DNA of 64,000 bases, taken from the NCBI GenBank assembly GCA_964036295.1, contig OZ038465.1:25330870-25394869 (forward strand), written 5' to 3'. Each line of letters starts with the position of its first letter. The stretch's first letter is position 1. Below, one piece after another: positions 1 to 64,000 of the stretch. The translations under genes and the position numbers were made by a program. This DNA is from Plumapathes pennacea. Taxonomy: Eukaryota; Cnidaria; Anthozoa; Antipatharia; Myriopathidae. The notes beneath the pieces were generated by a model. The model saw only the letters and a list, made by a program, of their open reading frames with translations. It searched no databases and was not told the origin of the DNA.

Positions 1-360
1 ACTTTTAGATGTTTCGAAAGGGGCTTGGGGTGTTTCCTTAGAAAATTGTCACTTACATTTGCTGGTTGGTATTCACAGTTGCTCTGAATGCTTCCTCTCC
101 AATGCTCTCCAAAGGGTTATTGGCGAGGAATCTGGAGAAAAATGATAGTAATTATGGCCAGAAATGAAAGTTATCATGGCGGCACACAAGGGTTCTGCTG
201 GGGTAATTTTGCATATCTGCACGTCTGAAATCGCATACCATAACACAAATATCAACTTAAAGTTAACCGAACGATCTCTCGAGTAGTTTAACCATGTCCC
301 CGAATGGTAAAAAAAAACCATATAGCTGCTAGTAAAATCGCCATACCAACGTATCATATT

Positions 361-1550
361 TCAGTTTGGAGTACCCTTTTGTGTCAAGATAAGAGCAATT
401 AGATTGTTCGTTTATCCCACTCTACACGCCTCAACTTTGAGTTGTTAAGATGTCAGTTCGACATTCCCTAAATTTGTCGGGAGAGGGGTTAGGCCCTAAA
501 ATAAAGCGATTGCCGTAGAGCAGATCTGGATGCCATTGAAACTAATAGGGATTTAAGTTCTTAAAAGTCTCGATGAAGATTCATTGTAGCATGGCTATTT
601 AGTGTACATACACGAGTACTATATATTACTGTAAAGTTACTGGGCTATAAAATGTAGATTTAAATCGTATTTAGGCATTTCAAAAATTCCGTTTCCGATA
701 CAGTCAGTTTTCGTATTAACCATAACCGCAGTCTGCCTTTGCAATGCGTGGAAAAGATAACATAAGATCTGCAGCCCAATACCTCTACAACGATTTATAA
801 AATAACTTAGATGCTACGCGCGCTCTGATTGGTCAGAAAACCATTCATAAATAAGTACAAAGACATGCAAAATGACAAACTCTAAAGTAAAAAGACTGCA
901 AGTTGTCCCCTACTTCAAATATTCATGTGTTACAGAAACTGCAGTCGGCTATTAGAGCAAATAGTGAAGCCCTGTGCAAATCATGTGCAATTAGTAAAGC
1001 AGCGTGTAGAAAAGATGTCTGAATATTGCATGAAATTTATCGGAAACCAAAAGGCAAGAATTACAAAGTCAAAGAACGTTCTCCAAAGTTTCTAAGCTTT
1101 ACACCTTCGTCTTCTAAGGCACGTAGCCAGTCACTAGATGGCTTAGATAACCAGAGTTACACACGAATAATTGTAGGTTTATATAATGATGAAGGAACCA
1201 ACAGTCTTCGCCAATAGGTGTCTCGGCTATCAGCTTGGTGGCACAAAGGCCGTTGACTCGATCCAATGAAGTTGACTGTCGTCCGGCAAAGTTCAAGTAA
1301 TGCTCAAGTAAAGCAAACAAATATACAAAGTACCTTCTTCGGAAGGATAGTACTGTTGTGCAGACATGTTTACGTCGAGTGATACCGTTGTCCTGAAAGT
1401 TGAAACCTGACGGCTCAAAAGCATTCTCGTCGGTTCCTTTTAATTCTTGACAAACAGCAGGACCAATATTCAACATATTTCATGTGAAGCTCATCTTAAT
1501 TTAGCAGCCTGGCAACTTTTCCAAGTGAACGCGCGTGATGTTCCGTTTTC
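361..1550. other. No recognised gene
   Basis: This AT-rich stretch has only short ORFs with no family signature. The longest (minus, 1114-1476, 120 codons) has no domain, signal peptide or repeat that I recognise. An unrelated 63-codon plus-strand ORF overlaps it, which is typical of non-coding DNA. I see no splice-bounded exon here. Confidence 0.5.
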
Positions 1551-1629
1551 ATTTATGGAATGACTTGAGCAAAGTGCTGTGAAATACACTTTCCAATTGA
1601 ACGATCGTGCGTTTTGAGGGTTTTCGGGA

Positions 1630-1928
1630 GAATCTTGAACTTGATTATTTCAAGAAATAGTTCTTTCAAGTGATGAATGCTTTTATTTTTATAAAAGCAA
1701 TATGATACTCGTTTCCATGTTTTTGTACTTTTATATAAACATTTGGGATGCTGTGAGAACACTCGAAAAAGTTCAAAATCACGAGTCACTTCATGTTCTC
1801 CCAACATCCCGAATGATTTTATAAGAGTACAAAGACATGGAAAGTCGTGTTGTATTGCTTTAATAAAATATAACAAGCAATCATCACATGAAAGAATTAT
1901 TTCTTGAAAATGATCAATTTCAAGATTC
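1630..1928. repeat. Foldback MITE-like hairpin, about 300 bp
   Basis: The left arm (about 1630-1770) is the imperfect reverse complement of the right arm (about 1790-1928). Matching blocks include the TTTCAAGAAATA region, the TTGTACTTTTAT region and a GGGATG block near the centre. The arms look roughly 80 percent alike by eye. The overlapping minus ORF at 1553-1876 is best read as a by-product of the repeat. The superfamily is unknown. Confidence 0.6.
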
Positions 1929-1929
1929 T

Positions 1930-2919
1930 TATATTGCTTAAATATAGTACGTGTGTGTACTTTAAATAACGGCGCTATTCAACGAACTTTTTCAAGGGAC
2001 ACGCGCGCATCTTTTTGAGACGTTTAAGTTGAATATAAAAAAACGATTTTCTGGACAAGTTAAAAAGTTCTATTGTTTAGATATATTTGCCAACAATTTA
2101 TCTTGTGTAAGAAAAGAGAAAAAGCATAGGGCATCCTGGGGGGTTCCGAGCGCACGCTTGAGTTTCTATGAAGTGGTATTTCATGCATTTTCAGATTACC
2201 TGATGTTCATATTTTTCCAGTACCCCTCTTTGGAAAAAAATGGAAGTTTTTCAAATACCCCCTAATCGTACCTCTATCTAGCTATTTGAGACACTTCTTA
2301 TCAATCTGTCCTATAACATATTTTTGTGAATTTTCCCTTTGTATGATGCATGTACAAGTATCTTCCATATTAAGAAGTTAAACTTTCTAAAACTATCAGC
2401 TGATGTGAAGTTTCTCGCATAATCACTTTTTATGTTTGATTTTTGAGGCTACCACTCTTGCGCATGTAGAAAGGTGATATACTGTGTGTAATGAAACGTA
2501 TTGAAACGTTGTTCTGCATAAGAACTGATAAGTGGTCACACATTAATATTTGGGACAAATGAAAAGCAGTTTATGGTTGTTTTTTGTGACGTCAGAACTC
2601 ACGGCTGCACGTTTGCCGACGATTGCCGGCCGTATACTTACTTCAACATAAAAGCGGAATTAGGCTTGCGAAAAAAACCCTGCTTCGACGAGTTCTTTGC
2701 GATATCTTCACATTTGCCACGATAAGTATGCCAAACCCGCTCGAACGGAAGGTTATTTTTAAGGCTGGTTTATACGTACGATGCAAGCATAGGCACAAGC
2801 GTAAGCATAGCACAAAAGAGCCAGAGTGGCGACATAGTGTTCTAGGCCAAAAACGAATCAAGTATTGAAATAGACACCGAAAACGATTTTTCTGATTGAC
2901 TCTGCCTAAAACACACTTA
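1930..2919. other. No recognised gene
   Basis: Intergenic AT-rich sequence. A TGACGTCA site lies near 2587. The segment 2760-2870 contains TTTATACGTACGATGCAAGC-like words of the kind seen at MITE ends, and it produces two mirror ORFs on opposite strands (2623-2868 and 2643-2861). Neither has recognisable domains. Confidence 0.4.
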
Positions 2920-3040
2920 GGCCCGGGTCAAACGCCGTATTTCACATGAGCCTAACTCAATGCAAACTAGCTCAAACAATGGGGTTTTGTTCATTTGCAT
3001 TGAGTTCTGCTCACATATAGTACGGCGTTTGTACCTGTCC
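2920..3040. mobile_element. Short palindromic MITE, about 120 bp
   Basis: The two halves are imperfect inverted copies. The left half carries CAAACGCCGTATTTCACATG and later CTCAATGCAAA; the right half carries TTTGCATTGAG and then TACGGCGTTTG. No clear target duplication was found, so the superfamily is open. Confidence 0.6.
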
Positions 3041-3284
3041 GTTGCCAGTTCACAATTCGCTGTCAAAGTATACCCATTGGGTGCCTATTTATATTTCGTC
3101 AACCTTACATTTGCTTCCAAAGGCTTCTTTTTTTACCTCGGTCAAAAAAGATCACAATCATTGTACTAGCCCCAAAACAGTCATAATATCACAAATTATG
3201 TTATATCATGGGCAAACTTAACTCAAGGAAGGTTGGATCGAAGTTGAGAAAATGTAACGACATATTTGTAACTTTAGATGTAAA

Positions 3285-4663
3285 TTGGGTACGGTAAGCG
3301 TATTTAAAAAATGCAAAGGAATGGATAGACTCAATCATCATGTCACAAGACTCCTGTGCATATTAGCTCCGGTTATTGCAGAACCGCTGACCAGTTTGAC
3401 CAATCACTTGATAGCTAACTGTACTTGGCCGACGGTGTGGAATAGCAGCAATGTCTTTCCCATTTACAAGAAGTCAGATGAGACAGTGAAGGTTAACTAT
3501 TGACCTGTTTCCATCTTAACAGCGTTGTCTAAATTGTACGAAAAAGTCATGTTAGATCAGATGTATGGATGTTTTAGTTACAAACTTTCTCCTAATCTAT
3601 CTGACTACTTAAGGGGACAGTCCTGCTGGACAGCACTTCTAAAGATAACCGAAGACTGGAGGGCAAGTCTTGACAGGCGGAAGGAAGTGGCTGCGGTAGC
3701 GATCGACTTGAACAAGGCCTTTGACTCGGTTTGTCATGCTTGTGCGGGAGGAAACAGCGCGATAAGACCCAAGCTATGGTCATTGGCTCCATATCTTACG
3801 AGTACAATATTACGTTGGATAACTGTATAAATATATTTGACAGAAAGTTTGAAGATCCTTGGTGTTACCCTAGACAAAAAGCTTACTTTTCAAGCCTCAC
3901 GTAACCGAACAGCTGACAAAGGCCTGCGCCAAGGCATCGGCCTTGCGCAAGTTACTCAAGTTCATTCCGAAGGACATCATGGTCCGTCTATACAAGGCGT
4001 ATATCCTCCCTCATTCAGAGTATTGCGGTCCACTTCTTCGTAATTCACACTTTAATTTAACACAATCGCAGTCCTTATATATAAGAAGACAATTTCAGTC
4101 ACTAGTTATCTTATATAGATAGGTGCCTGCATGGGAACGGTATCGAATATGTAAATGAGCTCAATAAGATAAAATATATTGATTATAATCTACGTGGTGC
4201 AGGCACACGGCTTCAGCAGCCTTCATTCAATCTACAAGCTTTTCAGAAGTCATTTTCCTTTACAGCCAAATTATGGAACACTATTCCTGTGACAGTAAGA
4301 GAGTCCCAAGATATTACGATCTTTAAGTGTGCATTACGCGCGTATATGTCTAAACAAGGCTAAGTAAAGCTATTATGCACTATAGAGAGAATATTCAGAT
4401 ATTAATTTAACCCTCGATACTTTTCTTACATCAACATACTATTTAATGTAGCATTTTATATTTCATCCATGTAAACACTTTTTGTATTTATTCTATTTTA
4501 TTTGTTATTACTACTATTTTTTTATTTTATAGAAAGAAAGTATACTTAGCTATTTATTGTAATTTGATTACTTTGATGTCTTATGTTCACGCTCACGTTA
4601 TAACAAGCTTCAAAGCTCCCAAGTGATTACGTGGTTAAATAAAATATTGTATTGTATTGTATA
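3285..4663 (+). pseudogene. Decayed non-LTR retrotransposon (LINE), plus strand
   Basis: Pieces of a LINE reverse transcriptase lie in order but in different frames. First comes the APVIAEPLTSLTN segment before the RT core, then a fingers segment ending in PIYKK. A palm segment follows with AIDLNKAFDSV, the first catalytic Asp motif. A later piece has LKILGVTLDKKLTF. The last piece (about 4120-4363) reads through FTAKLWNTIPVTVRES and ends at TAA 4361-4363. The YADD box and much of the palm are missing. The 3' tail is AATAAAATATTG followed by ATTGT units to 4663. The 5' part, including the endonuclease, is absent. Stops and frame breaks make it inactive. Confidence 0.85.
4644..4663 (+). repeat. 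LINE 3' pentamer tail (ATTGT)n
   Basis: About three to four ATTGT units follow the AATAAA-like end of the LINE remnant. Short tandem 3' tails are common in CR1/L2/RTE-type LINEs and mark the 3' boundary here. Confidence 0.7.
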
Positions 4664-4969
4664 GGTCTCAGTTCGAATTTCTGGGCTACAGCGCTTTATT
4701 AGAGATGTAACGAGCGCCAAATTGAAGCACGCGCAAGTGGGTAAGCGATCTGCGCTTTCCATAAAAGGTTATACAGTCAATCGATAAATATCGCTGAAGA
4801 TGTTTCTATACACAGAAAGACATATACCTAACCTAAAACGATCGATATTTGTCTCTTCAGAGAAGTTGTGCTGTTTTAATGATCCACAAAGGAGGTCTGC
4901 TCGACTGTATGACCGGGAAAATAAATTTCAATTTCCCTCCAATTTGTCAAAAATAGCAGGAAAGAAGTA

Positions 4970-5068
4970 CAGTGGAACCTCCCGTAAGCGACCACCCTTC
5001 GTTTGTCTTTAAGTGGTCGCTTAAGAGAGGTGGTCACTTACGGGAGGTTGCTCAGGGAGTTTCCACTG
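4970..5068. mobile_element. 99-bp MITE with TA target duplication
   Basis: It begins CAGTGGAACCTCCCGTAAGC and ends with the inverse, imperfectly (the reverse complement of the right end starts CAGTGGAAACTCCC). It is flanked by TA at 4968-4969 and 5069-5070. TA duplication and CAGTG ends fit Tc1/mariner-type MITEs. It is too short to code. Confidence 0.8.
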
Positions 5069-5070
5069 TA

Positions 5071-5510
5071 ATAGATTATACAGAACTGTCTTTCATACGT
5101 TCATCACAATACAGCAATCCAAAAACGACAAATTCAGGGGGGTCACGGTTCAAATTTATGACCTTTATAAAAAAATTCAATCACGACCAGCAGAAGCAGA
5201 ACGATTCTGTATCAGGTCAATGACGTCACATTCGTTCGCAACCCTTTAGCATTTTGTTGTTTTGCGTTTAGGTCTTTCCTGGACTTTCATAGAAGTACTT
5301 CTAAATATTTGTATTTTGCGCAATCTCACATACTTTACCCTATTTATAAAATTTGCAACAATGTTTGTGTCTGCAGTGCTTTTAATGTTTTTTCGCTTGT
5401 TTAGTATTATCGTTAATAAACAAATGAGTGATGTCTGTTTTCCTTTAGTAGAAATACGGAAATTGCAAATGACCTTTTCCAACTGAGCTAAATCCCTCAA
5501 AAGTCTTGTT
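5071..5510. other. No recognised gene
   Basis: AT-rich. It contains overlapping ORFs on both strands (5246-5500 minus, 5262-5486 plus) that mirror each other and have no recognisable domains. Confidence 0.4.
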
Positions 5511-6197
5511 ACTAGAAATACTATAATCGCACATCCCTCCTCACTCTGCCACTAATGGGACTTTTACTTTGGTACCCCAACAAGAGTAACCTTTGTTTTA
5601 CCGAAATGTTGACTCAATCTTTTCTTCCAAGTCAAGTGCTACACGCAAAGGAAGGAGAAAAAGGATGGTGTGTGTTATACTTTTGCGTTGAAAAAAGATT
5701 CGATTGCGTGACGAAGTACGTATTCCCCAAGGTCGGCACGTCAAATTAATTCATACAGTCTGCCAAGCACGTTCTCAAAATTTAATACTTAGATTTTGAA
5801 GTTGGTCTGCCGTCATAGTACGGGAAAAAAGGAACACTGATTTTCAAATTTTGAATTCATAGGCAGTACAATTAAATAGGCTTGCTGTGCAATTTGTTTT
5901 TACTCTGGACTGCATGCACCAGACTCAGGCATACATATTTAATGAGCTCGAATTGTTTTGTATGTGAACCCGCTCAAAACAGCATGATTTATCCCAGAAT
6001 CAAAGCACAACTTGAACGATTTACTTCAAATTATACACGGGCTTTAGACCTATTCATACCTCTAAGGGCTTGTGAACGATTCTCGCTGCAATCACCGCCT
6101 GTCAGATTACAGCATTTGTTACAGTTTTAGTCTTGAAAGAAAAAATAAGAAATCTGACTAAATACTCAAGACTCCAAGTTCCGATTGCTCTGAGCGA

Positions 6198-6662
6198 TTA
6201 AGGTAGCCGAAACTGGCGACAGAAGCGTATTAAAACAATACGTCGGCGGAAAATGATCAACATACATATTCTAATACACTCTTGAAGTGATCGAGTTACA
6301 AGATACGGGTAGAGTATATTTGGGATGGTGATTGTTCGATTTCCACTGACTAACCTTTGTTCCTTGTCCTTTCTGAATAAGTATCCGAGTTTAATACAAA
6401 ACGGCGTCTGAAGCTCCTGATTTGCTTTCAAGCGCTGTTCCCTTTGCGGAGCCGTTTCTTCGGCAAGCTTCCGTTCATGATGCTGTCGGTTATAACATGT
6501 TTGTCGTCTTTTCTCTAGACGTATTTGACGCTGTTCGATCATTTCACGCTTTCGTCTTGCCCGTGCTTGTTCCCTTCTCTTTTGAAGACGAGCTTCACGA
6601 GACCGTTCAGTCTCAAGTTTTCCAGTTTTCAAATTCATTTTCGTGAACGCAGTTACGTACAA
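6198..6662 (-). CDS. STPR-repeat protein fragment within Helitron-like copy H1
   Basis: A 154-codon ORF rich in Arg, Glu, Lys and Gln. Its N-terminal half has a heptad-poor, highly charged repeat of about 23 residues: REARLQKRREQARARRKRE, then QIRLEKRRQT, then HHERKLAEETAPQREQRLK. This fits the score-and-three-amino-acid peptide repeat (STPR), a DNA-binding repeat known from FMBP-1. To my knowledge similar repeats precede the Rep/helicase in some animal Helitron proteins. Homologous remnants sit in H2 and H3 at the same place in the element, which argues that it belongs to the element. The last 60 residues look non-coding and unrelated. It is probably a truncated exon or a domain fragment; whether it is expressed cannot be seen. 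Confidence 0.6.
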   Translation of the reverse strand: MYVTAFTKMNLKTGKLETERSREARLQKRREQARARRKREMIEQRQIRLEKRRQTCYNRQHHERKLAEETAPQREQRLKANQELQTPFCIKLGYLFRKDKEQRLVSGNRTITIPNILYPYLVTRSLQECIRICMLIIFRRRIVLIRFCRQFRLP

Positions 6663-6775
6663 TTATTGCTTCGTTCAAATATTTTTGTCTTCCGAATCTC
6701 AGTAAAAACACTGGCGGAGACGTTAATTGATAATCATTACGTCATTGCCTTAGGCACCTGGCCTAAAAAGTCGTA

Positions 6776-6778
<3 letters not shown>

Positions 6779-6818
<40 letters not shown>
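6779..6818. repeat. (CA)n microsatellite
   Basis: About 20 CA units inside H1, between the 5' end and the STPR ORF. H2 has a TGTCTGTTTG-rich stretch in the matching place. Confidence 0.95.
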
Positions 6819-6821
<3 letters not shown>

Positions 6822-7136
6822 ACATTAAATTTGAGATGGCGACACGCTTGGAGTCTTCACAGAAGGCGATTTTGCTGCATTAGCGTCGTGATTATTACCC
6901 TCGCTTCGCTCGGGGACAAAAGCTGTGTGTAAGCCCACGGTCAATAAAGTGAGAAGCCGTTGTTTGTCAACAGACTCCCCGCAGACCCCGCGATTCAAGT
7001 AGGCTATAAACATCCACAAACGAGACTGTCTTCCCATTAGTAACTGAAGGGAGAGCCAGAGTGGATATGCCCAAACAGTTAACTGTATCAATTGACTATT
7101 AGGCCAACCTAGCCACGCAGATGGCGTTTATGTGAG

Positions 7137-8460
7137 GGACTGATTATATGAGACCGGTAACAACTCAGACCGGTACAACTTCAGTTCGGTCTCCATACGA
7201 ATCCTTTGTTTCCGTTTACATGATACCGGTTCGAAAACTCAGCTCAAACCGGTTTGATTCATTACGGGAGCTAGCCAACAAGAATAAGTCAGACCCGGTC
7301 TGAGTCGGATCGGTTCGGCACCTTTTGCTTATAGGGCGTAGCCTGACGAGCTTAGTTTTGCAAATGTGTCTTCATCATGTTGTTAGTTTTTATTTCTGGG
7401 TTACGAATCAGTACACGGTGATTGGTTCACATTTCCACGTGATATATTATGACATAAAGTGACTTCGCGAACAACTTAAGATGTGGGCGCCGCGATTGAA
7501 TTGTACGTTTACAAATGTGTGTAAAGTTAGCTGTATCCCATCCAAACTCAACACCGTTTGGCTTCGGCTTATCGTACAGTGCCTGTTGAAATATTTCTTC
7601 CATTCGATCATGTAGCCTTTGTTTCGTAGTGGTAATTGTATACTAGAAATGAAAAAATACACCGAAATAGTCCTGAGCATTGAGTTTGTTAATCACAAAT
7701 GACTGAACACGCTGTGAACAAAACTGCAATAATATTGTAAACAAGTCTCGTGTTACTTTTCTCGCTGTCAATTATATATCTTTTACGGAGCGGGAATACT
7801 CGAAAGCCTCATAGAAGAAACGCATTCAGTAAAAAATATATATAAATATTGAAGCGAAGACTAGATTTATCGTGGCCTGTATTTAAACATAAGTGTTGAA
7901 AATCAAACTGTCAAAATTGACTGAGCATGAAAAGATAAGTCACGCACTACTATTTTCCCTGCTGGTTAGCCTTTTAACTCCAAAGCTCAAAATGCAGAGT
8001 CGCTCAACCTTTAAGAAGCAAGTGCATGAGTGTTGTAATGAAAATTTATAGTAATAGGTTTTTATTTGAGCAAGGTGTCAAAAGTCAAGTTCTCTATACT
8101 GTGTGATATTTTTCTGGTGAGAAATTGAAAGTTTCTTTTGGGAGTCTCGCTCTTGTCCCTACTTTCCATTTTAATTTCTTCTGGTCTCGACCCCACCCAA
8201 CGAGCTCACTGGCAATGCCAGTTTTGTTGCCCGTGTAGTCGCTCTCGGAATGATTCAAACCAGTCTGAGATGAGTCTTCAAACGGTCTCATGTGCACAAA
8301 AACAAGGATTTATATGGAGACCGATCTGAAGTCGTATCGGTCTGAGTTTATCCCAGTTTTGTCTCATTTTTTGCTATTTTCGTACCGGTTTCATGTAATG
8401 AGTCCGTGTCGTTCTGAGTTAGAACCGGTATAACTTCGTAGGTCTCATGTAATTACCGCC
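7137..8460. mobile_element. Foldback element with ACCGGT subterminal repeats, carrying an R1 repeat copy
   Basis: The arms at about 7137-7275 and 8229-8460 are inverted copies. Both carry AACTCAGACCG, GGTCTCCATA and ATGAGACC words, and ACCGGT recurs through them. The inside (about 7340-8220) is a copy of dispersed repeat R1. No ORF of note is present. The target duplication is not clear. The right arm is longer than the left, so the element is partly deleted or R1 inserted within it. Confidence 0.6.
7340..8220 (+). repeat. Dispersed repeat R1, copy A
   Basis: It matches copy B (17806-18475, reversed), copy C (18760-19181 joined to 23973-24015) and parts of copy D (27030-27950). A diagnostic block is TACTGTGTGATATTTTTCTG followed by a GAGCTCACTGGCA end. 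TTAA at 8011-8014 is the uninterrupted version of the site where the 19186-23968 element inserted in copy C. Confidence 0.8.
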
Positions 8461-8463
8461 CAG

Positions 8464-9450
8464 CTTGACATAATTTTCTTGAATTAAACTTTACGCCACT
8501 CAAATTAAAAACGGGAGTTTAGACAGGTTTATAAAAACAAGCGTGAACAAAGAGATAATCAAGGGTAGCATTTTTAAAGGTTAACTCACACTATCTCCAA
8601 AGAACGAAGGTTGCTGAATATTTTCGGTGGAATCCGTCTTATACGGTTAGAGAACAGATATCTGAAAACAAGAGAGGAGTTATAATCAAGACTTTGCTAG
8701 TTACTTAGATCGATGTAAAGGGCCCTTTACTCTATAAGCTGACTTATTTTGCTTTAAAATTGTCTATAAGCAACTTATAGGCTAATCAATTATAGGCACG
8801 TTATCAATGAAAGTAGATATCATTTAAAATACAACGTCCTACGCCCTCACAGTTACAATTCCGTAAAATCCTACCTTGGTGCCAGAGGTTTTTGATCCCC
8901 CAAGCGAAACATTTTAATGTCTCATTGTAATGGCTTAAAAGCCGCGCAGCGGCAAAAAGCTCTTTCTTTTCCTCGCTTCGCGACTCGCTTTTTGTCGCTA
9001 CGCGGCTCAGTGTTTTGCTCGGAAGATTAGAAAACCTTTTAAATAAAACAGGAACGAGAAAAAAGACATCGGAAATTGCTGACAAAGTATTTGAGATACC
9101 TTCGTCTTCTACACCTCATGAAAATTTGAGTGACATCGACCAAACCGCTCAAAACTTTCAGTTCCCGAAATACTTTTTCGCGAAACTGTTTCATCGATTC
9201 GATCTAAATTGCACTCTACTTTTAACGTGAATGAAAACATAATAGTGGATCTGAATTATTAAGTCTCAGACCTTTGCAACGATATATAGTGCGTTTATGT
9301 ACCTTAAAGAGCAATGCTATACTGATCTTTTTCGAGAAGTTAGTCGAGGGACGCGCGAACCTTTATCGAGACCTTAATCACGAATCATATACATGCACAC
9401 GCCAATTACAGTGGGCCCAGATAATTCAAATCCAATAAAGAAGTATTTAA
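8464..9450. other. Intergenic, with a GC-rich inverted repeat
   Basis: The only notable structure is at about 8940-9008, where GCCGCGCAGCGGC faces TCGCTACGCGGC across an AAAAAGC/GCTTTTT stem. Mirror ORFs lie on both strands (8804-9085 minus, 9015-9230 plus) with no family signature. Words near 9330-9380 resemble the sequence just after the 1.6-kb hairpin MITE. Confidence 0.4.
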
Positions 9451-10560
9451 ACTAAAAGATGCACCAATAACCCTAATACATTAAGAGTTGCAGGTAGTAC
9501 AGATACTTTTATAGGTTCTTGTTCTTCAGGGTCGTAAGTCGTTGACAAAGCATTTTGTAGCAGGCATAAAGAACTGTTTTGAAGTCGATCAATTTCACAT
9601 GCTAGAGATAGTTCCAGGTCGTTATCAAGGGCATTCCAAGTTCTTGCTACTCGGTTAAACGAAGGACCTCTGAAAAGCTGAGGTTTTACATTTACGTGTG
9701 AAAAATTTTACTACTTTTGAGTTTCTATTTGATCTAGCGGAACTGGTGGAGGTGCTTACAGTTGGAAGTATGATAAGTAAGATATTCGTGCCAGTAGGAC
9801 ACGGGTAAGAGGTCTAGTTTGATCAGTCTATTCTTGTAGATTTCCTGACAATGGAAAGGTAAGTTAAGAACAAATAGTGGCGCCCGTCGCTGGACCCGCT
9901 CCGTCTTTGTGATAAGTTCCTTTGGTTTTTGCGCCCATACTTGAAAGGCGTAACCAAGGTGGGAACTCGCTAATGCGAGATAGATGGTGCATCTAACTAA
10001 AGCGTTTGTGATGTATCTCGTATTGCGCTTCACGAACCCTAGTATCCTATTTGACTTAGAACATTGTTCAGACACTTGCTTCTCCCAAGGAGATGTACAC
10101 CCGAGGCTCTTCTCCGTGGTGGTAACGCCGAGGGGAGCTTCCCTAATGTGGTAGTTAGTGGTGACAGGTTTTAATTTCCTGGTAATCCGTTGGCACTCTT
10201 GCATTTGGTTTCACTAAAGGTTAAGCAAGCTATTGAGGACCAGGAGACGAGGCTGCTCAGATTGTTCTGCAGTGATGATGCGTCAGTTGGCAACTTAATG
10301 GCCTTAAAGATATTTGCTTGACTTTACAGCGTTAGGAAGAAAGTTGGCATGCATTATGGGCTCCATCGGGCCTAATATAGGTCCCCGAGGTGCGCCAGTA
10401 TAGCTGGCATTACCCGGGATGTTGCACCTAAAGCTGTTACTCGCTGGTGGCGTTTGTGGAGGTATGACTCAAACCAGGCCAGCAGCTTCCCGTTGAGACC
10501 ATTGTTGTAGATCACCTTGACCAACTGCGCTACAACCGTCCACCATAAAGCCGTGTTGAC
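9450..10560 (-). pseudogene. Decayed non-LTR retrotransposon, minus strand
   Basis: The longest open piece (9734-10204, 156 codons) is the thumb and connection region of a LINE reverse transcriptase. It contains LGVTTTEKSLGCTSPW, FVKRNTRYITNALVR and YAFQVWAQKPKELITKTERVQRRA-type segments. Upstream on the minus strand, around 10340-10500, is NGKLLAWFESYLHKRHQRV followed by a damaged GVPQGS-like block. Downstream (9480-9700) the reading RSF..RVARTWNALDNDLE continues in broken frames. The endonuclease, most of the palm and the YADD box are absent. It is a dead fragment. Confidence 0.8.
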
Positions 10561-10930
10561 ATTTATTGATCACACATAACACATGGTCTTTGGTCGAATT
10601 AAACAGACAGCGTTTCATTGCTTTGGATACCAGCGACAGCAATGATATGCCAATAAATAGTACTTACGTCCCAATTGACATCCAACTTCTAACGGGAAAA
10701 AATCTATAAATATATCTAAAACAAAAAATCTAAGATGTAATAAAGGTATTAAACCACTAACTATAAACTGTAGACTAATATATTAGAAATGCAGCCAAGC
10801 ACAAATTACCTAATTCTTGTCTAAAAGTACGTATCTGTAAAATACGAATGTCTAAAATTAAATATTTCTATACAATGCATGTCTTATCTAAAATTACAAA
10901 ATTATATAAAACGAATAGTATCTACATTAC
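10561..10930 (-). repeat. Probable 3' UTR of the next LINE fragment
   Basis: AT-rich with many CTAAAA/TCTAAAAT words. It lies on the 3' side of the LINE remnant at 10930-11330. No ORF was recognised. Confidence 0.3.
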
Positions 10931-11330
10931 AAAGAAGAATGATCAAAATTGTGCAACAAAGCTATGGCGGCTGGTAAATAGGCAGTTTTTTTTTTCATAA
11001 AACGCATACAGTGTGTCCCTAAACTTTAATATACTAGCAGCACACTAGAGATTCTGAAGCAGATTATTCCACAGATAAATGAATTTAGGAAAAAAAGAAA
11101 ATTTGAAATAATTATGTTTGTGACAGGTTACAACGCGGTAGCTGTTCTGTTCAAATTGGCGGGAACAGTACAGAGGTGGCAGACAGGTACAAGGTAGTTG
11201 TTGAAAGCTGTATCAATCAAACCGGTCCTATGTTTGAATAGAAGTATCAGGTCGCTGATTTTCCAGCTGGCTCAAAGAAAGGATGGTGCTTTAATATGTT
11301 AACTCGGTCGTTCACGTAATTTGAAATCCC
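10930..11330 (-). pseudogene. 3' end of a second LINE, minus strand
   Basis: On the minus strand one frame reads KFSFFPKFIYLWNNLLQNL then a stop. This is the usual SFFPKTI..WN.LP end of CR1-like reverse transcriptase ORFs. Upstream frames keep scattered R-rich residues of the same region. It is a short, broken remnant, distinct from the neighbour at 9450-10560. Confidence 0.6.
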
Positions 11331-11354
11331 CTATCCCATACTTTTGACCAAAGT

Positions 11355-12215
11355 CCACTGAACTCCTTGTGTCTATAGAGCTCTGACAGCTTCCAGGGTT
11401 TTGTAGGAATTCCGATAGATACGTACTATACTATATGTATTATTCTACATGCCCTCTTCACACCGAAAACATCGACAAAAGTTGGCATGTTGCTGGTGCC
11501 TTGAATTTTTTTTCTATTAACCTGGATTCTCTACATATTTAGTGATCAAGTGACTGACATGAGAGCAATATTTATCTACTGAAATATCTCTGCATGTTTT
11601 CCCAAGTTTGCTGAACTTTAGGTCACGCTCATGATCTGCATCTTCAGTCACCAGTTTTTCTTGCTAACAATGTCTCACTGGTATGCACATGACGTCTGAT
11701 ATTACAGATGGCGTTGTTTAGTCATTTCTGGAACACCTCACTGCTGAACTTCAGTAAAGGTAAACATGTCTATAGAAAGCTCACAAAAGAGGTTCACGAT
11801 CCTTGTCACATTGCTTGATTCTTCAGTTCCATCGCATATAACAAAACGTTTTACCAACATCAAGCTTAACTTTTAGGGGTCTGTGGTAGTTTGTAGTGTT
11901 CACGAAACAGCGCTTCACCGGTGCTTCAAAGCTGTCAGACGGCTTTTGCCCGGCGGCCAAATCGAATCAAAATGATCAGAGCTGTCAGAACGAGGGTCAC
12001 TTTATTCTCAACTCTTTACTTTATAGACTGCAGTTACTTGCACGCACCACAAACAGGCCACTTAGTCTTGATAATTTGTGTTCGCCACCTTCGAAATTAC
12101 AATATTTTGATTCTTTGAGGGGGTTCTTGATGGGTGCATCTTGTTGTCCACAACATTCTGAGTAACCTTTTTGCTTTTCTCCTCGAATGCTGAGTAACAC
12201 TGTTGCTGACTTTTA
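11355..12215. repeat. 0.9-kb dispersed repeat R2, copy 1
   Basis: It aligns in the same orientation with 15873-16757. Shared blocks include GTGTCTATAGA, TTCCAGGGTTT, AGGTCATGCTCATGATCTGC (AGGTCACGCTCATGATCTGC in this copy) and CAGGGTCACcTTTATTCT-like text. The plus-strand ORF at 11896-12165 has no recognisable domain. The minus strand of copy 2 reads more openly (see 16175-16583), so the repeat may descend from a coding sequence on the minus strand. Confidence 0.75.
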
Positions 12216-12249
12216 GCGCCTAACTTCAGCTTATCTATTTAACTTGCTT

Positions 12250-12865
12250 GATCGTAAAAGAAAGAAAAATTACATTGACTGTATAAATCTTACTTTGATA
12301 CCATTTCTATCGGGACAGCACAGAGATATCTACTACTTCAATCTATTCCACGACAGAAATAAGCTTGCAAGTAGACGTGTCAGTAAGGCCGGAGTTAAAG
12401 TAATTGATTTCTAATAAATGTTGGGCAAGTTTGAATAATTTCGCCTTCATTTCATACTATATACGCGGTCAAATTTCTTCTTTCAAATTATTAAAGATGT
12501 TCATATATTCAACCAAATGACACATTCTGGGCACGTTCTCGATGAAATAAACTACAGTCTAAACTGTTCAGATAAAATGAACACATCAGCAAGCACAAAT
12601 TGACGGTGACGAATTTATACCTTTTTTTCCGATGACAGACACCAGTTTACACTCGATAGACGGAAAAGTGGATACAATTTTTTTTATATTCGAGCGTTAA
12701 ACCTTTAATAGTGTACAATATTCGCAAATCGGCACACATCGAAATACAAGATTGCTACAAACTGCTCCAATCAATCAACTTTCGACCCCCAGAACCACAA
12801 AAAGAAAAGACAGAAAGTACGAAGCACTGATATTTAAGAATTGGTTCATGCTTAGCGTGCGTATA
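12250..12865. other. No recognised gene
   Basis: AT-rich sequence without notable ORFs or inverted repeats. Confidence 0.4.
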
Positions 12866-13030
12866 TCGAGATAGACGCACAGTTAAAAGCACGGACCAAT
12901 TCTTTTATAACATAGGCACACGAAATTACGAGCGAAAAACAAATTTTCATTTCTGATTGAACGCAAAATCCTCTTTTGACGCGCAAAAGGAAAAACAAAC
13001 TCTCTCATTGGCTGATTGAAAGCACTCCAC
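12866..13030. repeat. Dispersed repeat R3, copy 1
   Basis: It matches 61498-61652 in the same orientation. Shared words are ATAGACGCACAG, CCAATTCTTTTATAACATAG and GACGCGCAAAAG. It is about 160 bp and non-coding. Confidence 0.8.
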
Positions 13031-13258
13031 AACTTATTAACATTTCTGTCATCTAAAAGTTGATGAGAGTCGATGAAAAATATGTCGTTTAATCGAAAAA
13101 AACACTGAAAGTGCTGTTAACCTGGCGTGGTGAAGGCCACCAGCCTGCGGTGACTTTAGAATTTGTGACAATGTAAATGTTTTGAACGGTACAATTGTTG
13201 AAGATAAACCCAGGAAATTCAAGTCGCCGCTTCAAAAAAACGTGAAATTCACCTTGAA

Positions 13259-13495
13259 TTATGACAGACAATGCGGGTCTGGAAAAGCAAAGTGATCCGT
13301 CGAAGAATGTGAACAATCACCATGAACGAAAGAGATAGAAATGTTTGCCAAGCAGACTTGTTCGTTATTCGAGCTGCCAGCAAACTGTACTGTAAGCACT
13401 GCAAGTATAGCGGCTTTCGGAATGAATGAACGCCGTTTCATTTCAATACCATTGAAGACTTGACGGATATTTATCTTTGCTGTGATGGATTTCAC
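13259..13495 (-). CDS. Possible first exon with a signal peptide
   Basis: A 78-codon ORF. From the second Met (residue 19) it reads MKRRSFIPKAAILAVLTVQF, then AGSSNNEQ and several Cys. This has the basic start, hydrophobic core and small-residue cleavage region of a secretory signal peptide. The overlapping frame just downstream (13089-13316) reads FPGFIFNNCTVQNIYIV, loosely like a PAN/apple-domain start, but a frame change would be needed to join them. No strong splice donor was seen. It may be a decayed exon of a secreted protein, or chance. Confidence 0.25.
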   Translation of the reverse strand: MKSITAKINIRQVFNGIEMKRRSFIPKAAILAVLTVQFAGSSNNEQVCLANISISFVHGDCSHSSTDHFAFPDPHCLS

Positions 13496-13499
13496 TTTC

Positions 13500-14440
13500 T
13501 ATGAGAATTAAGCCGTCGAGAAATAGGTGAGTTTTGATTCATACAATTTTCTGTGCCGACCGTTGAAACACAGAATTTTTCAGACTTGATTACCGAGTGA
13601 TTTCCTTTGGGTGTTTGATTCCATGTAGTATAAATTTCTTCGGAAAATAAAGCTATTTTCTTCTTAGTTGTAAAGCGTCTGTTAATTTATAAACGAGAAA
13701 AGCTAGAAAAAGTCGAAAGGAAGTGGCATTTGCTCGCGTAATATTATTGAGCAGGGGCTTGCACGATAAAGTTATGGAGCACGCTTTTCGACCAATCAGA
13801 ACGTGGCTTATATCGCGACTATGTTATAAAGATATTTTTTAATCGGTTGGTCCAAGTCGGTTGAACGTATAGTCCAAAGTAACTAGGCTCTGAACTAGTG
13901 AGCGCCAACAATATAATTACCAGTAAAAAAAACATGAATTGCAATGTAATATCAGCATTACAAAATAGACACCGAAATGCATAGAAAAGGAGTTCTCCGC
14001 CTGTATGACTTTTTGGTTTTACACTGTTGTGTTATACGAGAACATATCAGACTCCCATTTTCCCGACCCGAAGTGGAAGGTCAACACTAGCATCAAAATA
14101 TTAAGAAACAAAGGAACACATGTGAACAAGTCTAATTTGTATCAATTGTGGCAATAAAGAGCTGCATTGCTGTACATAATATATAGCTCAGTCAATAGAA
14201 TACCGTTCCCGTGGTACTGTCAAACAATTGAAGGGTGTTATGGTCGAGGGGGGCAATAGAAACATTTGACAACTAACTGCCTTGTTTATTGGAAATGGGG
14301 CAACAGGTGGTTGATGCGTTTTAGAACACAGATTATTTGTACTAGCCAGATGGGTTCAGCCTTGGAAAGGGTCTCATTCATTTATTAACCTAATATATTT
14401 ATAACTGCTCACCTTTCCTAGAACGTGCTCATGAATAGAT
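13500..14440. other. No recognised gene
   Basis: AT-rich intergenic sequence with no ORF above the noise and no clear inverted repeat. Confidence 0.4.
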
Positions 14441-15188
14441 AGTGGCTGTGGTCACACTAGAAAGTTAAATCACGATTTACCAGTGCTCAATCGCGATTTA
14501 GCCAAAATCTGTGTGTGCCGTAAAAACTGCCCAGTGGGAGACCGCACTGATTAATGTTGTAAAGTGATATGAAAGCGGCTTAGTTGAAAGAAATAACTCT
14601 CGTTCTAAATCATCTCAAAAGTACGATTTAAAAGGTGACTTATCTAACTCTTGTTCCATGAACCAATCGCACGCTTCATCGAATTGTCGACGTCAGCCCC
14701 CGTATTGATCGTAACCATGCACCACAATTCACTTTTATCAGTTCGCACTTTTTTCGCAACTTCTCTCAAGATGTCCGATCGACCTCCGTTTACCTTTAAC
14801 GTTCCAGCAGATTCGGAAAGCACTATGATGTGCAAGCCAAGAACGAGCCTTCTCCTTCGTTGCTTCTGGAGCATGAACATCCTGATTCTTTTCAGTCGTC
14901 TGGATCGGGCTTTCCATATTAATTTTCTTAGCAAAAACAAGGCAAAGAGACCGATGAAAACGTTTGCAAGGGCCATAGTTTTTACAACTCCAAAGTCCAG
15001 ATGCTGCCCTTTCAGAACGCGTTCTACTTCATTTATCTAATCGGATTATGAAGTTAGCTGTCATGTTTGATACATTCAAGAGAGCACGAATGCCACCTCT
15101 TCTAAATCACGATTTATCTTGCGGTTTCCTTAATCAAGATTTAGGGTGCGAAATCATGATTTAACTTTCTAGTGTGACGACAGCCAGT
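14441..15188. mobile_element. 750-bp TIR element with AAATCRYGATTTA subterminal repeats
   Basis: The ends are inverted copies of about 36 bp. The left end starts AGTGGCTGTGGTCACACTAG; the reverse complement of the right end starts ACTGGCTGTCGTCACACTAG. Just inside both ends are several AAATCACGATTTA-like palindromic words (AATCGCGATTTA, AATCATGATTTA, AATCAAGATTTA). No convincing target duplication was found. It carries one 110-codon ORF on the minus strand. Confidence 0.7.
14644..14976 (-). CDS. Unrecognised 110-residue ORF inside the 14.4-kb TIR element
   Basis: The protein opens with a hydrophobic segment (MALANVFIGLFALFLLRKL, residues 1-19). A very basic stretch follows (ARSRRLKRIRMFMLQKQRRR, about 23-42), then a globular-looking part (VLGLHIIVLSESAGTLKV, about 45-62) and a short tail. 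A hydrophobic start followed by Arg-rich sequence is also seen at the N-terminus of some PIF/Harbinger transposases, but the rest does not match one that I know, and no DDE residues are placed. A mirror ORF on the plus strand (14651-15040) is taken as a shadow. It could be a cargo gene, a relic of a transposase, or chance. Confidence 0.3.
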   Translation of the reverse strand: MALANVFIGLFALFLLRKLIWKARSRRLKRIRMFMLQKQRRRRLVLGLHIIVLSESAGTLKVNGGRSDILREVAKKVRTDKSELWCMVTINTGADVDNSMKRAIGSWNKS

Positions 15189-15605
15189 GTGAAGGACTCG
15201 ACCAAAATATTTGTTAGTTTAGCTATATCGAATTATCATTGGATCATTTATATGGAATGTAACGACCTTTCATAAAAATCCAAAGTTTTAAAATAGAATG
15301 ATTTTCTGACAGATGCCGAAACTCACTCATGTTTTTTTATCAGCCAACTTGACATTACAGTATATTTTACTTCATGAATAAAAGCAGGAAGTCGTTTTTA
15401 GTTATCATGAAAGAAAAGAATATAAAGTTTACTTACAGATGTCGCAACCAAGTGAGGTACTTGAAAAGGCCACTACTCAAGTTCCTGATATTGTTGTTGT
15501 CAAGCCGTCTGTCGATATTCAATAAACCAGTTAAACTGAACTTTACAGTAATTAACTTGGACAATTTTTTTGATAAAAGTATGTGTGAATTGAATAGATG
15601 AAAGC
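15189..15605. other. No recognised gene
   Basis: AT-rich sequence between two mobile elements. The ORF at 15374-15601 has no domain that I recognise. Confidence 0.4.
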
Positions 15606-15606
15606 T

Positions 15607-15838
15607 TCAACTCTGGCCAAAAGTTGTGGGACACTTTGCCTTTTATCTGAAAATTATGACACTTTCCCTCTTCCCGCCCCCCTTCCCCCTGACAATGTTG
15701 ACTGAGTGTGCTCAAAGTGTACTCCCTTTATGCAACATTGCATGGGGGAGGGCTAACCGCTGTCGTTTCAAAGATAGAGTAATGTTGAAAAATAGCATTT
15801 TTTCAGAGTGTTCCACATACTTTTGGCCAGGATTGTTG
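15607..15838. mobile_element. Mariner-like MITE, copy 1
   Basis: The ends are inverted: CTGGCCAAAAGTTGTGGGAC at the left and CATACTTTTGGCCAGGATTG at the right. The core CTCTTCCCGCCCCC ... GACAATGTTGACTGAGTG matches the copy at 29650-29877 in the opposite orientation. TGGCCAAAAG-type termini are typical of Tc1/mariner relatives. Non-coding. Confidence 0.75.
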
Positions 15839-15872
15839 GTAAAACAAGGGTGAGGAACCAAATCAGCTCAAC

Positions 15873-16757
15873 TCCTGGTGTCTATAGAACTTTGGCAGTT
15901 TCCAGGGTTTGGTAGGATGTTCCGACAGATACTACACTGTGCTATTCTATATAGCCTCTTTACATCGAGAAGATCAACAAAAGCTGTATGTATGCTGTTA
16001 GTGATCTCAAACATTTTTTTGATTAGCCTGAATACTTAGTGATCAAGTAACTGGTATGAAGGTAATATGCATATCTACTGAACTCTCTATAGTTACATTT
16101 TTGTTTGTTGAATTTTAGGTCATGCTCATGATCTGCACCCTCAGTCACTACTTTTTCTTGCTATCAATGTCTCATTATGTATGCATATAACGTCGACGTC
16201 TAAGATCACATTCGTTCAGTTGTTTCTGGAATATCTCATTGCTGACCTTCAGTATAAAGGGAAATGTACATTTCGATCTTATAAAATTGGTTGTCATCCT
16301 TGTCACACTGCTTGATTCTTTGTGAAAACGCGTATAACAGAACGCTTTTTCAACAGCATGCTTAACTTTCAGCGGTCTGTGGGAGGATATCATCTAGTAC
16401 AAATAGCTTGTAGTGATTAAAAAAAGTGCCTCGTTGGCGCTTCAAAACTGTCATAAGGCTTTCGTCCGGTAACCGCAGCGAATAAAAATCCTCAGAGCCA
16501 GGGTCACCTTTATTCTTAACCATTACCTGATGGACTGTACTTGCTTGCATTTCGGTGGTTTGTTCCTTTACAGACCCCTGCATGTTTTACCACAAGCATG
16601 ACTCTTGGTCTTGAATGCTTTGTGCTTTTCTCTTACGAAATTTCACTGCCTAGTGATTTATAGCAATAATGCTTGTCGGTTGCGTCTCCTACTGCCCACA
16701 GCATTCTTACTAGCGTGCGTCTATCAGATGGTATCCTGAATAACACTGTTACTTCGT
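15873..16757. repeat. 0.9-kb dispersed repeat R2, copy 2
   Basis: It aligns with 11355-12215. On the minus strand, 16362-16583 and 16175-16393 are open in two frames that would join near 16380 with one frameshift. The products include GDPGSEDFYSLRLPDESLMT and RPLKVKHAVEKAFCYTRFHK. Neither piece is recognised. The joined reading looks like decayed protein-coding sequence of a mobile element, which remains an inference. Confidence 0.6.
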
Positions 16758-16922
16758 CACTGTTTCTTCGGATAGTTTACAATTGGATTTGAAGGTTCTA
16801 TTTTTATTTTTTTATTTATTTAGATTTCTTCAAGTCCGAGTTTCCAAAGAATTTGGGCAAGACTTCAACATGTATTTGTCCTATCAAAGAGCAATATATT
16901 CGCAACCAAACAAGTATTTTCT

Positions 16923-16972
16923 GTTTTTTTTTTTTTTTTTTTTTTTTTGTTTTTTGTTTTTTTCAAGGAGTG
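16923..16972. repeat. Poly-T tract
   Basis: A run of about 26 T, then T-rich sequence to about 16972. It may be a retroposon tail on the minus strand, but no body was identified. Confidence 0.8.
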
Positions 16973-17084
16973 TATTACTAAAAAAACATACATATATTAC
17001 ATTTAATCGGTTATTTGATTTATTTATTATTCTATGTATTTTAAATTTCTTTAGCTTTGCCATTTTATATGGCAGGATATCAGT

Positions 17085-17195
17085 AACAGCAGTGAGCCAA
17101 TTACTGCAAGCCCTTGCTAGCACTGAGGGTGGTCACAAAGTGTTCAAGTTAGTTAAGAAACCCTTAAACAATCACTGCCCAAAACTTTTGATATA
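17085..17195. repeat. Dispersed repeat R4, copy 1
   Basis: It contains CAGCAGTGAGCCAATTACTG and CAAGCCCTTGCTAGCACTGA. The second copy is at 38785-38885. In both places a short triloop hairpin begins just downstream. Confidence 0.75.
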
Positions 17196-17211
17196 ATTTT
17201 TAAGGTCGGCG

Positions 17212-17228
17212 TCGCACTGAAAGTGCGA
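17212..17228. repeat. Perfect 7-bp-stem GAA-triloop hairpin
   Basis: TCGCACT-GAA-AGTGCGA. Similar triloop hairpins mark the presumed starts of Helitron-like copies elsewhere in the window. No matching 3' end was identified for this one. Confidence 0.6.
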
Positions 17229-17805
17229 AGCGCGACCTTATTGCAGTCAAAACTGCGTGAAGTTGAAAGACCCGTGACAGCCCGGAGCGACTTCAGCTTG
17301 TCGAAATATTTCTATCATTTGATTTGCTTTGCTTTCCTTAATTTTCGCCAGCAACATGTCATTGTATTTATGAATTGCCGGTCTATCTGTTGCATTTCAA
17401 AAACAATACCATCAAGGTTTGAGAATAGCCGTGAACAAATGTAATGGTACCGCTGCGGGATTGCAAATATCTCTTAAGCCCAGCATAATAATCCAACAAC
17501 AGTCTTGATTGGTTATTCAGGAATATGACAAACAATATGCTTTAAAAACCTGTTATGACCTTGATTTTGGGCTAATTTTCACTAAAAGAATACTTCTGCA
17601 AAAAACTTATTGACATTGCTCAACGTCTACCGAAATCATGGCATAATTTCAACTGATGCTTTGACTAACACCAACAGATGAGAAGCAAGTGTGATAACAT
17701 AATGTGCTCATAAATATCGTTTTGATTTTAAAAGAAAATACTATGAATACATATACAGTGTAGATCCACCAGATGCCCTTAATTTGTATGTGGCTGGATT
17801 TTAAA

Positions 17806-18475
17806 TAAACAAGACTGGTTGCCAGTGAGCTCGTTAGGTGGGGTCGAGACTAGAAGAAACTAAAATGGAAAGTAGGAAAAAGAGCGAAACTCCCAAAAGA
17901 GACTTTCAGTTTCTCACCAGAAAAATATCACACAGTATAGATAACTTGACTTTTAACACCTCTTGCTCAAATGAAACCTATTAGTATGAATTGTCATTAC
18001 AACACTCGTACACTTGCTTCTTAAAGGTTGAGTGATTCTGCATTTTGATCTTTGAAGTGAAAAAGTTAGCCCGCAAGAAAAGGGTAAAGCGTGACTTATC
18101 TTTTTATGCACAGTCGATTTTGACAGTTTGACTTTGAAGACTTACTTGTAATCAGAGGCCACGATAAGCTAGCGTTCGCTTCAATAATTATGTATTATTA
18201 TTATTTTTTAGTGAATGCGTTTCTTCTATGAGCCTTTCGAATATTCGCGCCCTGTAACAAATATAAATTGAAAGCGAGGAATGTAACATGAGACTTGTTT
18301 GCAATAGTATTGCGGGTTTGTTCACAGCGTGTTCAGTCATTTGTGACTAATAAACTCAATGTTCAGGACTTCGCGAAACAACTCGAGATGTGGTCAGCCG
18401 AATTGCTGGTTACTTGTGTGTAAAAGTTAACTACATCCCATCAAAACTCAAACGCCATTTGGCTCTGTGGAACAT
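17806..18475 (-). repeat. R1 repeat, copy B (left inverted arm)
   Basis: The reverse complement of copy A and of copy C. B and C flank a 290-bp spacer (18475-18760) that matches 27460-27780, so B, spacer and C form one long-armed palindromic element. The empty TTAA site is at 18021-18024. Confidence 0.75.
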
Positions 18476-19185
18476 GCACGGATAAACTGGATTTTAGGGA
18501 ACGATTTTGGCTTGCGTTCTTAAGTCCACCGCGGAAGCTTTGAGAATAGCAGTAAACAAATGTTTGATGGTTACCTCTACGGGATTGCAAATGTCTTTGT
18601 CGCCGTTAACTACTTAGTCCCGACGAAACTTTCTGCGATGACACGAAATACTTCTAGAAGATACCAGGCCGAAAACGAAAACCAAGACAATGATGAGCTT
18701 TAGCCGTAAAACAATGACGCTTTATGCTTTACACTGTACATGACATCTGTTGCCTCATAAAATGCTTCTGCTTATCGTACATTGCCTGTTTAAATGTTTC
18801 TTTCATTCGATCAAGTAGCCTTTGCTTCGCAGTGGGAATTGTATACTAGAAATGAAAAATACACGGAAATAGTTCTGAAGATTAAGTTTGCAGTCACAAA
18901 TGGACTGAACACACTGTGAACAAAACCGCAATAATATTGTAAACAAATCTCATGTTACATTCCTCGCTTTCAATTTTATATCTGTTACAGAGCACGAATA
19001 CTTGAAAGTCTGATAGAAGAAACGCATTCAGTTAAAAAAAGAAACAGTATATTGAAGCGAGGGCTGGATCAATCGCGGCCTCTGTTTAGAAACAAGTGTT
19101 TGAAGTCAAACTGTCAAAATTGACTGCACGAAAGCCAAAGTCACGCGTTACTCAGCTTACTTGCTGGTAGTCCCTCAACCTTTAA

Positions 19186-19760
19186 GAGGGGCTCTCTGTA
19201 AATATCGAGAATCGGGCGCCAAATACTAAATTTCGAAATTCATTTTATTTTACCCAAAGAACCTCTTTGGTGAACTGTCTTCGAAAATAATATTCAAAAG
19301 TTCAACTGCCTTTTCGTTTTGGCAAAATCACGGAAAGCCTAAAATGCCCTCTCAACCCCTCGAACCGACACGGAAATGGTGCATATTTAACAAGCTCGTG
19401 TAATAAAACGGTAAACAATCTGGTCATTGCAACTGGTTATGGAAACTTGACCTTGTGGTAGTGTTTCGATTTTTCAAAAAGACCAAGGTAAAAAGCGGCA
19501 GGTCAAATTTTTGCCAATTTTAATTTCACCAGGAACATTTGGTACCTGTCGTTTGAACAAAAACCCAACGTCAACTGAACTAATAAGCATTGAAATGGTT
19601 TTCCGCGGCCCGCAAAACGCCTCGCGTTGAGAAACATAAACAGTGACGGTGGTTTGACACAATCGGTACCGGATGCGGGAAATGGCTTCGGCTAAAACGA
19701 AGAATTAAACAGGTACACAGATGAGATTAAAAAATCGATTTGCTATATTCTCTTCCATTG
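19186..19760. repeat. Left terminal inverted repeat of the TTAA element
   Basis: It matches the right repeat through landmarks such as GGCGCCAAATACTAAATTTC, ACCTCTTTGGTGAACTGTC and GGTACCGGATGCGGGAAATG. The match stays visible up to the AGAGAATATAGCAAATCGAT region near 19745. The right copy has an extra ~50 bp near 23672-23720. Confidence 0.9.
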
Positions 19761-19764
19761 TGTG

Positions 19765-21075
19765 ACTTGAGTTTAGTAGACGGCATCAACTGGCTATTCT
19801 GGCCGGGTGAAGGGTTTCTGCGGCTGAGCAACAGATCACCGGCTGAATTATTTCCGACAGCACTGATATGGAAATAAAATTGAACTGCTGGTGACGTTTA
19901 TTTTAGAACTCGGTCACAGGCCGATTTGTTTTGCTTGCTGAGACGTTCTTTGGCGGATCTGCAAGACACGACTGCACAATTTCAGATAAAACCGCAGTTC
20001 ATAAACCCCTTCAACAGCAAAGGTTTTAAAGTCGAGAAAATCAAACCATTTCACGGTAACACTTGCTAAAGCAAATGTTGATTAATTTACCACCAACATT
20101 TTGCGGGACATTTAAGTCACGCAAACGGCATCAAATTTCTGTTAAAGGGCTTTCATGTGTTAAAATGACAATCTTTTTCCAATTGGAAAGCAAGGATTTC
20201 GAGTTACAAGTACGTATTACGGTTAGCTGAGGTTGGCAAATTAGATGTTATGTTGACCGCGATAAGTGGATTATTGTGTATAACTCATTGACATCTATCT
20301 GAAAGTCCTTCTGTAGCTTTTGATTTAACTATACCCAGTCACTCTAATGGCTTGTAGTGAAAATACTTGGTAACATACACGTTCTTTTACTGCAGTGTTA
20401 CAGTTGAAACTTTCTGTATTAAGAACTTTTGAATTCCGGAAAATGTAATCTGATCCGTGCCCGCGTCGGTTCTTATTCACCACAACATCGCCTTTTTCTG
20501 CGAAAATGACACTCTAAGTCAAAACATTTTACAATAACACGTCAGTTTGTCCCTTTGTTATTGGCTAATTTTCATTATCAATAATAGGACAGACACATAA
20601 AATCGAGTGCTGACGAAAGTGATTTGGACGAAGAAGGGGAATTCAGCTTCAATTTTACCTCAATACTTGCAAAAGCGACATTCGGCATTTGAAGTAGAGA
20701 ACCAGAAGTGTTCAGAGGCGAATTTCCTTGAGCTTTGCCTTAAAATTGTCGAGAAAACCGCAGCAGAAAAGCGTCTAGATTCATTTCTTTCCAACTTCTT
20801 TGACAAATTTCATTTGCACACGTAAAGTGCTCACGTCAAACTGTCACTTTTCGGCCAACGAAATGTCTTGAATTTTAACCTCGACCAATTAGAAAGCGGG
20901 AAAAGTTGTTGACAACATTTCGGTCAAATCAAACAAAATTCAGTTTTCTTGCGTGTTTTTCCCGCCTCATCGCTTGAGTTTTGTTATTGTAAAAAACAAA
21001 TTGGCGTCAATTTTTTATGTGTCTGTCCTCTTATTGATTATGAAACGCGTCATAACATTGTCAAAAAGTTCCGGA
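19765..21075. other. Internal part of the TTAA element, no recognised gene
   Basis: About 1.3 kb of unique sequence. The only ORF of note is plus 20607-20825 (72 codons, ending FLSNFFDKFHLHT), with no domain that I recognise. No DDE triad or PGBD-like Cys-rich end is visible. Confidence 0.5.
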
Positions 21076-21151
21076 TAAAAGAGAATAAAGCAAACCGAGT
21101 TTTTAATTGTCAAACGTTTGATAATTTTCTCATCTGTGTAAGTGTTTAATG

Positions 21152-21178
21152 CTTCGATACGATACGATACGATACGAT
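21152..21178 (-). repeat. LINE 3' tail, (ATCGT)n
   Basis: Five near-identical ATCGT units (CGATA on the plus strand). They differ from the ATTGT tail at 4.65 kb and the TGTA tail at 53.8 kb, so three LINE families are represented. Confidence 0.8.
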
Positions 21179-21284
21179 AATCTTTATTTAAACACGATAA
21201 GAGTTTAAGCATCAGCTTGTGGGGTCGTGTGTAAAAACAAATAGTAATAAGCTAATCAGTAACCTATATTTAAATTATTAATAA

Positions 21285-23153
21285 CTAGTAAAAACTAACA
21301 TTCCTATAATAAATATCTAAAAATACTAATAATAATAACAGCAATAACAATAGCGTGCTGGTATAATGTATAATTAATATATAATATCTAAAATGTTCAT
21401 TAAAATCTGGGATGGACTGGGCAGATAGGGCGTTAAAATCTATATTACGAAGTGTTTTTGTTCCTTTGGCCCTTTTCACATACGCTGTAGCAGATAGTGT
21501 TTCATCGCAGGGTAAGTGCGCTGAAAGTGCGTTCCAAACTATTGGGCCCCTATGGGCGATAGAGTTTTTCATGAAATAGGTATTGAACCGGGGCACCTTG
21601 AGTTTGTTGCTATTTCTGAAATTATAATTATTATTGGGTCTTTCTATAATGTGGGACATGCTGTTCGGTGCTAAATCATGATATAACTTGTACATTAATT
21701 TCACTAAACTAGTTTTATATATAAAAAATAGGTTGTCCCATTTTGCCGTTTTCAGAACGTCCACTGTAGGCATATCCCATGGGAGATTGAAAATAAGTTT
21801 GGCTGCTCTGCAGTGTAAGGATTCTAAAGAGTTGAAATTGTCCTTACAGGTGAAGCCACCACAGACGAGTATCGCGAACGTTACTGAGGGTAGAATTACT
21901 TTAAAATATAAATCTAAAAGCGTTTGTCTGGGCAGAAATCTGCTTCTTTTGATCATATTTAATTTACTGGCGAAGCTCTTTTTTACTTCGCCAATATGAC
22001 GGGACCAAGTAAGTTTGTCATCAATTGTGACTGCGAGCAATCTGGAGTGTTTGACCCATCGTATTTCATGTGCCCCTAGTGTGAGTTTGTTGAGTGGGCC
22101 GATGAAGGAGCCTCGGTGGAGTAGCATCGCCTCACATTTCACGGGGTGCGGGATCATGGAGTTCGAATTACACCAAGTATACAGCTCGTTGAGCGAATTG
22201 TTGAGTAGTTCAGTAACTTCGTCCACGGAGTCGCCAATACAATAGAGTGTTGTATCGTCCGCATACATAAAGACTGTCCCAGAGGTGACCGCCAGGGGCA
22301 AGTCGTTTGTATACAATAATAACAGGACGGAGGTCTGCGGTACACCGCAGGTCACTTCAGCGTAATCTGACCTTTGTCCGTTTATGGTGGTGTACTGCTG
22401 TCTTTGCCCCAGGTAGTCTTTTAGCCACGATAGTAGACATCCGGTGATTCCAAAACAGTGTTCAAGTTTGCTTATAAGTCTGAGATGTGATACACTATCG
22501 AACGCTTTCTGGAAATCGATGAAGACTACGCCGACAACTTTTTTGGAATCAAGGGCTTTTCTCCAGATCTCAGTTAAATTGACCAGTAATAGGTCTGTGG
22601 AGTGTCCCTTCCTGTATGCCCATTGATGTTCTGTGACCAGCTGGTTGTCTGTGAAGACGTGTTGAACAATACTGTCTGTTACGCATGATTCAATGATTTT
22701 ACTAGGTACACTTGAAATTGACAACGGTCGGTAGTTTCCACACTTTGTTTCATCCTCTTTCTTGAACACCGGGTTTACCCTCGCTGTTTTCCATGCACTG
22801 TAGACGGTTCCACTGTTTATTCTGTGCGAGTACAGATATGTGAGTGGTGGTGCGATTGCCGGCCCAGCTAGTTTCAATAGCTTGGGCGATATTCCATCCG
22901 ATGCAAGTTTCTTTTCAATGTTACTATTCTGTAAGCTTATTTCAGATGTCTTCTGGACTTGGTCTTTCTTTTGTTTGTCAGACAATGGCAGTGACGGGCA
23001 ATTTATAGTCAGGGTTTTTCCAATAGTAGCAAAGAATGTATTCATCAAGTTTGCTTTTTCTTTGTCGTCTACAGCAAGGCTTTTGTCATCGCGTTTCAGT
23101 GGACCAATGCTTTCCTTTACCTTGGGATTAGTCGCCTTTTTAACAGTTTCCAA
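21285..23153 (-). pseudogene. LINE reverse transcriptase (622 codons, defective)
   Basis: Minus-strand ORF. RT motifs are in order: NYRPLSISSVPSKIIES near residue 140, WAYRKGHSTDLLL near 178, FIDFQKAFDSVSH near 211 (first catalytic Asp at 213), TCGVPQ near 268 and MYADDTTLY with the catalytic DD at 299-300. The GVPQGSVLGPLLFLLY block is shortened to GVPQTSVLLLLY, an apparent four-residue loss beside the active site. The segment before SDGISPKLLK also looks shortened. The N-terminal linker continues in another frame at 23117-23391 (WISNTIRLKMNRIYKLFKRA), so one frameshift lies near 23140. No endonuclease is present. The long open frame suggests a fairly recent insertion. Confidence 0.85.
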
Positions 23154-23390
23154 TATGCGGTTGATGACTTGACTTCGGCCAGTTTATCGTGGAAGTATGA
23201 GGCTTTAGCCCTCCTGATTTCTGAAGTTATTTCATTTCTGAGTCGTTTGTAATCAGCCCATATCTCATTGTTCTTTGTGTCGACAGCTCTTTTGAAGAGT
23301 TTATATATACGATTCATCTTCAGCCTTATGGTATTGCTGATCCACGGAGCCGACAAGCCTGTCACCTTGACGTCCTTGTACGGGGCGTGC

Positions 23391-23968
23391 TTCGTTTTAG
23401 CCGAAGCCATTTCCCGCATCCGGTACCGATTGTGTCAAACCACCGTCACTGTTTATGTTTCTCAACGCGAGGCGTTTTGCGAGCCGCGGAAAACCTTTTG
23501 AGACAAGAAATTCCAATGCTTATTGGTTCAGTTGACGTTGGGTTTTTGCTAAAAAAAACAGGTACCAAATGTTCCTGGTGAAATCAAAATTGGCAAAAAT
23601 TTGACCTGCCGCTTTTCACCTTGGTCTTTTTGAAAAATCGAAACACTACCACAAGGTCAAGTTTCCACATTTATTTTAGGTGCTTTAGATAGAAAAAGAG
23701 GTACCTTGAATTACTGAAGAGTTGCAATGACCAGATTGTTTACCGTTTTATTACACGAGCTTGTTAAATATGCACCATTTTCGTGTCGGTTGAAGGGGTC
23801 GAGAGGGCATTTTAGACTTTCCGCGATTTTGTCAAAATGAAAAGGCAGTTGAACTTTTGAATATTGTTTTCGAAGACAGTTCACCAAAGAGGTTCTTTGG
23901 GTAAAATAAAATGAATTTCGAAATTTAGTATTTGGCGCCCGATTCTCGATATTTACAGAGAGCCGCTC
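23391..23968. repeat. Right terminal inverted repeat of the TTAA element (outer part)
   Basis: Inverse of 19186-19705. It contains a private insertion of about 50 bp at 23672-23720 (TTTATTTTAGGTGCTTTAG onward). The plus-strand ORFs 23268-23501 and 23387-23581 across it are not considered genes. Confidence 0.9.
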
Positions 23969-24018
23969 TTAAGAAGCAAATGCATGGTGAGTGTTGTAAT
24001 GATAATTTATAGTTTATT

Positions 24019-24043
24019 GCTTGTGACGTCACAAGCTATAAAA
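24019..24043 (+). promoter_or_regulatory. CRE-like palindrome beside a TATA box
   Basis: GCTTGTGACGTCACAAGC (24019-24036) is a perfect 18-bp palindrome with the CREB/ATF core TGACGTCA. TATAAAA follows at once (24037-24043). A GATTGGTTG (CCAAT-type) word lies at about 24091. Start sites cannot be read from sequence. It may be a relic promoter of a mobile element, since it lies at the edge of repeat R1. Confidence 0.35.
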
Positions 24044-24329
24044 TGCAGCGATTTTTTTTTTATTTTTCTGGGTTAGAGATCTGCATGCGATGATTGGTTG
24101 ATATTATCATGTGATTTGTGATGACGTTGTGATCACGTGACTTGTCGAGCAAGCAGTTTCGCCATTTTGAAGACAGCAAGTTGCTTGCCTTAGTTGGCTC
24201 TGTGGATTATTTTATGGACCGCTCATCTTACTTACAAACGCATACGCCGGCTGCGGTAGACCCATACTAAATTTCATTGAGCGGTTTTGGCTTGGGTCGG
24301 TCCGTTCAGCCTCAAAAGCCACATTGAAA

Positions 24330-24497
24330 GCCATGAAAGCAAATGCAATGAATTTATCAATGAACTGCATAACTATGCACAACTGTACAGAAATGTACGA
24401 AGAATTTAATATCCAGAACCTTGAGAACTTGAAGGAACAAGCTGAACGAAGGCGCTCGAGATACAAAGACGAGAACCTGTGTAAAGACGGCGATTCT
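24330..24497 (+). CDS. Short unrecognised ORF downstream of the CRE/TATA site
   Basis: About 55 codons from an ATG near 24330 to TGA near 24497. The end reads EEFNIQNLENLKEQAERRRS and is charged and helical, resembling a short coiled coil. No family is recognised. The opposite strand is also open (24212-24466), which lowers confidence. Confidence 0.2.
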
Positions 24498-24743
24498 TGA
24501 CAAGCGCTTGATAGCGGATTATATGGAACTGTTTAGTATGAGGGTGAACTTGAAGGTACTTTGTATTCTTTTACTTTGTATTATTCTTGCTGATACAAGT
24601 AAAGCGTCAGAAAATCTGACTTTTGTTTGGAATCAAAATTTCACTCTGCGTGCATTTATGTTGTTGTTGCGAGATTTTGGCTCGGTGCCATGAAGGTCAA
24701 ACAATCAGTGGAACAGATGGCGTTATTATTTGAAAATTAGGAA

Positions 24744-25079
24744 ATGGCTGAGGAAAAAGTGACCGTTGGTAGATCTTGCTTCGCTCAGTTTTATTGTATT
24801 CCCATAAATGTTTATGTGAAAGAAAACCGAAGTCCTCCAAGACGAAGTCGTGAGCCAAGCCACGTACCATTGAATTACCTTTCACGCATTTTGAACAAGA
24901 GTAGAAAAAGCAGGCGACTAATACAAGAATACATTTCAAAGAATGTCCCAAAGTCGTCAAAAGTTCATGATTATACCCGAGCTTACGTACTTCACAATGC
25001 TAATGCGTTCCGTGAACGTGCATGTAAACAACATGGAAACAATAAAAAGCCACAGATGGAAATGGAAAGAGAAAATTAG
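24744..25079 (+). CDS. Unrecognised basic ORF, related to 25579-25953
   Basis: A 111-codon ORF. Its middle (NYLSRILNKSRKSRRLIQEY then ISKNVPKSSKV) resembles the plus ORF at 25579-25953 (LLSFHSRRFNKSRKDRQAIT then SRIFVTEYLEVFKV). The DNA is also alike (CTTTCAC..., AACAA..AGTAGAAAAAGCAGG against AACAAAAGCAGGAAAG). The two may be diverged copies of one element sequence. No domain is recognised. Confidence 0.25.
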   Translation: MAEEKVTVGRSCFAQFYCIPINVYVKENRSPPRRSREPSHVPLNYLSRILNKSRKSRRLIQEYISKNVPKSSKVHDYTRAYVLHNANAFRERACKQHGNNKKPQMEMEREN

Positions 25080-25578
25080 GATCAATAAACCATCGCTGCG
25101 AGAAAGCTAGAAGCTCAAAAAGAAGATTGCCAAAAGTAACCGAGGTGCTAAGATACGTTTGTATTTTAAAATGTGTTAAAACACAGGCATTGCAAGATCA
25201 GACGTATTCAGAGATCAAAATCACAGAACCAAGTACAATGGGTTTTCTCTGTCAAGGGATATAGGAAAAAATTCCGGTCCTTCAGTTGTTGATCCAAACA
25301 AAACGATCATCGGTTGGCTTTCTGGATGCACGGAAGCCATACTTTAGGAGCGATTTTGGCTTACATTGTTTTTAAGCGTCGGAAGACTTAGAAAAGAAAA
25401 TAGCCTTACCCAAATGCTTGATGTGTTACCAGCGGGACCCCCGTAAAGTACGAAGGGTTGTGTTTTGCAAATGCTCGATTATAGATACCGCTTCAACCAA
25501 TGTATCTGTGTTCTGAGCAATATTTGTGTGAAAGAACATCGAATAAGTAGTAGAAGACGTGTCGAAACTTGATAGAAC

Positions 25579-25953
25579 TTGAACTTTTCCCTGCGGGCAG
25601 AGCGTCTCCCTTTGTCGGAAACTCTGCGGCTTTGTGAAACGCGCGGCGTATACGAACAGTCGGCGTTTAACTTTGTTTTGCGTGCAGTAAAGGTTCTTTG
25701 TTTATTGTCTGAGGATATTGAATTACTAATAGGATTGAGGCAAATATCACGCGAGATTAAGATACAAGATCTGTCAATGAAATGTCACGAGCATAATATC
25801 ATAGAACGGGGAATCCCGAATCATCAGCTACTTAGCTTTCACTCACGCCGCTTTAACAAAAGCAGGAAAGACCGGCAGGCGATTACATCGAGAATATTTG
25901 TCACTGAATACCTCGAAGTCTTCAAGGTTGATATCCGACTATCCGAGCCGTAA
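25579..25953 (+). CDS. Unrecognised ORF, related to 24744-25079
   Basis: A 124-codon ORF, Leu-rich in its first half (LCLLSEDIELLIGLRQISRE) and basic in the second. It resembles its upstream neighbour in about 35 residues. No catalytic motif is visible. It may be a decayed piece of a mobile element. Confidence 0.25.
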   Translation: MNFSLRAERLPLSETLRLCETRGVYEQSAFNFVLRAVKVLCLLSEDIELLIGLRQISREIKIQDLSMKCHEHNIIERGIPNHQLLSFHSRRFNKSRKDRQAITSRIFVTEYLEVFKVDIRLSEP

Positions 25954-26178
25954 TGTTCGCTCCACAAGCCCGTGATGCACGCCTTTGTTGTCACGGTATT
26001 CAAACGTCTACAGCTTCCGATAGAGATTAATTTCGTATCGACCCAGAATTTTGCGTTAAAGCTTAATGCATAGCAGTCTTGAACATATTAGTGATCAGAC
26101 TTGTACATGTAGGATGCGTAACGTCTGAGATGGCTTTTTCATACGAAGTAATTTCATCATGGGAAGTGTCATGTTTTA

Positions 26179-26511
26179 GGCCCCGTCCACACTACGCCGG
26201 ATAAATTTGAAAACGCAACTTTATTCTTACGGTTAGGAAAACGCTCTTCAAAGTGGATAAATTTGAAAGCGCCGGCTTTGCGTTTTGGTGTGGACGAAAA
26301 ACATTTTGAAAACGGAACTTTTCGAAAACCCTGACTCACGTGGCCACGTCAAGTGGTTTCAAAGATTGTCAGGGACGTTTGTAGAGCAATAACAATACAT
26401 TTGGGCCCGGAAACATTTTATCCGTTTTCCAGTGTGGACGGAAAACATTTCTTGCGTTTTCAGAGTGAAAGTTGCGTTTTCAAATTTATCCGGCGTAGTG
26501 TGGACGGGGCC
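26179..26511. mobile_element. PIF/Harbinger-type MITE, 333 bp
   Basis: The terminal inverted repeats are perfect for more than 40 bp: GGCCCCGTCCACACTACGCC at the left and its inverse at the right. TTA lies directly outside both ends (26176-26178 and 26512-26514). A three-base TWA duplication and GGCCCCGTCCACAC ends are typical of PIF/Harbinger MITEs. Internally GAAAACG/CGTTTTC words recur. Non-coding. Confidence 0.9.
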
Positions 26512-27029
26512 TTAATGTGCTACAGCTACTTGAACATGATGCACACGCTGGGAAGATGAGATAAGGCTATTACGCTGTCTTACAGCTACTTAAGATGTCG
26601 GGTATTCCCCAGTCAATCCCATTACAAAATGACAACACAGTTCCTCCACAAAACATGTCAGCTTGAAAATTCACTCAACAAGGTTGCCAGGTTGTATAGA
26701 AAGCGTCACACAAGTACTGTCACGTGCATCGGAAAGCAATGAAAACTGGGTTGTTGCAAACGAAGAATATTCCTACGGGGCCTTCGATAATTGTTTTCTC
26801 TCAATTATTATAATACACTTTTTCGTGAATATCTGTTTGACCAAAATTAGAAGAAAAGAGGGCAAGAAAAATAAAGGGAGCTCTTGGATCCGTCATTTGC
26901 AAAAACTGACTCGGCTATAATATCTTTTGCATATAAACGCACGACAAAAGTTCCTCTCCCGGGACCCCGCGTGTCTCTATTCATTGTACTAATGACGTCA
27001 CAAGCGCGCTGGCCACGGGCCTGTCTTGT

Positions 27030-27960
27030 TCAGGTTTTATTTGAGCGAAATGTCAAAAGTCAAGTTCTTTATACTGTGTGATATTTTTCTGATGAGAAAC
27101 TGGAAGTCTCTCTTGGCAGTTCCGCTCTTGTCCCTACTTCCTATTTAGTATATTCTGGTCTCGACCCAACTCACGCCGTGAGCTCACTGGCAACGTCAGT
27201 CTAGTTTTCATTTCTAGTATATAATTACCACTGCGAAACAAAGGCTACTTGATCAAATGGAAGAAATATTTCAACATACATTGTACGATAATCCGATCAA
27301 GCATTTTGACAACTGTTACGCTCGCGCGCAGCATAATACATGTAATATTTTCACAGAGACGTATTGGTCGAGTTTTAAGCCATGAGAATGAATATTATTT
27401 TACACAAAAACGGATATACTTTCGGCGAAAAAACTTTCCAAAACAGGTACAGTATGTACGAGGCAACAGATGTCATGTACAGTGTAAAGCATCATTGTTT
27501 ACGGCTAAAGTTCGTCATGGCTTTGGTGTTCCGTTTTCGGCCTGGTATCTTCCCAGAAGTATTTCGTGTTGCCACAGAAAATTCGTTGGGACTAAATAAT
27601 TAGCGGCGACAGAGTTATTTGCAATCCTGTAGCGGTAGCCATTAAATATAGTCGAATCAATCAAACATTTGTTTACGGCTATGACGGTAACCTAAAGAAC
27701 GCAAGCAAAAATTGTTCCCTAAAATCTAGTTTATCCGTTTGTGTTCCACAGAGCCAAACGGCATTCAGTTTGGTTGGCATACAGCTAACTTTCTACGCAA
27801 GCATTAACGTACGATTCAATCGACTAGATCTCAAGTTATTTGCGAAGTCACCTCACGCCATCACATATCACGTGGCAATGTGAGCCAATCACCGTGTGCT
27901 GATTCGTAACCCAGAGGAAATTATGAACACACGGCCTGTGGTTTTAAGCTCGTCGGGGCC
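27030..27960. repeat. R1 repeat, copy D (rearranged)
   Basis: 27045-27200 matches copy A 8065-8215 in direct orientation. 27226-27300 matches 7590-7650 reversed, 27460-27780 matches 18475-18760 reversed, and 27838-27915 matches 7385-7440 reversed. D is thus a deleted long-armed palindrome. The overlapping plus ORFs 27249-27599 and 27382-27603 come from the central spacer and are not recognised. Confidence 0.7.
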
Positions 27961-28199
27961 ACGCCCCAACGAGCAAATATGTAATACCGCTGACCGCCCG
28001 CGGGCGCCCACGGACGCGTAATCGAATGATGTTTCTAGCCGGAGGGTCGCATGCAGGGTCTTTTTGGTCGCATTTTTACTAGTGATTAGTGAAGGTGTAG
28101 TTTTGTTTGAGTAGCGGAAAACTGAATAACGGACCACTTTAAAATGTGCGCAAAAGTAAGCTTTTGACAGGTCAAACAAATGTGGTTACAGATGTGAGC

Positions 28200-29645
28200 T
28201 CAGCAAAGCGAGCCGGGTAAGGAAATTGCCGCTAATAGTGCAGCTTTAGCCGAAATAGCTGTGGTGTTTTTTTGAGTTCCACCAACGGATCCTGGCTTTA
28301 GTCTAATTAAACTTAAAAGCCGGAAAAGGTGTGACAGCGTGACACTGCTATGTTGAAATGATATGACAAAATAAAACTATGAACAGTTTTCTGTTATCTA
28401 TTTATCAAGATTCTCTAAACAAACCGATTGTGAAAACCCACCAAAATTATACCAGAGAGGAAGACGAACTCCACTGATCAAAAACCGATATTCCAATCGT
28501 ACATAGTTATTAACTTAACCCCGTGGGATTAGCGTGTCGTGCAACGATTGTCTTATGCTAATTAATGGTTACCCAAGACTTGCAACACTTTCCTCGTTTT
28601 CTGAATCGCTGCTGCTTAAAAACACTGTAGTACCCGGAAACATATCTGAGCTGACAAAAGCAAGTTTGAAACCAATACAATAACCGAGAAAATCGACCTG
28701 ACAAAAGATTTCTCACGAGTAACCACGAGTAACCACACCAATAAAAACAAATACTCTGTTACTATTCAATCATAGCGGTTACTCGTGGTTACTCATGGTG
28801 TGAGCACAAATGATGTGTCTTGCGAAGCTTTTCAACCGACTAAGCGTTTAACTCTGTTCTTGCTCGGAATTTTGTGTATTAAAGTAAAATGTGGCCACCA
28901 CACGTAATTCACGGGTAACCACAGAGGTCTCACGTTTCTCTGGTTCAGTCTCCTTGCTTTTGTCGGTGTAATTTGAAACTGCAGAAGGCGCACAATATCG
29001 CATAAAATCTTCGATCAGACTCCAATTGAAAAGGTTCAATGAAATCTACGTCTAATACGTTGCGTCCGCTTCACCCTTGTGCATCATTCAAACCGCGCAA
29101 AGTGACGGTTGGCCTTTGGACGTACATGTTTGATAATCATCAAATCAGAAACCAAACCGCGAACTCCTTATAAAGGGACCATATAATAACATGCGGTACC
29201 TATTTTGTCGAATTTAGCAGAAAAATGTAAGTCTTCCCCGGCTGAAACGTATAGATTACGAATAAACTGATACACGTAGTCTCAGACTGTAGCACTAAAC
29301 GATATTCTTGTGGCAAAGTTAACGCTCTACATTTATTGCTACGCAGCAAGGAAAGCAGCAGTCTATATTATTGACATACGATATCGTATATGCAGGAATA
29401 TTTCACTCATTCTCGCTTAAAGTACACAAGCTGCCATTTTACGTGTCTTTCGCTAATAATTCTGTTTGTGGGATCACTAGAGCCAAGGTTACTTCATCAA
29501 AATACTAATAGATACTTTTAATAGGATCAGTAAAAAAAAAGGGAAAAGGTTTGGTTTTTCCTACAAATTATTGGTCAAAACACCCCAAAACAGGCACTTT
29601 TTGAATGTCCGCGACGGAGTTGCCACTAAACATCTTCTTTGTGTG
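28200..29645. other. Intergenic, with a GAGTAACCAC inverted repeat
   Basis: No gene was recognised. At 28714-28804 the word GAGTAACCAC occurs in tandem, then its inverse (GTGGTTACTC) in tandem about 50 bp later. GGGTAACCAC recurs at about 28912. The minus ORF 28848-29039 has no domain that I recognise. Confidence 0.5.
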
Positions 29646-29649
29646 CCTA

Positions 29650-29877
29650 CAATCCTGCCCAAAAGTATGTGGGACACTCTTCTATTTCTCAACATTACTC
29701 TCTTTTAAATAATGAAAGCGACTCTTTTTCCGAAAGGTAACCCTCCCCCCTCCCCCCATACAATGTTGCATAAAGGCAGTGCACTTTGAGCACACTCAGT
29801 CAACATTGTCAGGGGGGAAGGGAAGGGGGCGGGAAGAGGGAAAGTGTCATAATTTTTACATTTTGGCCAGGATTGTC
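29650..29877. mobile_element. Mariner-like MITE, copy 2
   Basis: Reverse-oriented copy of 15607-15838. Left end CAATCCTGCCCAAAAGTATG, right end CATTTTGGCCAGGATTG. It contains the same CCCCCT-rich core. TA precedes the left end. Confidence 0.75.
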
Positions 29878-29879
29878 TC

Positions 29880-31070
29880 TATAGCGCGAGTTAGTAAAAA
29901 ATGCCATAACTTTTACAAGATTTTATGTATTGCGGCCAAATTTGGATGGGTAAATTTTATAAACTTTGCGCATGTATTTTCGATATATTCACTGGGAAAA
30001 AATATTTTAGCACGAGTTTTCAGTGATATAAGGTGTTAATAGGGGTTAATTTAAGAAAATGTCATAAATTGGTGCGAGCATTGAGTAGCCAACTCTTAAA
30101 GCAAGTGTTATAACGAGCGTTCATTCAGAGAAGGCACCGACCGAAACATATTTTGATTTTTTATCTGTGTAGATGTATTTTTTTTTTGAAAATTAAATGA
30201 AACCGGATACCTACAATAATATTACAACAAAGAAGCATGCAACGCACCTCCCCACTACCAACGGGCTTGGTCAGATATTTAGCAGTGCACCTGTTATAAT
30301 TCACCAATAATTCACAACACTGTTCACACTTGCGTTTATCATCATACTGATCACACTGAGAAAGAAAATGACTCGCCTTCATGTACTATTAAAAATGTAC
30401 GATCGTGAACTACACGAATACAATGTTCGCACCGGTTCATCATTTCAACAGCTTATAAAAAAATAATATTTTGTTTTAGGTTATAACGATTCACCATTTT
30501 CAATTGTCTCAATTTTGGTAAATACTTTCACAAAGTAAATGATAATGGTCTATACGTGAACATCGTGATTGTTGAAGCTGTAGCAATCAATACAAAAACT
30601 AACAGTGTATAACTGTGTTCCTAGTGAAGCAGCCCAAAACGGTGAACCGTGAGTGTGAATCGAGCGGTGATTCGTGTGTGCTGAACCATAAAAACATACC
30701 TAAGACCACGGCCGCAAACAACTCTAACCGCAGAAGACTTGGAAATTGCACAATCTAGCGCGATGTCGCTCTACTTTATTTTACTTGATAGTATATGAAA
30801 CAAGCTTTCAGCAGAGACTTTACTTCTGGAGGTACGCTTAGTATAGTCTTAGTTATGCCTGAGAGAACAATGTCCGAATACTTTGGATAACCTTCGCTAC
30901 CTTAAAGTAGGCTGATCGGATGAATGTTTAAACATGGTTGTTTGCACTTTTTGTGCATCGAATGTGCTCCTTGAGCATCGCCCAACCAAATGAAAAATAA
31001 AGAATATTGCGGTCTTTTATACAACCTGAGAAATTCCACAACTTAGAAGAGTACCGCAAGGTTATGGTTA
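29880..31070. other. No recognised gene
   Basis: AT-rich. GGTTCA/TGAACC words recur at 30437, 30640 and 30690, perhaps the ends of a decayed element. The only ORF of note (30161-30382 minus) has no domain that I recognise. Confidence 0.4.
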
Positions 31071-31782
31071 AGAGTATAACCTCCGTTACCTAGATTTCTC
31101 AATGTCTTTATATTCAGTCTTTGTTACGTTTTACGCGCTAATAATTGTTTGGCCAAAGACCAAAGTGGGGTAGAAAACAGCGATCGAGAAGTTAATATAC
31201 GGTAGATAAGAGACACGAAAGTCTGGAAACATAACCTCTGTTACCGGTGTTACCAATAACCTCCGTTACAACAAATCAAAATCTGTGTTAATATTAACGG
31301 TGGAGTAGCACAAACCATTTGTAAAGTTATGATAACGTTGCGCAAACTTTTTCCTGTGGATTTCGCACCGTGTACAGCCTTTTCAGACCTCTTGTCTGCT
31401 TCACGTGGTTGTGATTACGTGTAATCCCAGAGTTTTCTCCCAAAATCAAAGTGTTACGTGTTCTTTTGCTACGAAATTGATAACACAAGCCAGGTAAGCA
31501 CGTTTACTTAGTACTCTGTCCTTCTTTTTAAAGACTGTAACCCAGTAGGTTCGAAAATTAACCCCATTCAATGAACTTAACGATTCTGGTAAAGGAAGTT
31601 GCGTCGGTCGGTTAAAGTGTCAGTATGTCCGGACTGACGTTTGGATACACATGAAACCCCTTCCATATCATGTTATGCTTCCATGCCGTTCTTAACTGAA
31701 GAAATAATCTTTCCTGGATAAAGACAGAGCTTATCTCAAAACTATATAACACCAAACGTCGATTACACGCTTTCTGCCCTAG

Positions 31783-31917
31783 ATGCTCCCTAAAACGCGA
31801 GCAGAGATCCAACGAGCCTATCGCCAGAAGAAACAACAACAGGAAGGGATAACGAAAGCGCCTAAAAAGACACGGTCTGAAATTCAAAGAGAATATAGAG
31901 GAAGAAAAAGCAAATAG
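31783..31917 (+). pseudogene. N-terminal piece of the DDE-like protein
   Basis: 44 codons from ATG 31783 to TAG 31915-31917: KTRAEIQRAYRQKKQQQEG then KKTRSEIQREYRGRK. The two SEIQR.YR blocks form a short basic repeat. The next frame, open from 31899, carries on with EENERERKRRAYIPTSLL and leads into the main ORF, so a frameshift in 31899-31917 separates them. This basic start resembles the N-terminus of multi-copy transposon proteins in other animals. Confidence 0.5.
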
Positions 31918-33125
31918 ATAGGAAAGGATATGAAGAAAATGAAAGAGAGCGGAAGCGGCGTGCATACATTCCAACGTCCTTGTTAGACGAAAAGGTGCAG
32001 GCACGTCTTCCGAATTTGCATGCAATAGTCCAGATGGACTTTGTCGAAAACTACACCTGCCAGTCCTACGAGGAGGTACAGCCGGCCTACTGGAATGCGT
32101 CAATGGTAACGCTTCATCCATGCGTTGCGTACTTAAAGTCCACTGAGGGCGAGTTAAACCACTTTAGCAGAGTTTTTGTCTCAGATGAGCTTGGTCACAA
32201 CTCTGCTACCGTATTTGCGATTATCAAGAGGCTGATGTCAGAAATGAAGGAAACATCGCCAGGCCTTCAGCACGTACACTACTACACCGACAGCCCAACC
32301 TCCCAGTACCGCAACAAAACGATGTTTCACATCGTTAGCCAACATGAAAAGCTTTTTGGTGTCACTGCATCCTGGAACTTCTTTGAAGCAGGTCATGGTA
32401 AAGGCCATTGTGATGGCGTTGGAGGGTCGATGAAGCGCATGGCCGACGAGGCTGTGCGACAACAGAAGGCAGTCATTCAAGATGCTGCCGACTTCTTTGC
32501 ATGGGCAAAATCTGGGCACATGGCAAAAAGTTCAGTTTCGTTCTACTTTGTCCCAAAGCAAGACTGCCAGGCTGCCAACCAAGAAATACAGCGTTTCGGG
32601 AAAATCAAACCTGTTCCTGGGACACTGAAGCTTCACGCAGTTGCGGGAGATCTACAAGAGCCGGGAAAAATTATCGCAAGAGAAACCTCGTGTCATTGCG
32701 AACAGTGCTTCAACGGTGAATCATTTAACCGCGATTCACCATGCAAGTGGTCAACGCATATTCTGAAGGAACCCCAAATCCCAGGTGTGATTAAACCAGC
32801 GACAGGTGACTGGATTGCCGCAGTTTACGACGATAAGTGGTACGTGAGTGAAGTCCTTGAAGTTGACAAAACTGACGGCGACGCCAACGTATCTTTCATG
32901 CATTCGTCTTCAAAAAATGTAGCCATGTTGAAGAAGCCTAACCAACCAGACGAGTTGTGGGTCATGTTTGGTTCGATACTTGCCATATTTGAGCCTCCAT
33001 GCCCCCACGGAAAAACGCGCAGGCAGTTCAAGTTAAACAGTGATACTGTGGACAACTCTAAACAAAATGGCTGGACCAGTAGGCAAATGGAGAGGACATG
33101 CAATACCTACAAATATTTTGAATGA
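31899..33125 (+). CDS. DDE/RNase H-like transposase, N-terminally broken
   Basis: Open from 31899 with no ATG before the core. Residues below count from codon 31980. Candidate catalytic acids sit in RNase H-fold settings: D20 in AIVQMDFVENY, D104 in HVHYYTDSPTSQYRN, and E136 or D145 in FFEAGHGKGHCDGVGG. A Cys cluster (C238, C240, C243, C255) could bind zinc. A C-terminal module (about 276-345, GDWIAAVYDDKWYVSEVLEV ... VMFGSILAIFEPP) looks like an SH3/Tudor-like barrel. I recall this layout in unclassified multi-copy animal proteins, but I cannot name the superfamily. The region between the basic N-terminus and D20 looks short, so an internal deletion is likely. Stop is TGA 33123-33125. The opposite-strand ORFs are shadows. 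Confidence 0.7.
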   Translation, partial: RKKKQIDRKGYEENERERKRRAYIPTSLLDEKVQARLPNLHAIVQMDFVENYTCQSYEEVQPAYWNASMVTLHPCVAYLKSTEGELNHFSRVFVSDELGHNSATVFAIIKRLMSEMKETSPGLQHVHYYTDSPTSQYRNKTMFHIVSQHEKLFGVTASWNFFEAGHGKGHCDGVGGSMKRMADEAVRQQKAVIQDAADFFAWAKSGHMAKSSVSFYFVPKQDCQAANQEIQRFGKIKPVPGTLKLHAVAGDLQEPGKIIARETSCHCEQCFNGESFNRDSPCKWSTHILKEPQIPGVIKPATGDWIAAVYDDKWYVSEVLEVDKTDGDANVSFMHSSSKNVAMLKKPNQPDELWVMFGSILAIFEPPCPHGKTRRQFKLNSDTVDNSKQNGWTSRQMERTCNTYKYFE

Positions 33126-33499
33126 CTTCAATAACCTCCGTTACAAAGATCGTTACCACAAAACAAATGATTAATTCGTTATTTGTGAGGTATAAACAGG
33201 ATAATCATTTTACAAATATAAGATCACTCACACAGTAACGCTTTTAAGCATACATACCTTTTGTAGGTCTGAAACAACCAACTACTTACAAACTTTCATA
33301 ATCTATTAACCATCGCTCCCTTATAACAACATGATTATTCCAGTTTATAATCAAAAGAGTTAATACTTTTGCAACTTAGGTATGTGAAAACACATGTACT
33401 TTACTCAGTGACCAATAAAACAGTCATTAATGTCAAACTTTTGAATAAAGTCTTCAGTCTATTTTAAGGGAATTTGTGTAACTTCCGTTACCAAAACCG

Positions 33500-33990
33500 T
33501 TACCAGAGAGATCCTCGATATCACATGAGGCAAATTTTCGAAATCTTCTAGGACTTTCTGAAAGTGTAAACAGCACCTCAAAGATTTTAAAACGCTATGA
33601 AATAATTTTTTGCCACCCATATCGAAAAGGGAACAGAAATCAAAGGCATTACATCATGTTTTCCACTCAAAATTGTAAATTTGCTGAATGTCTCAAGTAC
33701 CCATTTAACGTTACTGGTGAAATGTGCGTAATTTAGCAAGTACTCTTGAAAAATATGTGTATATTTTTAGTCCCACCTATATGTAATGAAATAACGATAA
33801 CTTCTTGAATATAAAAGATTACATGAAAATGTTTCGTACATTTCATCTGGAATACCTAAGCTGCATGGCAGAAACTTCAAACATGAAATTGGTGCGACTT
33901 CGTGTTGGTCGATTTCACAATTCCTACTTGTGTACTTTAAGCGAGAACGAGTGATTTTTGATTTGCTTGACTGCAGTCGATTTTCAAATT
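33500..33990. other. No recognised gene
   Basis: AT-rich. The minus ORF 33767-33994 has no domain that I recognise. Confidence 0.4.
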
Positions 33991-33996
33991 CCAAAT

Positions 33997-34066
33997 TTTG
34001 GTTACAAAGCGCGCAAGGCAGTTTGGCCTAATTAGACCAAACTGCCTTGTGCGCTTTGTAAACAAA
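33997..34066. repeat. 70-bp near-perfect hairpin
   Basis: Arms of about 30 bp around the centre CCTAATTAGA. The left arm contains ACAAAGCGCGCAAGGCAGTT and the right arm its inverse with about three mismatches (AACTGCCTTGTGCGCTTTGT). It is the size of a miRNA precursor, but a short MITE is equally possible. No second copy was seen in the window. Confidence 0.75.
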
Positions 34067-34093
34067 ATGCTTTGCGGCCGTTTGAATCATAAA

Positions 34094-34363
34094 TCACACG
34101 ACCTGCTGGACGGCTTTCTTTTCCACGTGGGAGTAATCTGTGCTTTTTATCCTGACCATACTACTTTTTAGTTTAGATTTTGGGTTTGCTCCGTCGGTTT
34201 CATTGCTGTGTACACAATTTACAGGATTACAAGCTGTAAGCTTTATCAAGGAGTTCATACGATCGCTCAGATTGGAGCGGAGATGTCGGGCTGAAGTGCG
34301 CAGCTCAAGTTGCAAGTACTGGAGCGACGCTAGGTCCCGGAAGGACTTATGCGCGAATCCCAT
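34094..34363 (-). CDS. Weak LRR-like ORF
   Basis: An 89-codon ORF. The start reads GFAHKSFRDLASLQYLQLEL, with Leu spacing like one leucine-rich repeat (F..L.SLQYL.L), and the middle reads LSDRMNSLIKLTACNPVNC. It lies on the same strand and about 460 bp downstream of the LRR exon in segment copy 1. No convincing acceptor precedes it (A-rich, not pyrimidine-rich), and copies 2 and 3 lack it. It may be a relic exon or chance. Confidence 0.2.
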   Translation of the reverse strand: MGFAHKSFRDLASLQYLQLELRTSARHLRSNLSDRMNSLIKLTACNPVNCVHSNETDGANPKSKLKSSMVRIKSTDYSHVEKKAVQQVV

Positions 34364-34825
34364 CAGATGGTATTCGCTTCTTTTTTTCTCACTTTTTTGC
34401 TTTTCCTATTACATTTTTAAATGCAATTGACGTATACAGCCTCGTCTTTCAAAGTATTTCATTATTGATTACCTGATTTAGAAGTTTCCATTGCTTGCAG
34501 GGTCGCAGTGCTTAGACTATTACATTACCTGTTTATCAAGTTGTTTACTACAATTGTACCTTTACTTTTAAGAATTAATACAATACCAGCTTTTGCTACA
34601 CTACGTTCGGAAATCAAAGACTAACTTTTATTTCTTTGTGATTGGACTTTTAATTAAAATTACCACTTTTCTACTCTATAAAATCTTAAATATTTCGGAG
34701 AGTGCAGCGCCATTTAAAACTAGTGTTTAGGAAAGTTGACAATTGAAGGTGATAACCAGCATTCTATTTTATAAAATCTTCCGTATTAAATAGGCTTTGT
34801 GTAGCTCTCGCCCTTTGCTACTTGC

Positions 34826-34897
34826 AATATTAGAAGGCTTCCCAGATTTGTAAACGTTTCTTTGTTCAACACCTCGAGTTGGTTATTATGCAAGTAC
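34826..34897 (-). pseudogene. LRR exon, copy 1 (splice sites damaged)
   Basis: Aligned to the exons in copies 2 and 3, this 72-nt block encodes YLHNNQLEVLNKETFTNLGS then LLI, a single leucine-rich repeat. The acceptor AG is changed to AA and the donor GT to GC (GCAAGT). A GC donor can work, but the lost acceptor suggests this copy is dead. Confidence 0.65.
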
Positions 34898-35495
34898 TTG
34901 TCAGGCAAAAATAGAACTGTTTGCTATTGACGAACATCCCATATCTACCATAAAGTATATGCTCTTTGCTCCTAGACGTGATATAACTTACACACCCTAA
35001 AATTTAAAATAGGAATTGAACTGCAATATTGTTTGACGGGGTTCGACTTAGTTTTCTTTGATAGTCAACGGTATATAATACAGTTGGAATATGTTGCCAC
35101 ATATTCGACAACAGACACAAGTCTGTGGACAGAAATAAGTACGACGCAGTTTGGGTAACACCAATGCGTAATCCTGGGTGGGCTAAGCTTTGCTTCAGCA
35201 AGTGTGATCGTCGCCATAACAGTAATCGTATTCATTTGTGCGTTATATAACTCAATTTGAACAGTGACCATCGTCCCAGTCCCGGCCCATGCACACACAC
35301 ACGACACACAAATTAATTGAATTTTGTTTGTTAAAATACGTTTGACCTGTTTGGATAAGTTCTTCTCACGCAACATCTTTCTGGTGCTTTTATTCGTTTA
35401 GACTGTTCAACGACAAGTGACTTTTGAAATACGGCTAATCTCAGATATTGAATAGGACCAGGCACTAGGCTCGACAGGACTCTGTACGACTATTA

Positions 35496-36631
35496 CACCT
35501 TTTCCTGTTCATTAGCGCAAAATACGCATTCATTTACGTCTATCGACAATCAATAACGTTCATTTACGTAACGGTGCATTCATTTAAGAAAATATCACTT
35601 TCAATAACAATTTTTGCATAATCTGAAGCGTTCAATTGCATTTTCCGGAAATCATTAGTGTCTCTGGTCATTCTTTTGCAAACAACAACTTTAATTTGCG
35701 TGATCATTCATATCATTAGCACCAATCGAATAGTCAAGTGCGCGAATAGGCAAGCATTTTAACGATAGTTATGTTCATTAACATTTTTAAACCTAAACAG
35801 GCATGCAATAGCATTTCTAGGCAACCATTAGTGCGTGCATGACAATCATTAATGCGCTCATACAATCAATTGCACATTTTCAAAATTCATTAAACAAAAA
35901 TGTATTTTCAATAAGAAATAGTGTCTTTTCCCGGGAAATATGTCTGGATAGTTCAATGGATTACACTTTCACAATGATAAGCCAAAGGTTACGTAGCTTT
36001 TTTTTGAACAAAATGCCTATATAATGCACTGTACAGTTCATTTGTTGTATACCTGTACATGTACGTATTCCGTTTAGCAAGCGCTGATACATGTACATGT
36101 ATTGAGATTTTCAAGACAACCATAGATATGCCACCAACAGAATACAGATGGCTAGTAACTGATCATAAAACCCTCGCAAAAGAGACAAAAAAACACTATT
36201 TCTTACTGAAAATACATTTTTGTTTAATGAATTTTGAAAATGTGCGATTGATTGTATGACCGCGTTAATGATTGTCATGCACGCACTAATGGTTGCCTAG
36301 AAATGCTATTGTATGCCTGTTTACGTTTAAAAATGTTAATGAACATGATTATCGTTAAAATGATAACCTATTCGCGCACTTGACTATTCGATTGGTGCTA
36401 ATGATATGAATGATCACGCACATGAAAGTTTGTTCTTTGTCAAAGAATGACCAAAGACACTAATGATTGCCGGAAATGCAATTGAACGCTTCATATTATG
36501 CAAAAATCGTTATTGAAAGTGATATTTTCTCAAATGAATGCACCGTGGCGTAAATGAACGTGTCTTCGCGTTATTAATCGTCGATAGACGTAAATGAATG
36601 CGTATTTTGCGCTAATGAACAGCGAAAGATG
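35496..36631. mobile_element. 1.1-kb foldback element with TA target duplication
   Basis: The arms (about 35496-35935 and 36188-36631) are inverted copies ending CACCTTTTCCTGTTCATTAG and, reversed, CATCTTTCGCTGTTCATTAG. TA flanks both sides (35494-35495, 36632-36633). Copies 2 and 3 of segment S show the empty site (ATATCATTAACGAG). The arms are built from a small vocabulary: CATTCATTTACG, ATCATTAGTG, CATTAATGCG, GTTCATTAACA. The loop (35936-36187) contains a 66-codon ORF with no recognised domain. No transposase is present. Confidence 0.85.
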
Positions 36632-37180
36632 TATTAACGAGCTACTCTACGAAGAATGTTACCCGAGATGAGTTGCAAAGCGTGTGTGTTCCTAGGGCCG
36701 AGTGCTAAGCACTTCGGTCTCTCACCAAAACTCTGGCTATTAAAATGGGAATGGAATCTCATTCCGGCTTGCATAAATCGTGAGCGAACACATGATTGAC
36801 ATCTTAATCTGTTTGCCGGCTGCTTTCCTTAGAGTTACAGCCTCAATTTTTCACGGCTAATCGCCAGTTTACACATTTTATTTTTTGGAGCTACCACTTG
36901 GCAGTGGAGCGTAGGCATTATACTGAAAAAGAGCCTGAGATTTTCATATACACATTTTCTTTAATTCAGTGTGCACAGTATTTTGATATTTTGGTGCTCT
37001 CTGCAATTGTTGGTTTTGACTCTTTATGCCACTTTGCACTACCGTTGATGGAAATGTACAGTACGTGGTGAAGTTCCTGGAAGAGAATCCGTGTTAAGAT
37101 CTGTCAGTGGCTACCTTGACTGCGGGATGTGAAACCGTCGTTTATCGCTAGCTGGGCACACAGAGCTGGGTGGTCCACAA

Positions 37181-37390
37181 CTGCTACGGCAAAAGAAAAC
37201 AGCTCTCGGCAAGAGCAAATAATACATGGCAGGCCAAACACGGCAAAACAAAACAGTTCTCGGCAAAAGCAAATAACCCACGGCAGGAGCAAATAGCTCA
37301 GGAAAAACCAAAACAGCTCGAGGCTAAAGCAAATATCCCAAGGCAGGAGCAAATAGCTCACGGCAAAACAAAATAGGTCGGGGCATAAAG
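37181..37390. repeat. Minisatellite, CGGCAAAACAAAACAGCTC type
   Basis: Degenerate 17-19-bp units alternate between CGGCAAAACAAAACAGCTC and CGGCAAGAGCAAATAA. The equivalent in copy 2 is at 51985-52150. The ORFs on both strands here arise from the repeat. Confidence 0.8.
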
Positions 37391-38501
37391 AAATAATCAA
37401 ATGAATCAGAAACAAACTTGAACACACATGACTTTCGCGATACACGTGTGATCATTCGCTGTGTTGTCTTTTTGACCCTTTGCCACTTCTACAATTGTGC
37501 AAATGATAGAAACGTACAGGCTGTGTTACTGTGAGCTTTTCTATAGCTCTATAGCACTCATAGGACGCAAAGTTATCTTTTGGAAGTCGATGTGTCGGCT
37601 GTCTGGTGTGGTATGTCAGTGATGGTGTCATCAACAGTCATTTTATAAGTCTTCATTTTCCACAGTCAGAATCCTGGCACACTCTATTCTCAAATTTAAA
37701 TAGCGCCCGTAATGGTCAATACTGTCGCTTAAGGATTTTAAGGTGAGTGTTTCTAAGAATCGATCAAATCGAACTTTTCCGCAAAGATTGGATTTCCCTT
37801 ATATTTTTCATATATAAGTAAGCCTTGGTAAGAAGCGAAGTAAGATAGAGTTAGTTTTCATAAATACTGCTTCCAGTAAAACAAGAAAGACGTTACTGAC
37901 CCAAAATCCCAAAAAATCGATTTTTGCTAAAGTAATATTTACCTAGCATCATATTCTCGTCATGTTTACCAAGAATTCACCGAGTGCCCCAAGTAAACTC
38001 AATCAGACATCTGTTGGATGGGAACACTTTTGAAATATGGAGTTGTCTGAACAGCCGAAAAACAGCTCATTAGTAAAGCAGCCTTGGAAGAAAACCCGCC
38101 TCTTTCGAAAGACTGTAATAGGATGGCACTCACCTTACCCCCTCCCTCCCTCCCTACTGTACATCCAAAATTATAAACTACAATTCGAAAAATTAGGTTT
38201 TACAAAAAAAGGCCACTAGTTCGTTTTATCATACACTTACTTGCATGTGTGGGGAAAAGTAGGAACCGCACTAGCCTGGAAAGAAAAACTTTGCCTTGTC
38301 TAAGCTGTGCCGCTCACAAAATTCGAGGTAACAAAATTGGAATCTGTTATTGTACTGTGTCTGTAAACATGTCTAAAATGTTAATACTTTTAAAAGGGGT
38401 AAAGCCGGCTTTTTGACAGCCTGACTGTGGCTGTCCATTGCCTGCTCAGAGCGGCCATGCCAACAAGAGATTTAATTGAGTGATTACAAATGGTTACTTT
38501 A

Positions 38502-38640
38502 CTAGAAATACAATAATCGCAGATATCCCCTCGTTCTGTAGTGGTTTTTTGGAAAGCGGGGTTTTTGTTTGTTTTCAGCTTGGAGATTATTTTGAAATAT
38601 TTTTCATAAACCATGGTCGTATAGCGACGTCATAAATTGG
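38502..38640 (-). mobile_element. Helitron-like 3' end fragment
   Basis: CTAG (38502-38505) with the same preceding block (GCGATTATTGTATTTCTAG on the minus strand), followed by T. The body upstream is not recognisable beyond about 100 bp. It sits where segment copy 1 stops matching copies 2 and 3. Confidence 0.45.
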
Positions 38641-38784
38641 CCGCTAAAAGAAATCTTTGTCGCACGGCAGTCTGGTTTAGTTCAGACAACGTGAACTGTC
38701 TGCAATTTTCGTGGACACAAAATTCGCTGAGAAAACTTTTACACGCAACTACAGAATACTCCCGAGACTTGAAAGCTAAGATCC

Positions 38785-38885
38785 ACAACAGCAGTGAGCC
38801 AATTACTGCAAGCCCTTGCTAACACTGAGGATAGTCATAAAGAGTTAAAGTTAGTTATGAAATGCTTTTTTAAACTCTGTTAAAA
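38785..38885. repeat. Dispersed repeat R4, copy 2
   Basis: Matches 17085-17195 and directly precedes the 5' end of Helitron-like copy H2. Confidence 0.75.
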
Positions 38886-38890
38886 ATTGT

Positions 38891-40044
38891 ACCCGAGCAA
38901 AGCGAGGGTAATAATCACGACGCTAATACAGCAAAATCGCTCTATTTGAAGACTCCAAGCGGGTCGCCAGCTCGATATTAGTTTGTTCGTGTGTCTGTTT
39001 GTCTGTTTGTCTGGCGTACGACCTCGTTCCAGGGCCATCCGCGTTAAGCAACGACAAAGGATTGATCACGTGTCCCTCTGTAGTTTTACTGTTAAATGTT
39101 GTCTAAGCAACATTTGAAAACTGAAAAACTTGAAACACAAAAGTCTCGTGAAACTCGTCTTCAAAAGAGAAGGGAACAAGCACGGGCAAGGCGGAATCCG
39201 TCTCGACAAAAGACGACAATCCTGTTATGACCAAAAGCATGCATCATGAACAGATGCGTGCTGAAGAAACGACTCCGAAAAGGAAACGGCGCTTGAAAGC
39301 AAATCGGGAGCTTCAGACGCCGTTTTGATCATATACTTATTCAGAAAGGACAAGCAATAAAGGTCAGTCAGTGGAAATCACCGTGACAAATATATTCTAT
39401 CCCGCATCTTGTAACTCGATCACTTCAAGAATGTAATAAAATCTGTAATGCTGATCATTTTCCCTCGAAGTATGGTTTTAATACGCTTCTGTCGCCAGTT
39501 TCGACACCGTATTCGCTCAAAGCAATCGGAACTTGGAGTCTTGAATGATTTAGTCAGATGTCTTATTTTTTCTTTCAAGACTAGCTGTATCAAATGCTGT
39601 AATCTGACGCGTGGTGATTGCAGCGAGAATCTTTCACAAGCCCTCTGAAGTATGACTAGGTCTGAAACCAGTGTATAATTTAAAGTAAACCGTTCAAGTT
39701 TTGCTTTGATTTTGGGAGAAATCATGCTGTTTTGAGCGAGTTCACATACAAAACAATTCGAGCTCCTTGAATATGCATGCCTGAGTCTGGCAGACTGTAT
39801 GAATTAATTTGACGTGCCGACCGTGGGAAATACGTACTTCGTCACGCAATCAACTCTTTTTTTTCAACGCAAAAGTATAACACACACCATTCTTTTTCTC
39901 CTTCCTTTGCGTATAGCACTTGACTTCGAAGAAAAGATTGAGTCAATATTTTGGTAAAACAAAGGCTGCTCTTGTTGAGCAGTATCAAAGTAAAAGTCCC
40001 ATCAATGGCAGAGCGAGGAGTATCTGCGATTATCGTATTTCTAG
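38891..40044 (+). mobile_element. Helitron-like non-autonomous element, copy H2
   Basis: The 5' end CCCGAGCAAAGCGAGGG and the next 70 bp match H1. The 3' end is GCGATTATCGTATTTCTAG followed by T, with a GCAGA/TCTGC stem-loop at about 40008-40028. The length is 1154 bp. It carries a decayed STPR segment and no Rep/helicase. Confidence 0.65.
39099..39328 (+). pseudogene. STPR-repeat remnant in H2
   Basis: It begins MLSKQHLKTEKLETQKSRET and continues RLQKRREQARARRNPSRQ before a stop. It resumes in another frame with AEETTPKRKRRLKANRELQT and PF. Compared with H1 it has lost about 20 residues in the middle and shifted frame. Confidence 0.6.
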
Positions 40045-40204
40045 TAAATGATTTTAGGTATAGTAGGGACATGCTTTGTTGGACGAACAGGCAGAGCGAC
40101 TAATTTAGATGCACTGGACGAAAAATTGGATTTACACAACTTTACAACTCAAGTAAATATGTGGTAATTTAGAGGTCTAAATTTTCAAAAATTTACACAC
40201 GAGG

Positions 40205-40735
40205 CAACACTGCAGTAAACGTATAAATTTGCTAGCCCTGCAAAAGGGAAGTAAACCTAATCCTAAGTTCATATTTTCAACTGATAAACATTAAATTTGC
40301 TGAACCATGGTAAATATGAAAATTGCCAAATAATTGCTAAGATTTTACTTGGGGGCAAACATATTTCTGTAAATATTACATTTAATCCGTAAACACATAA
40401 ATTTGCTAGTCCTGCAAAGGGAAGTAAACCTAATCCAAAGTTCATATTTTCAACTGATAAACATTGAATTTGCTGAACCATGGTAAATATGAAAATTGCC
40501 AAATAATTGCTAAGATTTTACTTGGGGGCAAACATATTGCTGTAAATATTACATTTAGTCCGTGAGCACATAAATTTGCTAGTCCTGCAAAGGGCAGTAA
40601 ACCCAATCCAAGGTTCATATTTTCAACTGCAAACATCACATTTGTTGAACCATGGTAAATATGAAAATTGCTAAATATTTCCTTTAATTGTACTTGGGGG
40701 CAAATATATTGCTGTGAACTTTGAATTTGCTCAAG
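40205..40735. repeat. Tandem repeat, period 173-174 bp, about three units
   Basis: The anchor ATAAATTTGCTAG occurs at 40223, 40397 and 40570. Units 2 and 3 are very alike. A partial fourth unit ends near TACTTGGGGGCAAATATATT. The minus ORFs at 40269-40502 and 40442-40639 are products of the repeat. Confidence 0.9.
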
Positions 40736-40875
40736 GTTTGCTATGTTTTAAAATATGGTGCATATTGTAATTTTTTGCGCATATAATTAAGCAAACAATA
40801 TAGGCAAAATATCATGTTTGCACTGGTCTCGTGTTATTGTTTACAAAGGTATAGCAATATATATTTTCTTTAAGT

Positions 40876-41187
40876 TTGCAATTAAGTGCAAATGCTATTG
40901 TAACGGACCGAGGCCAGTGCGCTCTGGCTTTCACCGGAGCCTTAGAAGGCCGAAGAACAACTACGAAACGCAGCTTAGACACGAGTGAAGCAGAACGTTT
41001 ATTAATTGCGAAACTCGAGCTTATATGGGGATCAGTGACAGTCAACTACGTCACATCCGACAGTAGCCAGGTACATGTGTTGTGCAACACTGAAAACGAA
41101 CCATATGCGGTTTCTCTCGACACGACCGTACAAATCATAACGACATTTCTTAGTGACTACAATACAGCAGGAGTGGGTAAATTCTGA
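40876..41187 (+). CDS. Unrecognised 104-codon ORF inside the 5-kb candidate element
   Basis: The translation is well mixed and not low-complexity: NAIVTDRGQCALAFTGALEG, then SLDTSEAERLLIAKLELIWG and DTTVQIITTFLSDYNTAG. It could be one exon of an element-encoded protein or of a host gene. No motif is recognised. The minus ORF 40812-41045 is treated as its shadow. The ATG is weakly supported, as the region upstream is AT-rich. Confidence 0.35.
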   Translation: MQLSANAIVTDRGQCALAFTGALEGRRTTTKRSLDTSEAERLLIAKLELIWGSVTVNYVTSDSSQVHVLCNTENEPYAVSLDTTVQIITTFLSDYNTAGVGKF

Positions 41188-41189
41188 CA

Positions 41190-42605
41190 AACTACAAGTT
41201 CGTTACACTATATTTTCACGTGAATTTTCACCAACTTTACTCAGTCACTGTAAACGTGGAAATTGATTGAACTTTGCTCATAGTTATGTCATATGTACAC
41301 GTCGCACCACCTCTCTTTTTTCACTTATCACTACTTCTCACTCTCTCGTCTCATACAACAAACAATTGGCACAGGGACTTAATATACCCGACAAAAAACA
41401 ACAATATATCTTATTACCGCTTCCTTCAGGGAATAAAATCAATGACAACCAAAACCGAGGAAGGCAAAATATGCCTTCCTCGTTAGAAGAAGATGCATGT
41501 TTAATCAATCTTGGCCAGAATACAACACTCACACTAATGTTGTTTTACAGCTCATATAATGATTATGTGTAATTCTTACTACTAAATCATTATCATGACA
41601 AAAACATATTATTTTATATTTTAAACCAATAAATTTTTCATTTGGATTGAAAATAGAAATGCACATATGCATACAGTGGGAAAGTAAAGTAACGTGAATG
41701 TGAGGAACTGATAAGTGAACTTTGTACTGTCAAAATAGCGGGATTGGGCCATGTGCTGTTTCAATTCAGGTTTTGACTAACTGCCTAAAGATGGGACATC
41801 TTGACATGTTGCCCAAAGATGGAGCATCTTGACAACACTGGAGTCTACACCTGTATTGTTTTAAGCATCATCTACCCTACTACAAATGAGCAGTGCAGCC
41901 TGTCAAATGTCAATCACATAGAGTGCGTGTTGTGTGTCAAAATAAATCGGGCAGCGAATAGTCTTGAGTGATCAGTCTGATAATCTCTTAAAAGTTGAAG
42001 AATCTGACTATGCTACATGTGTCACTATAGTAAACAAAAACCAAGAAAGGAAAAATTAAATTTTCATCGGCGCGATTCCGAAAACAATACCTCTTGAAGA
42101 CTGAATAGTCTTTTGGTAGTGTACCATAAATTGCTAAAGTTCGGTACGCAATGGCTCTCCATCTGTCGTTAACGACCTCGCAAGGTACAAAGGTGTCTGG
42201 CTTTCGTTCTCCAGAGTTTTCTTGGTTTGTTCTAGACGCCGTTGGTGGGCCAAGTGTTTGATATACCGAGCAATAGTCATATGATGATGGTTTGACTCTC
42301 CCTTGCGTTGCGAATATTCTGTTTTGGTGCTAGCGTATTTGCCGGTGCTTGACCACAGAAGCGTATTCAAAACAGAATAATATATAAACACGCCTGCCGT
42401 ATAATCTTGGACTGAATTCCCGCCAACTTTGTACCAAGAGTTCGAGAGAAACCTGAATTTTGCATTAAGCCAATACGCAGTCCAACTTTTAGGCTACCAC
42501 CACCATTTGACGACAACAGCAGACTCCGCTACCACTAACCAGGATAGTTCCACAGGCTCGCACAGTTTCCGCGAGAAATGCTGGTCTCCACTCTCCAGTA
42601 ATTAA
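41190..42605. other. No recognised gene
   Basis: Several short ORFs without domains. GATGGGACATCTTGACA and GATGGAGCATCTTGACA form a short tandem repeat near 41790-41835. Confidence 0.4.
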
Positions 42606-42610
42606 TAAAA

Positions 42611-43195
42611 CTAGAAATACGATAATCGCAGATACCCCCTCGCTCTGCCATTGATTGGACTTTTACTTTGGTACTGCTCAACAAGAGCAGCCTTGTTTTA
42701 CCGAAATGCTGACTCAATCTTTTCTTCGAAGTCAAGTGCTACACGCAAAGGAAGGAGAAAGAATTGTGTGTTTTGCGGTACTTTTGTGTTGAAAAAAGAG
42801 TCGATTGCGTGACGCCGTACGTATTTCCCACGGTCGGCGAGTAAAATTAATTCATACAGTCTGCTAAGCACGTTCTCAAAATTTAATACTTAAATTTTGA
42901 AGTTGGTCGGCCGCCGTAGTACGGGAAAAAAGGAACACTGATTTTCTAATTTTGAATTCATAGGCAGTACAATTAAATAGGCTTCCTGTGCTATCTTTTT
43001 TTACTTTGGATTGCATGCACTAGACTCTCTCTCGCAAGATTTCTCCCAAAATCAAAGCAAAACTTGAACAGTTTACTTCAAATTATACACGGGATTCAGA
43101 CCTAGTCATACTTCAAAGGGCTTGTGAACAATTCGCGCTGCAATCACCGCGTCTCTGATTACAGCATTTGTTACAGTTTTAGTCTTGAAAGAAAA
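42611..43195 (-). mobile_element. Helitron-like copy H4, 3' part only
   Basis: 3' end CTAG at 42611-42614 (GCGATTATCGTATTTCTAG on the minus strand, followed by T), with a GCAGA/TCTGC stem-loop next to it. It matches H1 5512-6130 and H2 39590-40044. The 5' part with the STPR region is missing. Homology ends near 43195. Confidence 0.65.
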
Positions 43196-43199
43196 AAAC

Positions 43200-44735
43200 G
43201 GCGAAAAACAAGGAGTCGAGACAGAGGGAAGTCTCTCTTTTTGTGTTATCCTCTTTGCCCCGACATTTTACCTGTTCCAGCGAGCGCAGCGAGCTGACGT
43301 TCGGAGAGAGGTAAGATAACGCGCAACTAAACCTATGTGGCCACCTTTTATGTTTAATAGTTCCCGAAGACCGCCGTTCGGCGAACGACCAAAATCCCCA
43401 TACATTTCTTTATAATAGCTAACGGTCATGTTATTTCGGAATACCAAATGTGTCACACATATCACTGCGTGACAGACAGACAGATCCCCGGAGCCTGGGC
43501 TGCCTGTGATATCATTTGAACATTTTCTTCTTACTCTGGTGTTGGAAATTTGCACGTATTGTTGGTTTTACAGGTGCTATCATAGAGATTCAATGCATGA
43601 TTGCAATATTGCTTATGAAGTATATTTACTTGGTAATGTTAGTTAATAATATGTTATGACTTGGATCGACTAAGGGTCGATGTGTGAAAGCTGGACGCAG
43701 TGAAAGAACTTGAAGCTACATGTCTATGAGCAATATTTGTAATATATCTGTGTCTATTTGCATTAGCAAAACTTAATTTCTGTTTACTATTGTAAATATC
43801 TCAAATGCACTTACAAACTTGAAGAGGGATAAGTTAAATTATATGTTTCCATTGCAGTTTTTACAGATGCAAGTCAGAAAGCAGCCCAGATGTGTATGAG
43901 AGAGGGAGTCACACAGAAGGAATATTTCTCAAGAGATTGAGAACAGGCTGGTTATTGAAATCTGCTCTGGCTAAGTGTGGAAAGTGCAACATTTGATGGT
44001 TCACTGTATGATAACAGTGGCCTGAACAAGAACTCAGAAGACCATACCTTCATGGTCATCCCAAGAATGCCAGGCACAAATTCTGAGCAGCCAATACTTG
44101 AAGATGCCCCAGCATGACAACTGCAGGCTTACTGTCTTATGAGTCAAATGATTTCACTCATATCATTGCTTCATTTCAAGATGCTGATTCATAATCTTTC
44201 AAAAGTGCTGATCGTTAAGTGACGCAGAAGTAAACAGTGGCTAAGATGGGTGGGAAAACTTTGAATGTGTATGATCTCCATTGTAGTCAGGCAAGATTCA
44301 CTTCCCATATTTCAGTCTATTTTTTTCAATACATTTATCAATTCAATTATCCCAGTGTGACTAGCAATGCGTAGTTTTTACTGTATACTGCATGAAACAG
44401 AAAGGAATAAATTCTGACTAGATATGCTGAATCGGATGATCTGAAATGATGATCCCACCCTGCCCCACTCCTCAAGGAACAGTATGATTCATGGGTCAAT
44501 GTCCTTACCATGGTCGTTAAAAACTGTACTATCAATGTCAAAAAATATATTTGCATGCATAAAATTTCAAAGTTGCTCACATTCTAAAGCCATTTTCCCA
44601 ACATTTTTGCACACCTTTTGCTATTTTATGGTATTAGTCATATTTGCTTCAACTTTGCTTCCCCGAGTAAATGCCTAATTTTTCCGACTACACTTGATGT
44701 TTATGTAGGCACATTATCTAACGCGCACTTCAGCT
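43200..44735. other. No recognised gene
   Basis: It contains GAGCGCAGCGAGCTG near 43286 and a pyrimidine-rich TTCCATTGCAGTTTTTACAG near 43850 that looks like a splice acceptor. The following purine-rich 200 bp has no long open frame, so it could be a non-coding exon. The evidence is thin. Confidence 0.3.
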
Positions 44736-45193
44736 ACGCTTTGTGACTACAACAGGGTAAATACTTGTCAATTATGAAGATACAAACCACATTTGCTTCA
44801 TAAGTAAAACTGGTTTGTAGATGTAAGTTTACACAGTATTTAAACCATAGTGTAGATGAACTAAAGATGAAATTTCCGTCAATTTTACTGATTAGGCAAA
44901 TGTCATGCATTTTTGAGATATGGCATAACTTTGCTGAAGTGAGCAAATATGAGGAAAATGTGGCCATATCCACATTTGCTAGAGGGAGCAAATCCGATGC
45001 AAACATTGACGTTGCTTCTGAGCAAATCCATACAAATATAAGTAAATATAGCCTTTGCACTATAATTACGCTATAGATTTACTCCTGATGTAAATTCATT
45101 TTTTCGTCCACTTGTGCCCTTGCGGTTTTTGTTGAATTATAATCACTTTCTCATTATTATTCTTCAAGTTTGGCACATTTATTTTTTATTTTT

Positions 45194-45530
45194 CCCACGC
45201 CCTGCGTGGGTACTAATCTGAACACCATGTCGTTTTTTAATGTTTTTCGTTCACGGGCGACCTCCCCGCGCAGCGGGGTTTGCTGGGAAAAACATCGGAA
45301 GAGAATCACTTCCCCGCGCAGCGGGGTCTGCTGGGTAGAAACTCGGAACAGAATCACGCGCGGGGTTTGCTGGGTAGAACACTCTAACCTCGTTCCCAGG
45401 CTCTTTCCTCTCGCGACCTCGAATCTCGTGTTTTAATGTTTTTCGTTCACGGGCGACCTTCCCGCACCGCGGTGTCTGCTGGGTTGATCACGTGGTGTTC
45501 TGCTGGTCCGTTGCGAAGCAACGGACACTG
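45194..45530 (+). repeat. Cluster of triloop hairpins before Helitron-like copy H3
   Basis: CCCACGC-CCT-GCGTGGG (45194-45210), then CCCCGC-GCA-GCGGGG twice (45264-45278 and 45312-45326), lie in roughly 50-bp units that also carry TGCTGGG. A partial unit is at 45356, and TCCGTTGC-GAA-GCAACGGA is at 45507-45525. The phrase TTTTTCGTTCACGGGCGACC occurs at about 45243 and again at about 45438. Confidence 0.75.
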
Positions 45531-45544
45531 TATAGGTGGCAAGT

Positions 45545-45966
45545 ATGAATCAAGCGAAGAATCAAACCGAACACTCTCAAGAGAAGAAACAAGTTTGTCT
45601 TCAAAAACGAAGAGAACAAGCGAGACTAAGACGAATTCGTAAGACAAGGCAGGAGCGGTGTATCCGTCTCGAGCGCAGACGGCAAACAGACAGTGCTGTC
45701 GCTGCCAAAAAAGCGAAGCAACGGTATGACCGAGAGCATTATCAGCAGAAACGAGCTCAGGAGACAACCCAGGAAAGGGAGCAGCTGATCGGGAGCATCG
45801 TAGGCAGAAGCTGGCCCAAGAAACAACTCAGGCAAAAGAACAGCGCGTGACAGCCGCTCGACAACGAGCTGCTTCCCGACGCCACAATGAAACGATTGCA
45901 CAAGAGGCCCGCAGGCTTCATGCTCAAAATGAGGCAACTTCCAGAGGCAACAATATATCTGCATAG
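45545..45966 (+). pseudogene. STPR-repeat protein with one frameshift (H3)
   Basis: From ATG 45545 the frame reads QVCLQKRREQARLRRIRKT, then IRLERRRQTDSAVAAKKAKQ and QETTQEREQL. A shift near 45786 leads to REHRRQKLAQETTQAKEQRV, then ARQRAASRRHNETIAQEARR, ending at TAG 45964-45966. The 23-residue Arg/Glu/Gln repeat makes at least four units. This is the longest STPR copy in the window. The opposite-strand ORFs (45447-45767, 45626-46099, 45757-46080) are shadows. Confidence 0.65.
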
Positions 45967-45969
45967 CCG

Positions 45970-47855
45970 TGGATGGGCTAACCCTGACAACCCGGCTCTG
46001 CACGAACAGCAGGAGGACAGAAAATAAGCTAAAATAGTGCTTGAAGGCCAGCCGATAGCTCCAAGGGGCAGGTAATACACGTCTATTTACTTTCTTCACT
46101 CAACTCGTCCGTTATGCATTGCTTCGAGCTTATCGGACATTTTGTGGCCGCGATAAAGCTTTGTTGTTGTGATGCTATAAATTTTCACGACAGAAAACTG
46201 TTTTGATCGTTTGAGTCTTGACAGTTAAATCAATTTCCAGTGTCATACAGTGCAGAGGTTAATTTGCCACTTAACAAGTAACTTGCTTAAAAGACAAAAT
46301 CACAACATATATATCACTCACACAGAAGAAGTTGGCGTTTCTGTGCATTTGATTAGAGAGAACTGTGTTTATTAAAATTGCAGCACTAGAAACCATGATT
46401 TCAGTTTATCAGAAAAACAGATCAAAATATTTGTCGTCTGTGAAATTATACAGTGCAAAAACTTGTGAGTTCTGGTTTAAGTAGGCAGTTTTTTTTAACT
46501 GCTCAGCTGTTTTTATCATGTATAACACTGTATAAGTACTATAAGTCAAATTGTTATTTGAACTGTATTTTTTATGTTGGGCTAAACTTTCCAAAACCCG
46601 GCCACTACTTTCCATATACAGTCTTTGTTTGTGTTTACTTCTTTGTCTTACTAAGCCCCCCTTCCCTTTGCTATCAATCATAGTACATATACTAATATAA
46701 AATGTATATATAAATAAACAGAAATGATGTTTAGTAAACTAGAAATTGTTAGGAATGATTATTTTGTCAATTTGGCACCAGGAAAAGAATGTAATTTATT
46801 GCTGCATTTCCTTTTGCATTTTTGAATTAGCAGTTTAGCTGTACTTTATACATTACTGTGTATAAAGTAATGTTCAGAAGAGATTTTCTGTGTTAGTAGC
46901 TGGTGTGGGCAGAAAAAAATTGCCATGATCTAAACAAGTTCAATTAGATAATGCCCTGACAAGTCAATGCCTTCAGTAGACTGAAAGTCAAAAATCCATT
47001 TGCAAAGATACATAATTATAAGCCAAACAAGTCATTTGCATTTACCACAGTTTCATTTCACTTCAGCCAGCTCTTTACTAGCATAATTTCTTTCTTTTCC
47101 TAGATAGAATTAGTGATATAGTTTAATAAGTTTTCTTTTGAACAAGTTTTTTTCCATGCACCTGCATGACATCTGGTGAGATATTGTCTAAACTTTTACC
47201 CCGCCAACACATAGTATCTCAAGCCACAGAACACACTTTTTAAATTATAGACTTTGATGCTTGTTTTGTTTTTCATAGGTCCCTAAATATCAAGACAAAC
47301 ATGAAGTTCACTAAGTCCAACTGGAAAAAGTATCTTTCTGTGATTAGGAAGAGGTAGTTTATACCCACATGACATGGGAAATGAGACTTTTTTAAGATAA
47401 GAATTTCAATACAGTATTAAACTGATGCTCTTCTCATGTCTCACAGCATCTTACAGTTGTGGATAATGTGCAAACCTGACTCTCATTTGTCTAATATTCT
47501 GTAAAATTATTGAATATTTATAATTCATTTTTCCATTTTCACTCACAGGAGAGTATAGGGTTAGGGCTAATTATTTCTCTGGCATGGGATTTTGTGTGTT
47601 TGTACATGTACTGGGCAACACATGCATCAGTTTGCTTCTGAGAAGTATAATGTAACCTACAGGTACTTGAGAAGTATGTAATATACAGTCTTTCACCAAT
47701 GAATGTAGTGGGAAGACTGACTCTGTATACTTTCTTATGAGACAGAATAAATTACTGTGAAATGGACATGGCATGATGAATAATATCATAAGAACTTCCT
47801 TCTTTTAAGACCATCCTACATATTATATAATAAAATTACTGTACTCTTCAAACAG
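45970..47855. other. Interior of H3 without recognised gene
   Basis: At 47272-47352 a pyrimidine-rich TTTTTCATAG precedes an open 25-codon stretch (NIKTNMKFTKSNWKKYLSVI) and a GT. It could be a small exon, but support is weak. Otherwise there are only short ORFs. Confidence 0.35.
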
Positions 47856-47858
47856 CAG

Positions 47859-48260
47859 TGGGACCCCGGGGAGGGGGGGAGTACTATGCCATATAGGTAT
47901 GTGCCGCCCCAAAGGGTATCGTTTTAAAACATTTTTAGTCTGAAATAGGGTATAGATTTTGCCTTTTTAGCCTGGGATAGGGTATGATTTTAATAGAAAT
48001 GTGTCGCAGCGGACAATGCACAGCAAATGGAAAAAAACACAGGACGGAAATTGATGCAAAAGAAATAAATCTCTAAAATAGGTCTGAAATATGGTATTAC
48101 ATTTTGGAGTCAGGTCTGAAATAGGGTATATATTTATGGAGTCAGGTCTAAAATGGGTATAGTAAGTCAGATATTTTGGTCTGAAATAGAGTAAGGGGTT
48201 TTCAGGTCCAGGCGGCACACCCCCACCCAAAATTATGATGAGTACTCTCCGGGATGGGAC
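47859..48260. mobile_element. 400-bp MITE with GGTCTGAAATAGGGTAT tandem words
   Basis: Imperfect inverted ends: GGGACCCCGGGGAGGGGGGG ... GAGTACT at the left and, reversed, GTCCCATCCCGGAGAGTACT at the right, each followed by GTGCCGCC. Inside, GTCTGAAATAGGGTA or a variant occurs about six times. Non-coding; the minus ORF 47967-48275 follows from it. Confidence 0.75.
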
Positions 48261-48882
48261 ACATGCCACTATCATGTAAATGCTAATATAGTGTCACCCG
48301 CCTTTAATTACATTATATAATCTTGAGATGTGTAGTGAAAGCATACAGTACATGAGAGCTCTAAGCAGTGTCATACATAATCGATTACTTGGGCGTGGGA
48401 CCTCTGCGAATATCGTATTTCTAGTTTAAATTATTGCTGGTTAAAACTAAGCGAAGCAAACCAAACATAATCAAACGATACCATTTCGACAAGCTGAAGT
48501 TGCTCCCACCAGTCACGGGTTTTAACATACGCATGTCAAACATGCAACCGTGAATTTCCTAAATTCGCGGTGATGACAGCTCTGAAATACAACAGGCCGA
48601 ATGGGAATTATGAAAGCATGATAGAAGAAATGCGTTATAGAAGAAGCAAAACAAATAAGTAATGAAGCAAAGGATAGATTAATCATTTTAAGGGTGCGTG
48701 CGAATACTTGTAACACCAAACTTGAGTCCCAGCATATGTCGCGTTTTCACGCGACTAAACTTGTTTACATTTATAAATACTAAAAGAACGACCCTGTTTT
48801 ATTAAAGGTATATATTCTATTTCATTCATTGCCAGAGAGTTTTTGCATCCTCAGCGATTCTTTTACGCCCCTGTAGTTCATA

Positions 48883-49036
48883 TTATTTAGAGACGGGAAC
48901 ACCATTTGACGTGGTCATCCAAGTCACGAGTGGAGAGCCAGCAATTTTCACCTAAATTTTCACTGAACTTGAGCGGGGTTTAAACTCGCGCCCTCGGCGT
49001 GAAAGGCACCCGTGCTTACTAGCAGGCCACCGCGGT
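48883..49036 (-). repeat. tRNA-derived SINE, copy a
   Basis: On the minus strand it starts near CCGCGGTGGCCTGCTAGTAA (A-box-like). A B-box-like GAGTTTAAACCCC lies at 48975-48987, then the body ends TCCCGTCTCTAAATA. Copy b is at 59308-59434. No adjacent tRNA gene was found. Confidence 0.6.
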
Positions 49037-49207
49037 TCTAATATCTTCCAAGTTGTACAGATATAACTGGAAGTTTTTCTTGTAAATCAAGAATGTTGCA
49101 AATGACAATGACAATAGCAAAAGTTGGAAACTACAAACATAACTTGATATATATATTTTACTGTAACATTCGGAATTCAGCTCATGCTGGAAATGATATA
49201 TTTTCAG

Positions 49208-49594
49208 TCAACTAAACTCGGTATGATGTGTCCTTTCATGAGACTTGGCTTGGCCTTGAATGTGCCTGGACTCCGCATAAATGTAAATTAGTATGACCAC
49301 TGGCAATGAAAATATAAATAATCCAACTAACAAAACGTTTTTCCTGTGCCAAAGTTTACGCTCTTCATTTATAGGTACATTATTTTTGTGTACGGTGGTT
49401 GGCAAATCAAGTTTTATAAAAAGAAGGTGCATGAAGCAATATAGAAGTACCAAGTCAATATACGTTTCAAGATAAAAAATAGCGATGGAAACTTGGGGTT
49501 TGTACTGGCCCTTCAGAGAAAACGTAGAAACGGGTATTGGCGTGCGCATAATTGAGTGCAGCTTGTTGTGATTCTTGTGGTGAGTAACATTCAC
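49208..49594 (-). CDS. Unrecognised ORF with two hydrophobic segments
   Basis: 128 codons. The first hydrophobic stretch is VSIAIFYLETYIDLVLLYCF (about residue 36). The second, VLLVGLFIFSLPVVILIYIY, follows the basic RKLWHRKN. The second half alone would look like the start of a type II membrane protein. The N-terminal 30 residues overlap segment repeat S and also occur in copy 3 (59375-59569), where the rest is lacking. It may be a host exon fused by chance to repeat sequence. Confidence 0.25.
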   Translation of the reverse strand: MNVTHHKNHNKLHSIMRTPIPVSTFSLKGQYKPQVSIAIFYLETYIDLVLLYCFMHLLFIKLDLPTTVHKNNVPINEERKLWHRKNVLLVGLFIFSLPVVILIYIYAESRHIQGQAKSHERTHHTEFS

Positions 49595-50150
49595 CCTAGT
49601 CTCCTTGCGTGACGAGGCAAATAACGGCTGTAAGGGGTCTTTCTATAGTTCTGCCAATCCCTCTTTTAGACATGTACCTTTTGGGTACTTATTTATATAT
49701 TAGTTTTGTTAAAATTGTTAAGGTTTCCTACTGAATTTTTAATACACGTGACCTATACAGCCTTGTCTTTTAAAGGGCTTTATCATTGACTACCTGGTTA
49801 GCAAGCAGCCATTGCTTGCAGGGTCGCAGTGTTTAGAGTATTGCATTATTGTTTTCTTATGAAGTTGCTTACTACAAAGTTGTAATTTTACTTCTAAGAA
49901 CTAATACAATACCAATTTAAGTTTTTTTTACTCCATGTTTGGAAATCAAGTAACATTTATTTCATTATGATTAGACTAAATTGCCACGTGTCTATTTTAT
50001 GAAGTCTTAAATATATTTCGGAGTGTGCAGCTCTATTAAAAGTAAGTATTTAAGGTGCTTTTGTTAATCACCAGCATTCTATTTCATGAAATCTTCCATA
50101 TTTTAATATGGAAAATAGGTAGCGCATAGTTCCGGCCTATTGATACTGAC

Positions 50151-50222
50151 AATATTTCAAGTCTTGCCAGATTTGTAAATGTTCCTTTGCCCAAAGTCTC
50201 GAGATGGTTATTATGCAAGTAC
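50151..50222 (-). CDS. LRR exon, copy 2 (intact, 72 nt)
   Basis: A 72-nt exon read on the minus strand with acceptor TTGCCTGACAG and donor GTCAGTATC. It encodes YLHNNHLETLGKGTFTNLAR then LEI, completed by a split Leu codon. The residue spacing (N.L..L..G.F..L..L) is that of an extracellular leucine-rich repeat. Phase-2 72-nt exons, one per LRR, are usual in animal LRR receptor ectodomains. No flanking exons were found, so this may belong to a gene spread over a larger region or be a stray duplicated exon. Confidence 0.6.
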
Positions 50223-50329
50223 CTGTCAGGCAAAAATAGAACTGTTTGTTTGCTACTGACGAACATCCTATAGCTACCATAAAGTTTATGCTCTTTGCTC
50301 CTAAGCGTGATATAACTTAGGTTACGTTT

Positions 50330-50608
50330 ACACTATACCGGATAGGATTTTGAGCCGTTGCGAAAACCTATCCGGTACAGTATAAACACAAGCCAAGTCT
50401 GGAGCGGCTTTGTCACAATTAATCAATGTAATGCGCGCGTTTTCCTATCCGAAATACGGGTCTGTACCAGTTTCAGAAGTGGAGCGGAGCAACAGCGCTC
50501 CGTTTTAAAAATCGCTCCGGAAAGAGCGTATCCGATGTAAACGGAAGGCCCGTCCGGTACGTTTGAGCGACGCTGCGGAAAGCTATCCGGTATATTGAAA
50601 ACACAGCC
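50330..50608. mobile_element. 280-bp TIR insertion in segment copy 2
   Basis: Ends GGTTACGTTTACACTATACC and, reversed, GGCTGTGTTTTCAATATACC, each followed by GGATAG. It is flanked by TTA and TAA. Copies 1 and 3 of segment S lack it. It resembles PIF/Harbinger MITEs (TWA sites), but the flanks do not match exactly. Confidence 0.65.
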
Positions 50609-51984
50609 TAAAGTCTAAAATGGGAATTCGAATGCAAATTTGACGGGGTTCGACTTAATTTCCTTCGATAGTCAACAATACATAATACAGTTGTTATATT
50701 ATTTATTGCCATATTTTCGACAACAGACACAAGTCTTCGGACAGAAGTAAGTACGAAGGAGTTTGGGTAATTTATATTTTCTACTTTGTGGAATAAAGGC
50801 ACAAATTTTGCTTGCACGCGAGGAAAACATTTAAAAAACACCAATGCGTAATCCTGCGGGGGCTAAGCTTTGTTTCAGCAAGTGTGATCGTGGCCATACA
50901 GTATTCGTATTCATTTGTGCGTTATATAAATCAATTTCAATAGTGGTCATCGTTCCCATTCCCGGCCCATGCACACACACACGACGCACAAATCAATTGA
51001 ATGTTGTTCCTTGAAATGCGTTTGACTTGTTTGGTTCCGCTCACGCAACTTCTTTCTGGTGTTTTCATTCGTTTGGAGTGCAACGACAAGTGACTTTTGA
51101 AATACGGAAAATCTCAGATATTGAATAGGACCAGGCACTAGGCTCAAAAGGACTCAGTACGAATATCATTAACGAGTTACTCTACGAAGTATGTTACCCG
51201 AGATAAGCTGTAAAGCATGATGAGTGTTCGTAAGGTCGAGTGGTGAACACGTCGGTATCTCTCCAAAGCCCGGCTATTAAAATGGAAATGAAATCTTATC
51301 TCGGCTTGCATGAATCGTGCGCAAACAAGTAATCATTCTACAGCATGGAGAAAACGTCGATTGGTTGAAAAACGAATCAAGGCAGAGTGTTAGTTTTGAT
51401 TTGAATTTCTAAGAGAGCTTTTTGACCGTTTGCAGCCCTTTTGGTCATTTCACAGTTTGATTATTGAGTTGGGGGCGGAGCATTTCCTTGTATAGCGCGT
51501 CTTCGTGTTCAAAGCTACAGCATCGATTTTTGACGGCTATACGCTACTTTACACAGTTCTTTCTTTGCAACAACCACTTGGCAGTGGAGCAGTAGGCATT
51601 ATACTGAAAAACAGCCCAAGATTGTCATATGCACACTTTCTTTAATTCAATGTACTTAGTCTTTTAGCTAGTTTGGTGCTCTTTGCAATCGTTGCTTTCG
51701 ACTCTTTATGCCAATTTGCACTCCCCCACCGTTGATGGTCGTGTACAGTTCCTGGTGAAATTTCTTGAAGAGATTCCGTGTTAAGATCTGTCGGTGGGTG
51801 TAGCTCCGTCTGTAGGTCTGAAGCAATTTTGTATTGACTGCGGGCTGTGAAACCGTCGTTTATTGCTGGCTGTGCACACAGAGCTCAGTTCCTTCTCTAC
51901 ATTCTTTTCCTCCGAGATGTACGCCTTTTGCTAGGACAGTAAATGTGATCTTCGCAGTTATAAAGGTACGGTGGCCCACAATTG

Positions 51985-52150
51985 CCACGGCAAAAGAAAA
52001 CTGATCAAAAATAATCCACGGCAGGAGCAAGTATCTCACAGCAAAACAAAAGAGCTCGTGGCATTAGAGCAACTAATACACGGCAAGAGCGATTAGCTCA
52101 CGGCGAAACAAAACAGCTCGCGGCAAGAGCAAATAATCAATGAGAAAAAA
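51985..52150. repeat. Minisatellite, equivalent of 37181-37390
   Basis: Units such as CGGCAAGAGC and CACGGCGAAACAAAACAGCTC-like text, with fewer units than copy 1. Confidence 0.75.
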
Positions 52151-52208
52151 AAAGAGCTTCTAATCAACGGGATTCACACACAAGACTTTCGCGATGCTAA
52201 TGTGATCT

Positions 52209-52471
52209 ATATTATAGGAGCAGGAGTGGCTCAGTTGGTTAATGTGCGGCCTTCGGAGCGAGAGGTTCACGGTTTGATCCTCAGTAACTTCAACTTCTGT
52301 TTCGACTCCTCTCTGTTCTGTGTAGCTTGAGCTTTAAATACCCTTAAAAACCGGAGCACTGACAGAGAAAGGGGGTGGGGTAGAGGGCGCACCGTCGGCT
52401 TCCATTAATAACAGTTCTCAGAACTGACGGAACTACCGACGTTAAATAAAATCACTTTACCTTTACCTTTT
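52209..52471 (+). repeat. tRNA-derived SINE with intact A and B boxes
   Basis: A box TGGCTCAGTTGG at 52227-52238 and B box GGTTTGATCC at 52271-52280, spaced as in a tRNA gene. A non-tRNA body follows, then a 3' tail of AATAAAATCACTTTACC and TTTACC units. The four bases ATCT appear on both sides (52205-52208, 52472-52475). Segment copy 1 has the empty site (GTGATCATTCGCTGTG near 37450). Confidence 0.85.
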
Positions 52472-52957
52472 ATCTTTCGCTGTGTGGTCATTTAAACATT
52501 TTGCCACTTCTACATTTCTGCATGTCCAAACGACAGAAACGTACAGGCTGCTTTACTGTGAGCTGTGGTAAGTCTATAGCACTCATAGGACAGAAATTTA
52601 TCTTTTGGAAGTCCACATGTTCCCCGTGTGGTCTGGTATGTTAATGATGGTGACATCAACAGTCATTTTATAAAACTCGCCATTCTCCACAGTCAGAATC
52701 CTGGCACGCTTTGTTCTCCAAATTAAAATAGCGCCCAGTAATGGTAAATACTGTCGCTCAGGGGTTTTAAGAATGAATGTCTGCAAGAATCGATCAAATC
52801 AAACTTCTCCGCAAAAAAAATATTTATTTCCCTCATATTTTTTCATAGGTAAGCCTTGATAAGAAGCAAAGTGAAATAGATTATATAAATAAGAAAACGT
52901 TACTAACCCAAAATTTCCTAAAATCAATTTTTGCTCAGTTGATATTCACCTAGCATT

Positions 52958-53560
52958 TGCTTGACTCGTGGCGCAAACCAATGACAGCTACGACCTCTTC
53001 AGTGCAACATATTTATTGTTATGTCTCTCTTTGACGATATATTAGTATCTCGAAACTATTTCATCTGTAGCGCGGCAGAACGTTATATGCGAACGTATCA
53101 TGTTTAAATTGTTTGTAACGTAAATTGACCATAAAAACAAAGCAGATGTAGCTATGTGCGATACGTTTAAACTTCATCATTTGACTTTCTGAAGATTGTC
53201 TGGTGCTTTATTTGTCAAAATATTACAACAAAAGTGTGGGCAAATTATTTTAACTACCCCTCACAGCCCCAGTACTTCCATTATATATGGCCTAAAATAG
53301 GCGTCAGCTACATATGCAGTGGTGTAACAAGTACGATAAATGAAAAATATTTATATATATATAATATTTAGAACAGTAATCGAAACTTAAACATAAAGAA
53401 AAATACTAAATTTTAACCCTTAGTCGTTCACGTAAAGTTCTTTCGCGGTTATCGGCGGGGGGAGGGGTGGGTATCGAATACTCAGCCACAAATTAGGTTT
53501 TTTTTTCTATTGTGATATTTTGAAGATATCTTCCTTTATTATATAGCCTGTAGTTATTTC
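52958..53560. other. No recognised gene
   Basis: The first part of the sequence inserted into segment copy 2. It is AT-rich with no ORF of note. Confidence 0.4.
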
Positions 53561-53885
53561 TATGAAAATCTAAATTTACTATTGCTTAAACGTGGCGTAA
53601 ATATTGCGTAAAGATGCAATATAATCTCCTTTACGCCCTGTTTACGAAATGTAAAGTTCATCTTTACGTCGACATTTCCCTCTGGCATAAAGGTGACGTA
53701 ATGAGACTCCTTTACGCCCTTTTAAATCTTGCGTAAAGCTGCTTAAAGGAATGAATTTACGACTCCTTTATGTGTAACTTATAGACGCCGTACAGCACAG
53801 CTTTAAGTCCACTTTTACCGAGCGTACATACATACATACATAAACTTTATTTCATCTCGAATTTGAGAGTAGCTTTCTCAAGCTA

Positions 53886-55176
53886 CACTGTAAAAACTGA
53901 TTGGTCAAATTAACCATTTAAAATGGTTGCAACCATTAAAAATAGGTTAATTTGACTCTGAAAAATGGGTCATATTCTTAACCAAAAATAAATAGGTTGA
54001 TATGACCAATAATATATAGTTTAATCTAACCTGCGTATATGGGTTACACAGATTTTAACCTTTAGATAAAGGTCATTTTTACTATGATGTTAGTTAAAGA
54101 ATCTAAAGGGAAGTACACTATCAAAAGGAATGACCACTGCAAGATTGTGTTCATTTTCTGGATAACATTCTGGTCAACAAGACTCATACAGTTATGCCTT
54201 TCCAACTTCTTTTTACAATTTTGGATCAGGATGAGGTGATTTACATTTACCTGGTCCACATTAAAATAGTGTGAATCGTATGTCATTAAATATTTTTAAT
54301 ATGCCTATACAGTCATATCAGTGTATTATCCTGCAAACAGGAAGCTGTTGTGAGAATGCTATTTATAACTTTCTTGTAGGCTGTAGTGTATGGCATGCAC
54401 ATACTGTAATATTCACAGAGTTTGAAATTAGCTTTTGTGCTCAGTTGTCTTAGGGACAACCACAAGTCATGTTTTGATTGCCCCATCAATTTCCTGCTGC
54501 TCCACATCTCTTTTGTTCAATTTTTCATTGTGTTGAAAAGTAGCATCACTGTGCAGCACTAACTTCCTTTTTTTTTTTTTTTTTTTGAAACCATTGGTTG
54601 CCCAAGGGACAACCATTGTATGTTGCCCCAGCATGTTTTCAGTTGGGTCAACTGGACAACCATTACTTTCAAACCCTGATTCACTTCACATTTCTTGTTT
54701 ATTGTTGTTACAGGTATGTAGTTCTTAAGCAGTTGTTTTAGTTGATTTTGTTTTGTTTTTTTGTGAATAAAATAAATGAATCTGAATGAGTTGTCTCCGA
54801 TTAAATTGACCATCTTAGAAAGGTTATTTCCACTTTTTAATTGTGTTATTATAACCATTTCAAAAAGGGTTAAATTAACTGATATTTTGCAACCAATTCA
54901 TAATGGTTAAAACGACCCACATCTGACCTTTAAAAATGGGTTCTCTCAGGCTCATAGGGGGTACTATAAATAAAGGGTCAAATTGACCATATGTAAGGTC
55001 ATTTTAGCCATTTCAAATGGTTGTTTTAACCACTAGCAAATGTTCAAAATAACCAAAACAAATAGTCGAAATAACCAAGGAAAAAATGGTTAAAGTAACC
55101 ATTTTTAAATTGGTTCTCTCAGGCTCATTTCTGACTTTTTTTAAAGGGTTATTTTGACCAATCAGTTTTTACAGTG
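53886..55176. mobile_element. 1.29-kb MITE with TA duplication, rich in GGTTAA/AACCATTT words
   Basis: Perfect inverted ends of at least 20 bp, starting CACTGTAAAAACTGATTGGT, with TA on both sides (53884-53885 and 55177-55178). Dozens of AACCATTT, GGTTAA and TGACC words fill both ends (53915-54070 and 54830-55160). A run of about 21 T lies near 54567. The ORFs inside (54062-54286 minus, 54559-54858 minus) have no recognised domains. Tc1/mariner-like by target site only. Confidence 0.85.
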
Positions 55177-55572
55177 TAATGTCTTCGAGAAAACAATAAA
55201 AAGGCAATAAAATAGAATGTACAAAAAATTAACAGCATTAAAAATCTACACTATGTAACATACGATATATGCACCTAATATATACGTTAATTACTGATTA
55301 GAAAAACTGAACAAGATGTGAGATTTTTCTCTTAAATTCATAAAGTGTAGTATAAGTTCTAAATTCGTCAGACAGGGAGTTCCAGAGTTTTGCAGCCAAG
55401 TATCTAAATGAATTTAGTCCATATGTGGTAGTTTTGGTTTAGGGAGAGACAACATGCGGTGTCCACGCAAGTTATAGCTAACAGAACGGAGAGTAAACAT
55501 ATCTTTCATATACTTCGGATAGTTATATAAAGAGTATTGTACAATAGAATCAGCATAGTATGAAGATGTCTA

Positions 55573-56964
55573 TTATAAAGAGAACTGAGTTACATTTACA
55601 GTGTCTAGTAACTCTTCATAGGAAGAGCTATAATCCTTAAGAATGAAACGTAGAATGCGTTTGTTCAAGGCCTCTAATTTATCAGTGTTACGGGAGCTGC
55701 AGAAATGCCATACAGAAGAACAGTAGTAGAAATGGGGTAGAATAAAAGCCGTGTACAGTTTTAGAAGGGTGTCCTTGGAAATTAGTTTATGAAACCTTAG
55801 CATCACATTAAACTGATTATTTATCTTTTTACAAATTGTAGAAATATGGTCGCTAAAAGCTAAATTTTTGTCCACGTTAATTCCGAATATATCGATAGAG
55901 CTATCAGGGAAAGAAAATTTGTAATCTGTGTTGCCTAATACCATGGCCTGGTGCTTCATTTCGTTCACAACCATTCCATTATCACGGTACCAGGTATTTG
56001 CAACCTGCACATCGCTGGCTAGACGAGCATCCAGAGCGACTGGATCAGCATCTGAATCGTATATTTGTTGATCGTCAGCATACGCGTTGAGTTTAGTCCT
56101 TTTAACATGGTAAAACAGATCATTTATAAATATATTTAAAAACGTTGGTCCTAAGACGCTTCCTTGAGGGACTCCCCGTTTGATTGTATCCCAGCTTGAG
56201 AAAGTATCTCCGATCTTGACCCTCTGCTTCCTGCCGTTCAAATACTCTCTGAGTAAGGCGCAGCTGTTTTTGCCGACTCCGTACAATTTTAGTTTAGCCA
56301 GCAGTAGTGAGTGAGGCCGGATAACGTCAAACGCTTTTGACAGGTCTACGGATACGATCGCCACTAACTCCCCTCTATCCCGCATTAACCTTCAGTCCTC
56401 TGTTAGCCGCAATAACAACATTTCGCAGCTGAAATGCCTTCTGTAGGCAGATATAAAGTCTGAAAGGATTTCAACAAAAAAATCATTCAGCTGAGCCGCC
56501 AGCAGCCTCTCAAAAATATTGTTGAGAGCGGGGAGTACTGTTATTGGCCTGTAGTTAATCTTGTCTAATTCCTCGTTCCGTTTGTGGTAGGGGAGTCACT
56601 TGGCCCATTTTCCAGCGTGCTGGATAATAACATTGATCGATAGAGCTATTAATTATTTTGGCTAGGGGCTCTGCTATTACAGTTGCCGACTCTTTGATTA
56701 ACAGAAGTGGGATCATGTCATGTCCACAGGATTTATGCGTGTTAATATCCAGGAGCAGATGTTGAATTTGCACTCTGTTTGTGTGATGAAAACTGTACTT
56801 GACGTGGCGCGCGTCCTATTGTTCTTGTGAATGGCCTCGATGCTTGAATGATTAACAAAGTTTTCACCATGGTCAGTCTCATTTATGTCAGCAACGCCAT
56901 CAGCGATGTGTACAAAGAGTTTGTTGAACATTTCAGCAATTTGCTTCTTCTCAGTTATGACCAC
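55573..56964 (-). pseudogene. LINE reverse transcriptase, minus strand
   Basis: The main open piece (55573-56385, 270 codons) has VSVDLSKAFDVIRPH (first Asp at residue 14), KRGVPQGSVLGP near 70-80 and AYADDQQIY with the catalytic DD at 104-105. The thumb follows (FGINVDKNLAFSDHISTICK and KLYTAFILPHFYYCSSVW). Upstream the frame continues through LTED, then a TGA at 56392-56394 where Trp is expected. It reads back through YRPITVLPALNNIFERLLA before a frameshift near 56585 (LPQTERGIRQD). A second frameshift is near 56770. Three lesions make it inactive, but motif integrity suggests moderate age. Confidence 0.85.
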
Positions 56965-57350
56965 GTCATTCTCTTTCAGTATAATATATAGCGTAAAGAT
57001 ACGTAAAGATGCTTAAAGAATGAATTTACAACTCCTTATGTGTACGTATAGGCTCCGTATTGTTGTATTGTTACGTACGGCAACTTTATTGGGCCTAGTT
57101 CAATATACAATTTTCTTTTCAAAATATACAGTTTTCTATATAGGTCCTAGTTTTATAGGCCTTACCTTAAAGAGACGTACCCTGAAGGAATGGCAACACA
57201 CACCGAACGGCAAGATTATTCGATAGAAGCGTCATACATGACACAGCAACAATTGTTATTACCAGCTAACGTTTTTGAAACAGAATTAGTCTTTTTGCCG
57301 CTAGTGTTAGCCTCCAGGCTTCTATAGAACGTTGGGTATACTTTCTCGCT

Positions 57351-57593
57351 TCATGCAAATTCACGCACACCACACGGACTTAGGCCACGAAAAGCCAGGA
57401 ACTTTGTCTCTTCTTGGGCATGTTTTCCCCAAACCAGTGCAGGTTCTGCTGAATTATCCAGCTTTGTAGACAGTTCAGCAATCAAGCGCTGCTGAGCGGT
57501 GTCTCTTTCTTCTGTAACCTTTTGAAGGCGTCTGTTTTCCTCCACAACATTTTCCAGAAGGACATATAGATCGGAAAGGCTAACCTCAGCCAT
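57351..57593 (-). CDS. Small coiled-coil ORF in the CGTAAA-rich element
   Basis: 80 codons beginning MAEVSLSDLYVLLENVVEEN, then RRLQKVTEERDTAQQRLIAE: a clear heptad-like coiled coil over about residues 8-48, then a less ordered tail. The start has a favourable context (GAGATGG). It resembles the N-terminal oligomerisation helix of retrotransposon ORF1 or Gag-like proteins, but is too short to assign. It may be the first exon of an element protein. Confidence 0.4.
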   Translation of the reverse strand: MAEVSLSDLYVLLENVVEENRRLQKVTEERDTAQQRLIAELSTKLDNSAEPALVWGKHAQEETKFLAFRGLSPCGVREFA

Positions 57594-59164
57594 CTCTTCG
57601 TTTTATATGGATAAGTGAGTAAAAGCGCACAAGACGGAGGTCACAAGACGAAGAACAGCGTTTGAAAGGACGCGCTTAAATAAGATATCACTTACGTGTC
57701 GAGAGCGGCCCTGCGCTGATTGGGTGGCAACACTTTAATTTGACTTACAGACTTTAATTACATATGCCCGTTTCCAGGCAGGAAATTTATCCGCAAGAGT
57801 AAGTTGCCGAAATAATCATACTTGAATCACGGAACGGCCCTGCGTTAATGGTGATGAAATTTACAACAAGGCAAGCTTGGTTAGTTTCGCCACTGACAAG
57901 TTGGGTGAAAAATTGAGTTCAAGTTCAAGTCGCGCGCGGCAATCTTGTGTTTTATTAAAGAGAGCCAAGTTAAGCAGTCAAACAACAACAATTACACTTG
58001 CCGCAGAATTGTAATTAATTTCAATGACCGTCAAACAAAAGTTACTAAAAATGCAGCGGTACGTATTTAATGACACGTAGACAAAAGACTGGTGCCAAAA
58101 CACCATGGATGAGCCGCACTCACGCTTGAACCTTGTTTTATTTGTATCAAGTCGAATGAGATAGGAAAATTTTCCTGGTATAAAACTACTATACTATGAG
58201 ACATTCACGGAGAGTTTCTTGAATTGAAATTATTCTGCACGCAATTCCCGAATTGTAAGTTAGAAAGCCAGTCCCTTTCAGACTTAATATGCTCAACCTG
58301 GATAAATTTCCCTTTAGTTTATACATGTACACGATGCAAAGAGCGAGTGCCCGCATCGAATATCGCTAACTTAGAACATCGAGAAGTTGATCAGGCCTAA
58401 TTGGAAACTTACCTGTGTATCTTCTGGCTCGCGCAACTTTACGCCTAATGTACGCGGCGCGTAAACATTGCTGAAATCTGGAGCTTCAGCTTTACGCGTC
58501 GTTTACATCAGAAACATTTCAATGCCTTTGCGTAAATTTGTCCTTTAAGCGGCTGTAACTACCTTTAAATTTTGGCGTAAATCTCGACTTTCACCTGTAG
58601 CCAGCTTACACGCATATTTAAAGTTTTTGTAAGTTTTGGTCTTCATACTGTGCTTTTCTTGTCATGTTATCATGAGTCATCGAATGCCTATAGTAAACTC
58701 AATCGAACATCTTCTGTTGGATGGGACCAATTTTGAAAGCATATTTGATAAAGTTGTCTGAACAACCAATAAGCAGCTCATTAGTAAAACAGCATAGGAA
58801 AAAAACGTCTGTGTCGAGAAACTGAAGTAGGATGCCATTCACCTCACCCCTCCACCTGTACGTCCAAAATTAAACTAAAATTTTATAATACACTTACTTG
58901 CATTTGTGGAGAAAAGTAGGAAACGGACTAGCCTGAAAAAAAAACCTCTGCCTTGTGTAAGCTGTGCCGCTCACAAAATTCGACGTAACAAAATTGGAAT
59001 CTTTTGTTGTTGTGTCTGCAAACATGTCTAAAATATTAATACTTTTAAACAGATTTGAGCCAGTTTTTTGACAGCCTGACTGTGGCTGTCCATTGCCTGC
59101 ACAGAGCGGTCATGCCAACAGGATATTTAACTGACTGATTACTAGGGAATACTTTACAAAGTCA

Positions 59165-59269
59165 TGCGGGAAGTTGGGAGAGCACAAGAGAAGCGTCAGA
59201 GTCGCTCGAGGCGCGTAGCAAAAGGCAGCTCTACCTTTCACGAGTGCTCTCCAAACCTCCCAAGTGCAT
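59165..59269. mobile_element. Hairpin MITE, copy in segment copy 2
   Basis: Ends GCGGGAAGTTGGGAGAGCAC and GTGCTCTCCAAACCTCCC, about 105 bp. It is absent from segment copy 1. Confidence 0.75.
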
Positions 59270-59307
59270 CCATAACTCTAATAATAATTAATAATAATAA
59301 TTATACT

Positions 59308-59434
59308 ATTTAGAGACGGGAACACCGTTTGAACTGGTCATCCGAGTCACGAATACAGAGACAGAATTTTTCACCTAAATTTTCCCTGAACTTGAGCGTG
59401 GTTTGAACTCGCGGCCTCGGCGTGAAAGAGCCAC
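59308..59434 (-). repeat. tRNA-derived SINE, copy b
   Basis: It matches 48883-49036 (TAGAGACGGGAACACC ... CTCGCGGCCTCGGCGTGAAA). On the minus strand the B-box-like sequence is GAGTTCAAACC. It ends at the start of segment copy 3. Confidence 0.6.
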
Positions 59435-61390
59435 CGTAGAAACGGCTATCGGCGTGCGCATAATTGAGTGAAGCTTGTTGTGATTCCTGTGGTGAGTAAC
59501 ATTCACCCTAGTCTCCTTGCGTGATGAGGCAAATAACGACTGTAAGGGACCTCTACTTACTCCTGCCAATCCCTATTTTAGAGCCGTAGAGACATGTACC
59601 TTGGGTACTTATTCGTATATTAGTTTTGTTAAAATTGCCAAGCTTTCCTACTGAATTTTTAACGCACTTGACCTATACAGCCTGTGTTTTATCATTGACT
59701 ATCTGGTTAGCAAGTAGCCATTGCTTGCAGGGTCGCGGTGTTTAGAATATTACATTACTTTTTTTATCAAGTTGTTCACTGTAAAGTTGTACTTTTACTT
59801 CTAAGAACTAATACAATACCAATATAAGTATTTCCTACGCTATGTTTGGAAATCAAGTAACATTTTTTTCGTTATGATTGGGCTAAATTGCCACGTTTCT
59901 ATTCTATGAAGTCTTGAATATTTCGGAGTGTGCAGCTCTATTAAAACTAAGTATTCAAGGTGTTTTCGTTTAGGATAATTGATGAATGAAGTTAGTCACC
60001 AGCATTCTATTTCATGAAATCTTCCATATTTTAATATGAAAAATAGGAAGCGTGTAGTTCCGGCCCATTGATACTTACAGTATCCCAAGTCTTCCCAAAT
60101 TTGTAAACGTTCCTTTGTCCAACGTCTCAAGCTGGTTATTTTGCAAGTACCTGTCAGGCAAAAATATAACTGTTTGTTTGCTATTGACGAACATCCCACA
60201 GCTACCATAAAGTATATGCTCTTTGCTCCTAGACGTGATATAACTTACACACCCTAAAATTTAAAATGAAAATTGGACTGCAACATTGTTTAGCGGGGTT
60301 CGATTTAATTTCTCTCGATAGTCAACAATATATAATACAGTTGTAATATATTGCCATATTTTCGACGACAAACACAATTCTGCGGACAGAAATAAGTATG
60401 ACGATGTTTGGGTAATTTATATCTTTTATATTGTGGGCCTTAAAGGCACAAATTGCTTGCACGTGAGGTAAAAATTCAAAAACACCAATGCATAATCCTG
60501 AGTGGGCTAAGCTTTGTTTTAGTAAGTGTGATCGTGGCCATACAGTACTCGTATTCATTTGTGCGTTATATAACTGAATTTCAACAGTGGTCATCGTTCC
60601 CATTCCCGGCCTATTCACACACACACGACACACAAATCAATTGAATTTTGTTCGCTAAAATACGTTTGACCTGTTTGGATAATTTCCGCTCACGCAACTT
60701 CTCTCTAGTGTTTTCATTCGTTTGGACTGCAACGACAAGTGATTTTTGAAATACGGCTTATCTCAGATATTGCATAGGAAGAGGCACTATGCTCGAAAGG
60801 ACTCTGTACAAATATCATTAACGAGCTACTCTACGAAATATGTTACCCGAGATGAGTTGCAAAGCATGATGAGTGTTCAAAAGGTCGAGTGGTTAGCACG
60901 TTGGTCTCTCCCCAAAGCCCGGCTATTAAAATGGAAATGGGATCTCATCTCGGCTCGCATGAACCATGCGCAAACACATGCTTGAAATGCTAATCTAAGG
61001 TTTCTTGCTTACAGTTGTCAATCAACCGCCGTCCGTGTCGGATGCTCTTATGAGTTCTCTCTGTGAAATAAAATTGTTCTGTCCTTTGCCATTATACGTT
61101 TGAATTTTGTAGAGTTCAGGACATGCCGTCGTAAATATAAGAATTCAGATGTGTTAAAATGATGGAGGAATGTGATGCTGAGGTTATCGGTATACGGAAA
61201 AGGCGAACGGCTGCAACTTCAAATTATAATTTCGATACAGCCGCCCTAATGTCTAAAATATTAATACTTTTAAAAAGATTGGAGCTGGTTTTTTGACAGC
61301 CTGACTGTGGCTGTCCATTGCCTGCAAAGAGCGGCAATGCCAACAGGAGATTTAATTGACTGATTACTAGGGATTACTTTACAAAGTCAT
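59435..61390. repeat. Segmental repeat S, copy 3 (internally deleted)
   Basis: It matches copy 2 from 49525 up to about 60985, then skips to the GACAGCCTGACTGTGGCTGT block (61235-61390). The part corresponding to copy 1 36700-38370 is missing or replaced. Confidence 0.8.
60079..60150 (-). CDS. LRR exon, copy 3 (intact, best splice sites)
   Basis: A 72-nt minus-strand exon with acceptor TTGCCTGACAG and consensus donor GTAAGTATC. It encodes YLQNNQLETLDKGTFTNLGR then LGI, completed by a split Leu codon (phase 2 at both ends). Symmetric phase means it can be added to or skipped from an LRR gene without breaking the frame. It is about 80 percent alike to copy 2 by eye. No neighbouring exon was identified. 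Confidence 0.65.
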
Positions 61391-61490
61391 GCGGGAAGTT
61401 GGGAGAGCACAAGAGAAGCGTAAGAGTCGCTCGAGGCGTAGCTGAGAGCAACTCTAGCTTCACGAGTGCTCTCCCAACTTCCCAAGTGCA
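61391..61490. mobile_element. Hairpin MITE, copy in segment copy 3
   Basis: Perfect inverted ends GGGAAGTTGGGAGAGCAC and GTGCTCTCCCAACTTCCC with a GAGTCGCTCGAGGCG core. The same element as 59165-59269. Confidence 0.85.
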
Positions 61491-61497
61491 TCCATAA

Positions 61498-61652
61498 CTC
61501 GATAGACGCACAGCTAAAAGCATGAACCAATTCTTTTATAACATAGGCACACGAAATTATGAGCCAAAAACAAACTTTTAATTCTGATTGAATGCAAAAA
61601 TTCTCTTTCGACGCGCAAAAGAAAAAACGAACTCTGTCACTGGCTGATTGAA
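61498..61652. repeat. Dispersed repeat R3, copy 2
   Basis: Matches 12866-13030. It ends where the AT microsatellite begins. Confidence 0.8.
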
Positions 61653-61654
61653 TA

Positions 61655-61825
<171 letters not shown>

Positions 61826-61844
61826 TAGCTAGCATGGCTAGCAC

Positions 61845-62388
61845 CTTCGCCGAAGGTAAAACGCGAGCTTATTTTTGTGTCCATGTGTCCACGCATGGTG
61901 TGCGTTAACAATGAAGTTCCAAATAAAAAAGTGTTCTGTGCCAAACTTGGGCATCATCATGGGCGCAAGAAAACGAAATTCAAGCTGTTAAGTTATCTTC
62001 GCTGATTATTTTCTAGTCAATCTGTTATGTTTCTGGGCCAGTATTGCTGTGCATAGCAACAAATTGCCGTGGAAAGGCAGGTCTGTTAAAGATAAAAAGC
62101 CCGTGACAGTGTTAGCTTGCAGAACTGCCAAAATATTTCCTCTATTTGATTCATGAAGTTTTTGTTTCTATTGAAATGGTTTCTTTATTGTTAGAAATAA
62201 AAATAAAAATTGATAGAAAGGGTCATTAAGGTGTAAAAACGATGACGCGTTCAAATGCGTTTTCATCAGACGCGTTTAAACGATTAAGAAAGCGTTTTAA
62301 CAAATTTTAAACGCATTTAAACTATTATGAAATAAACTGCGTTTCTTGGTTCGTGTTTTGGTAATGGAACTACCGTTTGGCAACAATA
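61845..62388. other. No recognised gene
   Basis: AT-rich. GCGTTTaAAC-type words (AACGCGTTTAAACG-like) recur at 62245-62340, resembling but not matching the next element. Confidence 0.4.
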
Positions 62389-63774
62389 GGGCCGTTTATA
62401 CAAGAAAAATAGGACGCGTCTTACATAAGACGCGCCTTAAATAAGACGCGAAATGACCCATTTATACGAGCGAGGCTTGTGTTGGATGTGAAGTGCTCGT
62501 ATAAATGGTTCGCGTCCAGTAAAACCATCGTTTGTTTATGTGTTTCGTTTCAGGGTCTTCTGTCATGGCTAAAATGTCATGTAAAAAGCTACGGCATTCG
62601 TAAAGCAAGAAGTTCGTACAGACTAAAGTGCTATTCGCAAAACTCTCGTGCGATGTTGACTGCGTAATGACAATATAATGAACATGGCAATCACTGCGAA
62701 GAAGAGGAGGTGAATGGAGAACGTTCCCCGGGAACGTTCCAGCTTTACATTGAACTTGAATTTGAATGTCTGAATTGTTTTGTATCGTATTAGTCTCTGC
62801 ACCATCCGATTTCCTTGGCAAGAAGGACTATTTTGAGCATTTACAAATATTGGCCTGACATACCATAGCGTTGTGGCGATGCCTCATTTTGTCCGGTGTC
62901 GATCAGCAGACAGTCTTGCATAATGTCAGGCTTTTTTGCAATCCATTTCCCTCTCTATCGTGGGTATCTATCGGAGATTCAGACCCAAACACGACCAATA
63001 AACTGTTCCACAAAACAGATTTGTTGTCAGTGCGAAGAATTATGAAAGTACTCGAGTGATCGAGTTATTCGACTTTCTTCTGCCATGCATCTCGAAATGG
63101 CCTGCCTTCAAAGAAAATTTGTTCTCATTGCGGTCACTTTTGTCCTTTAACCTCTCAGTGAATTCCTTGTCACGCAGGTAAAAGACGATTCGGATTGGCA
63201 ATATTAGTAAAAATTTCGGCTTGAATAAAACTGGCAGCTTTGCAAATCTGCGCACGCAGTAACTGGACAAATTTTGACATGAGTCATCAAAGCTGCACTT
63301 AAATGGGTTGCACAGCTTCAGTAGAAATTGTTTAAACTTTCTGAATTCTGTGCTTAACAAAGTTCCTATCTTCTAAAAATAGTTTCGATCTATCATCCTA
63401 AAACGATACCGTAACTGGGTGAAGGCGGATTTACGCATACGAGGGACGAGACGGATTTTAAAAATAGTTATAGTGTGCCGGGAGAAGACTGGTATGCAAC
63501 AACAAACCCGACGCTTGCGCAGTATGTGTTCCCAGATGAAATAAGCCGCGAACAACTGTTGAACCCTTTTATACGAGCATGTTCGAGTCTTAGCGAAGAC
63601 GCGTCTTGAATAAGAACAGCTCAAAACCCTAGTCTAGAATAAGACGCGTCTTAAATAAGACGCAGCTTGCGTAAGACACGAACAAGGGATTTGTATCATT
63701 TATACGGTCAGTTCGCGTCTTATTTAAGGCGCGCCTTATTTAAGACGCGTCTTATTTATCTCGTATAAACGGCC
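62389..63774. mobile_element. 1.39-kb TIR element built from AAGACGCG words
   Basis: Ends GGGCCGTTTATACAAG and, reversed, GGGCCGTTTATACGAG, each followed by repeats of AATAAGACGCG, GACGCGTCTTA and CTTATTTAAGACG. TA sits outside both ends (62387-62388 and 63775-63776). About ten AAGACGC/GCGTCTT words lie in the outer 100 bp at the left and 200 bp at the right. ORFs inside (62462-62821 minus, 63040-63360 minus, 62871-63059 plus) have no recognised domain. The palindrome GAACGTTCCCCGGGAACGTT is at about 62720. Non-autonomous. Confidence 0.75.
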
Positions 63775-64000
63775 CTAATATTACTGTTGCATGGCAAATG
63801 GCTTGAACCCAGAAGTGTGAACAGTAGCTGGTTGTGATCGTCCGGGTTAGAGTATTCTCCAGAAAGACTTGTGGTGGCTGACGTTTCGACTCCCTGAGCC
63901 GAAGTTACCTTTGGAGTCAAGTGAAAGTATACGTCAGATGGCAGTATTTATATATTTGATTGTTGAAGTGATTGGTCCGTTTTGCCGGCTTATAGTTGGT

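Follow-up and report, generated by a model that had tools for sequence, protein, structure and literature searches.

A TTAA-bounded element in repeat R1

The window, a 64,000-nucleotide stretch of DNA from Plumapathes pennacea, contains a copy of the host repeat R1 that is interrupted between two TTAA tetranucleotides. The question raised by this locus is what the interrupting sequence is and what kind of enzyme put it there. It is very probable that the interval 19186-23968 is a non-coding copy, shortened by internal deletion, from a cut-and-paste family that targets TTAA, and that it was put into R1 in trans. Direct support comes from its ends, the TTAA duplication, the empty sites in R1 and at the LINE, and the transposase carried within elements that have homologous ends. 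The borders and the empty sites are as follows.

18764-19185, plus strand: R1 left of the insertion, by self-comparison to 7561-7966, closing with the TTAA at 19182-19185
19186-23968, no strand: non-autonomous element with terminal inverted repeats (TIRs) and GAGSGGCTCTCTG ends, bordered by TTAA at 19182-19185 and 23969-23972
23969-24018, plus strand: right TTAA (23969-23972) and 46 bases of R1, followed by another repeat
8011-8014, no strand: unoccupied TTAA target in a further R1 copy, by alignment
18021-18024, no strand: unoccupied TTAA target in an R1 copy of inverted orientation, by alignment

A sequence-only reading had proposed a transposon in R1 with TTAA abutting both ends, and TTAA was indeed read at both borders. 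The left terminus GAGGGGCTCTCTG starts at 19186 and the right terminus CAGAGAGCCGCTC extends up to 23968. The R1 copies at 8011 and 18021 have no interruption and match both flanks joined at one TTAA; the single TTAA that had been placed at 8011-8014 and 18021-18024 was seen in the alignment. A 379-base R1 probe spanning the site gave 3400 candidates in the genome. The best 40, including the copy at 8011, were scored and all of them are continuous, and because only these were scored, the result does not translate into a fraction of occupied sites.

The exact 23-base end TTAAGAGNGGCTCTCTGTAAATA has 73 matches in the genome (36 on the plus and 37 on the minus strand) vs. none for the reversed control, indicating that the ends are real. 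Nineteen adjacent pairs of exact ends within 12 kb were found, with lengths of 3.7-10.4 kb. A looser end pattern had 159 matches against one for the control, and several subfamilies were apparent. TTAA was present on both sides in 15 of the 15 copies with both ends recognised. Since recognition allowed up to three mismatches to a pattern that itself contains TTAA, and four of the 15 copies were picked via TTAA-bearing patterns, this count leans to TTAA and is not a fully independent test. Furthermore, L011 and L012 have common flanks, as do L018 and L022, and these pairs are hence non-independent. The boundaries coincide with TTAA, as had been claimed, in this pattern-biased set; deviations were seen in L017, where the left end lacks its first bases, and in L076, where the side seen has CTAA instead of TTAA.

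No transposase was seen in the window's own element. The longest frame between stops is 78 residues in 19186-21150, where the mean of 200 shuffles was 90, and 85 residues in 23395-23968.

Structure of the inverted repeats

The interior of the element is made up of the following parts.

19186-19768, plus strand: left TIR, outer part only, the inner part missing; its junction at 19768-19771 is common to the other C4 copies read
19771-20521, minus strand: inner stretch that adjoins the right TIR in relatives such as L009
20419-20422, no strand: empty TTAA site of a related element, occupied in L027
about 20526-21076, plus strand: high-copy repeat, about 0.55 kb, inserted into the right arm, absent from L009 and at other positions in L061 and L062
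21077-21156, minus strand: middle piece of the right TIR; its last seven bases, TGCTTCG (21150-21156), are one copy of the LINE target site
21157-23387, minus strand: LINE fragment of 2.2 kb with a (CGATA)5 tail at 21155-21179 and the target-site duplication TGCTTCG
21285-23183, minus strand: LINE reverse transcriptase frame, 632 residues between stops, RVT_1
23388-23968, minus strand: outer piece of the right TIR (23395-23968), preceded by the second TGCTTCG (23388-23394)

The left arm was aligned with the reverse complement of 21077-21156 joined to 23395-23968. With the LINE omitted in this way, 543 of the 569 aligned bases are identical; there are 26 mismatches and 83 gap positions, all of the latter in the left arm. 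The score was 478.6, whereas 100 shuffles reached no more than 20.6. Of the right arm, the outer piece matches 19186-19697 and the inner piece 19698-19754, indicating that the two pieces of the right TIR abut at the LINE without loss. The TIR was recovered exactly, which bears out the earlier claim that taking the LINE out restores the repeat alignment.

TGCTTCG was read on both sides of the LINE, at 21150-21156 and 23388-23394, in agreement with the proposal that a LINE with these borders splits the right inverted repeat. Five LINE-free C4 copies were read (L017, L018, L021, L022 and L027), and in the right arm of each the LINE site has no interruption. Moreover, the LINE-site stretch was found, in either arm and with up to four mismatches, in 60 of 62 scanned loci (L001-L062, with many overlaps among them). 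Relatives of the LINE at 96-98% were seen among the 40 of 147 candidates that were scored, the window included.

The right arm of the window copy consists of 19953-20521, 21077-21156 and 23395-23968, broken by the 0.55-kb repeat and the LINE, and the first of these pieces lies inside the 1.26-1.27-kb inverted repeat of relatives. The left arm is the shortened one; it breaks off at 19768, and the sequence joined to it from 19771 is of the type that adjoins the right TIR in L009. This junction is present in all seven other C4 loci. This makes the window copy an internal-deletion form. When ten copies were compared with themselves, eight had one continuous TIR of about 1.15-1.32 kb, and the arm was fragmented in L010 and L064.

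The 0.55-kb repeat has 1123 candidates in the genome. Of these, 40 were scored; they are nearly full-length at 94-95%, and five of them are the window copy (100%) and other C4 composites. An additional inverted arm of about 76 bases is present in relatives of this repeat and missing from the window copy. L061 and L062 are longer GAGSGGCTCTCTG copies, and their extra length includes further 0.55-kb repeats.

An occupied counterpart of the TTAA at 20419-20422 was found in L027, where a 4.85-kb sister element with ends TTAAGAGCGGGTTGCTG lies exactly at this tetranucleotide. The joined L027 flanks have 110 identities to the window in 114 overlapping bases. This makes 20419-20422 a second, independent empty site, located within the element itself.

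Duplication of the composite along contig C4

The window lies within C4, one of the 24 contigs of a 290-Mb genome. The composite is present at eight C4 loci, at 21.94, 22.40, 22.44, 23.09, 23.80, 24.51, 25.35 (the window) and 26.15 Mb. The left R1 flank is common to the window and six of the seven other loci at about 92-98%; the seventh, L027 at 23.09 Mb, is without its left end. The first 46 bases on the right side are common to all five C4 copies in which that side was read. Independent insertion of the C4 copies is ruled out by the common R1 flanks, which mark them as duplicates. R1 copies 94-96% like the one at 8011 lie 17-46 kb before three composite loci, as compared with 11 kb in the window.

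In our reading the composite spread by segmental duplication within roughly the last 5 Mb of C4, and the LINE entered one lineage. Duplication of R1 together with the element apparently took place both before and after the arrival of the LINE. L019, at 26.15 Mb, has the same LINE in the same place. Between the element's ends at 24.51 Mb there are two LINE matches, and the distance of the one at 24532581 from the right end is nearly that found in the window; this locus is probably a third LINE-bearing copy. The three layers originally described, R1, element and LINE, are all present, but the structure has more layers than these: the 0.55-kb repeat is a further insertion, and the composite as a whole was duplicated on C4.

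A linked transposase family

A DDD/E transposase is encoded by relatives of about 7.43 kb that have homologous ends and TTAA flanks. Characteristic of the enzyme family are a C2H2 finger and, at the C-terminus, a conserved region. The equal length and nearly identical ends of these coding relatives suggest recent activity. Their ends are only about 64-70% identical to those of the window element. The genome search for transposase-encoding relatives proposed in the sequence-only reading succeeded in part: it led to these DDD/E coders, but a coding copy with exact GAGSGGCTCTCTG ends was not recognised among the loci scanned for frames (L009-L028, L059 and L060; L061 and L062 were left out). Frames longer than 120 residues occur in eight of the 20 loci L009-L028, and part of them were examined. 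The match to the DDE domain crosses at least one stop in eight of the nine listed copies of the coding subfamily, whereas L076 has an open frame across it. A stop inside the match could be either an intron boundary or real decay. We infer that the DDD/E enzyme, or a close relative of it, moved the window element, and the movement was presumably cut-and-paste.

A homologue of the transposase is predicted to have a Mos1/integrase-like, RNase H-like fold with an acidic triad, a feature of DDE cut-and-paste enzymes. The Foldseek ranking, which is weak evidence by itself, placed Argonaute first (E 4e-4) and a viral terminase nuclease second, with Hermes and Mos1 lower. No Pfam transposase model was matched by the 48 homologues, and searches of Pfam, NCBIfam (two proteins) and PDB sequences identified no transposase family. 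These searches returned signals for C2H2 and SAP, as well as a few stray matches of single members, one of which was a Wnt domain in one protein. Among the 120 homologues listed, those named by species are from the anthozoans Actinostola, Exaiptasia, Oculina and Paramuricea and the crinoid Antedon. In L078, a relative of 1032 residues, no convincing TIR was seen within its 6 kb.

Order of events

The order proposed from the sequence, R1, then the TTAA element, then the LINE, is upheld by empty sites for both insertions. Every particular of the sequence-only reading that was put to a test held up. R1 would have been present first. The element would then have been excised and pasted into a TTAA of R1 by a DDD/E-type enzyme supplied in trans. 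The 0.55-kb repeat probably entered the element before the C4 duplications, either before or after the entry into R1. The composite would next have been duplicated along C4, and the LINE would have entered one copy, producing the TGCTTCG duplications. Further duplication could then have given rise to the LINE-bearing copies at 25.35 Mb (the window), 26.15 Mb and, as suggested above, 24.51 Mb. The nesting itself is commonplace and belongs to ordinary genome history; the stack provides a clean record for relative dating.

Comparison with known TTAA elements

To our knowledge, Sola3 is the remaining known TTAA group besides piggyBac and Kolobok. Sola3 elements have TTAA duplications and GAG-like ends. 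The present family can be likened to them in its TTAA duplication and in having a DDD/E transposase unlike those of piggyBac and Kolobok, and our guess is that the family is Sola3. The available portions of the literature searched, including PMC5199201, PMC4455052, PMC7913693 and PMC10294476, gave no description of the Sola3 termini or signature. It is conceivable, although we think it unlikely, that the GAGSGG..TTAA elements with their C2H2 and DDD/E transposase form a separate TTAA superfamily, apart from piggyBac, Kolobok and Sola3, with TIRs longer than 1 kb and members in anthozoans and at least one crinoid.

Both piggyBac and Kolobok depart from the present family in some of the features compared, as these are given in the portions available of PMC2872659, PMC9587614 and PMC6004289. 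Kolobok, including KolobokP/D/E, is described in PMC9587614 as having TTAA and 5'-RR / YY-3' termini, and the GA..TC termini of the window element at TTAA, with GA at the 5' end, fit this rule. However, the second and third acidic residues of the linked transposase family are separated by 30-31 residues, and a C/DxxH motif between the second D and the last D/E was found in none of the 46 complete triads, nor by eye in the L076 stretch. THAP, which is usual in Kolobok, had no match in five long homologues or in 48 mostly N-terminally shortened ones, a result that concerns homologues and not the N-termini of the coding elements themselves. A Kolobok element was considered improbable.

The possibility that the window element is a non-autonomous piggyBac with merely unusual ends was given very little weight. 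The two have the TTAA target-site duplication and an acidic triad in common, and TIRs of 200-493 bp occur in some bee piggyBacs according to the part of PMC10140906 available. However, the ends start with GAG, in contrast to the CC[C/T]T terminal motif and 12-19-bp TIRs reported for piggyBac in the corresponding part of PMC2872659, and most of the copies measured have TIRs above 1 kb (about 1.15-1.32 kb in eight of the ten). Moreover, none of the 48 homologues of the linked transposase matches a piggyBac Pfam model at E 0.01. The earlier remark that the ends differ from those of piggyBac was correct, and the transposase of the relatives is likewise non-piggyBac. The coral CMITEs of PMC2872659, as far as that source was available, are also non-autonomous anthozoan TTAA elements and are also found at TTAA within another repeat unit, but they are about 100 bp long with piggyBac-type ends of 13-14 bp.

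That no transposition into R1 took place, and that the composite is one repeat whose middle was lost or gained by recombination or duplication, is scarcely credible: the common R1 flanks do mark the C4 copies as duplicates and not independent insertions, but copies elsewhere have flanks unrelated to these, with TTAA on either side, and many R1 copies are without the element.

With insertion by a TTAA-targeting cut-and-paste family as the preferred reading, non-coding repeats with long TIRs and TTAA flanks are now tied to a definite transposase family that has no Pfam transposase label, and TTAA alone need not make such elements piggyBac or Kolobok. The gain, a link from the ends to a poorly catalogued transposase family, which helps in placing these elements, is modest.

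The window also contains a second transposase, at 31899-33125, which has a profile match to the catalytic block of the linked family (probability 95.6, E 1e-8). The element of this transposase has CACTC ends and 4-bp ATTT flanks, and a link between the two enzymes would fit a broad Sola-like group.

Composite copies along the contig

The composite of R1, the older repeat, and the TTAA-flanked element that it carries was found at eight loci between 21.9 and 26.2 Mb of C4, the contig containing the window, which itself spans 25.33-25.39 Mb. Neighbouring loci are spaced 0.04-0.84 Mb apart (0.46-0.84 Mb in six of the seven intervals). This arrangement suggests that segmental duplication occurred repeatedly close to one end of the contig. 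On the right side of the insertion in the window, R1 is cut off by another repeat:

24014-25500: repeat, 96.5% identical to 2770-1283 of locus L023 on another contig (C1)

Transposase relatives and other elements

The following features were also identified:

29404-33953: further DNA transposon with 28-bp inverted ends
31899-33125, + strand: its DDE-like protein
L078 (locus outside the window) 1760-4858, + strand: 1032-aa relative of the TTAA-family transposase, in a single frame
35491-36636: inverted pair whose main arms measure 243 nt (94%)
55573-56391, - strand: second reverse transcriptase fragment in the window (RVT_1)

The inverted ends of the further transposon start CACTCRTTCTCGC, and ATTT flanks it on either side. 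Its DDE-like protein had no match in a Pfam search; it has 168 homologues, and the transposase of the TTAA family is a distant relative.

Among the transposase relatives compared, an open frame of 1032 residues was present at three loci. Because no convincing TIR was found within the 6 kb of L078, this relative may belong to a family of host genes or to another type of element.

Three additional arm pairs surround the main arms of the inverted pair, a possible foldback element. The RVT_1 fragment probably derives from another non-LTR element.
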